Of a stretch of 64,000 nucleotides of DNA, positions 1 to 64,000 are shown one piece after another. Below the pieces are notes generated by a model, which was not told the origin of the DNA, did not search any database, and worked only from the letters and a program-made list of their open reading frames with translations. Position numbers and translations under genes: made by a program. The stretch is from Gemmatimonadaceae bacterium (lineage in GTDB: Bacteria; Gemmatimonadota; Gemmatimonadetes; Gemmatimonadales; Gemmatimonadaceae). The DNA lies in contig DASYSS010000046.1 in assembly GCA_036003045.1 (NCBI GenBank), positions 1-64,000 of the forward strand. Direction: 5' to 3'. Positions within the stretch are counted from its first letter, which is position 1; each line of letters starts with the position of its first letter.

Positions 1-86
1 GCTCCGGCCGGCACGACGGCCGCGATGCCGAGGACCACCATGGCGCTGCGCCAAACAACACCAAGACCCGGAAGGATCACGAGCAT
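1..86 (-). CDS. 5' end of an unknown membrane or secreted protein (runs off the left edge)
   Basis: Only about 28 codons are visible. The translation is strongly hydrophobic (MLVILPGLGVVW followed by a second hydrophobic run), consistent with a signal peptide or first membrane segment. An AGGG element abuts the ATG at 86 and sits at a better distance from the in-frame GTG at 80, so the true start may be the GTG. The gene lies downstream of ychF on the same strand with about 220 nt between them. The family cannot be recognised from this fragment. Confidence 0.35.
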   Translation of the reverse strand, partial: MLVILPGLGVVWRSAMVVLGIAAVVPAG

Positions 87-307
87 TCCCTGAGGTAGGG
101 CGGCGGTCGAGATCGCCGCTAAGGGATACTACGCTTGCGGCCGGAAATGGGTTCAACAACCACTTGTCGGCGTTCGGTCCGCTTCCACCCGGACGATTAA
201 ACACGAGAATCGGAAAGGGCAACTGCCGCCGCCCGCCCGACGCCGAGCTCTTTGCGCGAGCCGCGAATGTAGCCGTTCTAGACGGCCTCGAGCGATCGAA
301 GGCGAGC

Positions 308-1414
308 TCAGACGTTGAATCGAAACAACATCACGTCGCCGTCGTGAACGACGTACTCCTTACCCTCGGAGCGGACGACGCCCCTTTCGCGCGACCCTTT
401 CCACCCGTCGTTGGCGACGAAATCCTCGTAGCCCACCGTCTCGGCCCGGATGAATCCGCGCTCGAAGTCGGTGTGGATCACTCCGGCCGCCGCGGGCGCC
501 GTGTCGCCCCGGTGGATCGTCCAGGCGCGGGCCTCCTGCTCGCCCGCCGTGAAATAGGTCTGCAGCCCAAGCAGGTGATACCCGGCGCGAATCAATCGAT
601 CGAGACCCGCAGACTCCAAGCCGAGGGACTCGAGGAAGGCTTTGCGGTCGTCTTCCGGAAGATCGGCCAGCTCCGCTTCGATCTTGGCGGAGAAGGGAAC
701 CACCTCGGCTGGCTCTCCGCTTTCGGCGACGGCGCACCGCAGCTTCGCGATGTGCGTGCCTTCCTGCTCGCTGCCCGAGAGCTCCGCGTCGGTGACGTTC
801 GCGGCGTAGAGCACCGGCTTGAGCGTGAGCAGCGACAGCGGCGCGAGCACGCGGCGATGGTCGGCCGACAGCTTCGCATGCCAAAGCGCGCGTCCTTCCT
901 TCAACTCGGCGTTCGCCGCCTCGAGGGGTCCCAGCTCGGCGAGAGCTTCCTTGTCGCCGGTCTTCGCGGCGCGCCGCACGCGGTCGAGACGCTTTTCGAC
1001 GATGCTCAAGTCGGCGAGCGCGAGCTCGAACTCGATCACTTCGCGATCGCGCACCGGATCGACCGCACCCATCACGTGCAGCACGTCGTCGTCGTCGAAC
1101 GCGCGCACGACGTGCACGACCGCGTCGGTCTCGCGGATGTTGGCGAGGAACTGGTTGCCGAGTCCTTCGCCCTGCGACGCGCCTTTCACGAGGCCGGCGA
1201 TGTCCACGAACTCGACGACGGCCGGCACGACGCGCTCCGGGCGCACGATGCGCGCGAGCACGTCGAGACGCGGATCCGGGACGTTGACCCGGCCGACGTT
1301 GGGGTCCTTGGTCGCGAACGGATAGTTGGCGGCAAGCACGCCCGCCGACGTCAGCGCGTTGAAGAGAGTAGACTTGCCGACGTTCGGCAGTCCGACGATT
1401 CCGAGTTTGAGCAT
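308..1414 (-). CDS. ychF: Redox-regulated ATPase / ribosome-binding GTPase-like protein YchF
   Basis: A 368-residue protein of normal length for YchF (OLA1 subfamily of Obg-like P-loop NTPases). The N-terminus carries the P-loop GLPNVGKST. The NVxE-type base motif (YAANVTDAE) marks the family, which prefers ATP over GTP. The C-terminal TGS domain is represented by the segment around QTYFTAGEQEARAW, GVIHTDFERGFIRAE and the final VMLFRFNV. YchF binds the large ribosomal subunit and is linked to oxidative-stress responses. The ATG follows the pth stop codon with no gap (TAAATG), so the two are translationally coupled. The order prs-rplY-pth-ychF is common in bacteria. Confidence 0.97.
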   Translation of the reverse strand: MLKLGIVGLPNVGKSTLFNALTSAGVLAANYPFATKDPNVGRVNVPDPRLDVLARIVRPERVVPAVVEFVDIAGLVKGASQGEGLGNQFLANIRETDAVVHVVRAFDDDDVLHVMGAVDPVRDREVIEFELALADLSIVEKRLDRVRRAAKTGDKEALAELGPLEAANAELKEGRALWHAKLSADHRRVLAPLSLLTLKPVLYAANVTDAELSGSEQEGTHIAKLRCAVAESGEPAEVVPFSAKIEAELADLPEDDRKAFLESLGLESAGLDRLIRAGYHLLGLQTYFTAGEQEARAWTIHRGDTAPAAAGVIHTDFERGFIRAETVGYEDFVANDGWKGSRERGVVRSEGKEYVVHDGDVMLFRFNV

Positions 1415-2008
1415 TTATTCTTCGCTGCCGTTTTCCGTCGTTCCGGTAAATCGATTCAGCACCGGCGTGATGCCGTGCGACGTCCACAGCTCCAGCGCCT
1501 GCGTCAGGGTCGGCATGAGCGCGCGGACGACATCCGATTCCTGTTTGGCGAAGTTGTCGAGCACGAAGTCGCTCAGGTCACCGCGCCGCCGAGGATCGTC
1601 GGGCGCGATGCCGATGCGGAGACGGGCGTAGTCCTGCGATCCCACCGCAGCCTCGATGCTCTTGAGGCCATTGTGCCCGCCGGCGCTTCCGCGGGCGCGA
1701 AAACGATATCGCCCCAGCGGCAGTGCGACTTCGTCCACCACGATCATGAGGTCCGACGCCGCCGACCAGGCGGGGCGGCGCAGATACGACCGGAGCACCG
1801 ACCCGCTGAGGTTCATGTACGTCTGCGGCTTGACGAGGCGAACGCGCGCGCGGCCGACCGAACCGGTCGTGACGCGCGCTTCTCCGTCGCGCTTCCACGG
1901 CTCGAAACGCCACACGTCGGCGAGGTGGTCGACGACCCACCAGCCGACGTTGTGCCGCGTGCGCTCGTATTCCCGTCCGGGGTTTCCGAGCCCGACGATG
2001 ACTTTCAT
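1415..2008 (-). CDS. pth: Peptidyl-tRNA hydrolase
   Basis: A 197-residue enzyme that frees tRNA from drop-off peptidyl-tRNA in the cytoplasm. The family start MKVIVGLGNPG is exact. The catalytic and binding residues are present: Asn9 in GLGNPG, His19 in TRHNVGW, the Asn of TYMNLSG, the Asp of VVDEVALP and the Asn of GGHNGLKS. The frame stays open upstream, and an in-frame GTG at 2095, 8 nt past the rplY stop, would add 29 residues. Neither start has a clear Shine-Dalgarno site. The ATG is chosen because it matches the family N-terminus. The gene lies between rplY and ychF in a conserved translation cluster. Confidence 0.95.
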   Translation of the reverse strand: MKVIVGLGNPGREYERTRHNVGWWVVDHLADVWRFEPWKRDGEARVTTGSVGRARVRLVKPQTYMNLSGSVLRSYLRRPAWSAASDLMIVVDEVALPLGRYRFRARGSAGGHNGLKSIEAAVGSQDYARLRIGIAPDDPRRRGDLSDFVLDNFAKQESDVVRALMPTLTQALELWTSHGITPVLNRFTGTTENGSEE

Positions 2009-2103
2009 GGCTTCGGCGTCGAGTTCGTCGGGGCGGACCGCCGCTTCGGGGTCCGCCTTCGACGATCGTGCGCGCCCGAACAGGAATCGGAGCACGACGC
2101 CGA

Positions 2104-2772
2104 TTACTTGGCCTCTTCTTCCTCCTCTTCCGCCTTCGGCTTGCGGATGAGCTCCGGCTCCGCCGCCGCCGCCGGCTCGGCACCCTCGACCCCCGGCGTC
2201 GGCTCCTCGATCGCTGCGGCGGGCGCGGTGCAGACGCACACCGTCGCGCCTTCGTCGTCGAGAACCTGCACGCCTTCGGGCAGCGTCAGGTCGCGCACGT
2301 GGATGCTGTGGCCGATCGTGAGCGGCGTGACGTCGACTTCGACGTGATCCGGAATGAGGGACGGGTCGCAGCGCACGGACAGCTCGTGCATCGTCTCGGC
2401 GAGGATGCCGCCGGAGTTGCGGACGCCGTCGGCCGTTCCCGTGAAGCGGATGCGCACGCTGACGGTGACCTTCTCACCGGCGACGAGCTGCTGGAAATCG
2501 ATGTGGAGGATGTTGCGTCGCACGGGATGCCGCTGGACCTCGCGGATCAGCGTGCGTGCCATCGCGCCATCCACCGCCAACTCGATGACCGTGCTCGCCG
2601 CTGAAATCGTGCCGAGCAGACGCTCGACCTCGCGTCCTTCGAGCGAAAGCTTTTGCGGCTCACGGCCGTGGCCGTAGATGATCGCGGGGATGTTGCCACC
2701 CTGCCGGAGCTTGCGCGCCGAGCCCGTGCCGGTCTCGTCGCGCGACGTTGCCTTCAAAGATGCTGTTGCCAT
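2104..2772 (-). CDS. rplY: 50S ribosomal protein L25, general stress (Ctc/TL5) long form
   Basis: A 222-residue two-domain L25 that binds 5S rRNA. The N-terminal L25 domain is recognised by TGTGSARKLRQGGNIPAIIYG, followed by the TL5/Ctc C-terminal beta domain (about residues 95-190). The C-terminal tail is low-complexity and acidic (PKAEEEEEEAK), which is common in long Ctc proteins. Its position directly between prs and pth is the classic ctc location. The 158-nt leader upstream carries short GGGTGGAC repeats close to the prs stop. Confidence 0.95.
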   Translation of the reverse strand: MATASLKATSRDETGTGSARKLRQGGNIPAIIYGHGREPQKLSLEGREVERLLGTISAASTVIELAVDGAMARTLIREVQRHPVRRNILHIDFQQLVAGEKVTVSVRIRFTGTADGVRNSGGILAETMHELSVRCDPSLIPDHVEVDVTPLTIGHSIHVRDLTLPEGVQVLDDEGATVCVCTAPAAAIEEPTPGVEGAEPAAAAEPELIRKPKAEEEEEEAK

Positions 2773-2905
2773 TTCTGTTATTTCCGTCGAATTGCCTGAC
2801 CATCGCAGCCCGCCCGCGCCGTCCGTCTACTCTCGGGAAGCTGCGTCTTCCCTACCATGTGACTGCGCGAGTTCCAACACTCCTACGCACTACTCGTCAA
2901 TGCCG

Positions 2906-2928
2906 GTCCACCCGTCCACCCGTCAACC
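2906..2928. repeat. Short tandem repeat GTCCACCC in the prs-rplY spacer
   Basis: Two exact 8-bp copies (GTCCACCC) are followed by a degenerate third (GTCAACC), immediately after the prs stop codon. A related run of three CGGTCCAC units occurs at 43571-43594, also in a spacer. No function is evident, and replication slippage is a sufficient explanation. Confidence 0.6.
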
Positions 2929-2930
2929 TG

Positions 2931-3914
2931 CTAATCGAACAACGAACTCACCGACTGCTCCGCGTGCGTGAAGCGAATCGCCTTTGAAAGCAATTCGCCG
3001 ACCGACAACACGCAGAGCTTGTTGGGACGCCGCTCTTCCGGGATCGCGATCGTGTCGGTGACCGCGACTTCCTTGATCGGCGCGTCGTTGAGGCGCGACC
3101 GCGCCGGTCCGGAAAGCAACGCGTGCGTCGCACAAATATAGATGTCTTTCGCGCCGAGGTTTCGGAGCGCGCGTGCGGCCTCCGTCACGGTCCCGGCCGT
3201 GTCGATCATGTCGTCGACGAGGATACAATCGTGGCCCTCGACCTCGCCGACCACGTTCACCACTTCAGAGACGTTCGGCTGCGGGCGCCGCTTGTCGATG
3301 ATGGCCAGTGTCGCGTTCAAGCGCTTGGCGAACCCGCGCGCCATCTTCGCCGACCCGACGTCCGGCGCGACGACCACCGGCTCGTTGAGCTGCATTCTTC
3401 GATAATGCGCCGTGAACACCGGCATCGCATAGAGATGATCGACGGGAACGTCGAAGAACCCTTGCAATTGGTGCTGATGAAAATCGATCCCGAGCACGCG
3501 GTCCACGCCGGCGGCTTGGATCATGTTGGCCATCAACTTCGCGCCGATCGGCACGCGAGGCTGATCTTTGCGATCCTGCCGCGCGTAGCCGTAGTAGGGC
3601 ATGACGCAGGTGATCCGCGCCGCCGATGCGCGGCGCGCCGCATCGATCAGCAGCAGCAGCTCCATCACGTTTTCGGCCGGCGGATTCGTCGGCTGGAAGA
3701 TGAAGACGTCGTTGCCGCGGACGTTTTCGTCGATGCGCACGGAGATCTCGCCGTCGGCGAAGCGGCCCAGGTTCACGCGACACAGGTCCACGCCGAGGTT
3801 GCGCGCGATCTCCTCGGCGAGCGGCCGGTTGGCGGTCCCGGAAAGCAGCTTGAGGCCGTGGCTCGGTACGGCTAATCCATCCATGCGCGGCGCTGGGGCT
3901 TGGGCGGTAAGCAT
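2931..3914 (-). CDS. prs: Ribose-phosphate pyrophosphokinase (PRPP synthetase)
   Basis: A 327-residue cytoplasmic enzyme that makes PRPP from ribose 5-phosphate and ATP. Diagnostic motifs are FADGEI, the ATP flexible-loop region YYGYARQDRK, the DFHQHQLQGFF segment and the PRPP-binding loop ILVDDMIDTAGT. Compared with typical Prs, about 12 extra residues precede GLKLLSG. An in-frame Met at residue 11 (MDGLAVPSHG) is a possible alternative start. It sits downstream of ispE and tRNA-Gln and upstream of rplY. Confidence 0.97.
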   Translation of the reverse strand: MLTAQAPAPRMDGLAVPSHGLKLLSGTANRPLAEEIARNLGVDLCRVNLGRFADGEISVRIDENVRGNDVFIFQPTNPPAENVMELLLLIDAARRASAARITCVMPYYGYARQDRKDQPRVPIGAKLMANMIQAAGVDRVLGIDFHQHQLQGFFDVPVDHLYAMPVFTAHYRRMQLNEPVVVAPDVGSAKMARGFAKRLNATLAIIDKRRPQPNVSEVVNVVGEVEGHDCILVDDMIDTAGTVTEAARALRNLGAKDIYICATHALLSGPARSRLNDAPIKEVAVTDTIAIPEERRPNKLCVLSVGELLSKAIRFTHAEQSVSSLFD

Positions 3915-3995
3915 CGAACGAGCGAGGTTGGCTGAAAGCTGGCGCGGGGGCGGACGAAACGCGCGTCCATTTCAATGCCGTTGGGCTCGCGTCAT

Positions 3996-4065
3996 TGCCC
4001 CCGGTGGATTCGAACCACCATTCTCGGATCCAAAGTCCGATGTCCTGCCATTGGACGAGGGGGCA
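3996..4065 (-). tRNA. tRNA-Gln (anticodon TTG)
   Basis: The minus strand folds as a cloverleaf. The 7-bp acceptor is TGCCCCC/GGGGGCA, the D stem GTCC/GGAC, the anticodon stem TCGGA/TCCGA with loop CTTTGGA (anticodon TTG, reading CAA), and the T stem GGTGG/CCACC with loop TTCGAAT. No CCA is encoded. It lies between ispE and prs on the same strand, a placement seen in many bacteria. Confidence 0.96.
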
Positions 4066-4079
4066 GCGAGCCTTGAAAG

Positions 4080-4964
4080 CTACCGATCGACCGTCACTCG
4101 TTCAACTCGATCGCTCGTCCGCGTGGTGATGACGCGCACATCCGCGCCGAATCCCAAGGACGCCACGTCCGGGGCCGACTCGAAGATGCCGAATACGGTC
4201 GATCCGGAGCCCGCGAGCATCGCGATGGACGCGCCGGCGCCCAGCAGCCGCTCGGTCAGGGTGGCGATCTCCGGGTGGCGCCGGGCGACGACCGCGGCGA
4301 AGTCGTTGTGCGCGGACGACGCCGCGTCATCCCAGGTCGCCACCGGCTCGGCCAGACCAGGCCGCGGTCTGTCGGACTGCGCGGACCGGTCGGCATCGAG
4401 CCAGGCGTAGGCGTCGGTGGTCGAGATGCCAAACGACGGTACCGCCAGCACGATGGCCCGCGGTTCGAGCGGGCGAATCGGCTTCACGCGATCGCCGCGT
4501 CCGGACCCGAGCGCCATCGGCTCGTCGATGGTCATGAACGGAACGTCGGCGCCGAGCCCCGAGGCGATTTCGGCGAGTCGCGGGCCGAGCGGCGTAGGCG
4601 AGAGGGCCTCGAGCGCCCGCAGGACCGCGCCGGCATCGGCGCTACCGCCGCCGAGCCCCGCGCCCGCGGGGATTCGTTTGACGAGGTCGATCGAGAACCC
4701 GGAAGGCCATCCCGCTGCGTCGGCGTACGCGACCGCGGCACGATACGCGAGGTTCTTTTCGTTCGGTCCGAGCCCGCCAAGCGGGAGCGAAGGACCGCTG
4801 ACGGCCAGGGATCGGCCGGGGGACTCCCGAATCGCAACGTCGTCGGCGAGATCGATACGGAGAAAGGCGGTCTCGAGTGCGTGGTATCCGCGAGCGTCCC
4901 GCTCGAGCACGTCGAGGAAAAGATTGATCTTGGCTTGCGCCGCGACGCGAGCGGAGGCGTTCAA
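4080..4964 (-). CDS. ispE: 4-diphosphocytidyl-2-C-methyl-D-erythritol kinase
   Basis: A 294-residue GHMP-family kinase of the non-mevalonate (MEP) isoprenoid pathway. It phosphorylates CDP-ME at the 2-hydroxyl. The N-terminal AQAKINLFLDV, the glycine-rich ATP loop GAGLGGGSADAG and the C-terminal MLAGSGSTVFGIF motif are all present. The start is a TTG that overlaps the stop of the upstream membrane-protein gene by four bases (TTGA), with no ATG or GTG near the family N-terminus. It is the first enzyme gene of the ispE/tRNA-Gln/prs/rplY run. Confidence 0.94.
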   Translation of the reverse strand: MNASARVAAQAKINLFLDVLERDARGYHALETAFLRIDLADDVAIRESPGRSLAVSGPSLPLGGLGPNEKNLAYRAAVAYADAAGWPSGFSIDLVKRIPAGAGLGGGSADAGAVLRALEALSPTPLGPRLAEIASGLGADVPFMTIDEPMALGSGRGDRVKPIRPLEPRAIVLAVPSFGISTTDAYAWLDADRSAQSDRPRPGLAEPVATWDDAASSAHNDFAAVVARRHPEIATLTERLLGAGASIAMLAGSGSTVFGIFESAPDVASLGFGADVRVITTRTSDRVERVTVDR

Positions 4965-5980
4965 TCGGCGGCGTCGGGCGTCGGATCGACGCGCATGTCG
5001 CCGAGCGAGAGGCCGAGCTGCAAGGCGTAGTACCCGCCGATGAGTGTGATCGGGATGTACGAGGCGATGTGGAAGAGAAGCGCCCACGTCGTCGCCTCGG
5101 ATTGGCTGATGCCGTAGAGCGACAATCCGATCGCCGCGCCCACCTCAAAGGGTCCGAAGAAGCCGGGCGCCGACGGAAGCGCCACGAGGATGACGATGAT
5201 CCCCTGAACGATGAGCGTGGCGACGAAAGTCACGTGGACGCCAACCGCCAAAAACGCCAGCCAGAACGCCAGCGGTTGCACGAGCCAATGAGCGAGCGTC
5301 CAACCGAACACCGCGGCGAAGTGCCCCGGCGTCTTCAAAACACTGAGCCCTTCCGAAAACCGCGCGAGCATCTCAGCGCCCCGCCGTTCGACCGTAGGCG
5401 ACACGCGTCGCGCAACCAACTCGAACGCTCGAATGAGAGTTTTCGGAAAGAATACGAGAATGTAGAATGCGACCAGCAGTGCCACGGCCCCGCCGACCAC
5501 GAGCCCCGCGGCGTGCGTTAGAGAATATCCGCCAATGGTCGTGCTGGGGTTGAAGTGGGCGAGTGAGACGCCGATCGCCAGCAAGACCATGACGACGATT
5601 CCGTCGAAGACCCGGTCCACGGCCACGGAGGCGAGCGAGGTCGAGAAACTGACCGAGGGGATCTGGCGCGTGAGCGCAAGTGGTCGCGCCAGCTCGCCGG
5701 CTCGCAGTGGAATCACGTTGGTGACCATCACGCCGATGGCGGTGGCTCGCCAGAGCGGACCGAACGGAAGGTTCGGCGCGACGGGATCGAGGATCGTTTT
5801 CCAACGTCTCGCGCGGAGCGGAAACATGCACGTCGCGACTGCGGCGCTGAGAATCAACAACCAGTAATTCGCATCGCGCGCCATCGCGCGCGCTCGCGAC
5901 AGGTCGAGATTCCGAAACGCGAAGTACAAGAACGCGATGCTGACGACGATCCCAAGGACGGCACGCCAGCCGAACTTCAT
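4961..5980 (-). CDS. Lysylphosphatidylglycerol synthase transmembrane-region (UPF0104/flippase-like) membrane protein
   Basis: A 339-residue polytopic membrane protein with about eight hydrophobic segments. It resembles the LPG_synthase_TM family, the flippase half of MprF-like proteins, and has no soluble synthase domain. Characteristic segments are LRARRWKTIL and a NVIPLRAGELARPL loop, plus a glycine/proline-rich FALPSAPGFFGPFE-type segment (here VALPSAPGFFGPFEVG). The ATG at 5980 has GGAG 9 nt upstream; a TTG at 5986 is a weaker alternative. The gene begins right after the stop of the pseudo-HPt gene and overlaps ispE. The lipid or isoprenoid substrate is unknown. Confidence 0.8.
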   Translation of the reverse strand: MKFGWRAVLGIVVSIAFLYFAFRNLDLSRARAMARDANYWLLILSAAVATCMFPLRARRWKTILDPVAPNLPFGPLWRATAIGVMVTNVIPLRAGELARPLALTRQIPSVSFSTSLASVAVDRVFDGIVVMVLLAIGVSLAHFNPSTTIGGYSLTHAAGLVVGGAVALLVAFYILVFFPKTLIRAFELVARRVSPTVERRGAEMLARFSEGLSVLKTPGHFAAVFGWTLAHWLVQPLAFWLAFLAVGVHVTFVATLIVQGIIVILVALPSAPGFFGPFEVGAAIGLSLYGISQSEATTWALLFHIASYIPITLIGGYYALQLGLSLGDMRVDPTPDAAD

Positions 5981-5986
5981 TTCCAA

Positions 5987-7519
5987 TTACTCCGTGCGGG
6001 CGAGATCGATCAACTCGAACAGCTCGTCGAGCGCCGCCTTGTTTGCCGCGCTGCCGCTCTGGCGCATCTCGTCGCGAAGCTCGGCGGCACGATCGAGCGC
6101 GGCGCGTCCGCGATACAACAACGACCCGATCGGCACGAGCGCGTCCTCCGGAATTTCGACGGCGGCGGCAAGCGGCTGCCCGCCGAGAGACTCGATCGCC
6201 AAGACCGCCGAATCGAGGAGCGCAGCCACGCGCGCCGGTGTACGCCCCCGCGGCGACTCGAGCGGCGCGCGAAGCGGCGGCGGCGCGGACGATATCGGCG
6301 CTGACGGCGTCGGCGCGCGCGTCGCGGTCTTGTCGGCGATCTGTCGAAGCCGCGTGCGCAGATCCGTCCCCGGCGCGGTCGCATCAGTAAGGGCGGCGGC
6401 GACCGAGTTGAGATCGTCGAGCGTGCGCCCGTCGAGCTGCGTCAATGCCTCGATTCGCCGGCCGATCAACGTCGCGACTTCGGTCTCACCGAAGCTCTCG
6501 GCGGCCGCCTGCAAAGCACGCAACGCGCGGCGGAGGTCGCGTTGCGAGCGCGCCAAGCCGGATGTGTCCCTCGACTGGCGCGCCGCGGCCACGACCTGGC
6601 GAAGGTGCTCACCCTGGCTGACCAGCTCGAGACGGAATCGCTCCGACGCGGACGTCGGTGGCGCCGACGCGGCGGACACGACGCCCTCGCTCTCTCCATA
6701 GAAGAGCTCAGCGATCGGGACGACGCGCTCACGCTCGCTCGTGCTGGCGCTCCAATTGTCGAGCGCGGCATCGAAGACGTCGCGAGTCTGGCTCGGCGCG
6801 TTGACGTCGCCGCCACCGCGCATCGCGGCGGAGAGCGTTCGTAAATGTGCGGCCGCCGCCTCGAGAAGTGCGCGCGCTTGCGGCGTCATGCCTTCGCTTC
6901 CGGTTTCCAGGCCACGCGCTGCGTCTTCCGTGGCCTCGAGCGCGTCGGCGAGCGGCCCGACGCTCGACACGCCGGCGACCCCGCGAAGCGCGCGAACGCG
7001 CTTGAGCACGTTGGCCGCCGTGCCCATGTCACCTGGCCGAGTCGTGAGAAGCTCGAGGCCCGCGGCGATGTTCGCGGCTTCGCCGGCGAGGAACGGCGCG
7101 GCCGTGGCCGTCGCTGCGCTGGCTGCCGCGGCAGCGCTCGCGGCGCGAGGCAGATACTTCGCGAGCTCCGAGGTGCGCGCCCGGGCCCGGGCATCTTCGG
7201 CCGGCGACCAGGAGCGAACGGAGTGGAGCAACACCTTGAGGTCGTCTACCGCCGAGACCAAGGCGCCGCGAAGCGCGGGCTCCCAGCGCAAAGCGCCGTC
7301 CTGCAAAACGCGCCCGACGCGCTCGAGGGCGGCGGCAACTTCGGCGAAGGGACCCAGCTTGGCCATGGTGGCCGTACCGCGCAGGGCGCGCGCCGTTCGC
7401 TGGAACGCGGCGCTGTCCGGCCCCGACGCGCCGGCGCTGAGCAGAAGGCCGTCCAGCTGCTCGACGTATTCGCTCGCTTCAAGGATGAAGAACTCGAGAA
7501 AACCCGCAGGTGCGGTCAT
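5987..7519 (-). CDS. Protein with tandem histidine-phosphotransfer-like (pseudo-HPt) domains
   Basis: A 510-residue, Ala-rich, helical, apparently cytoplasmic protein. Residues 1-100 resemble the P1/HPt domain of CheA-type kinases (FFILEASEYVEQLDGLL, then the helix with ARALRGTA), but the phospho-accepting His of the HxLKG motif is replaced by Arg44. A second unit at about 145-235 repeats the same motif (RVRALRGVAG) with Arg176 at the His position. A third, weaker unit lies around residues 300-360 (RRALRALQAAAESFG). No kinase, receiver or DNA-binding domain is visible. The function is unknown; it may be a docking or sequestering partner of response regulators (inference). It abuts the downstream membrane-protein gene. 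Confidence 0.55.
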   Translation of the reverse strand: MTAPAGFLEFFILEASEYVEQLDGLLLSAGASGPDSAAFQRTARALRGTATMAKLGPFAEVAAALERVGRVLQDGALRWEPALRGALVSAVDDLKVLLHSVRSWSPAEDARARARTSELAKYLPRAASAAAAASAATATAAPFLAGEAANIAAGLELLTTRPGDMGTAANVLKRVRALRGVAGVSSVGPLADALEATEDAARGLETGSEGMTPQARALLEAAAAHLRTLSAAMRGGGDVNAPSQTRDVFDAALDNWSASTSERERVVPIAELFYGESEGVVSAASAPPTSASERFRLELVSQGEHLRQVVAAARQSRDTSGLARSQRDLRRALRALQAAAESFGETEVATLIGRRIEALTQLDGRTLDDLNSVAAALTDATAPGTDLRTRLRQIADKTATRAPTPSAPISSAPPPLRAPLESPRGRTPARVAALLDSAVLAIESLGGQPLAAAVEIPEDALVPIGSLLYRGRAALDRAAELRDEMRQSGSAANKAALDELFELIDLARTE

Positions 7520-7576
7520 CCGTCCTCCGAGTGATCCGATTGCCTTCCCCTCTCTCCGCGTCCGAGCGCCAGCAAG

Positions 7577-8305
7577 CTAGAAAGTCGCTCGGGCCGCGTC
7601 CATCGCCTGTCGCAGCTCGCGAACTGCCTCCGCCAACCCCGCGATGATGGCGCGGCTTATAACCCAGTGTCCGATGTTTAGCTCCTCGATCTCCGGGATC
7701 GCAGCGACCGGGCCCACATTGTCCGTCGTGAGCCCGTGCCCCGCGTGCACCGCCAACCCAATCGACGCCCCGTAGCCCGCCGCGTCACGGAGATCGCGGA
7801 GCTTGCCCGGATCGTCGGCGGCGTGGGCATAGGCGCCTGTGTGAAGCTCGATGGCTGCCGCGCCGGCGGCGCGCGACGCTTCGACCGTCGGCCGATCGGG
7901 TCCGACAAAGAGGCTGGTGCGGATTTTCGCCGCGTTTAGCCGGGCTACCCCGGCGGCGATTCGGTCCTTCTCGCGGAGCACGTCGAGGCCACCTTCAGTG
8001 GTGATCTCCTCGCGGCGCTCGGGCACCAGGGTGACCTGGTGCGGACGAAGACGGAGCGCGATGCCGATCATTTCGTCGGTGCAGGCCATCTCCAGATTGA
8101 AGACCGTCGAAACTGTTTTTGCGAGACGGTCCACGTCGTCGTCTTGGATATGGCGGCGATCCTCGCGCAGGTGCGCGGTGATCCCGTCGGCGCCCGCCCG
8201 CTCGCAGACGACGGCTCCTTCCACCGGATCGGGATAGGTCGATCGGCGCGCTTGGCGGATCGTGGCGATGTGGTCGACGTTGATGTAAAGGCGCTGGTGG
8301 AGCAT
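7577..8305 (-). CDS. pdxJ: Pyridoxine 5'-phosphate synthase
   Basis: A 242-residue TIM-barrel enzyme of the DXP-dependent vitamin B6 pathway. It condenses 1-deoxyxylulose 5-phosphate with 3-amino-2-oxopropyl phosphate. Conserved segments include LYINVDHIATIRQAR at the N-terminus, ITAHLREDRRHI, VTLVPERREEITTEGG and the phosphate-binding AVHAGHGLT with NIGHWVISRA near the end. The length is normal. It may be co-transcribed with the pseudo-HPt gene 57 nt downstream. Confidence 0.97.
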   Translation of the reverse strand: MLHQRLYINVDHIATIRQARRSTYPDPVEGAVVCERAGADGITAHLREDRRHIQDDDVDRLAKTVSTVFNLEMACTDEMIGIALRLRPHQVTLVPERREEITTEGGLDVLREKDRIAAGVARLNAAKIRTSLFVGPDRPTVEASRAAGAAAIELHTGAYAHAADDPGKLRDLRDAAGYGASIGLAVHAGHGLTTDNVGPVAAIPEIEELNIGHWVISRAIIAGLAEAVRELRQAMDAARATF

Positions 8306-8346
8306 CCGGTCTCTGGTCCCAGGTCTCCGGTCACAGGGGGGGTGGT

Positions 8347-8817
8347 GTGAGGAAAGTAATCACGGCGGTAATCGCGCTTTCGACTCTCGCGGCGTGTTCG
8401 TCGTCGGCTCCGACGCCCGCCCCGCGCCCAACGACATCCGCGTCCAGCGGCAATTCGGGATCCGACGGAGCGCCGGACGCGACGAGCGCGGTCCGCGGAT
8501 TCATGGCGGCCGCCAAGCTCCAGAGCGTGCAATCGCTCGCGCTGTGGTGGGGCGATACGCAGGGACCCACGCGCGACTTGATCGCGAAGGACGAGCTGGA
8601 GAAGCGCGAGCTGATCATGCTCAAGTGCCTCAAGCACGATCGCTACGCCGTCGTCGGCGAAGCGCCGACGGAGGGCGGTGCGCGCGACGTGATCGTGAAC
8701 GTCATGTATCGCGATGCCGAGAATACGACGCATCTCACCGTCGTCGCGGGGCCGCACAGCCGCTGGTACGTGCAGAACGTGGACCTCAAGCCGCTGCATT
8801 CGATCTGCGTCGCGTAA
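8347..8817 (+). CDS. Small predicted lipoprotein of unknown function
   Basis: A 156-residue protein starting at GTG. It has a short signal peptide ending in a lipobox (STLAAC), then a Ser/Pro/Thr/Ala-rich linker. The mature region (about residues 50-156) has an alpha/beta pattern with one Cys pair and the segment MLKCLKHDRYAVVGEAP. It resembles secreted NTF2-like or DUF4878-type folds in length, but no family can be named with confidence. It is the first plus-strand gene after pdxJ and is divergent from it by 41 nt. Confidence 0.6.
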   Translation: MRKVITAVIALSTLAACSSSAPTPAPRPTTSASSGNSGSDGAPDATSAVRGFMAAAKLQSVQSLALWWGDTQGPTRDLIAKDELEKRELIMLKCLKHDRYAVVGEAPTEGGARDVIVNVMYRDAENTTHLTVVAGPHSRWYVQNVDLKPLHSICVA

Positions 8818-8825
8818 CGACGCGG

Positions 8826-9248
8826 TCAGCGCTCGGTCAGCTCCACCAACACGCCCGACGTCGACGACGGGTGCAGGAAGGCAATGCGCTTGCCTTCGGC
8901 GCCCGTCCTCGGCGTTTCGTCGATGAGGCGTATTCCGAATTCGCGGCAGCGATCCAGCGCGGCGTCTAGGTCTGGCACCGCGAAGCACACGTGATGGAGT
9001 CCGCCGCCGCGCTTCGCGACGAATTTTCCGATCGGCGAATCGTCGGTCGCCGGCTCCAGTAATTCGACGAGCGAGTCGCCGGCCGCGAAGCCCGCGATCC
9101 GCGCTCCGTCCGAATCGGCGAGCGGAACTTCGTTCATGCCTAGGACGTCGCGGTAGAACGAAACGCCCTCGTCGAGACCGCGCACCGCGATGCCGATGTG
9201 CGCGATGACCGCACCCAGCGCTCGCGCGCTGTCCGAAGCCTTTTGCAT
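8826..9248 (-). CDS. mce: Methylmalonyl-CoA epimerase
   Basis: A 140-residue glyoxalase/VOC-fold enzyme that interconverts (2S)- and (2R)-methylmalonyl-CoA, used in propionyl-CoA metabolism. The metal-ligand motifs are visible: HIGIAVR, the Glu of SLVELLEP, GGGLHHVCFAV and the terminal GVLVELTER. Length and motif order are typical. No methylmalonyl-CoA mutase or propionyl-CoA carboxylase lies in the window. It is transcribed away from trxA across a 113-nt spacer. Confidence 0.9.
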   Translation of the reverse strand: MQKASDSARALGAVIAHIGIAVRGLDEGVSFYRDVLGMNEVPLADSDGARIAGFAAGDSLVELLEPATDDSPIGKFVAKRGGGLHHVCFAVPDLDAALDRCREFGIRLIDETPRTGAEGKRIAFLHPSSTSGVLVELTER

Positions 9249-9361
9249 GTGATTAAGCTACAGGCAGCGGAGGAAAACGCGTCAATCGTTCTCGCCCGTT
9301 CAACCGTCACAACTGGCTCCGGCGCAGCGCCGATTGCCGTGAGATTATTGCCGAGGAACCC

Positions 9362-9700
9362 ATGTCCAACGTCCTGCATGTCACCGACGCCACGTTCGAG
9401 GCCGAAGTCGAGAAACACGACGGCCTGGCGATCGTCGATTTCTGGGCGACGTGGTGCGGCCCGTGCCGCATGATCGCGCCGATCCTCGATCAACTTGCGA
9501 CCGAATACGAGGGCAAGGTCAAAGTGACCAAGCTCGATACCGATGCCAACGTCCGGACGAGCGCGCGCTTCAACGTGCGATCGATTCCCACGCTGCTGTT
9601 CTTCAAGGAGGGCCGCGTCGTCGACCAGATCATCGGTGCTGTTCGTCGCGAATTCATCGAGGCCAAATTGGTCCAACACTCGGCCAACTCGGCCGCGTAA
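9362..9700 (+). CDS. trxA: Thioredoxin
   Basis: A 112-residue classical thioredoxin that reduces protein disulfides in the cytoplasm. The active site is WCGPC in the context DFWATWCGPCRMIAP, with the cis-Pro loop SIPTLLFF and no signal peptide. A GAGGAA ribosome-binding site sits 3 nt before the ATG. It is the first gene of a long, closely packed plus-strand series that continues to 24015. The next gene begins 18 nt downstream. Confidence 0.97.
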   Translation: MSNVLHVTDATFEAEVEKHDGLAIVDFWATWCGPCRMIAPILDQLATEYEGKVKVTKLDTDANVRTSARFNVRSIPTLLFFKEGRVVDQIIGAVRREFIEAKLVQHSANSAA

Positions 9701-9718
9701 GGCCGCGGCGCGCGCGCA

Positions 9719-10699
9719 GTGTCGTCGCACGCCGCCCTTCATTTTCCGCATAGCCGCGTTCTTCTGGCGCGAACGCGGCTGGCCTACGTCCACCTTCGGA
9801 ATCTCCTCACCGACGCCAAGCGCGATCGCGGCGCGCGCATTTCCGGCTACGTAGCGGTCTCTCAGCTCGACGAGCTGATCCTTTTCTATTTGTTGAACGG
9901 CGAGGTGGCCAACGCGAGCCTGACGGACGCGCGCGGCTCCCGCGCGATCTCGATCGCCAGCGCGATCGAGAAAGTCCCGCACGAGCCGGAATACGGCGAG
10001 TGCTGTTTCCACGAAGCCGCGCCGGAAGAGCTGGCCTGCATCTTCGCTTCGCGGACCGTCGCTCCCGACCCCTGGCCATCGGGCATGGACGCGGCCGACC
10101 CCACCGTGCTCTTTCCGCATCTCGCGGCGACGACGTTCGACGGATTCGTCGAGATCATCGCCAACGATCACGCCAACTACCTCGTGCTCAAGAACGGGGC
10201 AGTGGCCAAGGCGTTCCTCACGACGCCGGCGATGGGGACGGTCGTCGAGCGCGTGTCGAAGCTCTTCAACCGGGAGGGGCGGATTGGCGATCTTCGCGTC
10301 GCGCGTTGGGCGAGGCCGCTGCCGGTTCCGGTGCAAGCGCCGCACGCTCTCGTGCAGGCCTACCGGGACCTCGTGCGCGCGCTGATCACTCGAGTCACCG
10401 AACGGGGACAGGAGGATGCTTCGGCAATCGCCGAACACGCACGTCAGATGCTCGCGACGCAACACCCGGTGCTCGAATCGTTCTCGGTCTCCCGGCACGC
10501 GGTCGCGCCGCCCGATCCCGTGGCCGACACGCGCGAGCTCACGGGCGGCGTCGCGGCGTGGATCCGCGAGGTGCTCTGGACCGCCAAGGGCCCCGACGGC
10601 GAACCGCCCGAAGACCTGTTCCGCGAGCTCACGTACGAGCGACGGCACATCTTCCAGTCCGCCGGGCTCTTCGATCAGATGCCCTGGAAGGTCGTGTGA
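9719..10699 (+). CDS. Conserved protein of unknown function, possibly DUF4388/PATAN-like N-terminus
   Basis: A 326-residue soluble protein, GTG start. The N-terminal 90 residues (ISGYVAVSQLDELILFYLL then NGEVANASLTD) have the look of a DUF4388/PATAN-type module, but the match is by eye only. A middle alpha/beta region follows (FVEIIANDHANYLVL), then a helical C-terminus with a charged amphipathic stretch. There is no signal peptide and no catalytic motif. Its stop overlaps the rsmI start (GTGA). Confidence 0.5.
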   Translation: MSSHAALHFPHSRVLLARTRLAYVHLRNLLTDAKRDRGARISGYVAVSQLDELILFYLLNGEVANASLTDARGSRAISIASAIEKVPHEPEYGECCFHEAAPEELACIFASRTVAPDPWPSGMDAADPTVLFPHLAATTFDGFVEIIANDHANYLVLKNGAVAKAFLTTPAMGTVVERVSKLFNREGRIGDLRVARWARPLPVPVQAPHALVQAYRDLVRALITRVTERGQEDASAIAEHARQMLATQHPVLESFSVSRHAVAPPDPVADTRELTGGVAAWIREVLWTAKGPDGEPPEDLFRELTYERRHIFQSAGLFDQMPWKVV

Positions 10700-11574
10700 C
10701 GGCGCCTGAACCGGGCACCTTGTTCATCGTGAGCACCCCCATCGGCAACATGGGGGATTTTTCTTTTCGTGCGGTCGACGTCCTCAAGTCTGTCGCGCTC
10801 GTGCTCGCCGAAGACACCCGCCACACGCGGCGCTTGCTCGACCGCTACGACGTCTCGACACCGATGGCGGCGTACCACGAGCACAACGAAGCCAAGACGT
10901 CGCCGCGATTCGTCGCCCGTCTGCTGGCCGGCGAATCGCTGGCGCTCGTCTCGGACGCTGGGACGCCGCTCGTGTCCGACCCAGGGGCTCGTCTCGTGCG
11001 CGCCGCGATCCAGGCCGGAGTGAGCGTCGTCCCGATTCCCGGCTCGTCGGCCGCGCTCGCGGCGTTGGTCGCCTCCGGGCTGGACGCCGACCGGTTTCTC
11101 TTCCTCGGATTCCTGCCGCGGACCGGGCGAGACAGGCGCGAGGCGTTCGAGGAGATTGTCGGTTCGCCCCACACGGTGGTGGTGTACGAATCGCCGAACC
11201 GTCTCTCGGCCACGCTCGCCGAGCTCGAGCGGCTCGGTGGCGGACTCCGCCCCGCGGTCGTGGCCCGCGAAATGACCAAACAATTCGAGAACATCCAAAG
11301 AGGAACGGTCGCCGACCTCCTCGCGTATTATCGGGAACGGCCCGTGCGCGGCGAAGTTGTGCTCCTTGTGGCTGGACGGGTGGAGACCAAAGGCGTCGAT
11401 CGGATCGTGAGTGAGGAGGAAGTCGCGGCTCGGGTTCGATCGCTTCGCGCCGCGGGCCTCAGCACTCGGGACGCGTCGGTGCAGGTCGCGGCGGAACTGG
11501 GTGTTTCGAAGCGCGTGGCGTATCGTCTCGCTCGAGGTGGCGGCGAGGCCGAGGGAGGAGAAACCGCGGAATGA
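10696..11574 (+). CDS. rsmI: 16S rRNA (cytidine(1402)-2'-O)-methyltransferase
   Basis: A 292-residue SAM-dependent tetrapyrrole-methylase-fold enzyme that 2'-O-methylates C1402 of 16S rRNA. Motifs are FIVSTPIGNMGD, LAEDTRHTRRLL, LVSDAGTPLVSDPG, VVPIPGSSAALAALVASG and the family VVYESPNRL. The start is a GTG overlapping the stop of the upstream gene by 3 nt; a longer open frame upstream is not supported by the family. The ATGA overlap at the end couples it to the DUF4159 gene. The C-terminal HTH-like segment (SKRVAYRLA) is typical. Confidence 0.95.
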   Translation: MTAPEPGTLFIVSTPIGNMGDFSFRAVDVLKSVALVLAEDTRHTRRLLDRYDVSTPMAAYHEHNEAKTSPRFVARLLAGESLALVSDAGTPLVSDPGARLVRAAIQAGVSVVPIPGSSAALAALVASGLDADRFLFLGFLPRTGRDRREAFEEIVGSPHTVVVYESPNRLSATLAELERLGGGLRPAVVAREMTKQFENIQRGTVADLLAYYRERPVRGEVVLLVAGRVETKGVDRIVSEEEVAARVRSLRAAGLSTRDASVQVAAELGVSKRVAYRLARGGGEAEGGETAE

Positions 11575-12263
11575 CTTTCGGTCGGCTGCAACGATATCGT
11601 GGCCTCGCGCTCCTGGCGGCGCTTCTGCCGCTCGGGATTGGAGCGCGCCCGGCTGCGCCCGTGCTCACCATCGCGCGCCTTCAGTATGACGGCGGCGGCG
11701 ATTGGTACGCGAACCCGTCGAGCCTGCCGAACCTCCTCGCCGCAATCCGTCAACGCACGTCGCTGCAGGTCGACAAGACCGAAGCGCGCGTCACGCTGAT
11801 GGACGACAAGCTCTGGGACTATCCGTTCATCCACGTCACGGGGCACGGGAACATCCATTTCAGCGACGCCGAGATCGCGCGCCTCCGCGAGTATCTGGCG
11901 AAGGGCGGCTTTCTCCACGTCGACGACAACTACGGTCTCGATGAAAGTTTTCGGCGAGAGATCAAGCGCGTGTTCCCCGACCGGCCGCTCGTCGACGTGC
12001 CGCTGACGCATCCGATCTATCACGTCGTCTATGATTTCCCGAAGGGGATTCCGAAGATCCACGAGCACGACGGACTTCCCGCGCGCGGGTTCGGCATCTT
12101 CCTTGGAGACCGGCTCGCGGTGTATTACAGCTTCTCCAGCGACCTCGGGAACGGTTGGGAGGATCCCGAGGTCTACCACGACCCGCCGGAATTGCACGAG
12201 GCCGCACTGCGCATGGGCGTGAACTTGTTCGTGTACGCCGTCACCAGCCGGCCGACACCGTGA
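11571..12263 (+). CDS. Secreted DUF4159-domain protein
   Basis: A 230-residue protein with an N-terminal signal peptide (hydrophobic run LALLAALLPLGIGARPAAP). The DUF4159 domain starts at TIARLQYDGGGDWYANPSSLP and includes FIHVTGHGNIHFSD, GGFLHVDDNYG and PLTHPIYHVVYDFP. The fold resembles class I glutamine-amidotransferase-like proteins. The family usually occurs with BatA/DUF58/MoxR-type envelope genes and its biochemical role is unknown. It overlaps rsmI (ATGA) and the next gene (GTGA), forming the first member of a four-gene envelope module. Confidence 0.85.
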   Translation: MTFGRLQRYRGLALLAALLPLGIGARPAAPVLTIARLQYDGGGDWYANPSSLPNLLAAIRQRTSLQVDKTEARVTLMDDKLWDYPFIHVTGHGNIHFSDAEIARLREYLAKGGFLHVDDNYGLDESFRREIKRVFPDRPLVDVPLTHPIYHVVYDFPKGIPKIHEHDGLPARGFGIFLGDRLAVYYSFSSDLGNGWEDPEVYHDPPELHEAALRMGVNLFVYAVTSRPTP

Positions 12264-15200
12264 CCGTCGTCGAGCTGGTCGAGCGCGAGCGCGCGCGGCT
12301 GCGGCGCCTGTACGTGCTGGCGGGCGCGGCGCTCGCCATCGGCGCGACCTGCGCTTTGCTCGCGGCTGCCGGCTCGGCGTTGGGCGGCGCCCGATGGATC
12401 GCGATGCCGCGCGGCACACCATTCCTCGTCTGGCTCGTGGTCATTGTCGCGGACGTGGCCGTCGTCGCCTGGACCGTTCGCCGGCTCGGCCGTCGCGCCA
12501 CGCCGCACAGCGTCGCGGCCGCAATCGAACGCGAACAGTTGCTCCGCGCGGGATCTTTGCGCGGCGTCATCGAGGTCGCGAACTCGGGCGCGTTGGGCCG
12601 CCGAGCGGCGGCAACGCTGAGCGAACGGCTCGGACCCAAAGCGGGCAAGCTCGCCGTCGGTGAACGGCGGTTAGTCCGGCGCGGTGCGGCGCAGGCTACG
12701 GGAGCCGCGACGATGGCGGTCGCGGCGTTGGTCTTCGCCGTTCCGAATTTCAACGACGGGATGCTGGCGATTTTCGAACCGGTGAGCGCGTGGAAGGGGA
12801 CGCTGCTGCCGCATCTCGCGTTCGAGAACCTTCCGCCCGACGTGCTTCGCGGCGAGACGGTGCGAATCCGAATCGCCGCGCCTCGTCGCACGTCGGTGTC
12901 GCTGTCGCAGCGGGTGCCGGGGGAAGCCTGGCGAACCCAAACGCTGATGGTCGATCCGCGCACGAGCATCGCGTCGGTCGAGGTCGGCCCGATTCGTGGC
13001 GATCTGCGCGTCGTCGCGAGCGACGGGCGCAGCGCGAGCGACACCGGTCTCGTGCGCGTCACGGACCGTCCGTTCGTCGGCGCGGTCTCGATGCGCGCGA
13101 CCTATCCGTCGTACCTTGGCCGCCCCCCGGAAGGATTGCCGATCGGCGAACCCGCGAAAGTGCCGCAGGGAACCGTCATCGACGTTTCCGGGCGCGCATC
13201 GGCGGCTTTGCGCAGCGTACACCTGGCCGCGTCGGGAGACACGGTGAATCTCAACGCGAACGATCGCGTGTTCTCGGGTCGTTTCGCCGCACGTCACACA
13301 GGGCACTACACGTGGATCGCGGCCGGGACGACCGGACCGATCACCGATGTTCCGGCGCCGGTCGAGCTCGAGGTCGTTCCCGACTCCGCGCCGCGCGTCG
13401 ACATCGTGTCGCCGCAGACCGACACGCTCATCGCCGGTGACGACAAGATCACACTGCACGCGACGGCCACCGACGACCACGGACTCGCGAAGGTCGAGAT
13501 CATGTCCTGGGCGAGCTCGTGGGTCGGCCAGCGTCCGCCGGTGCTCGAGAAAGCCGCTGAATCGGCCGGCACCGTTTGGAACGGGACGAGTACGCTCGAC
13601 CTGGCGCAGCTGAAGCTGCGTCCCGGCGACGCGCTGCACGTGAAGTTCGTCGCCACCGACAATTCGCCATGGACGCAGCGCGGTGAAAGCCGCGAGCTCC
13701 TCCTCAGAATTCCGACGCTCGAGGAGCGCCGCGCGATCGTGCGCGACGCGATGGATTCCGCGGTGAGCCAGGTGAAGGCGACGGCCGCCGCCGAGAAGTC
13801 GATTCAAGAGCGCACCAGCGACGCAGCGCGTGACCGTCAGCGGACGCCCGCCGACGCGCCGCCGCCCACGGGCGCGAACGGCAAGCAAGGCAACATGACG
13901 TATGAGGCGGCGGAAAAGGCAAAGGCCGTCGCGAAAGATCAGCGCGCGCTGACCGACCAGGTCAAGAACCTTCAGCAGTCGGCGGCGAACATCGAGCAGC
14001 AGTTGAAGCAAGCCGGAGTACTCGACAGCGCCATCCAGCGGCAGCTGCAGGAAGCGCAGGCGATGCTGCGCGACGCGCTCACGCCCGAGCTGCTCGCGCA
14101 AATGCAAAAGCTCGAGAACGCGACGCAGCAACTGTCGAAGGAACAGTCACAGCAATCGCTCAAGGATCTCCAGGCGATGCAGGAGCGTCTGCGAGAGCAG
14201 TTGGAGAAGAGCGCCGAGATGCTGAAGCGGGCGGCGCTCGAGGGCGCGATGGAAACGCTCAAGGACGAAGCCAAGGACATCGCCCAAAAAGACAAAGCCC
14301 TCGCCGACTCGGCGGCGGCCAAGGCGTCGGAGGCGCAGAAGCGCGAGGCGAAGCAGCTCGCCGACCGCTCGCAGCGTTTCTCCGACGAAGTGAAGAAGCT
14401 GCAGGATCGGCTGGACAACGCGAAGGCCGACGCGGGCGCCAACGGCGCGAAAGAGGCGAAGCAACACGCCGACGCCGCGCAGGACGCGATGCGCCAAGCC
14501 GCGTCGGATCAGCGGCAACAACAGGCGGGTCAACAGCAGAACGGTCAGCAGCAGGCGAACGGCCAGCCGCAATCCAACGGTCAGCCGCAGAGCGGTCAAA
14601 GCGGACAGCAACAACAGAATGGCCAACAGAACGGCCAACAGAACGGACAGAATCAACAGAACGGGCAGAAAGGCGGCGGGCTCTCGCAGAATGCGCAGGA
14701 TGCCGCGTCGCAGATGGACAAAGCGTCGGACGCGATGAAGCAGGCGCGCGCGTCGCAGGTCAACCAATGGAAGTCGGAGTTGACCAACGCGCTCGATCAG
14801 GCCGTGCAGGACATGCTGCAGATGGCGCGTCAGGAACAGTCGCTCGAGCAACAGGCGCGCTCGGGACAGTCGAAGCCCGAGGATCTCCGCGGCGCGCAGA
14901 GCGCCGTGAAGCAGGGCCTCGACAACGCCGCGCAGCGGTTGCAGCAGGAGGGACAAAAGTCCTCGCTGCTGTCCGGCCGCTCCGAACGGTCGGTCTCCGA
15001 AGCGCAGCAAAAGGTTGGTGAAGCGCTCCAATCGACGGGCGACGCGCGCGGCAGCCAGCAGACGGCGAGCGCGCTCGGCGACGCGGCGGACGCGCTGAAT
15101 CGCGCCGCGGCGTCGTTGGCGCGCGACCGCGAAAAAGCGAATTCGTCGACCTCGGCGACCGGCTTCGCGGACATGCTGCAGCAGTTGCAGGACATGGCGA

Positions 15201-15697
15201 AGAAGCAGGGATCGATCAACGCGCAGGCGCAGGGACTGCTGCCCAGTCTCGGCCAACCGATGTCGGCCGGCAACCAGGCGACGTCGCGCGCATTGGCGCG
15301 CGAGCAGCGACAAGTGGCGCAGCAGCTCGACGAGTTGGGCGAGTCTGTGGGTGGCGACCGCGCCGCGCAGCTGGCGAAGGAAGCGAAGACGCTCGCCGAC
15401 GCGCTCGAGGGTGGACGCCTCGACGCCGCCACGGTCGCGCGGCAGCAACAGCTCTTCCGCCGGCTGCTCGACGCCGGCCGTTCGCTCGAGAAGGAAGACC
15501 GAGAGGACACCGGCAAGCGGCAGGCGACGTCGGCCAAGCCGGGCAACGAATTCCAGCCGCAAAACGGCAACGCCACCGGAAAGGCCGCGCTGAAGTTCCG
15601 CGAGCCGACCTGGGACGAGCTGCGCGGTCTCACCGCCGACGAACGGCGCGCGATCCTGGAATACTTCAAGCGGATCAATGCGGGGAATCCGCCGTAG
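12260..15697 (+). CDS. Large DUF4175-like membrane-anchored coiled-coil protein with Gln-rich segment
   Basis: An 1145-residue protein starting at a GTG that overlaps the DUF4159 stop. Two or three hydrophobic segments lie in the first 200 residues, then an Ig/beta-like region (about 200-490) and a long helical, Gln/Ala-rich region (about 500-1145) with coiled-coil character. A low-complexity Gln/Asn/Gly stretch (repeats of NGQQ) lies around residues 755-815, and a short conserved end (EPTWDELRGLTADERRAILEYFKR) closes the protein. Architecture and neighbours match DUF4175 proteins. Most of it is probably periplasmic and extended, possibly scaffolding other envelope proteins (inference). Confidence 0.75.
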   Translation: MTVVELVERERARLRRLYVLAGAALAIGATCALLAAAGSALGGARWIAMPRGTPFLVWLVVIVADVAVVAWTVRRLGRRATPHSVAAAIEREQLLRAGSLRGVIEVANSGALGRRAAATLSERLGPKAGKLAVGERRLVRRGAAQATGAATMAVAALVFAVPNFNDGMLAIFEPVSAWKGTLLPHLAFENLPPDVLRGETVRIRIAAPRRTSVSLSQRVPGEAWRTQTLMVDPRTSIASVEVGPIRGDLRVVASDGRSASDTGLVRVTDRPFVGAVSMRATYPSYLGRPPEGLPIGEPAKVPQGTVIDVSGRASAALRSVHLAASGDTVNLNANDRVFSGRFAARHTGHYTWIAAGTTGPITDVPAPVELEVVPDSAPRVDIVSPQTDTLIAGDDKITLHATATDDHGLAKVEIMSWASSWVGQRPPVLEKAAESAGTVWNGTSTLDLAQLKLRPGDALHVKFVATDNSPWTQRGESRELLLRIPTLEERRAIVRDAMDSAVSQVKATAAAEKSIQERTSDAARDRQRTPADAPPPTGANGKQGNMTYEAAEKAKAVAKDQRALTDQVKNLQQSAANIEQQLKQAGVLDSAIQRQLQEAQAMLRDALTPELLAQMQKLENATQQLSKEQSQQSLKDLQAMQERLREQLEKSAEMLKRAALEGAMETLKDEAKDIAQKDKALADSAAAKASEAQKREAKQLADRSQRFSDEVKKLQDRLDNAKADAGANGAKEAKQHADAAQDAMRQAASDQRQQQAGQQQNGQQQANGQPQSNGQPQSGQSGQQQQNGQQNGQQNGQNQQNGQKGGGLSQNAQDAASQMDKASDAMKQARASQVNQWKSELTNALDQAVQDMLQMARQEQSLEQQARSGQSKPEDLRGAQSAVKQGLDNAAQRLQQEGQKSSLLSGRSERSVSEAQQKVGEALQSTGDARGSQQTASALGDAADALNRAAASLARDREKANSSTSATGFADMLQQLQDMAKKQGSINAQAQGLLPSLGQPMSAGNQATSRALAREQRQVAQQLDELGESVGGDRAAQLAKEAKTLADALEGGRLDAATVARQQQLFRRLLDAGRSLEKEDREDTGKRQATSAKPGNEFQPQNGNATGKAALKFREPTWDELRGLTADERRAILEYFKRINAGNPP

Positions 15698-17399
15698 CCT
15701 CGCGCTGGTCGCGCTGGTCGCGCTTTCCCCTTCGCACACCCCGCTCGTTGCGCAGGCCGCGGACACTATGGCGTTCTACCGCGCCATGGAGCTCGAGGCC
15801 GCGGGCAAGTACAAAGAGGCGGCGCCGCTCTTCCGTTCGGTCCTCCGCACGCCCGCCGGCGTGAACGCGCTGCTCGGTCTGGAGCGCGTGTACGCGGAGC
15901 TCGGCTGGACGGACTCGCTCGTCGCGCCCCTCGATTCGCTGATCGCGTCGAATCCGCGCGAAGACACGTATCGCACCGTGCAGCTGCGCACGCTCGACGC
16001 CATCGGCCGCGAAACCGAGCTCCGTCGCGCGTTCGACAAGTGGATTCGCGACGAGCCGACGAGCTCCGCGCCGTACCGAGAGTACGCGAAGCTGCTGCTG
16101 CAGCACAATCGAGCGTCGGCCGCGGACAGCGTCATCGCGCGTGCGACCGCGGCGCTCGGTACGACGAAGGATCTGTCGTTGGAAATTGCGCAAGCGCGCG
16201 CGGCCCAGGGGCAGTGGGTGGAATCGGCGCGCGCGTGGCGCGAGGCGCTGTCCAACGCCGACTATCTCTCGACCGCGGCGTCCTACGCGCTCGCGCCGGC
16301 CCCGTCGTCGGCGCGGGATCAGATTCGGGACATTTTCCTGGCGCTGCCCATCGAGGTGGCGGCGAGGCGCGCCCTCGCCGACCTCGAGGGAAGCTGGGGT
16401 TCGCTCGCCGACGGATGGAACGCCCTCAAGGGCCTGCCGCCCGACAGCGTGTCGGCCGCGGCCTGGTCGGACTTCGCGCAGCGGGCCGAGGCGGAAGATC
16501 GCTGGACGCTGGCACGCGAGGCGCTCGAGTCCGCGCTCAGGTGGAAACGGACGCCGGACCTCGCGGTGCGCGCCGCGACCGCCGCGCTGAATGCCGGTGA
16601 CGGAGCCGCCGCGCTGCGGCTCGCACCGTTGGCCGACGCGGGCAACGACTCCGCCCTCGCGGCGCGCGAGTACCTTCCCGTGCGGGTCAAGGCGCTGGCG
16701 GCGGTGGGTCGGCCGACCGAGGCGCAACAACTCGTCGACACGTATGACAAATTCCTCACGCCCGGCGCCAAGAATTCGCTCACGCGGACGATCGCGTGGG
16801 GTTGGGTGCGCACGGGCGACATGGACAAGGCGCGCGCCGCGCTGGCGGCGACCGGCGTCGAGGGCGATTCCAGCGACGCCGCCGGCTGGCTGGCGCTCTA
16901 CGACGGCAACCTCAAGGTGGCGCGCGGTCTCCTGCGAGGCGGCACCGAGAGCTCTCCGGAGCTCGCCCTCGCGTTGGGGCTCGTCGCGCGTCTCAAAGTG
17001 GACAGCGCGCCGGCGATCGGGCATGCGTTTCTGGCACTGGCGCGCGGCGACAGCGCCGGCGCCGCCGCGCAATTCGTCACGGCCGCGGACTCCACACCAC
17101 CGGTGCGGTCGCTGCTCCTGACCACCGCGGCGCAGATCGACCTCGCGCTCGGAAGCGAGGATCAAGCGGTCGCACTCTGGACGCGCGTCCTCGACCAAGA
17201 CAAAGATTCGCCCGAAGCGCCGCAAGTCGAGCTCGAGTGGGCGCGCCTCTTGCGCCGCAAAGGCGACACGACGGGTGCCGCGAATCATCTCGAGCACTTG
17301 ATCCTCACCTATCCCGGCGGCTCGCTCGTGCCGCAGGCGAGGCGTGAGCTCGACCTCCTCAGAAATCCGCCTTCTACATCTCCGCCTCCGGGCCGATGA
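15678..17399 (+). CDS. Secreted TPR-like repeat protein
   Basis: A 573-residue protein with a signal peptide (LALVALVALSPSHTPLVAQA). The mature chain is almost wholly helical and Ala-rich with tetratricopeptide-like spacing, for example AMELEAAGKYKEAAPLFRSVL and LEWARLLRRKGDTTGAANHLEHLI. Its start lies 20 nt inside the DUF4175 gene, and its stop overlaps the next start (ATGA). Periplasmic TPR proteins commonly organise multiprotein assemblies, consistent with a module centred on DUF4175. The specific partner is unknown. Confidence 0.75.
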   Translation: MRGIRRSLALVALVALSPSHTPLVAQAADTMAFYRAMELEAAGKYKEAAPLFRSVLRTPAGVNALLGLERVYAELGWTDSLVAPLDSLIASNPREDTYRTVQLRTLDAIGRETELRRAFDKWIRDEPTSSAPYREYAKLLLQHNRASAADSVIARATAALGTTKDLSLEIAQARAAQGQWVESARAWREALSNADYLSTAASYALAPAPSSARDQIRDIFLALPIEVAARRALADLEGSWGSLADGWNALKGLPPDSVSAAAWSDFAQRAEAEDRWTLAREALESALRWKRTPDLAVRAATAALNAGDGAAALRLAPLADAGNDSALAAREYLPVRVKALAAVGRPTEAQQLVDTYDKFLTPGAKNSLTRTIAWGWVRTGDMDKARAALAATGVEGDSSDAAGWLALYDGNLKVARGLLRGGTESSPELALALGLVARLKVDSAPAIGHAFLALARGDSAGAAAQFVTAADSTPPVRSLLLTTAAQIDLALGSEDQAVALWTRVLDQDKDSPEAPQVELEWARLLRRKGDTTGAANHLEHLILTYPGGSLVPQARRELDLLRNPPSTSPPPGR

Positions 17400-18664
17400 G
17401 ACTTCTCAAACAGCTATCGATTGCCGCCGCCGTCGTCGTGATCGCGCTCGCCCGCGCCGGCGCGCAGCGGCTGCTCGTGCCGATGGACGACGCGCAGCAG
17501 AACCACCTCAAGGCGTACGGACTGACGTACAACGCGATCAAGGCCGGCGTCAGCGCGGAGTGGCTCCTCAACTACCGAGGCGGCTCGTTTCTGCTCGGGG
17601 ACACGCCCGAGCTCCGGCGGCAAGCGGGGCTCGCCGGGATCACGATCGAAGCGCTGAACGACGCCCAGCTCGGCCAGATTCGCTCCCAGATCGCGTCGAG
17701 CAACATGGAGTCGGTGCCGCTGGAGAAAGCGCCCAAGATCGCCGTGTACACGCCGCCCGACGCGCTCCCGTGGGACGACGCCGTCACGCTCGCGCTCAAA
17801 TACGCCGGCATCGAATACACCGCGGTGTACGACGACGAGGTGGAGCGCGGCGACCTGTCCAAGTACGACTGGCTGCACCTGCACCACGAGGACTTCACGG
17901 GGCAGCTCAACAAGTTCTACCTCACGTATCGCGAAGCGCCCTGGTTCATCGACCTGCTCCAAAAGAACACGGCGGCGGCCAAGCGCCTCGGGTTCGCCAA
18001 CATGCCGGCGCTCAAGAAGGACGTGGCGGAGAAGATTCGCGAGTTCGTGGAACGCGGCGGGTTTCTGTTCGCGATGTGCGGCGCGACCGAGACGCTCGAG
18101 TTGGCCATCGCCAGCCAACACGTCGACATCGCGCAGCCGTTCATCGACGGCACGCCGATGGATCCCGACGCCGACAAGAAGATGGACTGGAGCAAGACCT
18201 TCGCGTTCAAGGACGCGCACCTCGAGATGTCGCAGTTCGTGAACTCGATGAGCGACATCGACGGGCATCAAGTCAACGTCGCTGGTCGACGCCAGCCGCT
18301 CGGCACGTTCACGCTGTTCAACTTCTCGGCGAAGATCGATCCGGTGAACTCGATGCTCGTGCAGGACCACCGCGCGGTGATCAATGACTTTTTCGGGGTC
18401 ACGACCAGTTTCAGCAAGTCGGTGCTCAAGCCGGGCGTGACGATCCTCGCCGACGAGGAAGGCGCTCCCTGGGTGAAATACCTCCACGGCGACTACGGCA
18501 AGGGCACGTGGACTTACTACGGCGGCCACGATCCGGAGGACCCGTCTCACGGCATCGGCAATCCGCCCACGGACTTGTCGCTGCACAAGACGTCGCCCGG
18601 CTACCGGCTCATTCTGAACAACGTTCTGTTCCCGGCCGCGAAGAAGAAGCCGCTCAAGACGTAG
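17396..18664 (+). CDS. Secreted GATase-like protein of the family mislabelled 'asparagine synthetase B'
   Basis: A 422-residue protein with a signal peptide (IAAAVVVIALARAGAQ) followed by LLVPMDDAQQNHLKAYG, which is highly characteristic of a Bacteroidota/Gemmatimonadota family. Further conserved segments are WLLNYRGGSFLL, KIAVYTPP, PWDDAVTLALKYA, YDWLHLHHEDFTGQ and GGFLFAMCGATETLE. The Cys after FAM sits at a nucleophile-elbow-like position of a class I amidotransferase fold. Databases often label this family asparagine synthetase B, but it has no N-terminal Cys glutaminase and no ATP-pyrophosphatase domain, so that name is not supported. It is probably periplasmic and functionally tied to DUF4159/DUF4175. 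Confidence 0.75.
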   Translation: MRLLKQLSIAAAVVVIALARAGAQRLLVPMDDAQQNHLKAYGLTYNAIKAGVSAEWLLNYRGGSFLLGDTPELRRQAGLAGITIEALNDAQLGQIRSQIASSNMESVPLEKAPKIAVYTPPDALPWDDAVTLALKYAGIEYTAVYDDEVERGDLSKYDWLHLHHEDFTGQLNKFYLTYREAPWFIDLLQKNTAAAKRLGFANMPALKKDVAEKIREFVERGGFLFAMCGATETLELAIASQHVDIAQPFIDGTPMDPDADKKMDWSKTFAFKDAHLEMSQFVNSMSDIDGHQVNVAGRRQPLGTFTLFNFSAKIDPVNSMLVQDHRAVINDFFGVTTSFSKSVLKPGVTILADEEGAPWVKYLHGDYGKGTWTYYGGHDPEDPSHGIGNPPTDLSLHKTSPGYRLILNNVLFPAAKKKPLKT

Positions 18665-18679
18665 GCTAAATTTCGGGGC

Positions 18680-21250
18680 ATGCCCCCTCCCTCACACGCG
18701 GCCGCGGATCCGGGGACTCGACTCAGTCCGACCGCGGCCGTTGCCATTCGTGCCGCTATCCGATTGGCCGGGGGCCGTGAAGTGTGCTTCACCGCGACCC
18801 TCGACGACGAAGGCGTCGTCCAGACAGTGAAGACGGTAGCGCGAGGCGACTCCATGAGCGTTCTCGCGCTCCCCGGCTTCGCGCAGCGCGGGCAGATGCT
18901 GATCCACAACCATCCGTCCGGCAACCTCGATCCGTCGCATCCCGACCTCGAGGTGGCCGCACGGATCCACGACGACGGCATCGGCTTCGCGATCGTCGAC
19001 AACGACGCGACGGAGTTGTACGTCGTCGTCGAAGTTCCCGAGCATGCGGCGCTCCGCGAGCTCAACGCCGGCACGGTGAACGACGACCTGGGCCCGGCCG
19101 GACCAATCGCCGGCGCGCTGCCACGCTACGAGGATCGGCCGAGTCAGCGCGCGATGGCCGCCGAGATCGCGAAGCTGTACAACGACGGCGGCGTCGGACT
19201 TCTCGAGGCGGGCACCGGCGTCGGCAAGTCGCTCAGCTATCTCGTGCCGGCGCTGCGCTGGGCCGCCGCGAATGGCGAACGCACCGTCGTGTCGACCAAC
19301 ACGATCAACTTGCAGGAGCAGCTGGTCGGCAAAGATCTGCCGTTCCTCGAGAAAGCGCTCGACGACCAGCGCGTGCGATTCGCGTTGCTCAAGGGTTGGC
19401 GCAACTACCTGTGCCTCGTGCGACTCGACCAGGCGAGAGCGGCGGGGAACGCGCTCTTCGACGAGGGGCTCAACGACGAATTCGAGGCGATTCGCGCCTG
19501 GTCCGAGCGGACTCGCGACGGATCGCTGAGCGATCTCACCATCTCGCCGCGACCCGAGGTATGGGACGAGGTCGCCGCCGAGCCGGACCTCTGCCAGCGG
19601 GCGCGGTGTCCGGTGTACGACAAATGTTTTTTGTTCAAGGCGAGGCGTGAAGCGGCGCAGGCCGACGTGATCGTCGTCAATCACCATCTGCTGCTGTCGG
19701 ACCTTGCCGTGCGCCGCATCTCGAACAACTGGGGCGAGGCCGCGGTGCTGCCCGCCTACAACCGTCTCGTCATCGACGAGGGCCATCATCTCGAGGAAGC
19801 GGCCGCGAGCCACCTCGGCGCGACGGTGTCGCGTCGTTCGCTGCAGCGCTTGTTCGGTCGTCTGGACCGGCGGGGCAAAGGTCTGTTCGGCGCGCTCATG
19901 GCCCGCCTCGCGAAATCCGACGACCTGCTCAGCACCGCGAGCTTCGACCTCGTGCTTTCGCGGCTCTCGCCGGCGCTCGAGTCGGCGCGCACGAAGGCTT
20001 CGACGCTGTTCGACTTGCTCGAGACCTTTCTCGCCAACGGCGGCGACCAAGTTCAGCGGCTGACCGCGGACTTCGCCGAGCACCCGATCTGGCGCGCGGG
20101 ACTGCGGCTCGCGCTCGAGGACACGCTGAGCCAGATCGATGTTCTCGCCGACGGTCTCGATCTCGTGCGCGAACGGCTCGAGGGCGCCCAGCGTCCCGAC
20201 GATTCGGTGATGATGCTCGTCGCCGAGATTCGCTCGGTGACGCGGCGGCTGCAAGCGGCGGGCGACGGCCTGCGGCGCGCGCTCGACCCGCCGCCGGACG
20301 ACGATCCGTCCATTCGCTGGATCGAGTCGCGCGGGCGCGACCGAGCGGCAAGCGTCTCGACGGTGCCCCTCAACCTCGCGCCGATCCTGCGCGAGGACTT
20401 GTTCCGGCGTGCGACGACGACCGTCGTCACCAGCGCGACGCTCGCCACCGACGGCCGTTTCGATTTTCTCACGTCGCGCCTGGGGCTCGACGACTCGGAG
20501 CTCGAACCGCGGACCGGGATCTACGCGTCGCCGTTCAAGTACAGAGAGCAGGCGATGCTGGCGATCGCGCGCGACGTGCCGCCGCCCAACGTCGACGCGG
20601 GCGGCCACTTCTCGTCGCTTGCCCGCATGACGCACGATCTCGCCGAAGCGAGCGACGGCGGGATGTTCGTGTTGTTCACGAGCCATCGCGACGTGCGCGC
20701 CATGGCATCGGAGTTGAGAGGGCGGGGTGCGGAGCGGCGCTGGCCCGTCCTGGTCCACGGCGACGACACCCGTGATTCGCTGCTCGCTCGCTTTCGCGAT
20801 TCGGGCGGCGCGATTCTGCTCGGCACATCGTCGTTCTGGGAAGGCGTCGACGTTCCCGGCGACGCGCTGCGCGCGCTGCTCATCGCGAAGCTTCCGTTCC
20901 GAGTGCCCACCGAACCGATCACCGCGGCCAACTGCGAGGCCATCGCGGAACGCGGCGGGGATCCGTTCGTGGAGTACATGCTTCCCCACGCGGCGCTGCG
21001 ATTGAAGCAGGGGTTTGGACGTCTCATTCGCAGCGGGACCGATCGCGGTGTGGTGGTGATCGCCGATCCGCGCGTCGTCACCAAGGCGTACGGGCGCGCG
21101 TTGATCGAGGGACTGCCGCCGGCGCGCCGGGTCGTCGGCCCGTGGTCGGAGGTGCTCCCCGCCATACGAGAGTTCTATACGATTCCGGCCGGCGCAAAGC
21201 GCGCCGGTTTGCCACGCGGCGCGCGCGCCGCCAACGCCCATTCACTCTGA
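18680..21250 (+). CDS. dinG: JAMM/RadC-like metalloprotease domain fused to a DinG-type Fe-S helicase
   Basis: An 856-residue protein with two parts. Residues 15-125 form a JAB/JAMM domain: Glu34, then His76-x-His78 followed by Ser86 and Asp89 exactly fits HxHx7SxxD (IHNHPSGNLDPSHPD). Residues 150-850 form an XPD/DinG superfamily 2 helicase: Walker A AGTGVGKS (177-184), the iron-sulfur Cys set (LCLVRL, then DLCQRARCPVYDKC), the DEAH-type box VIDEGHH, and helicase motifs such as FWEGVDVPGD and QGFGRLIRSGTDRG. The helicase half should unwind DNA 5' to 3'. The JAMM half, if active, is a zinc isopeptidase-like domain of unknown substrate. It starts 15 nt after the upstream gene. Confidence 0.88.
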   Translation: MPPPSHAAADPGTRLSPTAAVAIRAAIRLAGGREVCFTATLDDEGVVQTVKTVARGDSMSVLALPGFAQRGQMLIHNHPSGNLDPSHPDLEVAARIHDDGIGFAIVDNDATELYVVVEVPEHAALRELNAGTVNDDLGPAGPIAGALPRYEDRPSQRAMAAEIAKLYNDGGVGLLEAGTGVGKSLSYLVPALRWAAANGERTVVSTNTINLQEQLVGKDLPFLEKALDDQRVRFALLKGWRNYLCLVRLDQARAAGNALFDEGLNDEFEAIRAWSERTRDGSLSDLTISPRPEVWDEVAAEPDLCQRARCPVYDKCFLFKARREAAQADVIVVNHHLLLSDLAVRRISNNWGEAAVLPAYNRLVIDEGHHLEEAAASHLGATVSRRSLQRLFGRLDRRGKGLFGALMARLAKSDDLLSTASFDLVLSRLSPALESARTKASTLFDLLETFLANGGDQVQRLTADFAEHPIWRAGLRLALEDTLSQIDVLADGLDLVRERLEGAQRPDDSVMMLVAEIRSVTRRLQAAGDGLRRALDPPPDDDPSIRWIESRGRDRAASVSTVPLNLAPILREDLFRRATTTVVTSATLATDGRFDFLTSRLGLDDSELEPRTGIYASPFKYREQAMLAIARDVPPPNVDAGGHFSSLARMTHDLAEASDGGMFVLFTSHRDVRAMASELRGRGAERRWPVLVHGDDTRDSLLARFRDSGGAILLGTSSFWEGVDVPGDALRALLIAKLPFRVPTEPITAANCEAIAERGGDPFVEYMLPHAALRLKQGFGRLIRSGTDRGVVVIADPRVVTKAYGRALIEGLPPARRVVGPWSEVLPAIREFYTIPAGAKRAGLPRGARAANAHSL

Positions 21251-21251
21251 A

Positions 21252-21899
21252 ATGAACCCGCCCCGGCCCCCGTCGCCCTCGAGCACCCAGCGTCCCGGAA
21301 AAATCGTCTGCGTCGGCCGCAACTATGTGGACCACGCGAAAGAGATGGGGAACGCGGTCCCCAAGGAGCCGCTAATTTTTCTGAAGCCGCCGAGCAGCGT
21401 CATCGGGACGGGCGACGCGATCGTCCTTCCGCCGCAATCGACGCAGGTGGAATTCGAAGGTGAGATCGGAGTGACCATCGGTCGCACGCTGCGGCGTGTA
21501 ACGAGCACGGAGGCGCGCGGCGCGATCGCAGGCATCGTGGCCGTCAATGACGTGACGGCTCGCGACCTGCAACGCTCGGACTCGCAGTGGACCCGTGCCA
21601 AGGGGTTCGATACGTTCTGCCCGACGGGCGAACTCGTCCCGCCGCCTGCCGATTTGTCCAGCTTGACCGTCGTCACGCGGGTGAACGGCGTGGAACGGCA
21701 GCGGGCGAACGCGGCGGACATGGTGTTCCCCATTCCCGACGTGCTCGCCTACGTTTCGCAGGTAATGACGCTCGAGCCCGGCGATCTGGTGTTGACCGGC
21801 ACGCCGGCTGGCGTGGGGAAACTCTCCCCCGGGGACGAGGTAGAAGTAGAGATCGTCGGGCATTCTCGTGTAACGAACCCAGTGAAGGTGGACGCCTAG
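21252..21899 (+). CDS. Fumarylacetoacetate hydrolase (FAH) family protein
   Basis: A 215-residue single-domain FAH-fold protein. The metal-binding Glu/Glu/Asp region is seen in VEFEGEIGVTIG and AVNDVTARDLQ, and the family signature KGFDTFCPTGELVPP is clear. Members are acylpyruvases, oxaloacetate decarboxylases or 2-hydroxyhepta-2,4-diene-1,7-dioate isomerases. Sequence alone does not separate these activities. The start lies 1 nt after the dinG stop, and the stop overlaps the aminotransferase GTG by one base (TAGTG). Confidence 0.9.
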   Translation: MNPPRPPSPSSTQRPGKIVCVGRNYVDHAKEMGNAVPKEPLIFLKPPSSVIGTGDAIVLPPQSTQVEFEGEIGVTIGRTLRRVTSTEARGAIAGIVAVNDVTARDLQRSDSQWTRAKGFDTFCPTGELVPPPADLSSLTVVTRVNGVERQRANAADMVFPIPDVLAYVSQVMTLEPGDLVLTGTPAGVGKLSPGDEVEVEIVGHSRVTNPVKVDA

Positions 21900-23089
21900 T
21901 GGCTTTGCCGCGATTGACTGCCCGTTTCGAGACGTTGCCGGAGTACCCTCTGGCGACGATTCCGCAAAAGAAGCGGGAGTTGGCCGCGCGAGGTGTAGAT
22001 GTGATAGATCTCGGCGCCGGCGACGCGGATCTCGCGCCGCCGCCCAAGGCCATCGAAGCGATCGCAAGCGCGGCCCATCAGCCGTCGATGCATCGCTACG
22101 GGTTCGGGCTTGGCTTCGTCCCGTTCCGGGAGACCATCGCCGCCTGGATGCGCAAGCGGTTCGGCGTCGAATTCGATGCATTCACCGAAGTCGTTCCGCT
22201 GATCGGGTCAAAGGAAGGGATCGCGCACCTGGCGTTCTCGTACGTCGAGCCGGGTCGCGTGGCGATCGTGCCGGAACCGGGATACAACGCGTACCAGGGC
22301 GGGGCGCTGCTCGCCGGGGGCGAGGTGTATCGCTACGCGCTGCGGCCGCGCACGAACTTCCTCGTCGAGTTGGACGAGATTCCCGAGGGCACCCTGCGCC
22401 GCGCCGGAGTTGTCTATCTGAACTATCCGAACAATCCCACGGCCGCGATCGCTCCGACGGATTATCTCGCGCGCGTCGTGGCCCGTTGCCGCGAGCTTGG
22501 CATTCTGCTCGTCTACGACAACGCGTACTCGGAGCTCGCCTTCGACGGCTACGTGCCGCCGAGCATCTTCGAGATCGATGGCGCGCGCGACGTCGCCATC
22601 GAATTTCATTCGCTCTCGAAGACGTACAACATGACGGGGTGGCGGTGCGGCTGGGCCGTCGCTCGCCCCGAGATCGCGTCGGCGCTGACCCGCATCAAGA
22701 TGTTCACCGACACCGGCCAGTTCATGGCCGTCCAGGCGGCCGGCGTTGCGGCGCTCGAAAGCTATGAAACCTTTGTGCCGTCTAACGTTGCGACGTTCCG
22801 CGTGCGCCGCGACTCTGCGGTGGCCGCTTTCCGGGCCGCCGGTTTTGCTTGCGAATCGCCGCGGGCGACTATGTATTTGTGGATCCCTCTCCCGGGCGAA
22901 GTTCCTAGCGCGCTCTTCGCCGATCGCCTGTTGGAGGAGGAAGGAGTGGTCGTGATGCCTGGGTCGGCGTTTGGTGCCGGTGGGGAAGGGTTCTTCCGCA
23001 TCTCGTTCGTCACGTCGCCGGAGCGGATCGCCGAGGCGGCTCGACGCGCGGGCAAGGTGCTGGCATCGATCACCGCGGAGGTCGCATGA
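21899..23089 (+). CDS. Class I/II PLP-dependent aminotransferase (LL-diaminopimelate aminotransferase-like)
   Basis: A 396-residue fold-type I aminotransferase. The Schiff-base Lys lies in SLSKTYNMTGWR, with the substrate/PLP segments DLGAGDADLAPP, NYPNNPTAA and VYDNAYSELAFDG. The arrangement resembles DapL-like and other aspartate-aminotransferase Ib enzymes. Whether it makes LL-diaminopimelate cannot be told from the sequence. The GTG start overlaps the FAH stop; a longer frame upstream belongs to that gene. The downstream gene overlaps by ATGA. Confidence 0.9.
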   Translation: MALPRLTARFETLPEYPLATIPQKKRELAARGVDVIDLGAGDADLAPPPKAIEAIASAAHQPSMHRYGFGLGFVPFRETIAAWMRKRFGVEFDAFTEVVPLIGSKEGIAHLAFSYVEPGRVAIVPEPGYNAYQGGALLAGGEVYRYALRPRTNFLVELDEIPEGTLRRAGVVYLNYPNNPTAAIAPTDYLARVVARCRELGILLVYDNAYSELAFDGYVPPSIFEIDGARDVAIEFHSLSKTYNMTGWRCGWAVARPEIASALTRIKMFTDTGQFMAVQAAGVAALESYETFVPSNVATFRVRRDSAVAAFRAAGFACESPRATMYLWIPLPGEVPSALFADRLLEEEGVVVMPGSAFGAGGEGFFRISFVTSPERIAEAARRAGKVLASITAEVA

Positions 23090-24015
23090 GCCGCGCGAAA
23101 GTCGTGAAGAAAACGAACGATCCCGTAACGACCGCAGCCGCGACGGCCGCACGGCCGTCCGCGTCGCGACGTTTGATGATCGCTCCGCCCAAGCGAGACC
23201 GCGGCTCGATCGCCCTGTCGCTCGTGATCCACGCGTTCGTGATCGTCGCGATCGCGTCAATCACGTTCCGCTATCCGCTTTCGTCCCTGTTCAACTCCGA
23301 TCGCGACAAGACGCCGGTCGAGCGAATCCAGTACGTTCGCTCGGTGCCCGCGGCGGCGCCGTCGGGCGCCGTCGGCAACGGCGCGCAGGAGAAGCGAACC
23401 CTGAAGCGGATCCCGACACCGGCGCAGCTGCTTCCGCCGTCTACGATCCCAACCTCGATTCCCCCGCTGCCGCCGCCGACCGCGAGCCCCGGCGCGATCT
23501 CAGGAACGCCGAACGGTACCGGCGGCGCTCCGAACGGTATTGCCACCGGAATCGAGCCCGCGCTGCCGGATCCGCGCATCGAGCTGCGTCCGAACGGGCT
23601 CCGTCTGCCGCTCACGATGGCACAGAAGAACGACAGCGCCGTGAAGGCGATCTACGTGGCGTTCCGTCAGGCGGAGATCGAGGCCGAAGAACATCGCGGC
23701 CGCAGTCCGCGCGACTGGACGATGACGCACGACGGCCAGAAGTACGGCCTCGACTCGCAGTACATCTACCTCGGCAAGTTCAAGCTTCCGTCGGCGATTC
23801 TCGCCGCGCTACCGCTCAATCGGGGTGGCGTCGACGGCTCGCGCATCATCGAGGCGCGCAACGCGAACTGGATTCAGCAGGACATCTATTCGCATGCGCA
23901 GGGGATGAGTGAAGACGACTTCCGCGCCGCGGTGAAGCGAATCCGCGAGCGAATGGACCGCGAGCGAAAGGACGCCGCGGACACGAAAGCGACGCAGTCG
24001 CCGATCATTCCGTAG
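23086..24015 (+). CDS. TonB-like single-span protein with proline-rich periplasmic stretch
   Basis: A 309-residue protein with a basic cytoplasmic N-terminus (about 45 residues), one membrane span (IALSLVIHAFVIVAIASITF), then a long Pro/Ser/Thr-rich stretch rich in PPLPPP and a helical charged C-terminus. The topology is that of TonB-like energy transducers, but no canonical TonB C-terminal beta domain is seen. It closes the plus-strand run and overlaps gltX convergently by 11 nt. The Pro-rich protein at 37674-38597 has the same architecture. Confidence 0.55.
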   Translation: MSRAKVVKKTNDPVTTAAATAARPSASRRLMIAPPKRDRGSIALSLVIHAFVIVAIASITFRYPLSSLFNSDRDKTPVERIQYVRSVPAAAPSGAVGNGAQEKRTLKRIPTPAQLLPPSTIPTSIPPLPPPTASPGAISGTPNGTGGAPNGIATGIEPALPDPRIELRPNGLRLPLTMAQKNDSAVKAIYVAFRQAEIEAEEHRGRSPRDWTMTHDGQKYGLDSQYIYLGKFKLPSAILAALPLNRGGVDGSRIIEARNANWIQQDIYSHAQGMSEDDFRAAVKRIRERMDRERKDAADTKATQSPIIP

Positions 24016-25531
24016 CGTCCGCCGCGTCGGTCGTCGCGCCGGCGGCGGCCAACCACGCGAGCGCCGCGTCCAAGCGCGCGAGCGAGCGCTCACGTCCCAA
24101 CAAAACGAGCACATCGAAGATTCCGGGGCTCGCCGTCACGCCGGTGAGCGCGAGTCGCAGCGGCTGAAACAGCTTTCCCGCCGCGATGCCGCGCGACTCG
24201 GCGAACGAGCGTAGCTCACCCTCGAGCGCGGCGGCGTCCCACGGTTTGGCGTCGGCGAGCGCGTCGCGCGTCGCGGAGAGAATCTCGTGCGCGGCCTTGG
24301 GATCCTTCCACGTCTTGGCGACGCCGTCCTCGTCGTACGCGATGTCGCGTTGCAGATACGGCGCGGCCTGGCGGACCATGTCGTCGACGGTTCGCGCGCG
24401 CACCTTGAGCAGGTCAATGAGCATGCGAAGCCAGTCCAACCCCGGCTCCGCGGCCGTCGGATCGATCCAGTAGCCGGCGTCGAGCGCGCCGCGCGACACG
24501 AGAGCGGGCGCGTTCGGATCCACGGTGGTCAATGCCTGCACGAACGTCGGCATCAGCTCCTCAGCGGACAGCATGCTCAAATGCTGGCCGTTCATCCACT
24601 CCAGCTTCTTCGTGTCGAACACCGCCGCGTTCTTCGACAGTCCTTCGACGGAAAACGCGTCGATCATCTGCTTGACCGTCATCACCTCGATGTCGCCGCC
24701 GGGCGACCAGCCGAGCAATGCGAGAAAGTTGAGCATCGCCTCCGGCAGAATTCCCATGTGCCGGTAGTCGCCGACCGCCGTCGCGCCGTGGCGCTTGCTC
24801 AGCTTTTTTCCGTCGAGGCCGTGGATCATCGGAAGGTGCGCGAACTCCGGCACCGTCGCGCCGAGCGCTCTGTAGAGCAGGATCTGCTTCGGCGTGTTCG
24901 AGATGTGGTCGTCACCGCGCATCACGAGCGTGATGCCCATCGCGATGTCGTCCGACACGACCGCCAGGTTGTAGATCGGCGTGGCGTCCGAGCGAAGAAT
25001 GATGAAGTCGCCCTCGCCGATGTCTTTGTTGGCGAACTTGATCGGTCCGTGAACGAGATCCGTCCACGACGTCTCACCCTCGGGCATGCGGAACCGGATG
25101 GCGAATGGCATCCCGTCCGCGATGCGGCGCTGAACCTCGCTCGAGTCGAGCCGCGCACAGCGGCGGTCGTACTTGAACGCCTCGCCGCGAGCCTCGGCCG
25201 CCTTGCGCATCTCATCGAGCTCGGCGGGAGTGCAAAAGCAGCGATAAGCGGCGTCGGCCTCGAGGAGCCGCTGCGTATCCGCCTGGTGTCGCGCCAGGTT
25301 CCCGCCCTGAAAGACGACGTCCTCGTCCCAGCCGAGTCCGAGCCAGCCGAGTCCCTCGAAGATCGCGCGCGTGCTCTCCTCGGTGCTGCGGGCGCGGTCG
25401 GTGTCCTCGACGCGGAGGAGAAACTGGCCTCCGTAGTGCTTCACGTAGAGCCAGTTGAAGAGCGCGGTGCGCGCGCTCCCGACGTGGAGGTATCCCGTCG
25501 GTGACGGAGCAAAGCGGAGACGATGGGCCAT
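24005..25531 (-). CDS. gltX: Glutamyl-tRNA synthetase
   Basis: A 508-residue class I aminoacyl-tRNA synthetase that charges tRNA-Glu. The ATG at 25531 gives the family N-terminus RLRFAPSPTGYLHVGSARTALFNW with the HIGH-equivalent HVGS. The KMSKS motif is KLSKRHGA. The anticodon-binding helical domain fills the C-terminal third. The frame extends upstream through the tRNA-Ser region, which rules out earlier starts. There is only one gltX copy in the window, and the discriminating or non-discriminating type was not resolved. Confidence 0.97.
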   Translation of the reverse strand: MAHRLRFAPSPTGYLHVGSARTALFNWLYVKHYGGQFLLRVEDTDRARSTEESTRAIFEGLGWLGLGWDEDVVFQGGNLARHQADTQRLLEADAAYRCFCTPAELDEMRKAAEARGEAFKYDRRCARLDSSEVQRRIADGMPFAIRFRMPEGETSWTDLVHGPIKFANKDIGEGDFIILRSDATPIYNLAVVSDDIAMGITLVMRGDDHISNTPKQILLYRALGATVPEFAHLPMIHGLDGKKLSKRHGATAVGDYRHMGILPEAMLNFLALLGWSPGGDIEVMTVKQMIDAFSVEGLSKNAAVFDTKKLEWMNGQHLSMLSAEELMPTFVQALTTVDPNAPALVSRGALDAGYWIDPTAAEPGLDWLRMLIDLLKVRARTVDDMVRQAAPYLQRDIAYDEDGVAKTWKDPKAAHEILSATRDALADAKPWDAAALEGELRSFAESRGIAAGKLFQPLRLALTGVTASPGIFDVLVLLGRERSLARLDAALAWLAAAGATTDAADATE

Positions 25532-25561
25532 GGGAGGGGGGAGCGTGCGATTCGGAATGCC

Positions 25562-25592
25562 GAAAACGACGAGAGCCCGCTGTCGCGGGCTC
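25562..25592 (-). terminator. Rho-independent terminator after tRNA-Ser(GCT)
   Basis: On the minus strand an 8-bp GC stem (GAGCCCGC / GCGGGCTC, loop GACA) is followed by TCGTCGTTTTC. It lies 15 nt past the tRNA-Ser end and ahead of gltX, so it should end the tRNA transcript. gltX then needs its own promoter in the 25532-25572 interval. Confidence 0.7.
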
Positions 25593-25607
25593 CCCGCCAT
25601 CTCTTCA

Positions 25608-25698
25608 CGGGAAGGGAGGGATTCGAACCCTCGATACGGGTTTAAGCCCGTATAACGGTTTAGCAAACCGCCGCCTTCAGCCTCTCGGCCACCTCCCC
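25608..25698 (-). tRNA. tRNA-Ser (anticodon GCT)
   Basis: The minus strand gives a class II tRNA of 91 nt. The acceptor GGGGAGG/CCTTCCC has discriminator G, and the anticodon loop TTGCTAA reads AGC/AGU. A long variable arm (stem ATACGGG/CCCGTAT) and a T loop of TTCGAAT complete the structure. No CCA is encoded. A terminator follows at 25562-25592. Confidence 0.96.
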
Positions 25699-25911
25699 CG
25701 ACCCACCAAATCTAGCACGGATCTCGAATCCCGCGAAACTATCCGGCGCACCGTCGCGCTACAGAGTGGGACGCCCGAGCGCGCTCGCTCGTCGTGCTAG
25801 GAACATTTCACCCTCTCCGGTCCACTGAAGACTCCCGTCTACCTGCACGGCGCGCGGAAACATCCCCGCGCGAATTGGCCGGGCGCGATCATCGGCGCGT
25901 CGATCGGCTTC

Positions 25912-26649
25912 GTGTTCGTCATCACCTACGCCGCGACGGGCTTCCCACGTCCGGCCCCGTTTCCATGGTTCGACCATATCGTCGCGGTCGCCGTCGGCGC
26001 GTGGCTTGGCGCGCGCGTCTCGACCCGGACGATTGCGATCGGAAGCGCGATCGTCGCCGCCGTCGTGTACGTCATCGGCTTCACGTCGGTGATGCGCGGG
26101 CCGGTTCACTCGCTGATACGCCGAGACCCGATGCCCGCGGATCGGCTCGACGCGGTCATCGTGCTGTCGTCTACGGTAAGCGCCGACAGCCTACTCGATC
26201 CGTCGGCGCTCGAGCGACTCCTGACCGGCCTCGCGGTCTTCCGTGACAACGGCGCTCGTCTCCTCGTGACCACACGCAGCGCGATCCCCGGGACCAACCG
26301 TCTCGAATCGGACTGGGATCGCCGCCGGCTCGTCGATCTCGCCGCCGACACCGGGCGCTGGCACGCGGTTGGGCCGGTTGCCACGACGCGCGACGAAGCG
26401 CTGCGGACCGCGGCGCTCCTGCTCCCGCTCGAACAGAAGCGAGTCGCCGTGGTAACGAGCCCACTCCACACGACGCGCGCCTGCCGAGCGTTCGAGAAAG
26501 TCGGTTTTCAGGTGACGTGCGTGCCGGCGGACGAGCGAGAGTACACGGTGAACACGTTCAATTCGTCGACGACTCGGTTGCACGCGACAGCCGATTGGCT
26601 GTACGAGCAGTTGGCGCTGCTCGAGTATCGAGTCCGCGGGTGGATTTGA
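25912..26649 (+). CDS. DUF218/YdcF-like membrane protein
   Basis: A protein of at least 245 residues. Two hydrophobic segments (about residues 1-60) precede a DUF218 (ElyC/SanA/YdcF) domain, seen in DAVIVLSSTV, GLAVFRDNGARLLVTTRSA, the conserved TTRDEALRTAALL and RVAVVTSPLHTTRACRAF. The family is linked to cell-envelope processes. The frame is open back to 25801 and the first hydrophobic segment seems to begin before the GTG at 25912 (NWPGAIIGASIGF upstream), but no ATG, GTG or TTG lies there, so the start is uncertain. Confidence 0.75.
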   Translation: MFVITYAATGFPRPAPFPWFDHIVAVAVGAWLGARVSTRTIAIGSAIVAAVVYVIGFTSVMRGPVHSLIRRDPMPADRLDAVIVLSSTVSADSLLDPSALERLLTGLAVFRDNGARLLVTTRSAIPGTNRLESDWDRRRLVDLAADTGRWHAVGPVATTRDEALRTAALLLPLEQKRVAVVTSPLHTTRACRAFEKVGFQVTCVPADEREYTVNTFNSSTTRLHATADWLYEQLALLEYRVRGWI

Positions 26650-26660
26650 GTTGGGCGCGT

Positions 26661-27110
26661 TCAGCGCCCTCGTCTCCTCGGCCTCGATGAATCGCTCGGT
26701 CTCGGCCCGATACCAGGCGGAAATCCGAACAGATTTCGATCGCGAATGTTCTGAAGCTGCTCGCGCTGTTTCGGCGTGAGCATCGAATCGATCTGCGCGC
26801 GCGTCTGTTGGAAGATGCTGTCGATCTGCGGTTGGATCTGTTCGCGCGCCGAGCGGAAGCGAGCGGTCTGGCGAGAGAGCACCGAATCGAGTTTTGCACG
26901 CTGCGCGTCGGTGAGCGCGAGCTCCGTCGCCAAGCGATCGCGCGACGCGGCCTGGCTGGCCGGCCACAACGGCCGTTGTCCGCGCGGAGGTGGGCCGCGG
27001 CGCCCGATCTGATTCGGGATGAGGAGTACTCGGTCCAGCACCACTCCCCCGATGACGCCAACCGAAACGCACAGCGCGAGGACGACGGCGGCGGTGCCGC
27101 GTGCCGTCAT
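26661..27110 (-). CDS. Spy/CpxP-like periplasmic protein
   Basis: A 149-residue protein with one N-terminal hydrophobic segment (AAVVLALCVSVGVIGGVVLDRVLL) and a helical region bearing two LTxxQ-type motifs, LTDAQR and LTPKQR, typical of Spy/CpxP/CnrX proteins. A Pro/Arg/Gly-rich stretch lies on either side. Its ATG overlaps the stop of the anti-sigma gene (ATGA). In related systems such proteins are periplasmic chaperones or metal sensors that control an anti-sigma factor. That role is inferred here from the gene order. Confidence 0.7.
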   Translation of the reverse strand: MTARGTAAVVLALCVSVGVIGGVVLDRVLLIPNQIGRRGPPPRGQRPLWPASQAASRDRLATELALTDAQRAKLDSVLSRQTARFRSAREQIQPQIDSIFQQTRAQIDSMLTPKQREQLQNIRDRNLFGFPPGIGPRPSDSSRPRRRGR

Positions 27111-27556
27111 CGCGAGACGGCTCCGTTCAGCACCCAGTCGTGCGTCGCCGGGCCGACGAGCGAGTCGATGAGTTGTGCCGGGCTGGCGTCGGGCGACGCG
27201 ACCGTCGCGAACGCGACGACGGGAGCGCGCAGCGCCTGCTGCTCCTCGGCGGCAGGAAGCGCGAGCATCGCCGTCACGGCAACGCCGACCAAGCCGGCCG
27301 CGCACGCGATCGGAATCGCGGCGCGCGCCCAACGAGCCGTCCAGTCCCACCACTGATCGCCGTTGACGTCTCCGCGCTCGAGACGCGCGAGTCGATCGCG
27401 GGCACTCGCCGCGATCGAGCGGCGAAGCGTATCGGTGTCCGAGACGACGGCGTCGCGCCGCCGCAGCGCAGCGACCAACTGCGGGTCTCGCGACGGATCG
27501 CGATCCAATGGTTCGTCTGGCCTCGTCCGGGAAGGTCGTATCGGGGGTCGGCTCAT
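27107..27556 (-). CDS. Probable single-span anti-sigma factor
   Basis: A 149-residue protein with a charged cytoplasmic N-terminus (about 85 residues, rich in Arg and Asp) and one membrane segment (AAIPIACAAGLVGVAVTAMLAL). A short periplasmic tail follows (PAQLIDSLVGPATHDWVL). No zinc-binding HxxxCxxC motif is seen. Size, topology and position 19 nt after an ECF sigma gene support an anti-sigma function; sequence similarity alone is not enough to name a family. Confidence 0.6.
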   Translation of the reverse strand: MSRPPIRPSRTRPDEPLDRDPSRDPQLVAALRRRDAVVSDTDTLRRSIAASARDRLARLERGDVNGDQWWDWTARWARAAIPIACAAGLVGVAVTAMLALPAAEEQQALRAPVVAFATVASPDASPAQLIDSLVGPATHDWVLNGAVSR

Positions 27557-27575
27557 TCGGGTCTCCGCGGCCGTC

Positions 27576-28187
27576 TCAATCTCTGACGATTCCCAGCGCT
27601 TCGCGCAAGACGCGACGCGCCTGATGCAAATGCCACCGAACAGTCTCCTGCGCAATCCCCAGGCGCTCGGCGATCTCCGACGAGGAGACTTCGTCTACCT
27701 CGAACCAGGTCACAATGAGACGCTGGCGCGGTGAAAGGGTTGCCAATGCGGCGTCGAATCGTTCTCGGATCTCGCGTCGCTCCACCATCTCGTCCGGGCC
27801 GGCGTCCCGCGAGGGCGCGTCCACCGCCTCGGGTTCGGTCATGCGCAGAATCCGCGCGCGGCGCGCGTTGAGACCGGTGTTGGTGAGCACGCGAAAGAAC
27901 CACGGACCAAACGGACGTGAGTTGTCGAAGCTGCCGATTCGCTCGAGCGCGCGCATGAACGCGTCCTGCACCAGGTCCTCGGCGTCGTGCGTGTTCCCGG
28001 TGATGCGCCGTGCGACGACGAGCGCCCGATCGATGTAGCGGCGTACCAAAGCGTCGAAGGCATCGATGTCGCCGCGCTGTACTCGCGCGACGATCGCCCG
28101 TTCCTCCTCCGCTGCCGATGCTACAACCCCGGGTTCAGGATCGTTTGTGACGTCCCGGTCCCCGGTAACTTTGTCCTGATGAGTCAT
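27576..28187 (-). CDS. ECF-family RNA polymerase sigma factor
   Basis: A 203-residue protein with sigma region 2 (FDALVRRYIDRALVVARRITGN, then DAEDLVQDAFMRALERI) and region 4 (LSPRQRLIVTWFEVDEVSSSEIAERLGI, then ETVRWHLHQARRVL). The ATG at 28187 lies inside the divergent ABC gene start, and no other standard start precedes region 2. It leads a sigma/anti-sigma/Spy-like operon, so it likely responds to envelope or metal stress (inference). Confidence 0.92.
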   Translation of the reverse strand: MTHQDKVTGDRDVTNDPEPGVVASAAEEERAIVARVQRGDIDAFDALVRRYIDRALVVARRITGNTHDAEDLVQDAFMRALERIGSFDNSRPFGPWFFRVLTNTGLNARRARILRMTEPEAVDAPSRDAGPDEMVERREIRERFDAALATLSPRQRLIVTWFEVDEVSSSEIAERLGIAQETVRWHLHQARRVLREALGIVRD

Positions 28188-30068
28188 CCCATGATCGTGC
28201 GAGGGCGGCCGGATCCGAAAGCTCCCAGACCACCGCTTCGCGAGCGGATCGCGGCGATGCGGCTGGTGCCGCGGCTCATTCGCCTCGTCTGGGAGACCCA
28301 CCGCGGATACACCGCGGCCATGATCGTGCTCCGGGTGACTCGTTCGTTCGTGCCGGTCGCCACCCTCTGGGTTGGAAAGCTCATCATCGATGAAGTGATC
28401 AGGTTGGCGCGGTTCGGGGGGGGCGGGTCGTCGCACCACCTGTGGATGCTTGTTGCGCTCGAAATGGCTACGGTCGTCGGCGGGGAGTTGTTGGCGCGCA
28501 CGTCGGGGCTCGTGGAATCGCTGCTCGGGGACCGGTTCACCAACCGGATGAGCGTCCGCCTGATGCAGCACGCGGCGACGCTCGACCTGCACCAGTTCGA
28601 GGACCCGAAGTTCTACGACCACCTGGAGCGGGCGCGGCAGGGCACCGCTGGCCGCGTCGCGCTGCTCTCGCAGTTGCTCGGCATGGGACAGAGCATGCTC
28701 ACGCTCATCTCACTGAGCGCGGCGCTCGCGGCCCAGGCCCCGTGGTTGCTCGTGCTGCTCGTCCTCGCGGTGCTTCCGAGCTTCCTCGGCGAGACGCATT
28801 TCGCGGCGCTCTCCTACGCGCTGCTCTTTCGGTGGACGCCCGAGCGGAGGCAGCTCGACTACGTCCGTTACGTGGGCGCGAGCGACCGCACGGCGAAAGA
28901 GGTGCAGCTCTTCGGCCTCGCGCCCTGGCTCATCGACCGATATCGCGCGCTGTCGGACCGCTTCTACGACGAGAATCGCTCGTTGGTGATCCGCAAGGCG
29001 TTCGTGAGCTCGTTGCTCTCGGTGGTCGGTACGGCGGGGTATTACGCGGCGTACGTCGTGGTCCTCGTGCGCGCGGTCGGCGGATCGATCACGATCGGCA
29101 CGCTCACCTTTCTCGCCGCGTCGTTCCGCCAGAGCCGCGATCTGATCCAGTCGCTGCTCATGTCGGCGAGCGGCATCTACGAGCAGAGCCTCTACCTGAA
29201 GGATCTGTTCGACTTCTTCGACATGCAGCCGTCGATTCGGAGCCAACCGGGCGCGCTCGCCGTTCCCAAACCGATTCGCCAAGGCTTCGTGTTCGAGGAC
29301 GTCGGCTTCAAGTATCCGGGAAGCGAGCACTGGGCGGTGCGGCACCTGTCGTTCGAGATCCGTCCCGGCGAGCGGGTCGCACTCGTCGGCGAGAACGGAG
29401 CCGGAAAGACGACGCTCACCAAACTCCTGGCGCGCCTCTATGACCCCAGCGAAGGGCGCATTCTGCTCGACGGCGTCGAGCTTCGCGAATACGACCTCGA
29501 CGACGTGCGGCACGCGATCGGCGTGATCTTTCAGGACTTCGTGCGGTACGACATGCGCTTCGACGAGAACGTGGGCGTGGGCGAGGTCGAAGATGTACGG
29601 CAGTACCTCGACGCGGAGCCGTCGAAGACGAACGGACAACCGCCCGAAGCGATCGCCCGCGCCGCCGAGAAATCGCTCGCCGCCTCACTGCTGCCGCGAC
29701 TGCCGGGCTCCTACCGCCAGATGCTTGGCCGCCGCTTCGACGACGGCGTGGATCTCTCGGGCGGAGAGTGGCAGAAGGTCGCGTTGGCGCGCGCCTACAT
29801 GCGCGACGCGCAGCTCCTGATTCTCGACGAGCCGACGGCCGCCCTCGACGCGCGAGCCGAGTACGACGTGTTCGTTCGGTTCAACGCGCTGATGGCGGGC
29901 CGCATGGCGGTCGTCATCTCGCACCGGTTCTCGACGGTTCGGATGGCGGACCGGATCGTCGTGCTGACCAAGGGCGAAATCGTGGAGCAGGGAACCCACG
30001 ACCAGCTGGTGGCATCGGGCGGGCTTTATGCGGAGTTGTTCTCGATGCAGGCGGCGGGCTACCGATAA
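28179..30068 (+). CDS. ABC exporter, fused membrane and ATPase domains
   Basis: A 629-residue half-transporter. A six-span type I exporter domain (about residues 1-340) precedes an ATPase domain with Walker A GENGAGKTT, signature LSGGEWQKVALARAYM, Walker B LLILDEPTAALD and the switch His in VVISHRFST. It should act as a dimer at the inner membrane; the substrate is unknown. The ATG at 28179 overlaps the divergent sigma start by 9 nt. Later starts at 28191 or 28257 would leave the membrane domain intact and may be used. Confidence 0.9.
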   Translation: MSHPMIVRGRPDPKAPRPPLRERIAAMRLVPRLIRLVWETHRGYTAAMIVLRVTRSFVPVATLWVGKLIIDEVIRLARFGGGGSSHHLWMLVALEMATVVGGELLARTSGLVESLLGDRFTNRMSVRLMQHAATLDLHQFEDPKFYDHLERARQGTAGRVALLSQLLGMGQSMLTLISLSAALAAQAPWLLVLLVLAVLPSFLGETHFAALSYALLFRWTPERRQLDYVRYVGASDRTAKEVQLFGLAPWLIDRYRALSDRFYDENRSLVIRKAFVSSLLSVVGTAGYYAAYVVVLVRAVGGSITIGTLTFLAASFRQSRDLIQSLLMSASGIYEQSLYLKDLFDFFDMQPSIRSQPGALAVPKPIRQGFVFEDVGFKYPGSEHWAVRHLSFEIRPGERVALVGENGAGKTTLTKLLARLYDPSEGRILLDGVELREYDLDDVRHAIGVIFQDFVRYDMRFDENVGVGEVEDVRQYLDAEPSKTNGQPPEAIARAAEKSLAASLLPRLPGSYRQMLGRRFDDGVDLSGGEWQKVALARAYMRDAQLLILDEPTAALDARAEYDVFVRFNALMAGRMAVVISHRFSTVRMADRIVVLTKGEIVEQGTHDQLVASGGLYAELFSMQAAGYR

Positions 30069-30120
30069 CCGGTTGCCGACTGTTTAGAGGGCCGGCATAT
30101 TCACCATTCATTGTCGCCCC

Positions 30121-30735
30121 ATGCTCTTCGGGGCGGCCATCCGCGACTGGGAGTGGACTGTGGCTGCTGAAACGGAGAGCAAGCGCGGGCGAAGCGGAGG
30201 GGGACTCCCGGCCACGACGCCGACATCGGCGCCCCATGTGGTCATTCAGTCCGACCGGCGAGCGCGGGATCCGCTTGCCCACGGCGCGCCCCAGACGGCG
30301 TGGCGGTTGTTCGGGTGGTTTGGCCTGCTGTTGGTGGTCGTCGGCGGAAGCGACATCCTCTCGCAGTGGTACCCGCCAGCCTTTCACAGCGCGGAGTGGG
30401 AGTTCGGGACCGCGGCGGTAACGATCGCCTCGCTGCCGCTTTTGACTATCGGCATGACGATTCTCCTTGCGAGTTTTCTGTCGCGGGCGAAGCGGGAGGG
30501 GGTGGTCGCGATGGGTGTGGCCTTCCTTTGCCTTTTCTTAGTGGTCGGCGCCGCGCTGGTCCTGTTTGCGCTCGACATCCCGTTGGCATTACGTTCCCCA
30601 CCGGGACCCGCGCTGACGGCGATCAAGAAGGCGATCGTGCGCACGGCGGTCATGGGTTTCTCGTACGAAATTGCGTATCTCGCGGCTGTCATCCTGTCGT
30701 TCCGCTACGTGTTCGGGAGAATCAAGGATGAGTAG
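30121..30735 (+). CDS. Four-span membrane protein of unknown function
   Basis: A 204-residue protein with a polar N-terminus of about 60 residues and four hydrophobic segments (for example LFGWFGLLLVVVGGSDIL, LLTIGMTILLASFL, FLCLFLVVGAALVLFAL and IAYLAAVILSFRYVF). No family was recognised. The ATG at 30121 overlaps a GCCCC/GGGGC inverted repeat, and an in-frame GTG at 30160 is an alternative start. It follows the ABC exporter by 52 nt and is probably co-transcribed. Confidence 0.5.
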   Translation: MLFGAAIRDWEWTVAAETESKRGRSGGGLPATTPTSAPHVVIQSDRRARDPLAHGAPQTAWRLFGWFGLLLVVVGGSDILSQWYPPAFHSAEWEFGTAAVTIASLPLLTIGMTILLASFLSRAKREGVVAMGVAFLCLFLVVGAALVLFALDIPLALRSPPGPALTAIKKAIVRTAVMGFSYEIAYLAAVILSFRYVFGRIKDE

Positions 30736-31052
30736 GGAGCGGTCGCGCATGGCGTTGCCAGTTTGGTGATTCTGATCTGACCGGCCGTCGCGGACTCCGC
30801 GGCGTCCTTCTCACACGGATCAGGGCCTGGACGAACCGTTGGGTGCCAACATCAATTCTGTGGCGTCACGTCGACAACTGCATGTCCGGATTGGAACGGC
30901 TCGCGGGGCGAACTCGGTTACAAACGGGCTTGGTTGCAGCGTTTCGGTGCGTTGCGGACTCAAGCGAGTGGATTTTCACGGTCGGGCACGTACCATGCTG
31001 AAGCAAAGCTGCGACTTGTGTCGGTCAACCTCATAAGATTGGGTATCGGGCG
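30736..31052. other. 317-nt non-coding region upstream of the PEP-CTERM gene
   Basis: No convincing coding frame was found here. The region holds a short hairpin (CGCGG ACT CCGCG, about 30790) and, nearer the gene, a sigma-54 promoter match at 30984-30999. The 180 nt between them are a plausible site for an upstream activator, but no clear inverted repeat was recognised. Confidence 0.6.
30984..30999 (+). promoter_or_regulatory. Sigma-54 (RpoN) -24/-12 promoter for the PEP-CTERM gene
   Basis: The sequence GGGCACGTACCATGCT matches TGGCACG-N4-TTGCT with two mismatches. It keeps the invariant GG and GC with exactly 10 nt between them. The predicted transcript start falls about 12 nt after the GC element, giving a leader of about 40 nt before the ATG at 31053. 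Sigma-54 control of PEP-CTERM genes through PrsK/PrsR is known in other bacteria. Neither regulator is in this window. Confidence 0.6.
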
Positions 31053-31739
31053 ATGCTGAGTTTCGGACGGGCAGGCCGATCGGCCTTGGTTGCCGGAGCC
31101 GTGGGACTTCTCCCGCTGTCGACCGCCTTGGCGGACACGACACTTGAAAGCACCGCCAATTCGTGCACCGGCGGATCCCTCAACATCTGTCTCGGGTTCA
31201 ACCTGATTCAGATCGGGGGGTCAAGCTCGACGACGTACTCGCTCGAGCTGACCTTGAATTCGATCAACGGGGGCGCCCCTTCCGGCGTCGGGTTTTCGAC
31301 CTTCGGTCTGTTCAACACGACCGGAAGCGGAACGTTCACCGGTTTGAATCCGTGTGACAACGGAGGCTGCTCCGGCTGGGATTTCACCGGATGCACCGAC
31401 CTCAGCCCCCAGAGCACGGTCATCTGCGACAATAAGAACGGCGCGAAGGCCACCGATATCAGATTCACCTTCACGTACACGGGCGCTCCCGGTGACCTCT
31501 CCGGAGGCGACGTGGCCGCCCATATTCAGGGACTGACCACTCCGACTGGCGCCAGTTGCTCGGTCAAGACTGCCACGGACGCGCAAACGAACACGACCAC
31601 GTTCTACACGGACGTCGAGGCTGGCTGCGGAGCCAGTACGACGACGACACCGGAGCCGGCGAGTCTTTGGTTGGTCGGCACGGGGCTCATCGGGTTGGGC
31701 GGCTTTGGCGCCGCACGCAAGCGTCGCCAGCGACAATAG
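31053..31739 (+). CDS. PEP-CTERM sorting-domain protein (exosortase substrate)
   Basis: A 228-residue exported protein with an N-terminal signal peptide (RSALVAGAVGLLPLSTALAD). It ends in a C-terminal tripartite signal from residue 200: PEPASLWLVG, the hydrophobic helix TGLIGLGGFGAA and the basic tail RKRRQRQ. The mature part is Thr/Ser/Gly-rich with several Cys (for example CDNGGCSGW), suggesting an extracellular beta-rich protein with disulfides. The exosortase and EpsI genes lie just downstream past a terminator. The gene is preceded by a sigma-54 promoter match. The mature function is unknown. Confidence 0.93.
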   Translation: MLSFGRAGRSALVAGAVGLLPLSTALADTTLESTANSCTGGSLNICLGFNLIQIGGSSSTTYSLELTLNSINGGAPSGVGFSTFGLFNTTGSGTFTGLNPCDNGGCSGWDFTGCTDLSPQSTVICDNKNGAKATDIRFTFTYTGAPGDLSGGDVAAHIQGLTTPTGASCSVKTATDAQTNTTTFYTDVEAGCGASTTTTPEPASLWLVGTGLIGLGGFGAARKRRQRQ

Positions 31740-31760
31740 CACGCCGTATCGAGCGTTTCC

Positions 31761-31794
31761 GGGCCGGGCGACCTTCGCCCGGCCCGTTTTGTTC
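31761..31794 (+). terminator. Rho-independent terminator after the PEP-CTERM gene
   Basis: A perfect 11-bp stem (GGGCCGGGCGA / TCGCCCGGCCC, loop CCT) is followed by GTTTTGTT. It lies 22 nt past the stop codon. It separates the substrate transcript from the exosortase gene, which begins 131 nt further on. Confidence 0.88.
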
Positions 31795-31924
31795 TGAGGT
31801 GAGAGTGGATCCCCCCATCTTGCATCGAATTGGCTTCGCGGAGTTTGGGCGTCAAAACGGTATATTGGGACGACGCCCGGGTGTTGGTGGGCCACGCGTG
31901 GGTCGCTTCGACTAGGCGATAGGT

Positions 31925-32860
31925 ATGGGCACCGGAATCTCCGCACCGCCGATCTCTTCAGATTCGCCTGAATCCGCTGCTCCGGCCGGAGCAGTTGCGA
32001 CTGTGCGCGCCGCGGCGATTCTGCCCTGGATCGCGACCGCCGTAGCCTTCGCCGTGCTATTCGCGAAGCCCATCTACCTGCTCGCCCGCGACTGGTGGAC
32101 GATGCCGGAGGCTGGTCACGGACTCCTGCTCGCGCCCGTGGCGATCTGGATGGCTTGGCGGTCGGGGATCGGACCCGATGCCAAGCCGAATCGTACGCTC
32201 GGCATCACGCTGCTGCTGCTCGCGATCGCCGTGCGCACCGCATCGGGCTTGGCCGCGGAGCTGTTCACGATGCGCGGCTCCGTCGTGATCGCGCTGGCCG
32301 GCATTACCGTCTACGAATTCGGATTCAGGCAGCTCCTTCGCTGGTGGCTGCCCTTCGCGCTCATCTGCCTCTCCATTCCGTTGCCGGAATTGATCACGCA
32401 GACGCTCGCGCTGCCGCTCCAATTCAAGGCGTCGCGCATGGGAGCGGCGCTCCTCGAGATGCGGAGCGTGCCCGTACGATTGGCCGGCAACGTGATTCAG
32501 CTTCCCGGGCGCGAGCTCTTCGTCACCGAAGCGTGCAGCGGCCTGCGGTCGCTCACCGCGCTCCTCAGCATGTCCGTGCTGCTCGGCGCGCTCGTGCTCA
32601 AGAAGCCGGTGACCCGCATGGCTCTGCTCCTGTTCGCGGTTCCGGTGGCGATCGTGGTGAACGGCATTCGCGTGTTCCTGACGGGATATCTGGTCTATTA
32701 CGTGAGCCCCGCGTATGGCGAGGGCTTCATGCACGTCACCGAAGGCTGGCTGCTCTTTCTCGTGTCGTTGTCCATTCTCGCCGGCATGGCGTGGATCGGC
32801 GGACTCGTCGAGCGGCTGACGCAATCGAATGACCAAGCGGCGGAGCCTCAGCATGCTTGA
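31925..32860 (+). CDS. xrt: Exosortase (PEP-CTERM processing transpeptidase)
   Basis: A 311-residue polytopic inner-membrane protein with about eight spans. The catalytic triad of the exosortase/archaeosortase family is present: Cys204 in TEACSGLRSL, Arg249 in NGIRVFLTGY and His270 in MHVTEGWLLF. It should cleave the PEP-CTERM signal and transfer the substrate to an acceptor at the cell surface. It overlaps the epsI gene at its 3' end. No exopolysaccharide gene cluster surrounds it, unlike typical EPS-associated exosortase loci. Confidence 0.93.
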   Translation: MGTGISAPPISSDSPESAAPAGAVATVRAAAILPWIATAVAFAVLFAKPIYLLARDWWTMPEAGHGLLLAPVAIWMAWRSGIGPDAKPNRTLGITLLLLAIAVRTASGLAAELFTMRGSVVIALAGITVYEFGFRQLLRWWLPFALICLSIPLPELITQTLALPLQFKASRMGAALLEMRSVPVRLAGNVIQLPGRELFVTEACSGLRSLTALLSMSVLLGALVLKKPVTRMALLLFAVPVAIVVNGIRVFLTGYLVYYVSPAYGEGFMHVTEGWLLFLVSLSILAGMAWIGGLVERLTQSNDQAAEPQHA

Positions 32861-33554
32861 CCGAACGCCGAGCGATGGCCTGGGGTGGCGGGGGTTCGTT
32901 CCCGCCTTCATCCTGCTCGTCGGGTGCGGCTTCGTGTGGCAGACACATTCGCAGCGCCAGATGCCGCTTGCCGCGCCGCTGACCTCGATCATTCCGACCC
33001 TCGACGGCTACAAGGTCGCGGATCTGCACATCGGCGACGACGAGCGCCGCGTCGCCGGCATGTCGGACTACGTGGCCCGCGCGTACGTGCGCGATTCCGC
33101 GCAGGCGTTTCAGACGCTCGTGTCGTACTACGACCGGCAGGGGCAGGGAAAGACGATCCACTCGCCGCGCAATTGTCTTCCCGGCGCGGGGTGGGAGGTG
33201 CTGCGCGGCGGTACGCGAGCGATCGTGGCCGAGGGCGCATCGCACGACGTGAATTATTATGTGCTCAAGAACGGCAGGGCGACGGACGTCGTGTACTACT
33301 GGTATCAGGGGCGCGGCCGAGTCGTCGCGAGCGAATATCGCGTGAAGTGGAATCTTCTCCGCGACGCGGCGCTGCTCGGGCATACCGAAGAGGCGCTCGT
33401 CCGGATCGTCATTCCGGTGCGTGTTCCGAGCGCCGCGCCAGCGGACTCGCCAGAAGCGCGCGGCGCATTCGCCGCCGCCGATTCGCTCGGGGACAGCGTC
33501 GCTACGCGATTGATCCGCGAAGTGACACGGGCGCTGCCGGGTCGCGCCGGCTAG
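32853..33554 (+). CDS. epsI: EpsI-family exosortase-associated protein
   Basis: A 233-residue protein with one N-terminal membrane anchor (FVPAFILLVGCGFVW) and a periplasmic EpsI domain. The family motif HSPRNCLPGAGWEV is clear, with YYVLKNG and VVYYWYQGRGRVVASEY further on. The ATG at 32853 has GGAG 7 nt upstream and an 8-nt overlap with the exosortase stop. An earlier ATG at 32829 lacks a ribosome-binding site. EpsI domains are found alone or fused to exosortases. The exact role is unknown, but EpsI is thought to assist sorting. Confidence 0.92.
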   Translation: MLDRTPSDGLGWRGFVPAFILLVGCGFVWQTHSQRQMPLAAPLTSIIPTLDGYKVADLHIGDDERRVAGMSDYVARAYVRDSAQAFQTLVSYYDRQGQGKTIHSPRNCLPGAGWEVLRGGTRAIVAEGASHDVNYYVLKNGRATDVVYYWYQGRGRVVASEYRVKWNLLRDAALLGHTEEALVRIVIPVRVPSAAPADSPEARGAFAAADSLGDSVATRLIREVTRALPGRAG

Positions 33555-33612
33555 TACGGCAAGCTCCGGCGGCGTCGCGCCTACGCCCGACGAACCGTCC
33601 CAAGACGGGCGC

Positions 33613-34518
33613 ATTCCGGCATTCGTCAACCCGAAGTCCGGTAACGCCGCGGCGGTGAGGAGCGCACTCGCCGGCGACGGGCGTTTCGATCCGCGCGAGG
33701 CCGGTCCGGACGAGATCCCAGCGCTGATTCGCACCGAGGCGGCGGCGGGTCGCCAAAGAATCTTGGTTTGCGGCGGCGACGGAACGATTGCCTCCGCGGC
33801 CGGAGCGGCGATCGGGACGCCGCTCGAGATCGCGATTGTGCCGGCGGGCACTCTCAACCATTTCGCGCGCGACTATGACCTGCCGCTGGATCCGGCCGCG
33901 GCGCTCGAGCTGGCAGCGAGCGGCTCGTCGCAGCCGATCGACGTCGGCATGGTCAACGGCCGGGTCATGGTGAACACCGCCTCGGTCGGTGCGTACGTCG
34001 ACTTCGTCCGCCACCGCGAGTCCCGCGAACGATACCTTGGCTACTACCTCGCCAGTCTGGTCGCGGCAGTCAGAGTTTGGCTACGGCCGCGTTGGATCGA
34101 GGTCGCGCTTCGCACCGATGACGGGGAGCGCGAGGCCTTTCGCACGCCGCTGCTGTTCGTGGGCGTGGGAGAGCGAGAATTCGGTCGCGGCGGGCTCGGG
34201 AAGCGCCGTCCCGAGGGAGCGAGAGCGCTGCATGTCATCGTGATCAACGAGCGGCGCCGTCCGCGGATTGCCGCGCTGGCGTTCGGCGCCCTCCTGCGTG
34301 GACGAGAAGAATTTCTTCGACTCGACGGGATCGATTCGCACCTCGCGGCCGGGGCGGACATCGTGCTCCGGCACGCCCGGGCGACGATCGCCGTCGACGG
34401 CGAGTTGGTCGTGATGGAGAGCCCGCTTCGTTTCTCGCTCGAGAGGAACGCCGTGCGGCTCGTCCGGCCCGACCCGTCGGCTTCGCCGAGTGACGTTGCA
34501 CGAGCCGCGGAGAAGTGA
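33613..34518 (+). CDS. Diacylglycerol kinase catalytic-domain lipid kinase family protein; non-standard start
   Basis: The frame encodes a DAGK/sphingosine-kinase-like (YegS-type) protein. The N-terminal substrate/ATP segment IPAFVNPKSGNAAAV, the nucleotide motif VCGGDGTIASAAG, IVPAGTLNHFARDY and a C-terminal beta domain ending LVVMESPLRFSL are all present. The first ATG/GTG/TTG in frame is GTG 33655, which lies after the NPKSG motif. The frame is open back to 33526 without a standard start. The coordinate given is an ATT just before PAFVNPKSG and is tentative. The true start may be a rare codon or the gene may carry a frameshift joining it to epsI (stop at 33554). Confidence 0.75.
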   Translation: MPAFVNPKSGNAAAVRSALAGDGRFDPREAGPDEIPALIRTEAAAGRQRILVCGGDGTIASAAGAAIGTPLEIAIVPAGTLNHFARDYDLPLDPAAALELAASGSSQPIDVGMVNGRVMVNTASVGAYVDFVRHRESRERYLGYYLASLVAAVRVWLRPRWIEVALRTDDGEREAFRTPLLFVGVGEREFGRGGLGKRRPEGARALHVIVINERRRPRIAALAFGALLRGREEFLRLDGIDSHLAAGADIVLRHARATIAVDGELVVMESPLRFSLERNAVRLVRPDPSASPSDVARAAEK

Positions 34519-34529
34519 CACAGTAGAGA

Positions 34530-36932
34530 ATGCGGATTCGCGTCTCTGGATGGGCGGCAGTGGTCGTCGCCGCGTCGCTCGCCGCCGCCGGCTCAACCAG
34601 ACTCCCGGCGCAAAGCGTTCGCGGAATCGTCGTCGATCGCGCCGAAGTCCCGGTGCCGGGTGTCGTGGTCCAACTGGTCGACAGCGCGTCGCACATTGCC
34701 GGTCGCGCCCTGACCAACGCGCAGGGTGAATTTCGCGTCGTGGCGCGAACCGCGGGGACCTACCGGCTGCACACGCTGCGCATTGGCTTTCATCCGACGG
34801 ACTCGCCGCCGATCGTCTTGCAGACTGGGCCGGACGTGTCGCGGCGCATCGTCCTGACGGGATTGCCGGTCGGCCTCGACACCGTTCGCGTCGCGGGGCG
34901 CAACGCGTGCCGCGCGCTCGGCGACTCGGGTGCCGCTTACGCGGTGTGGGAGCAGGTTCACGGCGCCGTTACGGCGGCGTCGCTCACGGCGGCGGCGCAG
35001 AACCTGTACACGACGGTCATCTCGTTCGAGCGAACGCTCGAAGCAGACGCGCGGCGAGTACGCACCCAAAGCTCGACGGTGACCTCCGGCTACGCTCGCG
35101 AGCCGTGGACGTCGCACTCGCCCGAGGCGCTGCATCGGGACGGCTACGTCGTAACCGACCGCGACAACTCGATGACGTACTACGCGCCCGGGCTCGACGT
35201 CCTCCTGTCGCCGTCGTTCGTCGAAGACCACTGCTTCCACCTGACGAGCGACCGGGATCGGCTCGGCCTCGCGTTCGAACCGACGCCGGACAGGCGAAAC
35301 AAGCCGGAGGTTCGCGGCACGCTCTGGCTCGACGCGAAAAGCGCCGAGCTGCGCACAATGGAGTTCAGATATTCCAACATTCTTCCGGAGCAGGATGCGG
35401 TCGCGCGCGGAGAGGCCGGCTTCATCCGGATGGCGAACGGGACCTGGGTGATTTCGCGTTGGAACATCCGCATGCCGCTGCTCGAACACGTCGTGCGGTC
35501 GCAAAGCCGCGGCGGCGACCAAATCCAGGTGATCGCCGTGCGGGTCGCCGGAGGCGAGCTCGCGATGGCGCGGCAAGGCAAGGACACGCTGTGGACTCGC
35601 CCGCCGGTCGCCTTGTCCGGGATCGTGGTCGACTCGGGGTCGGGTGACAAGATCGCCGGCGCGCGACTGAGACTCATGGGGACCGCCGTCGTCGGCGCGA
35701 CCGATGGCCGCGGACGTTTCGCTCTGCCCGGTGTGTTGCTCGGGGAATACACGATGGAGGTGCGAACGCCGTCGCTCGATTCGGTGAACGCGGTGCAGCA
35801 GGTACCGATCACGTTCACGGACTCGTCCGCATCGATCGAGCTCCGTATCCCCAGCGGGCCGCAGCTGTTGTCGAACCTGTGCGGCAACAGGTCGCTCGAC
35901 ACGCCGGGGATCGTGCTCGGTACGGTCGCATTGATTGGCGACTCGGCGCCGCCGCGCAACGTGAAGGTCACCGCCGAATGGAGCCAGATGTCGATGCCGC
36001 TCGGCGGACAGCTGGCATCGGAGGTCAGCAGCAGAACGATGTGGCTGGACGCGCGGACCGATTCGCGCGGGGCGTTTCGCGTGTGCGGAGTTCCGGTCGA
36101 CAAACCGATTTCACTGACGGCCGGCGAGGGCGGAGTGCCGGTCGTCGTGCGTATTCCTGCGAAGGGACGCTTCGCTCGAGCCGAGCTCACGCTTGCGCGG
36201 AACGCGGTCACCGACTTCGCGACCTTGGCCGGAACCGTCGTCGACTCGGCTGGCCGGCCGATCGTGGCGGCCAACGTCGTCGTACCGGAATTGTCGAAGA
36301 GCACGTTGACCGACGCCGCCGGTGGATTCCGGATCGACGGGCTTCCGGCGGGATCTCAGCGCGTGTTCGTGCGCCGCATCGGTTATCGCGCGATCGATAC
36401 GAATCTCGCGTTCCCGATCGGACGCACGTTGCAACGCCGATTCGAGCTGACGCGCGCGGTGACGCTGGATTCGGTGATTGTCAACGAAGCGGCGGTCGAC
36501 AAAGGGATGGCGAGTTTCGAAGACAATCGCCGTCTCGGGCTCGGTCATTTTTTGACTCGCGCCGACCTCGCGAAGCTGGAGGGCGGACCGTCGACGTCGT
36601 CGGTTCTGCAGTCCTTCAACGGTCTCTCGATGGTGCGGGGACAGGGCGGACGCGCTTGGATCACCGGCGCGCATGGCTTGCGCCTCGTCAATCCGGATGC
36701 GCAGGACAAGACGCTTGGTGCGCATCAGAGCTGCTACGCGCAGGTGTATCTGGACCGGACGCCCATTTACCAAGGGCGCGACTCGGAGCCGCTCTTCGAC
36801 GTGAACTCGATTCCGCCGAGTCAGATCGAGGCGATCGAGTACTACGCGACGCCAGCGCAAACGCCGGCGGAGTACACGCGCCTCAACTCGACGTGCGGCG
36901 TTCTGGTGATTTGGACGCGGCGTAGTCCGTAG
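34530..36932 (+). CDS. Outer-membrane-type protein with carboxypeptidase-regulatory repeats and a TonB-plug-like C-terminus
   Basis: An 800-residue protein with a signal peptide (AAVVVAASLAAAGSTRLPAQ). At least three CarboxypepD_reg-like beta domains are visible (VRGIVVDRAEVPVPGVVVQL; LSGIVVDSGSGDKIAGARLR; LAGTVVDSAGRPIVAANVVV). The C-terminal 150 residues resemble the end of a plug domain (VYLDRTPIYQ, SQIEAIEYYATPAQTPAEY), with a final CGVLVIWTRR segment. No beta barrel follows. Gemmatimonadota encode many such barrel-less proteins, and their function is unknown. Confidence 0.75.
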   Translation: MRIRVSGWAAVVVAASLAAAGSTRLPAQSVRGIVVDRAEVPVPGVVVQLVDSASHIAGRALTNAQGEFRVVARTAGTYRLHTLRIGFHPTDSPPIVLQTGPDVSRRIVLTGLPVGLDTVRVAGRNACRALGDSGAAYAVWEQVHGAVTAASLTAAAQNLYTTVISFERTLEADARRVRTQSSTVTSGYAREPWTSHSPEALHRDGYVVTDRDNSMTYYAPGLDVLLSPSFVEDHCFHLTSDRDRLGLAFEPTPDRRNKPEVRGTLWLDAKSAELRTMEFRYSNILPEQDAVARGEAGFIRMANGTWVISRWNIRMPLLEHVVRSQSRGGDQIQVIAVRVAGGELAMARQGKDTLWTRPPVALSGIVVDSGSGDKIAGARLRLMGTAVVGATDGRGRFALPGVLLGEYTMEVRTPSLDSVNAVQQVPITFTDSSASIELRIPSGPQLLSNLCGNRSLDTPGIVLGTVALIGDSAPPRNVKVTAEWSQMSMPLGGQLASEVSSRTMWLDARTDSRGAFRVCGVPVDKPISLTAGEGGVPVVVRIPAKGRFARAELTLARNAVTDFATLAGTVVDSAGRPIVAANVVVPELSKSTLTDAAGGFRIDGLPAGSQRVFVRRIGYRAIDTNLAFPIGRTLQRRFELTRAVTLDSVIVNEAAVDKGMASFEDNRRLGLGHFLTRADLAKLEGGPSTSSVLQSFNGLSMVRGQGGRAWITGAHGLRLVNPDAQDKTLGAHQSCYAQVYLDRTPIYQGRDSEPLFDVNSIPPSQIEAIEYYATPAQTPAEYTRLNSTCGVLVIWTRRSP

Positions 36933-36938
36933 ACAGGG

Positions 36939-37637
36939 CTACGATTTCTTCTGGTAGGTCTTCCTGTCCGCGCGGCAGCCTTCGAAGGCGTGTCCGCTCA
37001 GCGCTTTGTCGAGGCGCCGCAACGCTTTCGCGTCGCGCATCGGGTCGATCGCGCGCTGCTCGGCGGCGTCAATGAGCGTCTCGCCGGAATCGGGGAACGC
37101 TTTCCGGAGCCGCGCCGTCTCGCACTCGACGTCGACGTGAGCGGAAAGCGGATCGGCCGCGGTCAGCTGGCGGCGCAATAGCTCGTACAGCTGTCGATTG
37201 GCGCTGCGCACGCCGATCGCGCGGTCGGCGGCGATGGCGAGTGAACGACTGCGCGTGAGGTTGACCGTGCCTTTCACGCCGATCGAGTCATCGTCGAGCA
37301 GGACGATCGGATTCTGGTAACCCGCGTCGGCCACGATCGCGTAGGGCAGGCGCTTGCCTCGGGGCCACACGACGGTGAGCGTGCGAATGTCGTCGCTCGA
37401 CGTGGCGCCCGGCCGGATCTCCTGCGCGCCGATCTGCCCGCGAATTCCCGGCCCGGCGACGACCGTGAGGGTGTCGAACCGGACCACCTCGCCGTCCGCG
37501 GTCGAGCGAACGATTCGCCCGTCGCGCACGCGTGCCGACAAACGTGTATCAGTTTGTTGCGACGACAGCGTGACCGGAATCACCAGGGCGAGCATCGCTT
37601 GCCAGAGCAGGCAAGAGACTTTTCTAAAGGCCGCCAT
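36939..37637 (-). CDS. Secreted protein of unknown function
   Basis: A 232-residue protein with a signal peptide (SCLLWQAMLALVIPVTLSSQ). The first half is beta-rich (GRIVRSTADGEVVRFDTLTVV, then YAIVADAGYQNPIVLLDDDS) and the C-terminal third is helical, ending in a basic tail after one Cys-containing segment. No family was recognised. It is convergent with the preceding gene with only 6 nt between the stop codons. Confidence 0.55.
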   Translation of the reverse strand: MAAFRKVSCLLWQAMLALVIPVTLSSQQTDTRLSARVRDGRIVRSTADGEVVRFDTLTVVAGPGIRGQIGAQEIRPGATSSDDIRTLTVVWPRGKRLPYAIVADAGYQNPIVLLDDDSIGVKGTVNLTRSRSLAIAADRAIGVRSANRQLYELLRRQLTAADPLSAHVDVECETARLRKAFPDSGETLIDAAEQRAIDPMRDAKALRRLDKALSGHAFEGCRADRKTYQKKS

Positions 37638-37673
37638 ACAGCAAGGACGAGCCGCCGCGGGCGGCAGTCACTG

Positions 37674-38597
37674 CTATGGCTTGCGCAGCTGTGCCACTTT
37701 GCGGAGCGAATCCGCCCGAATCGAGTCCGCGAGCACGGAGTCGCGTCTCGCTTTGATGATCGCCGCGGATCGAGCGAGTCCGGCGCGGATTTCGGCGTCG
37801 ATCACCGAATCGCGCATGCGTTGCTCGCGCGACTTGCCGCGAGAAAAGAGGGGAAGGCTGATGCTCCCCAACGATCCTCCGCCTCCGCCGACGGCACCGA
37901 CGCCGTCCTTGCCCTCGCCCTGCATCACGTGGATGTCGGCCGAATTCCCCGCTGTGCCGACTCGCTGCGCGAGCTTGACGCCGTCCTTTTTGCTTTCCGC
38001 GATCGATTTCTTCATGTCGTCGCTCATCGTGCTCCAGCGCTGAGCCTCGTGAGCGGCGGCGGCCCACGCGGCGAGCGACGAGTCGCGCGACGTCATGGTC
38101 GACGCCCCTCGCGCGGCTCGCGATTTCTCAGTGAGGCCGGCGGGGGCCGCGGGCGCGCCGAGGCCTGACCCGCCGGCACTGGGGCGAAACTCGACGCGAT
38201 CACTCGGAGGCGTGACGTTTGTCGGCGGCGCGGTGGGCAGCGTCGGCACACTGGCGGTGTCGGTTCGCGGCGGGGCCGTCGGAACGGCGGGCAGGACCGG
38301 CGCGGCCGTCGGTGGAACGGGTGTCGGTCGAGGAGCCGTTCGAGGCTGGACGGGCGTCTCTTTCGGCCGCGGCGCGGGGGGCAAGGGCGCGGGCGGTGGG
38401 AAAAAGGTCACCCGCGTCTGCGTGCGGCCGTCGTCGAGCCCCGAACGGAACCGGGCTCTGTCCGACACCGAGGTCATGGAGACCAGCGCGGCGAGAAACA
38501 GCACGGCCGTGGCAATGCCGGACGCTCCGATCTCGGTCCATCGCGGGGAACGTCGCGGAAAGTCGAACGGGTACGTGCGACGCTCGGCGGTATGCAC
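37674..38597 (-). CDS. Single-span protein with long proline-rich region (TonB-like architecture)
   Basis: A 307-residue protein, GTG start placed just past the tRNA-Ser gene. It has a short basic N-terminus, one membrane span (GASGIATAVLFLAALVSM), then about 100 residues very rich in Pro, Thr and Ala (PPPAPLPPAPRPKE and similar). The C-terminus is helical and charged, with a glycine-rich stretch (AVGGGGGSLGSISLPL). No TonB C-terminal domain is seen. The layout matches the protein at 23086-24015, though the sequences are not clearly homologous. Confidence 0.5.
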   Translation of the reverse strand: MHTAERRTYPFDFPRRSPRWTEIGASGIATAVLFLAALVSMTSVSDRARFRSGLDDGRTQTRVTFFPPPAPLPPAPRPKETPVQPRTAPRPTPVPPTAAPVLPAVPTAPPRTDTASVPTLPTAPPTNVTPPSDRVEFRPSAGGSGLGAPAAPAGLTEKSRAARGASTMTSRDSSLAAWAAAAHEAQRWSTMSDDMKKSIAESKKDGVKLAQRVGTAGNSADIHVMQGEGKDGVGAVGGGGGSLGSISLPLFSRGKSREQRMRDSVIDAEIRAGLARSAAIIKARRDSVLADSIRADSLRKVAQLRKP

Positions 38598-38603
38598 CGG
38601 GAA

Positions 38604-38686
<83 letters not shown>

Positions 38687-38822
38687 CGGTATCAAAGATC
38701 GTCGGAGCGGGACGAGCGCGAAAGCGGTGGACAGGCGACCGTCGGACATCGATCCCGTACACCGCGTCACGGCGAACAGGTCCCGCCCCGCACATAGATT
38801 GTCAGCAAGCCGAGGAGCCAGG

Positions 38823-39872
38823 ATGACGCACAGAGCGATTCAAATCGTCGTCGGAGTCGCGATTGCCGCATCGACCGCGCGAAGCCAGGAGCGGCCGCGC
38901 GGCACGGTCATCGTCAGCAACATGAACGACAACACGACGATGCTCGTGGACGCGGAGAGCGGCCGCAGGCTCGCCACGCTCGCGACCGGCGAGGGGCCGC
39001 ACGAGGTCGCCGTGTCGCACGATGGGCGACGGGCCGTGGTGAGCAACTACGGCGTGCGAGGGAAGCCCGGAAACTCGCTCACCCTCGTCGACGTCGAGAG
39101 GCTCGACACGATTCGCACGATCGATCTTCGCGATCACCAGCGCCCGCACGGGATGGTCTTTCTCCCCGGCGACACGCTGCTCGCGGTTACGTCGGAGGTG
39201 AGCCGGGCCGTTCTGCTCGTCGATCTCAGGCGCGGAACAGTCGTCACGACGCGGCCGAGCTCCGGCCGCGGCACACATATGCTGGGACTGAGCGAACGTG
39301 GCGACCGCCTCGTGATGGGCAACATCAGCGACGGCACGATCACGGTGCTCGATCCGCTCGCGACGGACAGCGGCCGCGTGATTCGCGTTGCTGCGCAGCC
39401 CGAGGGGGTCGCGATTTCGCCGGATGGATCGTTTGCGTGGGCGGGGAGCAATCGCGACAGCGTGGTGCTCGTCGTGGATCTGCGCAGCGCGACGGTGGTC
39501 GACACGCTGCGCGGGTTCGGGCTGCCGTACCGTATGGCCATCTCGCCCGACGGACTGACGGCGGTGGTCACCGATCCAATCAAAGCGCGCGTGCGCGTGT
39601 TCGACGCCGCGACGCGGCGGCAGCGGTTCGACATTGCCGTCGCCGCGGACAGTCTCGTCGCGACGACCGAGGTGGCAGGATCGCCCGCGCCGGAGGGTGT
39701 CACCATTTCGAGGGACAGCCGGTGGGCGTTCGTCACCCTTCAGGGGCGCAACCGGGTCGCCACGATCGACCTCGAGCATGGCGCGATCATTGCGCTCGCG
39801 GCGACCGGCAATTGGTCCGACGGCGTCGCCTTTTCGCCGGTCGTCCATCCCTCGCGCGGTTCCGGCAAGTAA
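38823..39872 (+). CDS. Secreted YVTN-family beta-propeller protein
   Basis: A 349-residue protein with a signal peptide (QIVVGVAIAASTARSQ). The mature chain is a repeat-built beta propeller: each blade carries a variant of GxxPxxVAVSxDGxxAxVSN (for example GEGPHEVAVSHDGRRAVVSN). Later blades are ISPDGSFAWAGSN, ISPDGLTAVVTD and ISRDSRWAFVTL. GAGGA precedes the ATG by 6 nt. The ligand is unknown. A menC-like gene starts 28 nt downstream and may be co-transcribed. Confidence 0.88.
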   Translation: MTHRAIQIVVGVAIAASTARSQERPRGTVIVSNMNDNTTMLVDAESGRRLATLATGEGPHEVAVSHDGRRAVVSNYGVRGKPGNSLTLVDVERLDTIRTIDLRDHQRPHGMVFLPGDTLLAVTSEVSRAVLLVDLRRGTVVTTRPSSGRGTHMLGLSERGDRLVMGNISDGTITVLDPLATDSGRVIRVAAQPEGVAISPDGSFAWAGSNRDSVVLVVDLRSATVVDTLRGFGLPYRMAISPDGLTAVVTDPIKARVRVFDAATRRQRFDIAVAADSLVATTEVAGSPAPEGVTISRDSRWAFVTLQGRNRVATIDLEHGAIIALAATGNWSDGVAFSPVVHPSRGSGK

Positions 39873-39900
39873 CCCTCCCCGGCTTGTCGACTTTCAACCG

Positions 39901-41037
39901 ATGATTTGTCTCGAGCGAATCACCATGCGCGAGATCCATCTCGCGCTCAAGGAACCATTTCGCATCTCGTCGGGCGTCGAGTCGACGCGGCGCATCCTTC
40001 TGCTCGAGCTGGTCGACGAGAGCGGCGCCCGCGTCTGGTCCGAGTGCGTCGCCTCGGCGCTGCCGAACTACACCTCGGAGACGATCGACACCGCGTGGCT
40101 CGCGATCAGCAAATGGCTGGCGCCTCGCGTGCTCGGCCGCCCGCTCGTCGACGCGTCGCACGCACAGTTCGAGCTCGCGGCGAACGTGCGCGGGCACAAC
40201 ATGGCGAAGGCCGCGATCGAGATGGGATGCTGGGGTCTCGAGGCGGTGATGCGAAAGCTGCCGCTGGCGACCTTGCTCGGCGGAACGCGTACGGAAGTGC
40301 CGACCGGCATCTCGCTCGGGCTTCAGGAATCGCCCGCCGCGTTGGTCGAGCGCGCGCAGGCCGCCGTCGGCGCCGGATACCAAAAGGTCAAGCTCAAGAT
40401 CGAGCCGGGGCGGGACATCGAGTTCGTCCGCGCGGTGCGCAAGGCCGTCGGTCCCGACATCGAGCTGATGGCCGACGCCAACGCCGCGTACACGATCGAC
40501 GACGGCACGCACCTCACGCGGCTCGACGAGTACGGTCTCATCATGCTCGAGCAGCCGCTCGGCGCGGACGATCTGCTGGATCTCGCCGCGCTCCAGCGGC
40601 GAATGCACACGCCGATCTGTCTCGACGAATCGATCACCGACGTGAAGCGCGCGCGCGACATGATCGCGCTTCGCAGCGGCCGGATCGTCAACATCAAACC
40701 GGGGCGCGTCGGAGGACTCGCGGCGTCGAAGGCCATTCACGACGTCTGCGCCGAAGCGGGAATTCCGGTGTGGTGCGGCGGCATGTTGGAGAGCGGCGTG
40801 GGGCGAGCGTACAACGTCGCGCTCGCGTCGCTCCCCAACTTCTCGCTTCCCGGCGATCTGAGTCCCAGCTCGCGCTACTGGGCGACGGACATCGTGTCGC
40901 CCGAGTGGACGATGGACGCGAACGGCATGGTCCGCGTGCCGCTGGAAACGCCGGGGCTTGGCGTCGCCGTGGACGCCAACCGCATCGGCCTGATCACGAC
41001 GCGCCGGGAAGTCTTGCGACCTCCGCGGCGCGACTAG
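39901..41037 (+). CDS. menC: Enolase-superfamily enzyme, probable o-succinylbenzoate synthase (MenC) / N-acylamino acid racemase
   Basis: A 378-residue protein of the muconate-lactonising subgroup. The start MICLERITMREIHLALKEPF matches the MenC2/NSAR family N-terminus. Catalytic Lys residues lie in KVKLKIEPG, metal ligands in MADANAAY, MLEQPL and CLDESI, and the second base in NIKPGRVGG. These enzymes dehydrate SHCHC in menaquinone synthesis and may also racemise N-succinyl amino acids. The two activities cannot be separated by sequence. No other men genes are in the window. The stop overlaps the convergent DUF2723 stop (CTAG). Confidence 0.87.
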   Translation: MICLERITMREIHLALKEPFRISSGVESTRRILLLELVDESGARVWSECVASALPNYTSETIDTAWLAISKWLAPRVLGRPLVDASHAQFELAANVRGHNMAKAAIEMGCWGLEAVMRKLPLATLLGGTRTEVPTGISLGLQESPAALVERAQAAVGAGYQKVKLKIEPGRDIEFVRAVRKAVGPDIELMADANAAYTIDDGTHLTRLDEYGLIMLEQPLGADDLLDLAALQRRMHTPICLDESITDVKRARDMIALRSGRIVNIKPGRVGGLAASKAIHDVCAEAGIPVWCGGMLESGVGRAYNVALASLPNFSLPGDLSPSSRYWATDIVSPEWTMDANGMVRVPLETPGLGVAVDANRIGLITTRREVLRPPRRD

Positions 41038-43412
41038 GGCTTTTTCGCCGGGGCCTTTGCCGCCGGCGGCTTCGTCGCCGCGGGCTTGGTGGTCCCCGGC
41101 CTCGGCTTCGCCGCCGAGTCTTGTGACGGAGCCGTGGGGATGGCGCCAGGGAGCGGCGTCGCCGCGCCGGTGTCGGTCGGCTGGTTGAACTCTGCCTCCG
41201 CGCCGCGCAGCAAGTCCTCGAGGCGAACCGCCTGCGCGACTTCGCGCGACGTGTTGAAGACGCCCTTCGCCTGCGCGGTTCTGCCTTGCATCTTGAGCGC
41301 TTCGGCTAGCTCGATGCCCGTCGCGACGTAGAGATACGGAATGCCGACGGAAGGACGGTCGATCCAGTCGCCGGTGTTCAGCACCGAGCGCGGTCCGACG
41401 AACGTCTGCGTCCAGAGCGCATAGCTGGTAGCCACGTCGAGCCAGCCGTCTCCCTGCAAGTAGACCGAATCCTTCGGCGTGGCGCTCGGCGGCATGAAGA
41501 GCTTGGCCGCGAGCCCCTGAGTGAGCACGTTGTCGCCCAGGCCAAGCTGTTTGGCGTAGCTCCCCGACGTCCGTGCGAAATAGATCGGGCGGTTGGGCCA
41601 CGAGTCTTGGATCATGCGGAGCACGAAGAGATCCGCGCGCTGCAGGACGCCGTGGTCGAGATTCCGCGGGTCGATCGTCGCCTTGAGCGGACCCGCGGTG
41701 AAGTTCATCGGCGCGTTGAGCGGGTAGTACGCCGGCACGGAGTCGGCGTCCAGCATCGTCATGTTGAGTGGCGAGCGCGTCGGCTTGGGCCACTGCCGGT
41801 CTTTGTAGATCGCCGGACCCTTCGCGGCGTCGTACTCGAAGATCGGACGGCGAATGATCTGGCGGACGTACCAGTCGGTGTTGAGCAACGAGGTGTTGGC
41901 GACGATGACGTCTCGCCGAATGCCTTCGACTTCCTGCGCGTACCACAGAGGGAAGGTGTCGTTGTCGCCGACGGTGACGAGCACGCCGTACGGCTCGACC
42001 GAATTGAGCATGTCTGCGGCGAAGTCGCGCGTGTCGCGATGTCCGGCGCGCGACGCCCAGTGCCAGTTCCCGAAAAGCGGGATCAGCGCCAGCGCGAGCA
42101 CCGGCGAGCTGAGTTGCCAACTCTTTTGCGTGGGCATCACGATGGCTTCGCGTCCCACCTTGACCGTCTCGGTGCCGAGCAGCGAGGCGATCGATTCCCA
42201 GACGTACAGCAGACCGAGCGCGGCCCACACGCCCCACGCCGAGAAGCTCCAGAGGAAGAAGTAGTCTCGGTCGCGCACCTCGTGCGGCGCCGGCGACGAC
42301 GGATCCTGCGACGCGCCCAGCTTGAAGTTCAAATAGAATATCAACAACAGCGTCATCGTGAACATCAGCGAGCCGAAATACCAGAAGCTCCGCTGGTCAC
42401 GTTTGAAGTGCACCCATCCGCCGAAGACTCCGAGGACGAGCGCGCCGGCGGCGAGCAGCGCCTGCGAGAACGGGTGGTCGCCGTGCGCGTCGCGGATCCA
42501 CTGCCACTTGAAGTAGAGCCACCACATCGCGACCTGTTCGCCGAATGACGCCTGGCGGTCGCTCAAGTCCGGCTTACCGTACTGGCCGCGGTTGAAGTTG
42601 TACTCGAACGCGTCGAGCGTCCCCTTGGAGAACGTGCACGATGCCGCGAGGTGCGTGCGGCACGCGGTCGGTTCTCCTTCGTTGATCGCCGGGAAGTACG
42701 CCGCGCGAATCGGCTGCGTCGCAAATGGAGTGAGTCCAAGGACGACCGCGCCGAAGCAGGCGAGGAGCAATCTCCATCGGGTGATCGTCGTCGGTCGGCG
42801 GATGAGCACGGCGATGCCGACCGCCGGCGCCGCGAGCATGCCGGCCATGTGGTTCGCGTAGCCGAGACCGCAGATATACGCGACGAGCACGAGAATCCTG
42901 TCGGCCTTGGGACCGTCGGGGTCATCGGACCAGCGAATCATCAACCACGAAATCACCGCGATGCCGACGAGCGACACGGTGTAGACCTTCTCGTTGACGA
43001 CCGACTGATTCCAGACCGTGAACGCCGTCGCGCCGAGCAGCGCGCCGAGCACGCCACCGACGATTCGCTGCCAGCGCGCCGGGAACCACCCCACCAGAAT
43101 CCGCTCGGTGACGAGGAACCACATGCCGGCCGACGCCGCGCTACAGATCGCCGCAAGAATGTTGATCCGAACCGCGACCGTGGATGCGATCGGCAGGATC
43201 GAGAAGGTCCGGCCCAAGATCACGAACAGCGGATTTCCCGGAGGGTGGGGAAGCCCGAACGTGTACGCCGCCGCGATGTATTCGCTCGTATCCCACATCG
43301 CCGTAGAGGGCGACAGCGTGATGAGATACAGAAGCAGCGCGCCCAACGAGACGCCGAGGGCGGCCCCGTAGGACGGGCGGTAGTCGAGGTCGGACGTGGA
43401 AGGAGCGGACAT
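41034..43412 (-). CDS. DUF2723 membrane glycosyltransferase-like protein (TMEM260-related)
   Basis: A 792-residue polytopic protein with about ten or more spans in the N-terminal two-thirds. The family signature AMWDTSEYIAAAYTFGLPHPPGNPLF near residue 40 carries the catalytic-type Asp/Glu. The soluble C-terminal region ends in a Lys/Ala/Pro-rich tail (KPAATKPPAAKAPAKKP). DUF2723 proteins are GT-C glycosyltransferases related to human TMEM260, a protein O-mannosyltransferase. A role in glycosylating exported proteins is inferred. A tandem repeat sits 28 nt upstream of the ATG. Confidence 0.85.
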   Translation of the reverse strand: MSAPSTSDLDYRPSYGAALGVSLGALLLYLITLSPSTAMWDTSEYIAAAYTFGLPHPPGNPLFVILGRTFSILPIASTVAVRINILAAICSAASAGMWFLVTERILVGWFPARWQRIVGGVLGALLGATAFTVWNQSVVNEKVYTVSLVGIAVISWLMIRWSDDPDGPKADRILVLVAYICGLGYANHMAGMLAAPAVGIAVLIRRPTTITRWRLLLACFGAVVLGLTPFATQPIRAAYFPAINEGEPTACRTHLAASCTFSKGTLDAFEYNFNRGQYGKPDLSDRQASFGEQVAMWWLYFKWQWIRDAHGDHPFSQALLAAGALVLGVFGGWVHFKRDQRSFWYFGSLMFTMTLLLIFYLNFKLGASQDPSSPAPHEVRDRDYFFLWSFSAWGVWAALGLLYVWESIASLLGTETVKVGREAIVMPTQKSWQLSSPVLALALIPLFGNWHWASRAGHRDTRDFAADMLNSVEPYGVLVTVGDNDTFPLWYAQEVEGIRRDVIVANTSLLNTDWYVRQIIRRPIFEYDAAKGPAIYKDRQWPKPTRSPLNMTMLDADSVPAYYPLNAPMNFTAGPLKATIDPRNLDHGVLQRADLFVLRMIQDSWPNRPIYFARTSGSYAKQLGLGDNVLTQGLAAKLFMPPSATPKDSVYLQGDGWLDVATSYALWTQTFVGPRSVLNTGDWIDRPSVGIPYLYVATGIELAEALKMQGRTAQAKGVFNTSREVAQAVRLEDLLRGAEAEFNQPTDTGAATPLPGAIPTAPSQDSAAKPRPGTTKPAATKPPAAKAPAKKP

Positions 43413-43440
43413 TTAGAAAGACGAAAGGCGAAGAGGCCGA

Positions 43441-43555
43441 ACTCCGAAACTGCCAAAACTCCGAAACTGCCAAACTCCGAGACTGCCGAACACCGAGACT
43501 GCGAAGGTGCCGAACCGCGAAACTGCCGAACGGCGAAACTGCCGACTCCGAGAGG
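43441..43555. repeat. Degenerate ~16-bp tandem repeat in the DUF2723 leader
   Basis: About six to seven imperfect units share the core CCGAAACTGCC, variants being CTCCGAAACTGCCAAA, CTCCGAGACTGCCGAA and CCGCGAAACTGCCGAA. The units are direct with no unique spacers, so this is not a CRISPR array. The block lies between the divergent-free ends of the ROK and DUF2723 genes and is unlike the coding sequence in composition. No protein is encoded convincingly. Confidence 0.75.
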
Positions 43556-43570
43556 GCTCAGCTGCGAGGC

Positions 43571-43594
43571 CGGTCCACCGGTCCACCGGTCCAC
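43571..43594. repeat. Three tandem CGGTCCAC units
   Basis: Three exact 8-bp copies of CGGTCCAC lie directly after the larger repeat and 20 nt before the ROK gene stop. The sequence is related to the GTCCACCC repeats at 2906-2928. Confidence 0.7.
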
Positions 43595-43613
43595 CCAATC
43601 CTAGCGGACTCGC

Positions 43614-44633
43614 CTACAAACCGCCGAGGTGCTGCATCTTGAACGTCGCGACCGCCCCGACCACACCGGCGGTCCCCGGAAGGGCGCCCGGGACGATCCG
43701 TGCCGCGTCGACCGCGGGGCGGAAGGCACGCCGGCGGACCTCGGCGCGCATCGGCATGAACAGCGTGTCCCCCGCCTGGGTGACTCCGCCTGCGACCACC
43801 ACCACGTCCGCGTTCACGATGTTGAGGAGATTGGCGATTCCGGCTCCGAGATAGCGCGCGGTGTCGCGGACGATCTCGTTCGCGACGGCGTCGCCCTGTT
43901 GCGCGGCCTTGTACACCGTCTCAGCCGTAATGGACTCGAGCTTCCCATCCACCATCGACGGGAGCATCGACGCGGTCTCCTCACGCACGAGGACCTCGCG
44001 TGCGCGAGTGGCTATGGCCGGACCGGAGGCGTAGGCCTCGAGACATCCATAGTTGCCGCATTTGCAGTGGCGGCCGTTGAGGTCGATGGTCGTGTGGCCG
44101 ATCTCGCCGGCGACGTCGGACGATCCGTGAAAGAGCTTTCCGTCGATGATCAACCCGCCGCCGATGCCCGTGCCGATCGTCATGCCGATGACGTTGGTCG
44201 CACCCTGCGCTGCGCCCTGCCACCATTCGCCGACCGTGGCGCAGTTCGCGTCGTTGTCGAGCGTGGCGGGGAGATTGAGCCGTTCGGCGATGCGGTCGCG
44301 GAGTGGGAAGTTCCGCCAGCCGAGGTTCGGCGCCACGATGACGATGCCCTTCTCGCGGTCGAGCGGACCGGGCGCGCCGATGCCGACGCCGATGAAGTCG
44401 TCGCGCGAGGCGCCGGTTTCCGCCATCGTCGCGTTGATGACGTCCTCGATTAGGCCGACGATGCGATCGGCCACGGTTTCAGCCCCGGATTCGGCACTCG
44501 TCGGGATGGAGCGCATGGCGTAGTGCTGCTTGCCGTCGGCCGACATCGCGCCGACCACGATGTTCGTGCCGCCGAGGTCCACGCCGATGATGTATTGCTG
44601 CTGCTTCTTCGTGGCCGACGACTTGGTCGCCAT
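43614..44633 (-). CDS. ROK-family sugar kinase (glucokinase-like)
   Basis: A 339-residue ROK kinase. The N-terminal phosphate loop is IIGVDLGGTNIVVG, the substrate segment TLDNDANCATVGEW and GTGIGGGLIIDG, and the catalytic/zinc region GEIGHTTIDLNG with HCKCGNYGCLEAYASG. The DNA-binding HTH of ROK repressors is absent, which favours a kinase, probably glucokinase. A 15-residue polar leader (KSSATKKQQQ) precedes the domain. It lies 3 nt after the GT9 gene on the same strand. Confidence 0.93.
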   Translation of the reverse strand: MATKSSATKKQQQYIIGVDLGGTNIVVGAMSADGKQHYAMRSIPTSAESGAETVADRIVGLIEDVINATMAETGASRDDFIGVGIGAPGPLDREKGIVIVAPNLGWRNFPLRDRIAERLNLPATLDNDANCATVGEWWQGAAQGATNVIGMTIGTGIGGGLIIDGKLFHGSSDVAGEIGHTTIDLNGRHCKCGNYGCLEAYASGPAIATRAREVLVREETASMLPSMVDGKLESITAETVYKAAQQGDAVANEIVRDTARYLGAGIANLLNIVNADVVVVAGGVTQAGDTLFMPMRAEVRRRAFRPAVDAARIVPGALPGTAGVVGAVATFKMQHLGGL

Positions 44634-44636
44634 GAA

Positions 44637-45701
44637 TCAGGAGCTCCGGGGTGTGGAAACGAGGAAGGCGCGCGTGAGGGCGGCCACGTCGCCGGCAGTA
44701 ATCTCGCGCATACAGCGCCAATGTCCGAGGGGGCAGCGCCTTGGACCGTGCCGGTCGCAAGGGCGACACTCGAGCCCCACGAATTCCGCCACGGCGGAGC
44801 GGTCGGCCAGCGGGCCGAAGCCGAAGGCTGGAACGGTCGGTCCGAAGACGGCGACGGTCGGAGTGTTCATTCCCGACGCCAGATGGAGCGGTGCCGAGTC
44901 GTTCGTCACCAGCACTCGAGCGCGTCCGATGACCTCGGCCGACGCGAGCAGGGAAAGCCGCCCCGTGGCGTCGATCGATCGTCCGCCGGTCGCGTCGGCG
45001 ATTTCGTCGGACAGCGGACGATCGGCTTCGCCGCCGATGACTACGATCCGGGCTTCGGCGACCAGAGCTCGCGCGAGGTCGGCGTAGTAGGGCCACCGCT
45101 TCGTGGCCCAGATGCTCCCCGGGGCGAGTGCGACGATCGGCACGCCCGCCGTGACGTCGTGGAGCAACGCGTCGGCGGCGGCTCGCTCGGCTTCGCCGGG
45201 AAAGAGCGTCGGACGCGGGCGTGCGCGTTCTGCATCGCCCGCGCGCGCGCCGCGATCAGCGAGCGAGAGCAGTCGAGAGGCGTGGTGCTCGCCTTCGGGG
45301 GACACGACGCGCGTGGTGTAGAACGCGCGTCCAGCCGACGTCGAGAATCCGATTCGCTCGCGGATCCCCGCCAACAACGTGAGCGCGCCGCTGCGCACCG
45401 AGCCCTGAGCGAGGAATGCCGCGGCGTATCGACGGGCTCGGAGGCGGCTCGCGAGTCCCGCCATTCCGACCACGCCTCGATCCTTGCCGCGCTTGTCGTA
45501 AATGATCACCTCGCGAACCGCGGGATGATTCGGCAACACCGCGCCCGCCGCCGGCGTGCACACGACGTCCACCGCTCCCTCCTTCGCCAAGCGGGCGAGG
45601 AGCGGAGTGGTGAGAATCATGTCACCGAGAAAGCTCGTTTGAACGACGAGAAAGGAAGGCAAGCGAGGAGGAGTATGTCCGCCGCCCGGCCTCCCGTCCA
45701 C
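44637..45701 (-). CDS. waaF: GT9-family heptosyltransferase (lipopolysaccharide core)
   Basis: A 354-residue GT-B enzyme. The N-terminal nucleotide-sugar fold begins LVVQTSFLGDMILTTPLL, and the C-terminal ADP-heptose-binding motifs are VALAPGSIWATKRWP and TNDSAPLHLASGMNTPTVAVFGPT. It should add heptose to the inner LPS core at the cytoplasmic face. The start is a GTG at 45701, immediately after the upstream stop codon (TGAGTG). A TTG 13 codons later is a possible alternative. The gene symbol is by family and is not certain between waaC and waaF. Confidence 0.85.
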   Translation of the reverse strand: MDGRPGGGHTPPRLPSFLVVQTSFLGDMILTTPLLARLAKEGAVDVVCTPAAGAVLPNHPAVREVIIYDKRGKDRGVVGMAGLASRLRARRYAAAFLAQGSVRSGALTLLAGIRERIGFSTSAGRAFYTTRVVSPEGEHHASRLLSLADRGARAGDAERARPRPTLFPGEAERAAADALLHDVTAGVPIVALAPGSIWATKRWPYYADLARALVAEARIVVIGGEADRPLSDEIADATGGRSIDATGRLSLLASAEVIGRARVLVTNDSAPLHLASGMNTPTVAVFGPTVPAFGFGPLADRSAVAEFVGLECRPCDRHGPRRCPLGHWRCMREITAGDVAALTRAFLVSTPRSS

Positions 45702-46370
45702 TCAGCGCATGCGTCGGGCGACTCGTGCGACGTCCGCGAAAAATTTACGCTCGGCGCCGGCCCGTTCGTTTTCGGGGGCCCGCAGCACGGCGGAAGGATG
45801 CACCGTCGCGAAGGCGACGGGCGCGAGCTCGGACTCGAGCGGCTTTCCCCGGTGCTTCATCACGCTGAACGCCGGACCGAACACCGCCTTCGCCGCCGTC
45901 GCGCCGAGGCAGAGAATCGCCTGCGGACGAATCAGTGTCAGCTCGGCCAGCATCCACGGACGGCAAGCGCGGACTTCGCCGGCACTCGGCGTCTTGTGCA
46001 AGCGTCTCACCGTGCGGCGGTCCTTTGCCCATTTGAAATGCTTGACGGCGTTCGTCACGTAGATCTCGCTGCGATCGATGCCGGCGGACTCGAACGCGCG
46101 ATCGAGCAAGCGCCCCGAGGGTCCGACGAACGGATGCCCCGCGCGATCTTCCGCATCGCCGGGTTGTTCCCCAATGACGACGAGCTTCGCGGTCTTCGGC
46201 CCCTCGCCAAAGACCGCCTGCGTCGCGTTCGCGTAGAGCGTACAGCCGCGACACTCCTGCACCGCGGCGCGCATCTTGGGAAGCGTCGGCCGAGCGGGAA
46301 TGAAGTCGTTCGCCGTACCGGTTGATTCGATCGTCGTGGCCACTCGACTCCTCGATGCGTTGACGAACAT
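45702..46370 (-). CDS. udgX: UdgX-type uracil-DNA glycosylase superfamily protein
   Basis: A 222-residue family-4-like UDG with a 4Fe-4S cluster set (Cys40/Cys43 in ECRGC, Cys in RACRPW, Cys in AILCLGA). Motif A is VVIGEQPGDAED, with FVGPSGRLLDRAF and YVTNAVKHFKW. The loop VRRLHKTPS holds His125 at the position of the UdgX KRRIH motif, whose His forms a covalent bond with uracil in DNA. The start is chosen at ATG 46370; a further ATG at 46397 is possible. The frame continues upstream through the small gene on the opposite strand, so earlier starts are unlikely. It may bind uracil-containing DNA suicidally. Confidence 0.85.
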   Translation of the reverse strand: MFVNASRSRVATTIESTGTANDFIPARPTLPKMRAAVQECRGCTLYANATQAVFGEGPKTAKLVVIGEQPGDAEDRAGHPFVGPSGRLLDRAFESAGIDRSEIYVTNAVKHFKWAKDRRTVRRLHKTPSAGEVRACRPWMLAELTLIRPQAILCLGATAAKAVFGPAFSVMKHRGKPLESELAPVAFATVHPSAVLRAPENERAGAERKFFADVARVARRMR

Positions 46371-46487
46371 CCAAGAGGCGGCAAGCCGCGGACCCATGCG
46401 GTCGACGACGGCCGCGGTCGCTTGCCAGTCAACGGTTGGGTACGACAGTTGCCTTTCGATGCAGCGACTTCGACAGAGGATACTCGG

Positions 46488-46637
46488 ATGCTGTACACAC
46501 TCGCGGTCGTACTCATCGTTCTGTGGGCCCTCGGCTTCCTCGCGTTTCACGTCGGCGGCGGGCTAATCCATCTACTGCTCGTCATCGCCGTCATCGCGGT
46601 TCTGCTTCGCGTCATTCAGGGCCGGCGCCCGATCTGA
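46488..46637 (+). CDS. Small membrane protein, lmo0937 family
   Basis: A 49-residue, two-span peptide (LYTLAVVLIVLWALGFLAFH and LIHLLLVIAVIAVLLRVI) ending RRPI. It matches the lmo0937-family small membrane proteins. A good Shine-Dalgarno (AGAGGA) lies 7 nt before the ATG. It is divergent from udgX. The function is unknown; related genes often respond to stress. Confidence 0.85.
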   Translation: MLYTLAVVLIVLWALGFLAFHVGGGLIHLLLVIAVIAVLLRVIQGRRPI

Positions 46638-46657
46638 CACGAGTTCGTCCGGGGTGG

Positions 46658-47989
46658 TCAGCGCCGCCGCAGAATCGCGGCGGCGGCTCGCCAGCCGGAG
46701 TCGATCGCGCCGTGAACGGTTCCGGTGCGGCCGAGGCGATCGGCGGCCTCACCGGCGAACCAGATCGTGTCGCGGATCGGACGGCTGAGCGTCTCACACG
46801 CCGTCGCCCCGCCGACGCGTGAGTACGAGTACACGCCGCGCGAGAACGGATCGTTGATCCAGTCGTGGTAGAAAACCGCGGCAACCTCGCGCCGTATCGC
46901 CGCGGGCTTCATTCCGAGAACCGTCGCTATCGACGCGATGGCGAGGCTCTCGAGCTCACCACGAGGTAGGCGGGAGAACTCGGCAGCGGGCGGTCCACCG
47001 ACCCAACCTACCATGGTGGGCGACGCGATCGGGTACGACGTCCACCAGACCGGGAAAGCAACACGTTCTCGTGTCTGAAGGAACGATGTGGTGTCGAGAT
47101 CCGGCAGGCCGAGACGCTCGGCGAGCTTCTCGTCCCGCCAGAACGCTCGCTTGAATCTGAATACGAGTTTCACGACGGTCCCCATCGCGGTGAGACTCAG
47201 TGCGCGCAGAATCGCCGACGGCAGCGGCGGGTCGAACCGAATGGCTCCCGGCGCGCCGTCCCGTGCGGACAGAACTCCCGGCGTGGCGGTGACCACGACC
47301 GCCTGCGCCGTCACGCTTCCGCTGGGCGCCCCGGCGACGTCGCGACACTCGACCTCGACGCGGCGATCGCGCCACACGATGCGCTCGGCGAGCGTCTCGA
47401 ATCGAACATCGGCGCGCACTTGATCGGCGAGACGCTCGATCAAGGTGTCGTAGCCGCCGACGACACGTCCCATGCGCATCTCGCGGCGATCGCCTTGGGG
47501 CCAACCGCCGTCGGCGAGGGCCTTTTCGCTGATCACGGTCGTATCGGCGGCGTGAAAGCCTTCGACGAACAGCTTCGCTCGTTGACGGTCTCTAGGCTTC
47601 AACGAGCGATTCGCCGCAAGGGCGTCGGCGAACGAGCGATCCTGGTCTCGATCAGGATCGAGCCGCCGCATCACGCGGTCGATGGTCGACCAGAAGTCGG
47701 CCATGACCGCGAGCTCTTTGCCGGCGCGCGTCAGACGGTGGGGCGCGATGTCGAGTGTCGGCAGATGATGCTCTGACGCGACCCGACGGATCGGATCGGC
47801 CTCGCCATGAATGAATTCCGCGCCGAGCTCGATCGGGACCTCGAGATCCGACTGGTGCTGCGTGAAGATGCGGCCGCCGAGACGGGCGCGCGCCTCGAGC
47901 ACGACGACGCGACAGCCCTCCCGCCGAAGCGTGGAGGCGGCGGCGAGCCCCGACGCGCCGGCGCCGATTACAGCGACGTCAAAGTCCAC
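46658..47989 (-). CDS. FAD-dependent amine oxidase (monoamine oxidase-like)
   Basis: A 443-residue flavoprotein. The ADP-binding motif VAVIGAGASGLAAAS and VVVLEARARLGGRI define the FAD fold at the N-terminus, and the C-terminal IWFAGEAADRLGRTGTVHGAIDSGWRAA closes it. GVYSYSRVGG lies near the substrate region. The family oxidises primary or secondary amines to imines with O2 as acceptor. The substrate is unknown. There is no signal peptide. Confidence 0.88.
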   Translation of the reverse strand: MDFDVAVIGAGASGLAAASTLRREGCRVVVLEARARLGGRIFTQHQSDLEVPIELGAEFIHGEADPIRRVASEHHLPTLDIAPHRLTRAGKELAVMADFWSTIDRVMRRLDPDRDQDRSFADALAANRSLKPRDRQRAKLFVEGFHAADTTVISEKALADGGWPQGDRREMRMGRVVGGYDTLIERLADQVRADVRFETLAERIVWRDRRVEVECRDVAGAPSGSVTAQAVVVTATPGVLSARDGAPGAIRFDPPLPSAILRALSLTAMGTVVKLVFRFKRAFWRDEKLAERLGLPDLDTTSFLQTRERVAFPVWWTSYPIASPTMVGWVGGPPAAEFSRLPRGELESLAIASIATVLGMKPAAIRREVAAVFYHDWINDPFSRGVYSYSRVGGATACETLSRPIRDTIWFAGEAADRLGRTGTVHGAIDSGWRAAAAILRRR

Positions 47990-48111
47990 GAGTCGAGAGG
48001 GCGGGCGCGCGAGAGCGACATCGAGCGAAGGTACCCAGGTTCAAAGAGTCGAACGACGAGCAAGGCGTTCGCGACCGGCACGGCGCGCGAGTTGAAGAAA
48101 AGACGGTCGTC

Positions 48112-48459
48112 ATGCGGCGGGAGGGAAGGCGAGTCGTGACGACGAATACGAAGAACCATCGACGCGCGGGCGCGGCCAAACCGAAACGGACGCGGCGGTG
48201 GTCGGCACGCGTGACGCGCGAGAGCAACGCGCTCGATCTGGATCGCGACGTATTCACATGGGATGACCCGAAGCGTATCGCGAGATCGCTCAAGCGGTCG
48301 GCCGAGCACAGCCGGCGACGCAGGAGCGAACCGTATCGATCGGCGATGTCGATGTTGACCTTTTACGTCAACCGCGCGGGAAAAAACCTGTCGCCGACGC
48401 GGCGACGCGTGCTCGAGAGCGCGAAAGCGGAGCTCAAGCACGCGTTTGGCCGCGACTAA
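48112..48459 (+). CDS. DUF3175 protein
   Basis: A 115-residue highly basic protein. After an Arg/Lys-rich leader, the DUF3175 region reads RWSARVTRESNALDLDRDVFTW, DDPKRIARSLKRSAEHSRRR and SMLTFYVNRAGKNLSPTRRRVLE. The family is found in soil and plant-associated bacteria and its function is unknown. It is divergent from the amine oxidase gene and convergent with the DUF6496 gene. Confidence 0.88.
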   Translation: MRREGRRVVTTNTKNHRRAGAAKPKRTRRWSARVTRESNALDLDRDVFTWDDPKRIARSLKRSAEHSRRRRSEPYRSAMSMLTFYVNRAGKNLSPTRRRVLESAKAELKHAFGRD

Positions 48460-48474
48460 CGGCGAACACGCCGA

Positions 48475-48969
48475 TCAGCGCGACTGCCGGGCGCGAGTGC
48501 GAGCGGCCTTCTTGGCGGCGGCAGACCGTGCGCGAGCGCCCTTGGTGCGAACGGCCTTCCGCGCGGCCGCCGAGCGCGCCGACGCGCCTCGCCGACGTGC
48601 GCTGGAGCGCGCCTGGCTGCTGAGCGACTTTCGGCTCGCGGCGCTGTGCCCTTCGCGGCGCAGCGCGCCCTCAACGGCGCGCGACCGCTTGCGCGACGTC
48701 TTTCGGCGTCGCGACTTTCCCTTGGCGAGGTCGCGCTTCGCCTTCGTGCGCGTGCGTGACGAGCTGCTCTTGCTCGGCTGGAGCTTGACGCCCGAGCGTC
48801 GCGCCTTCGACAGTCCGATGGCGATCGCCTGCTTCGTCGACCGGGCGCCGTGCTTGCCCTCGCGAATGTGATGCATCTCCTCGCGCACGAACTCGCCGGC
48901 CTGCGTCGAGGGTGATTTGCCCTCGGCTTTGTCCTCGTGTGCGCGCTCGATCGTTTCACGTTCCGGCAT
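48475..48969 (-). CDS. DUF6496 protein with histone H1-like basic tail
   Basis: A 164-residue protein. Residues 1-60 match DUF6496 (SPSTQAGEFVREEMHHIREG, then KHGARSTKQAIAIGLSKARR). The remaining 100 residues are Lys/Arg/Ser/Ala-rich repeats (for example KAVRTKGARARSAAAKKAAR) resembling an H1/HU-tail, so it likely binds DNA or RNA. The ATG at 48969 has GGAGG 4-5 nt upstream. It belongs to a stress-gene neighbourhood with hsp20. Confidence 0.8.
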   Translation of the reverse strand: MPERETIERAHEDKAEGKSPSTQAGEFVREEMHHIREGKHGARSTKQAIAIGLSKARRSGVKLQPSKSSSSRTRTKAKRDLAKGKSRRRKTSRKRSRAVEGALRREGHSAASRKSLSSQARSSARRRGASARSAAARKAVRTKGARARSAAAKKAARTRARQSR

Positions 48970-49000
48970 TGTCCCTCCGTTGGTTCGGCGGCGTCCGACG

Positions 49001-49651
49001 TCAGCGAATCTGGATCTGGCGCGCACGACGCTCGTCGAGTTTGGGCGCCGGCAGCGTGATCTCGAGAACGCCGTCCTTGAAGCTCGCCTCGCAATTGTCG
49101 GACTCGATGCCTTCGGGGAGCGGGATGGCCCGATAGAACGAGCCGTAGTTCCGCTCGCTGCGATAGAAATCGTCGCGGTTTTCTTCTCGTTCGGAATGGC
49201 GATGCCCCGAGATCGCGAGCACGCCGTTCTCGATCTCCGCCTTCACGTCCTCTTTCTTGAGACCTGGAAGGTCGGCGCGCACGACGAGCTTGTCGCCGCG
49301 GCGGAAGGTCTCGACCTGCGGCGCCCACGCCGACTGGTCTTCGTCGAGAAACCCTCGCCATGGTCCCGCGGATGCCCCGAGACCGAACGCGCGTCCGAGC
49401 CCGAAGTTCTCGAACAAGCGATCCATGTCGTCGGCCATGCGCCGCATCAAGGTGAATGCTCCGGAGCGCGGTCCGCGAACCGGGGCGTTCGCGGATTCAG
49501 CCGCGGGCGCCCGCGTCGCGGCTTGACCGCGGGTTTCGCGTTCGGTCGAAATAGACCGTTCGCGGTCACCGGTGCCGATGTTCTTGCCGAAGCTGTGGCT
49601 CGCCCCTTGGTGCGGATTTTCATCCCGTGTGTAGTCTCGATCGTCGGCCAT
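49001..49651 (-). CDS. hsp20: Small heat shock protein (Hsp20/alpha-crystallin family)
   Basis: A 216-residue sHSP, longer than usual because of a polar 95-residue N-terminal arm. The alpha-crystallin domain runs from about 110 to the end: APQVETFRRGDKLVVRADLPGLKKEDVKAEIENGVLAISG, in several conserved parts, then the family ending EASFKDGVLEITLPAP. A short RQIQIR tail gives the IxI motif. It acts as an ATP-independent holdase. The ATG at 49651 has GGGAGA about 5 nt upstream, and a hairpin lies just upstream of that. Confidence 0.93.
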   Translation of the reverse strand: MADDRDYTRDENPHQGASHSFGKNIGTGDRERSISTERETRGQAATRAPAAESANAPVRGPRSGAFTLMRRMADDMDRLFENFGLGRAFGLGASAGPWRGFLDEDQSAWAPQVETFRRGDKLVVRADLPGLKKEDVKAEIENGVLAISGHRHSEREENRDDFYRSERNYGSFYRAIPLPEGIESDNCEASFKDGVLEITLPAPKLDERRARQIQIR

Positions 49652-49667
49652 TGGATTCTCCCTTGTG

Positions 49668-49683
49668 CCCCGAGTGCTCGGGG
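49668..49683 (-). promoter_or_regulatory. GC palindrome in the hsp20 5' leader
   Basis: CCCCGAG-TG-CTCGGGG is a perfect 7-bp inverted repeat, 17 nt upstream of the hsp20 ATG and 5 nt from its ribosome-binding site. It could be an operator or part of a structured leader. It does not match the CIRCE consensus. Its function is untested. Confidence 0.35.
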
Positions 49684-49864
49684 AGGGACGTGCGTGGGGA
49701 AAGTGCTCGACGCCGATTGCGCCGAGCGATGGGCAGATCTGCTTCGCGCCGCAATCAGCATGCCCTGAGTAAGAAGCGTTGCGGCGTGATGGACCGCGTG
49801 AGGTGTTTGGCGCGAGCACTGCATTGACTAGCCGGCGGCGGGCGAACCTTACCCTGGATGGGCG

Positions 49865-50275
49865 GTGAAACCAAAGACAGCTCTCGTCATCGGCGCCGCG
49901 TGCGCGCTGCTGTTCGGGGCGATGCTCCTCACGTCACCCGACGGAATCCTCCGCGGTCTCGGCCTCGAGCCGCACGGCGACGGAATTCTCGTTGCTCGGG
50001 ATATGTCGATCCTCGTGTTCGGATTTGCCGTGCTGGACTGGTTGGGTCGAAATGCCGAAGGGAAGATGTTGCGCACGATACTGATCGCGAACCTGTTCGT
50101 ACATGTTGCCGGGTTCGCGTTGCGCGGCGCCGGCATCGTGACGCATCAACTCCCCGGCGCGGCGTGGCCGAGCCTGGTGGCGCAGGCGGTGCTCGCGACG
50201 ATTTTCGGTTTGGCGCTCCTCGCGACGCGGGCACGCGATCGTCGACGCAGCGACAAGTTGATTCGAGCCGCCTGA
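49865..50275 (+). CDS. Small polytopic membrane protein of unknown function
   Basis: A 136-residue protein, GTG start, with four hydrophobic segments (TALVIGAACALLFGAMLLT, MSILVFGFAVLDWLG, TILIANLFVHVAGFAL and LVAQAVLATIFGLALLAT). Similar small proteins appear in many genomes as DUF4345-like or unnamed. It precedes coxI by 29 nt on the same strand, so it is probably the first gene of the respiratory operon. Confidence 0.6.
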   Translation: MKPKTALVIGAACALLFGAMLLTSPDGILRGLGLEPHGDGILVARDMSILVFGFAVLDWLGRNAEGKMLRTILIANLFVHVAGFALRGAGIVTHQLPGAAWPSLVAQAVLATIFGLALLATRARDRRRSDKLIRAA

Positions 50276-50304
50276 GCGATTGGCTCGGCTTGGGGGCACA
50301 TGTG

Positions 50305-52302
50305 ATGCAGTCTCACATTGCCCGGAGTTTTCGCGCGGCGAACTCGAGCAATAGGCTAGACGTGCTGGCAAGCGACGGCGGCGTGAGCGGACTGCGCCCG
50401 GTGTCATCGGCAGCCGACGATATCGGCCGCGGCGACCCCGCGTTGAGCACCAGATTGACGGCGCTGTGGGAGACGCCCGACACGTGGGTCGCCCGGATCG
50501 CGACGGTCGATCACAAGACGCTCGGCAAACGATACGTCTACACCGCGTTCGTTTTTTTTGTGCTCGGTGGCATCGAGGCACTGCTGATCCGTCTGCAGCT
50601 GGCGCGGCCGGACAACACGCTGATCTCGCCAAACGCGTACAACCAGCTGATGACGATGCACGGCGTGACGATGATGTTCCTCTTCATCCAGCCGGTGCTG
50701 TCGGGGTTCAGCTTCTACTTGACGCCGCTCATGATCGGGGCGCGCGAGTTGGCGTTTCCCCGGCTGAATGCGTTTAGCTACTACGCGTTTCTGCTCGCCG
50801 GCGTCTTCATGTACGCGAGCTTCGCGATCGGCCAGGCGCCCAACGCCGGCTGGTTCAACTACACGCCGCTGGCCGACGCGGTTCACGACCCGGGACGGAA
50901 CATCGATTTCTACGTTCTCGGGCTCCTGTTCCTCGGCACGTCGACGACGGCGGGTGCGTTCAACTCGATCGTCACCATTCTCAAGCTGCGCGCGCCCGGC
51001 ATGTCGCTGTCGACCATGCCGCTCTTTCTCTGGAGCTCGTTGACGGTGTCGTTCGCCGTCGTGTTCTCGATGCCCGCCTTTACCGTCGCGCTCGGCTTCT
51101 TGGAGCTCGAGCGACAATGGCACTTCGCGTTCTTTGACGCGGCGCGCGGAGGCAGCGCGCTCCTCTGGCAGCATCTCTTCTGGGTCTTTGCGCATCCCTG
51201 GGTCTACATCGTGTTTCTGCCGGCGACCGGGATGTTGTCGATGGTCATTCCGACCTTCTGCCGCCGGCCCATCACCGGACACACGTACGTCGCACTGTCG
51301 ACCGTGGCCACCGGGGCGATCGGCTTTGGCGTGTGGGTGCATCACATGTTCGCGACCGGGCTGCCTCAGCTCGAGATGAGCTTCTTCGGCGGTGCGAGCA
51401 TGCTCATCTCGATTCCGAGCGCGGTCACGATCTTCGCGTGGCTGGCGACGATGTGGTACGGACGCGTCGTTCTCGCGACTCCGATGCTTTTCGCGCTGGC
51501 GTTCATCGTCCAGTTCGTCATCGGCGGCGTGAGCGGCGTGATGACCGCCGCGATTCCGTTCGATTGGCAGGCGACGGACACCTACTTCATCGTCGCGCAC
51601 ATTCACTACGTGTTGCTCGGCGGAAGCGTCTTTGGGTTGTTCGCCGGAGCGTACTACTGGGCGCCGAAAGCGTACGGCCACATGCCCAACGAGGCGGTGA
51701 GCAAACTCGCGTTCTGGCTCATGTTCGTCGGATTCAACGTCGGGTTTTTTCCGATGCACATGAGCGGGCTGCTCGGAATGCCGCGGCGTGTCTACACGTA
51801 CGCGGCGTCGAGCGGTCTCGCGGGACTCAACCTCATCTCGACCGTCGGTGCCTATTTGCTGGCGATCGGGATCGCGATCGGGCTTTGGAGTTTGTATCGC
51901 TGCCGCTCGCATGGGCCGGCGGCCGGCGCGAATCCGTGGGGAGCGGCGTCGTTGGAATGGCTCACCACGTCGCCGCCGCGGCCGTTCAACTTCGCTCACG
52001 TTCCTCTGGTCGACTCGCGCCATCCGCTTTGGGACGGTGCGTACTCCGTAGGCCCGTCACTCGACGGCGCGCGCCTTTCGCCGCTGACGACGGCAGTAGA
52101 CGGCGAGCCGGTGGCTCCGATCGCGCTCCCAGAAGACAACGTGTGGAGCGTGGCGATCGCCGTCGCGATGCTGGTCGCGTTCGCCGCGTTGCTGGCGCGT
52201 ATCGACGTGCTTGCGGCCGCCGGCTTCGTGACGACGCTGTTGTGCCTTGCCCGCTGGATGTGGCCGGCGAGCGCCCACACCCCGGCAGCCGCGGAAGCAT
52301 GA
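50305..52302 (+). CDS. ctaD: Cytochrome c oxidase subunit I (heme-copper oxidase, unusual proton-channel residues)
   Basis: A 665-residue catalytic subunit with about 12 core spans plus a C-terminal pair. Metal ligands are intact: the low-spin haem His in MTMHGVTMMF, CuB ligands His297 (HPWVY) and His346-His347 (HHMF), and the haem His pair in VAHIHYVL. The crosslinked Tyr301 is kept. The D-channel Glu of HPEVY is Trp299, the entry Asp is Glu148 (GARELAFPR), and the K-channel Lys is Thr375 (PSAVTIFAW). The start is ATG 50305; GTG 50302 is possible. It overlaps coxIII (ATGA). Terminal oxygen reduction is inferred from the retained active site. Confidence 0.92.
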   Translation: MQSHIARSFRAANSSNRLDVLASDGGVSGLRPVSSAADDIGRGDPALSTRLTALWETPDTWVARIATVDHKTLGKRYVYTAFVFFVLGGIEALLIRLQLARPDNTLISPNAYNQLMTMHGVTMMFLFIQPVLSGFSFYLTPLMIGARELAFPRLNAFSYYAFLLAGVFMYASFAIGQAPNAGWFNYTPLADAVHDPGRNIDFYVLGLLFLGTSTTAGAFNSIVTILKLRAPGMSLSTMPLFLWSSLTVSFAVVFSMPAFTVALGFLELERQWHFAFFDAARGGSALLWQHLFWVFAHPWVYIVFLPATGMLSMVIPTFCRRPITGHTYVALSTVATGAIGFGVWVHHMFATGLPQLEMSFFGGASMLISIPSAVTIFAWLATMWYGRVVLATPMLFALAFIVQFVIGGVSGVMTAAIPFDWQATDTYFIVAHIHYVLLGGSVFGLFAGAYYWAPKAYGHMPNEAVSKLAFWLMFVGFNVGFFPMHMSGLLGMPRRVYTYAASSGLAGLNLISTVGAYLLAIGIAIGLWSLYRCRSHGPAAGANPWGAASLEWLTTSPPRPFNFAHVPLVDSRHPLWDGAYSVGPSLDGARLSPLTTAVDGEPVAPIALPEDNVWSVAIAVAMLVAFAALLARIDVLAAAGFVTTLLCLARWMWPASAHTPAAAEA

Positions 52303-52904
52303 CGAGCGTCGCATGGACGAACGGTTCGACTTCGGGGCGGCGCGGAAGCGCGGAGGTCGGCCGGTGGGGGATGACCCTCTTCCTCATCAACGAAGGGACC
52401 CTCTTCGCCTGTCTGGTCAGCAGCTACTTCTATCTCGCCCTACGAAATCCCGCGTGGCCGCCCGCTGGGGTCGAGAAGCCGTCGCTTCCCATTCCGGCGG
52501 TAATGACGGCATTGCTGCTCTCGAGCAGTGGGGTGCTGGTGATCGCGGAGCGTGGATTCGCGGCGAGACGGCGGCTGCGCTACCGGGTCGGAGTTCTGCT
52601 CACCATCGCGCTCGGTACGGCTTTTCTCGTGCTCCAGGGCGTGGAGTACGCCGACAAACTCGAGCGCCTGCGCCCCTCGCAGAACTCGTACGCCTCGCTC
52701 TTCTACACGATTACCGGATTGCACGGCGTGCACGTGGCATTTGGTCTTCTGTTCCTGTTGTGGGCGCTGCTGCGAGAGGTGCGAAACACCGCTCACCCGC
52801 CGAAGTCGCTCGCCATCAGCAACGCCTCGTGGTACTGGCATTTCGTGGATGGCGTTTGGCTGGTGATCGTGACGTCGCTGTATCTCTCGCCGCGCTGGTC
52901 GTGA
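52299..52904 (+). CDS. ctaE: Cytochrome c oxidase subunit III
   Basis: A 201-residue subunit with five spans, the short form of the family. Conserved segments are WGMTLFLINEGTLFACLVSSYFYL, the LQGVEYADKL loop, GLHGVHVAFGLLFLLWAL and SWYWHFVDGVWLVIVTSLYL. The first segment keeps a Glu in a membrane context (INEGTLF). The ATG overlaps the coxI stop, and the next gene starts 1 nt after its own stop. It stabilises subunit I. Confidence 0.93.
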   Translation: MTSVAWTNGSTSGRRGSAEVGRWGMTLFLINEGTLFACLVSSYFYLALRNPAWPPAGVEKPSLPIPAVMTALLLSSSGVLVIAERGFAARRRLRYRVGVLLTIALGTAFLVLQGVEYADKLERLRPSQNSYASLFYTITGLHGVHVAFGLLFLLWALLREVRNTAHPPKSLAISNASWYWHFVDGVWLVIVTSLYLSPRWS

Positions 52905-52905
52905 C

Positions 52906-54096
52906 ATGACAATGCTCTTGGAGGTCGCGCGCTGGCCTGGCTGGTTTGACGACGGTGCGCCCACGGTTGCCGCCGCGGCTCTCGGCGTTGCGTACGCGAT
53001 CGCGGCGGGGGCGATGCGCCCTCGACGCGCGTGCGCCGTGACCAAAACTCAGCTGGCGTGCTTCTCCGCCGGTTTTCTCGTTCTCGCCGTCGCGCTCGTG
53101 TCTCCGCTCGAGCCGTTGAGCGAACGCCTGTTTGCCGCCCACATGATCCAGCACCTGCTGTTGGCGACGGTTGCGCCGCCTCTCCTCGTTCTCGGCGCGC
53201 CGACCGCCCGAGCGATTCGCCTCGCGGCGCCGACGATGGATCGGTGGCTGGGTGTTTTCGCCGAGAGAACGGGGCTCGGTCGCGCGTGGCGGTTTGCGTC
53301 TCTGCCTGTCGTCGCGTGCGGTCTACACGCTCTCGCCATCTGGGCATGGCACGCTCCCGCGCTTTACGAGCGTTCGCTGCGGAATGACGCCGTCCACGCC
53401 GTCCAACACGTGAGCTTGGTTGGGACGGGCGTGTGCCTGTGGTGGAGCATCCTTCGCCCCCGGAAGGCGGGGCTCGATGCCCGCCGCACGGCCTTCGCCC
53501 TGGGAATCATCACGATCTTTGCGACCGCGTTGCAAACCGGCGCGCTCGGCGCGCTCTTCGCGTTGTCGCGCCACGTCATCTATCCGTCGCAATCGACGGC
53601 GGCCGCCACGTGGGGTGTGACGCCGCTCGAGGATCAGCGGCTTGCCGGAATGCTGATGTGGATTCCCGGCGGAATCGTATATGTGATCATGATGAGTGTC
53701 CTGTTCGTCGCATGGCTGGACGGGCCGGCGCGCCGTGCGAGGACGGCGCTGACGGTCGCCTCCGGAGCGATCGGGCTGATGAGTTGCGGCCGCGCGGAAG
53801 CGCGAACCGTGCCTGGTGGCGACGCGGCGCGCGGCCGTGCGGCGATCGTGGCGGCGGGTTGTGGCGCGTGTCATGTCATCCCTGGAATTCAAGGCGCCGC
53901 CGGGCAGGTCGGCCCGCCGCTGAAAGGCGTGGGCGACCGTTCGATCGTCGGCGGCGTGCTGCCGAACACTCCGGACAATCTGATCGCGTGGCTCGAGGAT
54001 CCGCCTGCGTACGCGCCGCGCACGACCATGCCGAACCTCGGTCTCTCAGCGGCAGCCGCTCGCGACATCGCCGCGTACCTGTACTCGAAGAGGTGA
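52906..54096 (+). CDS. ctaG: CtaG (caa3-type oxidase assembly) fused to a C-terminal cytochrome c
   Basis: A 396-residue fusion. Residues 1-275 are a seven-span CtaG domain (AAHMIQHLLLATVAPPLLVLGAP, then AIWAWHAPALYE, AVQHVSLVGTG and GMLMWIPGGIVYV), which delivers copper to CuB-type centres. A hydrophobic stretch with a lipobox-like end (GAIGLMSC, residues 287-294) leads into a mono-haem cytochrome c domain with CGACH at 319-323 and an axial Met in TTMPNLG. The linker looks like a captured lipoprotein signal peptide, suggesting an ancestral gene fusion. The domain should sit in the periplasm and may carry electrons to the oxidase. Confidence 0.9.
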   Translation: MTMLLEVARWPGWFDDGAPTVAAAALGVAYAIAAGAMRPRRACAVTKTQLACFSAGFLVLAVALVSPLEPLSERLFAAHMIQHLLLATVAPPLLVLGAPTARAIRLAAPTMDRWLGVFAERTGLGRAWRFASLPVVACGLHALAIWAWHAPALYERSLRNDAVHAVQHVSLVGTGVCLWWSILRPRKAGLDARRTAFALGIITIFATALQTGALGALFALSRHVIYPSQSTAAATWGVTPLEDQRLAGMLMWIPGGIVYVIMMSVLFVAWLDGPARRARTALTVASGAIGLMSCGRAEARTVPGGDAARGRAAIVAAGCGACHVIPGIQGAAGQVGPPLKGVGDRSIVGGVLPNTPDNLIAWLEDPPAYAPRTTMPNLGLSAAAARDIAAYLYSKR

Positions 54097-54156
54097 CCGA
54101 CGCTTCGACGCTCGCGAGTTGGACGGCTCGTTCTGCCGTGCGCGGCGATCGCCGCG

Positions 54157-55119
54157 TTGCTCTACGGGGCGGGCTGCGCGACGCCGCTCAGCACGTTCTC
54201 GCACGCCAGCGACGCGGCCGAGCGAACGGCGACCCTCTCGTGGCTCATGGTGGCGGTGTCGACCGCGATCTTCATCCTCGTTTGCGTCGTGATGGTCGCG
54301 GCGATCGCGCGCGGAAAGGGCAGCGAGCGAGGGATCGTGGGTCTCGAAGAGCGCGGACGCGGCTGGCTCCTCTGGGGTGGACTCGTGCTCCCCGTCGTCG
54401 TGCTCTCTCTCGTGTCGGTCATCGCCGTGCGCGTCATGCGTCAGCGAATTCCCGCAGAGAACGCGGTCACCATCCTCGTGACCGGCCATCAGTGGTGGTG
54501 GCAGTTGGACTACGACCTGGGCTCCGCTCAAACGCGTTTTCGTACGGCCAACGAGCTCCACGTTCCCGTCGGCCGCCCGGTCCTCCTGAAGCTGACGACG
54601 AGCGACGTGATTCACAGTTTCTGGGTTCCGTCGCTCGCCGGGAAGATGGATCTCCTCCCTGGCGACACGAACGAGCTGAGGGTCGAGGCACGCCGAGCCG
54701 GAACGTTCACCGGCGCGTGCGCGGAGTACTGCGGCGCGCAGCACGCGCACATGGCGATCACGGTGGTCGCTGAAGATTCGGCATCGTTCGCTCGTTGGGT
54801 AACGGCCGAGGCCGCGCCAAGTGTTTCGAGTCTGGACTCGACCGCCGCGGCGGGCCAGCAGCTGTTCACGAAGGGTGTGTGTGCGACGTGTCATACGGTT
54901 CGCGGCACCGACGCGCGTGGGCCGGTCGGCCCCGATCTCACGCACGTTGGAAGTCGACTGACGATCGCCGCCGGCTCGCTGACGAACTCCTTCGGCGCGA
55001 TCGAGGGATGGATCGCCGATCCGCAGGCCATCAAGCCCGGGGCGGCGATGCCGACGCTCAACGCGTACAGCGGGCCCGAGTTGCGCGCGCTCGCGGCCTA
55101 CGTGGCGAATCTTCGTTGA
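54157..55119 (+). CDS. ctaC: Cytochrome c oxidase subunit II with C-terminal cytochrome c (caa3-type)
   Basis: At least 320 residues. Two transmembrane segments precede a CuA domain with the first His in SDVIHSFWVP and the site CAEYCGAQHAHM, then a cytochrome c domain with CATCH and an axial Met in GAAMPTL. Electrons enter through the haem and pass to CuA. TTG 54157 is the first standard start, but the frame reads upstream to 54097 and encodes basic then hydrophobic residues (LRRSRVGRLVLPCAAIAALL) up to YGAGC, a good lipoprotein signal. The true start is therefore probably upstream and non-standard. It lies between ctaG and actA. Confidence 0.9.
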   Translation: MLYGAGCATPLSTFSHASDAAERTATLSWLMVAVSTAIFILVCVVMVAAIARGKGSERGIVGLEERGRGWLLWGGLVLPVVVLSLVSVIAVRVMRQRIPAENAVTILVTGHQWWWQLDYDLGSAQTRFRTANELHVPVGRPVLLKLTTSDVIHSFWVPSLAGKMDLLPGDTNELRVEARRAGTFTGACAEYCGAQHAHMAITVVAEDSASFARWVTAEAAPSVSSLDSTAAAGQQLFTKGVCATCHTVRGTDARGPVGPDLTHVGSRLTIAAGSLTNSFGAIEGWIADPQAIKPGAAMPTLNAYSGPELRALAAYVANLR

Positions 55120-55174
55120 CGACGAACGCGAGGGATCGATTCATGCAACGCCGGTGCAGGTCAAAATCGGAACG

Positions 55175-55834
55175 ATGCCAGCGCTTTTTCCGTGGTGGAC
55201 GAACTCCCTCGCGCGAGCATCGTTGCTCGTGGCTGCGCTGCTCGTGGTGGGACTTCCGGTGGCGCTGATGGCGTGGGTGCGCACGCCATTCGCGACCGGT
55301 GAGGGGGGGATGGTTGCCCAGCCGGTGCCCTTCGACCATCGCGTACACGCGCACTCGCTTCGCGTCGACTGCCGGTTTTGCCACGCGTCGGTCGAGCTCG
55401 CGGCGACGGCCGGTGTTCCTCCGACGACGGCGTGCGTCGGCTGCCACACCAAAGCGCTCCAGGAGTCTCCGACGTTCGCGCCCGTGCGAGCGAGTCTCGC
55501 GTCGGGCCGGCCGATCCCGTGGCGGCGCGTGAACGCGTTGCCGGACTTCGTGTACTTCGACCATTCGATCCACGTCGCCAAGGGCGTCGGATGCGAGTCG
55601 TGTCATGGACGCGTCGACGAAATGGCGCAGGTGTCGCAAGCGACGCCGTTGTCGATGGGATGGTGCGTCAGCTGCCATCGGAATCCGGTGGCGAGCCTGC
55701 GGCCGCGCGACGAAATCACGACGATGGGCTGGCTCGAAACGCACACCGCGCGATCTCGCGACTCGATCGGCGCGCGCCTGATGCACACGAACGGCGTATT
55801 GAGCCTCACGAGTTGTTCCACGTGCCACCGATGA
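55175..55834 (+). CDS. actA: Alternative complex III pentahaem cytochrome c subunit ActA
   Basis: A 219-residue protein with one N-terminal span (RASLLVAALLVVGLPVALMAW) and five CxxCH sites (CRFCH, CVGCH, CESCH, CVSCH, CSTCH). The family start MPALFPWWTNSLARA supports ATG 55175, with GGA 4 nt upstream; an in-frame GTG at 55154 is a longer alternative. ActA takes electrons from the ActB module and passes them to cytochrome c or oxidase. The stop overlaps actB (ATGA). Confidence 0.93.
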   Translation: MPALFPWWTNSLARASLLVAALLVVGLPVALMAWVRTPFATGEGGMVAQPVPFDHRVHAHSLRVDCRFCHASVELAATAGVPPTTACVGCHTKALQESPTFAPVRASLASGRPIPWRRVNALPDFVYFDHSIHVAKGVGCESCHGRVDEMAQVSQATPLSMGWCVSCHRNPVASLRPRDEITTMGWLETHTARSRDSIGARLMHTNGVLSLTSCSTCHR

Positions 55835-58662
55835 ACGACAGGGAGCGCGATGCGGGCCTCGACCGCCGCGAGTTTCTTCGGCTCGCCGGTGCAAGCATCG
55901 CGCTCGCCGGACTCGACGGATGCACTCGCATGCCGGCGGAAAACATTCTGCCGTACGTCGACAATCGTCCCGAGCTCACGCCGGGCGTCGGTCAGCACTA
56001 CGCGACCGCGATGTGTCTCGACGGAATCGCGACGGGGCTGATCGTCGAGAGCCACGAGGGACGGCCCACGAAGATCGAAGGCAATCCCGATCATCCCGCG
56101 AGCCTCGGCGCCAGCGGCCCGATCGAGCAGGCGTCGATTCTCCAACTGTACGATCCGGATCGCGCGAAGTTCGCCCGCATCGGAGAGAAACGGTCGAGCT
56201 GGAAGGAGATTCAAGCCGAACTGTCGCCGTCGAGCCTGGGAGCGCGGGTCGGATCTCGAGGGGAGCGACTGAGAATTCTCATCGAGCCCACGTCGTCGCC
56301 GCTCGAGGAAGAATTGCTGGCGAAGGTGTTGGAGCGGTATCCGGGCGCGACGGTTCACATGTATGCGCCGATGGTCGCGGAGCGCGCGACCTCGCCGCTC
56401 GTCCCGCACCACGACGTCTCTCGCGCCGACGTGATTCTTGCCGTCGACGCCGACTTCCTGGCCAGCGGTCCGTTTCACCTTCGATACGCTCGCCAGTTCG
56501 CCGACAATCGCCGCCTGAAGGCTCCGACCGACGCGATGAACCGCCTGTACGCGATCGAGTCGGATTTCACGCCGACGGGCTCGGCGGCCGACCACCGATT
56601 CGCCGTGCGACCACGAGACCGCGCGATGGTGCTGAGCGCTCTGATCGCTCAGGTCGCGAACTCGAGTGGGCCGAGCGCACCAGCGTGGATTGAGGGGGTC
56701 GCAAGAGACCTGAAAAGCCGGCCCGGTCGCAGCGTTGTCATCGGAGGCTCGCGTCTGTCGGCCGAAGAACGGAGCATCGTCGATCAGTTGAATGGCGCCG
56801 TTGGCGCGACCGGGGCAGGGGGTCTCGCGTGGCACGCTCCGAACCCGTTGATCGGCCGGTCGGTGCCGATCCGGTCCTTCGCCGAGCTGCTCGCCGAGCT
56901 GCACGCGAAGGTGGTCGACACGCTCATCGTGGTTGGAGGGAATCCGATTTACGCTTCGCCCGCCGCTCTCGCTCTCGCGTCGCTCATACGAAGCGTGCCC
57001 AACGTCGGCTACGTGGGGCTCTACGAGAACGAGACCGCGCGGGTCGCACGCTGGTTCGTTCCGCAATCCCACTATCTGGAGTCGTGGGGCGACGCGCGAG
57101 CGTACGACGGCACGCTTTCGATCGTGCAGCCGCTCGTCAGTCCTCTCTACGAATCGATCACGCCGCCGGAGCTGTACGCCGTGATCGCCGGTGTTGAAGA
57201 GAACGGTGGTGCGTACGCCCTTCTTCGCTCCTCGGTGAACACCCGCGTCTCGACTGGCGCCGATGCGGCGTGGACGTCCGCGCTGCGTCGCGGTGTGGTT
57301 GCCGACACGGCCTTCCCACCTGCCGCGGCATCGGCGGTGCCAGGCCCGGCCGTCGCGGCGACGGTTTTGCCGCCCACGGCGGAGAGCGGGGCCGGGGCCG
57401 GCATCGACGTTGTCTACTCGGCCGATCCGAAGGTGCACGACGGCTCGTTCTCGAACAACGCATGGCTTCAAGAGCTGCCGTCGCCGCTCACGCAGCTCGC
57501 GTGGGGCAACGCGGCGCTGATCAGTCCGACGACCGCGAGACGTGCGCGGCTCGAGAGCGGTGATGTCGTCACGCTGTCGGCGAAAGGCCGCTCGCTGACG
57601 ATTCCGGTGCTCGTCGTACCTGGCCACGCGGACGACGCGGCCACGCTGCACTTCGGCTACGGACGCGCAGGCGGCGAATCGGTCGCACGAGGCGTCGGCT
57701 CGAATGTGTATCAACTGTGGCCGACGTTCGATACGTGGGTCGAGCATGGCGCGACGATTGCGCCGACCGGGACCGCCACCCCGTTGGTGATTGCGCAAAC
57801 GCACGAGACGCTCGCGGCGAGCCGTCCGGTCCGAGCGGCGACGCTCGACGACTACCGAAAGGCGCCCGCGACCGTCGGCCTGCGGCCGGAGCGGGTCCTC
57901 TCGTTGTATCCGGAACCTCCGGAACGGCTGCTCGCCAACGGCACGAACCAGTGGGCGATGACGATCGACCTCGGGACGTGCATCGGATGCAACGCGTGCG
58001 TCATCGCCTGCCAGTCGGAGAACAACATTCCCGTCGTCGGCCCGGGCGACGCGCGCAACGGCCGAATCATGCACTGGATGCGGATCGACCGGTACTTCGA
58101 GGAACGAGAAAACGAGGTCGCCGCGCTCCTCCAGCCGATGCTCTGCCAACATTGTGAAAAAGCGCCGTGCGAGTACGTGTGCCCCGTCGAGGCGACGGTT
58201 CACAGCGCCGACGGGCTGAACGAGATGGTGTACAACCGCTGCGTCGGGACGCGCTTCTGCTCCAACAACTGTCCGTACAAGGTGCGCCATTTCAACTGGT
58301 TCGACTACAACGCGCGCCTCTCGGAAACGGAGTTGATGTCGAAGAACCCGAACGTCACGGTCCGCGAACGCGGCGTGATGGAGAAGTGCACGTTCTGCGT
58401 GCAACGAATTCGCGAGGCCGAGATCGGCGCGGGGCGCGAGGGTCGTCAGCTTCGCGGGTCGGAAGTGCGGACGGCGTGTCAACAAGCGTGCCCCACCAAC
58501 GCCATCGTTTTCGGTTCACTCACGGAAGACGGCTCGGCGGTCGTGCGTACGCGGAACGCGGCGCGCGCCTACACGGCGCTGCACGAGCTTGGCACGCAGC
58601 CCCGGGTGAGCTACCTGGCGCGCATTCGCAATCAGAACGCCGACCTGCCGCGCGAAGGATGA
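55831..58662 (+). CDS. actB: Alternative complex III iron-sulfur/molybdopterin-like subunit ActB
   Basis: A 943-residue subunit. A Tat-like N-terminus (LDRREFLRLAGASIALAGLDGC) leads into a molybdopterin-oxidoreductase-like domain lacking a metal cofactor site (about 60-680). The C-terminal ferredoxin-like domain holds the Cys sets CIGCNACVIAC, CQHCEKAPCEYVC, CVGTRFCSNNC, CTFC and CQQAC, enough for four clusters. The family usually has extra residues before the Tat motif; here only about 10 precede it. A low-complexity Ala/Pro/Gly insert lies around residues 490-520. ActB sits on the periplasmic side and passes electrons to ActA. Confidence 0.93.
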   Translation: MNDRERDAGLDRREFLRLAGASIALAGLDGCTRMPAENILPYVDNRPELTPGVGQHYATAMCLDGIATGLIVESHEGRPTKIEGNPDHPASLGASGPIEQASILQLYDPDRAKFARIGEKRSSWKEIQAELSPSSLGARVGSRGERLRILIEPTSSPLEEELLAKVLERYPGATVHMYAPMVAERATSPLVPHHDVSRADVILAVDADFLASGPFHLRYARQFADNRRLKAPTDAMNRLYAIESDFTPTGSAADHRFAVRPRDRAMVLSALIAQVANSSGPSAPAWIEGVARDLKSRPGRSVVIGGSRLSAEERSIVDQLNGAVGATGAGGLAWHAPNPLIGRSVPIRSFAELLAELHAKVVDTLIVVGGNPIYASPAALALASLIRSVPNVGYVGLYENETARVARWFVPQSHYLESWGDARAYDGTLSIVQPLVSPLYESITPPELYAVIAGVEENGGAYALLRSSVNTRVSTGADAAWTSALRRGVVADTAFPPAAASAVPGPAVAATVLPPTAESGAGAGIDVVYSADPKVHDGSFSNNAWLQELPSPLTQLAWGNAALISPTTARRARLESGDVVTLSAKGRSLTIPVLVVPGHADDAATLHFGYGRAGGESVARGVGSNVYQLWPTFDTWVEHGATIAPTGTATPLVIAQTHETLAASRPVRAATLDDYRKAPATVGLRPERVLSLYPEPPERLLANGTNQWAMTIDLGTCIGCNACVIACQSENNIPVVGPGDARNGRIMHWMRIDRYFEERENEVAALLQPMLCQHCEKAPCEYVCPVEATVHSADGLNEMVYNRCVGTRFCSNNCPYKVRHFNWFDYNARLSETELMSKNPNVTVRERGVMEKCTFCVQRIREAEIGAGREGRQLRGSEVRTACQQACPTNAIVFGSLTEDGSAVVRTRNAARAYTALHELGTQPRVSYLARIRNQNADLPREG

Positions 58663-60083
58663 CCGCGACCTCCGTCGAACCGCGAGCGGCGGAGCAGCGA
58701 CCAGCCGAACCCGACGCGCCCGAATGGCCGGTCTTCCGGTTCAAGGGAACCGACGAGCAGTTGACCGATCTGCTCCTTGCGCCTCTGCGCGGTGGAGGGC
58801 CGATCTGGTGGGCGTTGTTCATCGTTTCTTTGGTGGGCGCCGGGCTGTTCGTCGTTTCCATGTGGGTTACTGTCGCCAAGGGCATCGGCACGTGGGGGAA
58901 CAACATCCCGGTCGCCTGGGCATTCGCGATCACCGACTTCGTTTGGTGGATCGGGATCGGACATGCCGGGACGTTCATCTCCGCGTTCTTGTTGCTGCTC
59001 AACCAGCACTGGCGCGCGTCGATCAATCGGATCGCCGAGGCGATGACGATCTTCGCGCTGATGCAGGCGGGATTGTTCCCGCTGCTGCATCTGGGTCGGC
59101 CGTGGTTCTTCTATTGGCTGATTCCGTACCCGGCGACGATGGGCGTGTGGCCCAACTTCAAGAGCGCACTGCCATGGGACATCGCGGCGGTCGCCACGTA
59201 TTTCACCGTGTCGTTGCTCTTTTGGTATGCCGGCCTGGTGCCCGACCTCGCGACCGCTCGCGATTGGTCGCGTTCGCGGGCCGCGCGGATCGCATACGGT
59301 GTCTTCGCGCTCGGATGGAGGGGGTCGAGCTTCGAATGGCGGCGTCACCGGCTCGCGCTCGTGCTGCTGGCCGGGCTCGCCACGCCGTTGGTCGTGTCGG
59401 TGCACAGCGTCGTGAGTCTCGACTTCGCGATCGCGCAACTGCCCGGTTGGCATTCGACGATTTTCCCGCCGTATTTCGTCGTCGGCGCCATCTACTCGGG
59501 GTTCGCGATGGTGATACTGCTCTTGCTCCCCTTGCGCGCCGCATACCGCCTCGAAGACGTGATCACCGAGCGACACTTGAACGCGATGGCCAAGCTCATC
59601 CTGACGATGGGCCTGCTGCTCGCCTACGCGTACGTGGTCGAGCTGTTCGTCGCCTGGTACAGCGGCGATCCGAACGAGCGATTCACGTTCCTGCATGAGC
59701 GGCCGTTCGGGACATACTCGCTGATTTACTGGATCATGATCGCATGCAACGTCGTCGCGCCGCACGTCTTCTGGTGGAAGCGATGCCGAACGAGCGTGGC
59801 CGTGCTGTTCGCGGCCAGTCTGGCGATTCTCGTCGGGATGTGGCTCGAGCGATTCGTGATCATCGTCGTATCGCTCCACCGGGATTTCCTCTCGTCGAGC
59901 TGGCACTTCTATCGTCCGACCTGGGTCGATCTGGGGCTGTTGTTCGGCAGCATCGGTTTTTTCGGCGTGCTGTTTCTGTTGTTCGTTCGCTTCGTGCCGT
60001 TCGTGGCGATCAGCGAAGTCAAGCGATTGCGACACGAGCTGGCCGCGAATCGCGGGCGCGAGATCGGTCTTCCGCATGCGTGA
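58659..60083 (+). CDS. actC: Alternative complex III quinol-binding membrane subunit ActC (NrfD-like)
   Basis: A 474-residue NrfD/PsrC-family protein with ten spans after a polar leader of 45 residues. Conserved segments are AFAITDFVWWIGIGHAGTFISAFLLL, FPLLHLGRPWFFYWLIPYP and VVSLDFAIAQLPGWHSTIFPPYF. The region forms the quinol site facing the periplasm. It overlaps actB by ATGA and actD by 8 nt. Confidence 0.95.
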   Translation: MTATSVEPRAAEQRPAEPDAPEWPVFRFKGTDEQLTDLLLAPLRGGGPIWWALFIVSLVGAGLFVVSMWVTVAKGIGTWGNNIPVAWAFAITDFVWWIGIGHAGTFISAFLLLLNQHWRASINRIAEAMTIFALMQAGLFPLLHLGRPWFFYWLIPYPATMGVWPNFKSALPWDIAAVATYFTVSLLFWYAGLVPDLATARDWSRSRAARIAYGVFALGWRGSSFEWRRHRLALVLLAGLATPLVVSVHSVVSLDFAIAQLPGWHSTIFPPYFVVGAIYSGFAMVILLLLPLRAAYRLEDVITERHLNAMAKLILTMGLLLAYAYVVELFVAWYSGDPNERFTFLHERPFGTYSLIYWIMIACNVVAPHVFWWKRCRTSVAVLFAASLAILVGMWLERFVIIVVSLHRDFLSSSWHFYRPTWVDLGLLFGSIGFFGVLFLLFVRFVPFVAISEVKRLRHELAANRGREIGLPHA

Positions 60084-60624
60084 CGCTCACTGGCCGTCCG
60101 GAGCCATCGCCGCGGAGTTCGAGGACGCGGAGTCGCTCGTTCGCGCCACTCGCGAGCTGGATCGCGCCGGGTATGCGAAGGTCGAGGCGTACTCGCCGTA
60201 CCCGATCCTCGAGGTTGAACGGCCGCTCTTCGCACGGCCCTCGCGCCTTCCCGTCGTCGTCTTTCTCGCCGGGCTCGCCGGCGCGGTACTCGGCTACTGG
60301 ATTCAATGGTACGCGAACGCCGTCTCGTATCCGCTGAACATCGGCGGGCGACCGGCCCACGCGACGCCGGCGTTCATCATCCCGACGTTCGAGGCGACGG
60401 TGTTGTGCGCTTCGCTCGCCGCTTTCGTCGGCCTGTTCTGGTTGTTGCGCTTGCCCCGGCCGTGGCATCCGATGTTCGAGGCGGACGGCTTCGAGCGCGC
60501 GTCGATCGACCGGTGCTGGGTCGCGATCGACATGACCGACGACCGCGTGGATGCGCGTCGAACCGCCGCCGACCTGGCGGTGCTCGGCGCGCGCCATGTC
60601 GTTCGCGTGCCGCCGCTCGACTGA
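60076..60624 (+). CDS. actD: Alternative complex III subunit ActD (DUF3341)
   Basis: A 182-residue DUF3341 protein with a soluble N-terminal domain (GAIAAEFEDAESLVRATREL) and two spans (LPVVVFLAGLAGAVLGYWIQWY and TVLCASLAAFVGLFWLL). The length and pair of spans match ActD. It lies in the membrane next to ActC and ActE. Its start overlaps actC by 8 nt. Confidence 0.93.
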   Translation: MRDAHWPSGAIAAEFEDAESLVRATRELDRAGYAKVEAYSPYPILEVERPLFARPSRLPVVVFLAGLAGAVLGYWIQWYANAVSYPLNIGGRPAHATPAFIIPTFEATVLCASLAAFVGLFWLLRLPRPWHPMFEADGFERASIDRCWVAIDMTDDRVDARRTAADLAVLGARHVVRVPPLD

Positions 60625-60625
60625 C

Positions 60626-61237
60626 ATGTCTGCGCGGATGAGCCGCATCCTCTCGCGCGCGCGCCTGGCGGCGGTGGCCGCCACACTCGCGTGCTGGCAC
60701 ACCTCGAGTCGCCGAGAAGCGCGCGACTTCGAGCGCATGCGGCGCCAGCAGCGGTACGACGCATATGACGCCAGCGGATTCTTCCCCAACGGGGCTGTCA
60801 TGCAGGCGCCGCCGGCGAACACGATCGCGCGAGATGACGGGCCCCCACGCCTGCCGGTCAACGGCGCGAAGCAGTACGCCATCTCGTGCGCTCCTTGTCA
60901 CGGGGCCGGGGGATTCGGTGGCGGCCCGATCGCGCCAAACCTCGGAGAGCGGCGGCCGCCGTCGCTTCGCACGGTTCGCGTGTCGAGTATGTCCTCCGCC
61001 GCGCTCATGACCATTGTGACGGATGGGATCGGGCGAATGCCGCCGCTCGGCTGGCAGTTGCCGCCCGGCGCACGCACGGCAGTGCTCGCGTACATGCAGA
61101 CCATCGCGAGCTCGCCGCGCACTCTCGCAACCTTCGCCGATTCCGCGCAAGCAGCTCGTCTCCGCGCGCTCGACTCGTTGGAGAGGGCAGGCGCGAGCGT
61201 CCGAACGATCCTTCAGCTCCCGCTACCGCACCCATGA
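60626..61237 (+). CDS. actE: Alternative complex III monohaem cytochrome c subunit ActE (lipoprotein)
   Basis: A 203-residue lipoprotein (signal peptide ending VAATLAC) with one haem site CAPCH and axial Met in GRMPPLGW. ActE carries one haem in ACIII and is exposed to the periplasm. The start is the ATG 1 nt after the actD stop. Its stop overlaps actF (ATGA). Confidence 0.92.
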   Translation: MSARMSRILSRARLAAVAATLACWHTSSRREARDFERMRRQQRYDAYDASGFFPNGAVMQAPPANTIARDDGPPRLPVNGAKQYAISCAPCHGAGGFGGGPIAPNLGERRPPSLRTVRVSSMSSAALMTIVTDGIGRMPPLGWQLPPGARTAVLAYMQTIASSPRTLATFADSAQAARLRALDSLERAGASVRTILQLPLPHP

Positions 61238-62310
61238 CTGGCGCCCGAGTCTCGAACCGCTTGGCGACCTTCGCGACCATATGCGTTGCGGTGACGATCG
61301 CCGGGCTCGTCTTGGCGGCGCGGCAGACGGCGGCCGTGTTGCTCACCGCGTATGTCGCGACATTGAGCGTCGTGCTCGGCACGATGGCGATGACGATGAT
61401 CGCCCAACTCACCACGGCGACCTGGTTCGCTTCGTTCGAGCAACCCGCAAAGCGGATCCTGGCTTCCTTACCGGTGCTCGCGCTGCTCGGCGTGGTTCCG
61501 GTTGCCGTCGCGATTTGGAATTACACGAGCTCGCCTTCGCCGCCAGGCTCGGCGCGCGCGCAATACCTCGCGCCCTGGTTCGTTGTGTCGAGAGCCGTCG
61601 TGTATTGGGCCATCTGGCTGGTGATGGGGCAGCGACTTCTTTCCTCGAAGCGGTCGTCGCGATTCGCGTCGGGCGGACTCGTCGTGCTCGCGATCACGAT
61701 GACCTTCGCGTCGTTCGACTGGATGATGTCGCTGTCGGTCGGATGGTACTCGACGGTCTATGGCGTCTACTGGTTCGCGGGCGGGATGATCGGGGCGCTC
61801 GCGCTCCTGGCGATTCTCGCGCGCTCCAGGTCGGACGACTATCCCGTTGCGCGAAACCGTTGGCTCGCGCTCGGCAGCCTGCTCCTGACGTTCGTGCTGT
61901 TCTGGGCCTACATCGGCTTCGCGCAGTACATCGTCATCTGGAGCGGCGACATCCCGCGCGAAGTCACGTGGTATGTCGAACGCGCGCACGGCGCGTGGGG
62001 CGGCGTCGCCCTCGCGATCCTGATCAGTGGCGGCGCTATTCCGTTTCTCATTCTCCTATTGGGCCGGACTAGACGAAGCGGCGGCGCGCTAACCGTTCTT
62101 TGTGCGCTGCTGCTCGCGTTCCACTACGTCGATTCGTATTGGCTCGTGATGCCCAATCTCGCCCGCGTCGACGCGTGGACGATCGTACTTTCGGGGTTTT
62201 CCCTCGGCGCGGTGATCGCCGCCTCGATGCTCCTCGCACGAATGAGAACGGCAGGGGTCCGACAAGCCCTCTCCGCGATGCCGACGCGCGCCCGGCCACC
62301 GAGGACGTGA
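61234..62310 (+). CDS. actF: Alternative complex III membrane subunit ActF
   Basis: A 358-residue protein with about ten spans, related to the ActC fold but shorter. Conserved segments are FASFDWMMSLSVGWYSTVYGVYWFAG and LFWAYIGFAQYIVIWSGDIP, then FHYVDSYWLVMPNL. ActF lies next to ActC and may help translocate protons. It is the last act gene; the stop TGA lies inside the palindrome at 62306-62321. Confidence 0.93.
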   Translation: MTGARVSNRLATFATICVAVTIAGLVLAARQTAAVLLTAYVATLSVVLGTMAMTMIAQLTTATWFASFEQPAKRILASLPVLALLGVVPVAVAIWNYTSSPSPPGSARAQYLAPWFVVSRAVVYWAIWLVMGQRLLSSKRSSRFASGGLVVLAITMTFASFDWMMSLSVGWYSTVYGVYWFAGGMIGALALLAILARSRSDDYPVARNRWLALGSLLLTFVLFWAYIGFAQYIVIWSGDIPREVTWYVERAHGAWGGVALAILISGGAIPFLILLLGRTRRSGGALTVLCALLLAFHYVDSYWLVMPNLARVDAWTIVLSGFSLGAVIAASMLLARMRTAGVRQALSAMPTRARPPRT

Positions 62311-62321
62311 TGCAAATCACG
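62306..62321. promoter_or_regulatory. CRP/FNR-like palindrome (GTGA-N6-TCAC) upstream of the nickel permease
   Basis: CGTGAT-GCAA-ATCACG is a perfect 6-bp inverted repeat. It fits the core of CRP/FNR-family operators (TGTGA-N6-TCACA) with C/G at the outer positions. A second hairpin TGCACG-CTT-CGTGCA lies at 62327-62341. The element overlaps the actF stop and lies 80 nt upstream of the permease ATG. Confidence 0.45.
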
Positions 62322-62400
62322 GGTCGTGCACGCTTCGTGCATCCTCCAGTCGCCGCGCGACCACCCACGCGCATAGCCGTTCTCGACAAGTACCTGGGAA

Positions 62401-63348
62401 ATGGTTCTCGCCTTGGTCGTCGTCGTCGCGTGCTTGCACGCCGTAGCGGGGCTGCTCGTGGCGGCCGCCGAGCCGCAGTGGCCGATGATCGTCGGTTTCG
62501 CCGGTGTTGCGTACACGTTGGGCATGCGACACGGCTTCGACGCCGACCACATCGTTGCCATCGACGGGACCACGCGACAGCTCCTCGCGCGAAACCGAAG
62601 CGCGAACGGCGTCGGCTTCTATTTCTCGCTCGGTCACTCCACCGTCGTTCTTCTTCTCGTCCTTTGGCTCGCGCGCGCGACTGAACCGGCGCGCGCTTCT
62701 TCGTGGCCGCTGCTCCGCGCGCTCGGTGGGCAGATCGGACTTGCGACGTCGTCGGCCTTCATGCTCGTAATGGCGGTGCTCAACGCGCTCATCGTGCGCG
62801 ACACGTTACGCGCCATGCGTGGTGGGCGAGGCGCGCCGACGACGAGTCCGGGCGGCCCAATGGCGCGCCTCTTCGGCCGAGTTCTGCGGCTCGTCCGGCG
62901 CGCGCCGGAGATGTATGTCATCGGATTTCTCTTCGGCTTGAGCTTCGACACCGCGTCGGAGATCGCGCTGCTCGCGATCGCGGCGAGCGCGGCGGCTCAC
63001 GCTCTGCCGCTCCGTGCGGTTCTCGTGCTCCCGCTTTCATTCGCCGCTGGAATGGCGCTCGTCGACACCGCGGAAGGAATGTTCATGCTCCGCGCATACG
63101 CCTGGGCGCAGCGCGAGCCCGCCCGGCGCGCTCGATACAACCTCGTCGTCACCGGACTTACCGCCGTAGCGGCGACCGTGATCGCGGCCCTCGAGCTCAG
63201 TGGCGCGGCGGGACTTGCCACGATTGGATCGACCAGCTTCGCGACCGTCGGCCTCGCCGTGGTGACAGCCTTCCCGCTGATTTGGCTCTGCGCCGCATTG
63301 TACGCACGCCTGCGCACCATGCGCGCGCCAAGCGAGGGCAAACCGTGA
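62401..63348 (+). CDS. High-affinity nickel/cobalt permease (NiCoT family, HoxN/NixA)
   Basis: A 315-residue protein with about eight spans. The NiCoT signature RHGFDADHIVAID (residues 43-55) holds the metal-binding His and Asp residues, with GHSTVVLLLVL and the second signature LFGLSFDTASEIALL. It imports Ni2+ (or Co2+) at the inner membrane. A nickel role is favoured because hypF follows with a 4-nt GTGA overlap. Confidence 0.93.
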   Translation: MVLALVVVVACLHAVAGLLVAAAEPQWPMIVGFAGVAYTLGMRHGFDADHIVAIDGTTRQLLARNRSANGVGFYFSLGHSTVVLLLVLWLARATEPARASSWPLLRALGGQIGLATSSAFMLVMAVLNALIVRDTLRAMRGGRGAPTTSPGGPMARLFGRVLRLVRRAPEMYVIGFLFGLSFDTASEIALLAIAASAAAHALPLRAVLVLPLSFAAGMALVDTAEGMFMLRAYAWAQREPARRARYNLVVTGLTAVAATVIAALELSGAAGLATIGSTSFATVGLAVVTAFPLIWLCAALYARLRTMRAPSEGKP

Positions 63349-64000
63349 CGGGCTTCGCCACGACGCAGGCCGTGCCTGTCACATCTCGCCGCGTGCGCGT
63401 CGACGTGCGCGGCACGGTGCAGGGCGTCGGTTTCCGACCGTTCGTGTTTCGGCTGGCCAGGGCCCTCGCGCTGAGCGGTTTCGTCCGCAACGGTCCGGGC
63501 GGAGTCACGATCGAGTTGGAGGGAGACGACCGGGCCATCGACCGCTTTCTCTCGCGACTGGTGCGCGAGGCGCCGAAACACGCGCGCGTTGGTCGCGTCA
63601 GCGTCGAGGAGATCGCGAGCATCGGCGATCACGAATTCGTGGTCGCCACGAGCGGCGAACAGGGAACCGCGGCGGCGTTGCTGCCGCCCGACCTCTGCAC
63701 CTGTTCCGACTGTCTGCGCGAGCTCTTCGATCCGGCGGACCGCCGATATCGCTACCCATTCATCAACTGCACGGCGTGCGGCCCACGCTTCACCATCGCT
63801 CGGCGCGTTCCTTACGACCGGTCGTCGACGACGATGGCCGCGTTCACGATGTGCCCGCAGTGCCAGGCCGAGTACGATGATCCCGCCGACAGGCGTTTTC
63901 ACGCTCAGCCGAACGCGTGCCCGCGCTGCGGTCCAAAGGTGTCGCTGCGCGATCCGCGGGGAGTGGTCGTGTCGGCGGGGCCATCCGATGCAATCGCCGG
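63345..64000 (+). CDS. hypF: Carbamoyltransferase HypF, N-terminal part (runs off the right edge)
   Basis: Only 218 codons are visible. The GTG start overlaps the permease stop. The acylphosphatase domain (VRGTVQGVGFRPFVFRLA, residues 21-100) is followed by two Cys4 zinc fingers: CSDC with CTAC, and CPQC with CPRC. The YrdC-like and carbamoyltransferase domains lie beyond the window. HypF makes the CN ligands of [NiFe]-hydrogenase together with HypE. Its presence with a nickel permease suggests that hydrogenase genes follow. Confidence 0.95.
   Translation, partial: MTGFATTQAVPVTSRRVRVDVRGTVQGVGFRPFVFRLARALALSGFVRNGPGGVTIELEGDDRAIDRFLSRLVREAPKHARVGRVSVEEIASIGDHEFVVATSGEQGTAAALLPPDLCTCSDCLRELFDPADRRYRYPFINCTACGPRFTIARRVPYDRSSTTMAAFTMCPQCQAEYDDPADRRFHAQPNACPRCGPKVSLRDPRGVVVSAGPSDAIA

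Follow-up and report, generated by a model that had tools for sequence, protein, structure and literature searches.

The window analysed here, a stretch of 64,000 nucleotides from a Gemmatimonadaceae bacterium, encodes on its forward strand a cytochrome c oxidase subunit I (coxA/ctaD, HPW type; 665 amino acids; 50305..52302) belonging to a clade in which the D-channel glutamate appears to have been replaced once by tryptophan and never regained, and in which the K-channel, to judge from the residues present, has been dismantled in both subunits. That it is a caa3-type A-family cytochrome c oxidase and that the HPW enzymes form a clade can be regarded as almost certain. As an overall explanation we propose, with roughly even confidence, that this oxidase would take up protons through the D-path only, with pumping reduced or absent. 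The D-channel glutamate and the K-channel lysine are the textbook proton-pump residues, and what is understood of them comes largely from mutants that cripple the enzyme; with a clade that occurs in nature, is maintained by selection and has neither residue, the need for each can be tested directly.

The subunit I protein and its channel residues

The open reading frame translates to 665 residues with no internal stops, matches PF00115 (E=8e-144) and corresponds to the A-family fold. The translation contains H119, E148 (in GARELAF), H297-P298-W299-V300-Y301, H346/H347, T375 (in IPSAVTIF), H432 and H434, and thus has all six histidine ligands and the helix VI tyrosine of the A-type heme-copper oxygen reductases, in agreement, residue for residue, with the original prediction that all haem and CuB ligands and the active-site Tyr301 are kept. 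The motif itself (51193..51207) retains the CuB ligand H297 and the cross-link Tyr301, which lies in helix VI, unlike that of the C type, where the cross-link tyrosine is in helix VII. Phmmer comparisons with PDB sequences recovered A-type chains at E-values of about 1e-134, as against 8e-5 for ba3, and in these alignments, ungapped in the vicinity, W299 falls on the glutamate of GHPEVY and T375 on the lysine of helix VIII. The proposed replacements of the D-channel glutamate of HPEVY by Trp299 and of the K-channel lysine by Thr375 were thereby put to the test and upheld. In bovine numbering, for which the reference sequence is identical to 1occ over its full length, W299 (codon 51199-51201) corresponds to E242, T375 (51427..51429) to K319, Y301 to Y244 and E148 (50746..50748) to D91, the last confirming the substitution of the D-channel entry aspartate by glutamate. 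Elsewhere in the protein, F137 (50713..50715) stands in place of the D-channel asparagine N80, Q129 (50689..50691) is at M71, and T215 (50947..50949) and T247 (51043..51045), at I158 and I190, are threonines characteristic of the HPW clade; all these codons are on the forward strand.

The YS motif of A2-type oxidases is absent, as had been noted, with F295-A296 occupying the Tyr-Ser positions, and since neither this motif nor the gate glutamate remains, the view that any pumping would have to rely on other residues stands. The broader statement that the enzyme lacks both canonical proton-channel residues is sound for the K-channel, which is gone in both subunits, but overstates the case for the D-channel, where the greater part of the lower residues (Y77, N155, S158, S213, T214 and N220) is kept, along with a carboxylate, Glu148, at the entry; in the rest of the A1 D-channel the differences lie at Glu148 and Phe137. 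In the R. sphaeroides oxidase without Glu286, a glutamate engineered at the position of Q129 reportedly restored pumping; the window protein has a glutamine there, a residue fixed only in the window subclade. As a separate observation, an arginine, R76 (50530-50532), occupies the bovine Leu18 position beside the D-channel tyrosine; its conservation among HPW enzymes is 98%, and none of the canonical enzymes in the comparison has it.

Relatives from other assemblies that are 65-72% identical to the window protein have the same states, with the tryptophan and the entry glutamate fixed and threonine or glutamine at the lysine site, and this recurrence excludes chance or assembly error as their source. 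The gene is under purifying selection (dN 0.22, dS 0.83, dN/dS about 0.27 for the window against relative L004). A structure model derived from 34 sequences (mean pLDDT 80.7, pTM 0.85) matches R. sphaeroides subunit I with a Z of 46.9 and an rmsd of 1.7 over 495 residues, other A-family enzymes giving similar values, and Foldseek is in accord with the A-family fold; the model settles the fold of subunit I but not a proton path.

Gene cluster and genome context

Downstream of coxA on the same strand are coxC (subunit III, 201 amino acids; 52299..52904; PF00510, E=2e-30), a gene for a Caa3_CtaG copper assembly factor with a C-terminal cytochrome c domain (52906..54096; PF09678, E=4e-54; PF00034, E=2e-6) and coxB (subunit II; 54157..55119; PF00116, PF00034), whose product has intact CuA ligands, no K-channel-mouth glutamate and a C-terminal cytochrome c domain. 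These are followed, again on the forward strand, by a full alternative complex III set comprising an ActA-like multihaem cytochrome c (55154..55834; PF14522 and related families), an ActB-like iron-sulphur protein (55831..58662; Fer4 families), the NrfD-like ActC (58659..60083; PF03916, E=2e-21), ActD (60076..60624; PF11821, E=6e-55), an ActE-like cytochrome c (60551..61237; PF13442; a listed ORF of uncertain start) and an ActF-like membrane protein (61234..62310), which was assigned by its position and a homologue in the Act cluster of locus L191 and whose start was placed by eye. Act genes adjoin the oxidase in the window and at loci L191 and L195, all from the window subclade, while four other members of this subclade have cox genes with no Act genes nearby; hence, adjacency to Act genes does not characterise the HPW clade. 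Most HPW loci examined likewise show none in the few kilobases of flanking sequence covered.

The genome, of 5.37 Mb, encodes on another contig a second, ordinary subunit I with GHPEVY and the lysine. It also has a CtaA gene, matched as two pieces of one frame, and, in addition to the ActD gene of the window (60106-60600), a second copy (L211, on another contig), which makes it probable that there are two alternative complex III loci; a Pfam search of the genome found no full-length cytochrome b. The fusion of CtaG to cytochrome c seems to recur in some relatives within the subclade, whereas on Rhizobium plasmids a separate cytochrome c gene follows CtaG. Directly upstream of coxA lies a 136-residue ORF (49865-50275) for an apparent membrane protein without Pfam matches.

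Phyletic distribution and phylogeny

A search with the HPW motif pattern picked up 24 of the 395 Gemmatimonadota genomes, and a scan of named genomes yielded at least 118 stretches, which, among the matches listed, come from Beta-, Alpha- and Gammaproteobacteria (Pseudomonadota), Gemmatimonadota, Acidobacteriota, Myxococcota and Actinomycetota; the records from the latter two phyla and most of those from Acidobacteriota are metagenome bins, so that single assignments could be wrong. The nearest loci to the window in the named collections are, among the matches listed, bins of Gemmatimonadota. The rows of the motif scan were picked by the motif and have 100% tryptophan by construction, the relatives of the window protein and a scan with the HPxVY pattern being the only sets free of this bias. 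The latter, over 121 genomes of the phylum, gave glutamate in most of the matches listed, tryptophan in 11, leucine in 3, which are probably of the B-type, and aspartate in 1. Every Trp-bearing genome among these listed matches also has a Glu-bearing subunit I, on account of which the HPW enzyme looks to be accessory.

A tree of 67 subunit I proteins, constructed with columns 242, 319, 91 and 80 masked, recovered a Lys-less superclade (support 100/99) within which the HPW clade is nested (100/97), next to a sister Lys-less clade that keeps glutamate or aspartate (100/97). The window protein groups with the other HPW proteins, in a subclade of its own relatives (100/100). References outside the superclade are thin in this tree, numbering 18 sequences with A2 represented by one. 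The gain of tryptophan from glutamate and the loss of the lysine each require one change, and a tree of 86 rows agrees with that of 67. The suspected subgroup of CtaG-linked HPW enzymes does therefore exist: it is monophyletic, spans at least five phyla and has the usual gene order coxB-coxA-coxC-CtaG. In the sister clade Glu242 stays, Asp91 is often asparagine or serine, and Asn163 is often glutamate. Its members L180, L181, L182, L183, L184, L018, L019, L023 and L025 present a D-channel rebuilt at its other end.

Conservation of channel residues across the HPW clade

Across the 111 other HPW rows the D-channel positions are close to invariant (Asp91 99%, Asn98 100%, Asn163 100%, Tyr19 99%, Ser156 100%), Asn80 is present in 87%, and the Lys319 site is occupied by alanine (70%), glutamine (16%) or serine (8%). 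Mapped on the tree, the lysine site has changed 11 times within the clade and D91 twice, while Trp242, Asn98, Asn163 and Tyr19 have not changed at all. Thr158 and Thr190 (bovine numbering) occur together in 106 of 119 HPW rows and in none of the Glu-bearing ones. Neither in the HPW enzymes nor in the window subclade is there a newly conserved buried acid, ruling out a relocated acid in place of the glutamate. The window subclade is more derived than the other HPW enzymes (D91E, N80F, M71Q); all 8 of its rows, including a copy of the window itself, have Phe80, Glu91, Gln71 and Phe69. In subunit II the glutamate at the mouth of the K-channel (bovine Glu62) is absent from the larger Lys-less clade and the CuA ligands are intact; because the helix in question aligns only loosely, this absence was judged on the sequences themselves.

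Predicted proton path and competing explanations

The active site read from the sequence is that of an O2 reductase, with three CuB histidines, the haem histidine and the cross-link tyrosine; subunit II carries the CuA ligands and a fused cytochrome c. Electrons would pass from the alternative complex III encoded next door to the fused cytochrome c, and thence through CuA and haem a to haem a3-CuB. All substrate protons would enter from the inside via the lower D-channel (Glu148, Tyr77, Asn155, Asn220, Ser158, Ser213, Thr214), move beyond Trp299 along a chain of water flanked by the newly gained Thr215 and Thr247, and from there go straight to the active site. With no glutamate to split protons between pump and chemistry, the gradient would be generated mainly by charge separation, and pumping would fall below one proton per electron, perhaps to none (for the roles of the D- and K-channels in A enzymes, see PMC8079940). 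Uptake by the D-path only is the simplest reading, and a fairly probable one, with the K-channel lost from both subunits and the lower part of the D-channel preserved. The B and C oxidases use a K-type path only, and a D-path-only oxidase would be their reverse. That pumping is reduced or absent is our leading inference, favoured by a little over its negation, as tryptophan, unlike glutamate, is unable to take up a proton and hand it on. The kept pair of D-channel asparagines, which is tied to pump coupling in A1 mutants, counts against lost pumping, and some coupling may remain. The D-path step is least certain in the window subclade owing to the further changes N80F, D91E and M71Q; here phenylalanine at Asn80 together with the glutamate at the entry could block the path.

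The most substantial competitor, though an unlikely one, holds that pumping continues via the D-channel at about one proton per electron, the glutamate being replaced by a gate composed of Thr214, Thr215, Thr247, Trp299 and water. It would account for the near-invariance of the lower D-channel, both gate asparagines included, and for the tie between the threonine pair and the tryptophan, and it has a precedent in the A2 oxidases, which are of the A type with a working D-channel though tyrosine replaces the glutamate (PMC3084760); yet position 242 here has no protonatable group, and the HPW clade offers no newly conserved buried acid to make up for it. The related proposition of a clade of D-path-only A-family oxidases in at least five phyla that continue to pump by a Glu-free gate of tryptophan and two threonines is also doubtful; if Glu-free pumping were true, neither the K-channel nor the D-channel glutamate would be needed for redox-driven proton pumping. 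Delivery of protons by a K path like that of the B-type, through Ser372 and Thr375 where ba3 has Ser309 and Thr312, seems improbable: while the P-S-x-x-T register matches ba3, Ser312 and Tyr301 are kept, and the D-path is altered in the window subclade, Ser312 stands where the B type has its third residue (Tyr248 in ba3), so that the B-type pattern is not reproduced. Moreover, position 375 is glutamine in 38% of the subclade and usually alanine in other HPW enzymes, in keeping with its inconstancy over the clade, and the mouth glutamate of subunit II is missing.

Two further explanations question the function of the gene itself. Other heme-copper enzymes that reduce nitric oxide are also without the channel residues (PMC8756737), but the window protein keeps Tyr301 and all ligands, where the nitric oxide reductases have glutamate, asparagine, glutamine or aspartate at the tyrosine position (PMC8756737 Table A4), making a nitric oxide reductase or another heme-copper activity very improbable. 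Tyr301 rules out the c, q, s, e and g kinds of nitric oxide reductase, which have a residue other than tyrosine (PMC8756737), and the window gene is not the sNOR found in ammonia oxidisers, which has been described as resembling the B type and as having asparagine at that position. That the gene is degenerate and on its way out is hardly credible: the loss of key residues and its status as an accessory copy beside a canonical oxidase could be so construed, but a dN/dS well below one, the retention of all ligands, the intact operon and the spread of the clade over several phyla are against it.

Relationship to previously described oxidases

With the A1 enzymes (R. sphaeroides, P. denitrificans, bovine) the window protein shares the fold (Z about 46), the metal ligands, the cross-link tyrosine and most of the lower D-channel residues, but it lacks the D-channel glutamate, the K-channel lysine and the subunit II mouth glutamate, and its subclade further differs in having phenylalanine for Asn80 and glutamate for Asp91. 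Among the residues that define A1 in P. denitrificans (Glu278, Lys354, Asp124, Asn113, Asn131, Asn199, Tyr35, Ser134, Ser193; Sousa 2011, PMC3084760), Glu278 and Lys354 are represented in the window by Trp299 and Thr375. Like the A2 enzymes of the Rhodothermus marinus type (YSHP), it has no glutamate and is of caa3 architecture with a fused cytochrome c; unlike them, it has F295-A296-H297-P298 in helix VI, without Tyr-Ser, and the lysine is also gone. The B-type ba3 of Thermus thermophilus resembles it in the absence of the D-channel glutamate and in serine and threonine at K-channel positions 309/312, but the window sequence is far closer to the A type, has serine as the Tyr248 equivalent and possesses the lower D-channel residues. 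COX operon type a-I of Degli Esposti (PMC4013037, PMC6431628) likewise has cox genes beside alternative complex III genes, with CtaG; its subunit I is given as A2, whereas that of the window lacks both the YS motif and the lysine. An identification of the HPW enzyme with CoxN of coxMNOP was not adopted; R. etli carries further unnamed oxidase operons.

Loss of the K-channel has been described in archaeal A-family oxidases, with seven independent losses inferred (PMC8239418), in contrast to which the present case is one bacterial superclade whose HPW part is also without the D-channel glutamate. In the survey by Sousa and co-workers, only 4 of 1216 enzymes lacked the residues that mark their class, and these were placed in the B type (PMC3084760). 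A search of literature texts for HPWVY, the key classification papers being outside its scope, gave no relevant match and one unrelated one, and a phrase search for oxidases said to be without a K- or D-channel had no hits. Within the literature so covered the HPW group is novel, and no described subgroup with known channels was found to include the window protein.

Classification by channel residues could misfile the HPW enzymes, and genome-based counts of "aa3-type, pumping" oxidases could overstate energy yield. HPW enzymes occur in Paraburkholderia, Methylocella, Aurantimonas and Nitrosospira, all genera of which strains are in culture, and they come paired with the sister clade, in which the glutamate is kept and the D-channel entry is changed. 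Tandem operons in which an HPW oxidase lies beside a Glu-bearing Lys-less oxidase were observed in one Gemmatimonadota genome (L196:6889-18142) and in Methylobacter (L061:518-8000).
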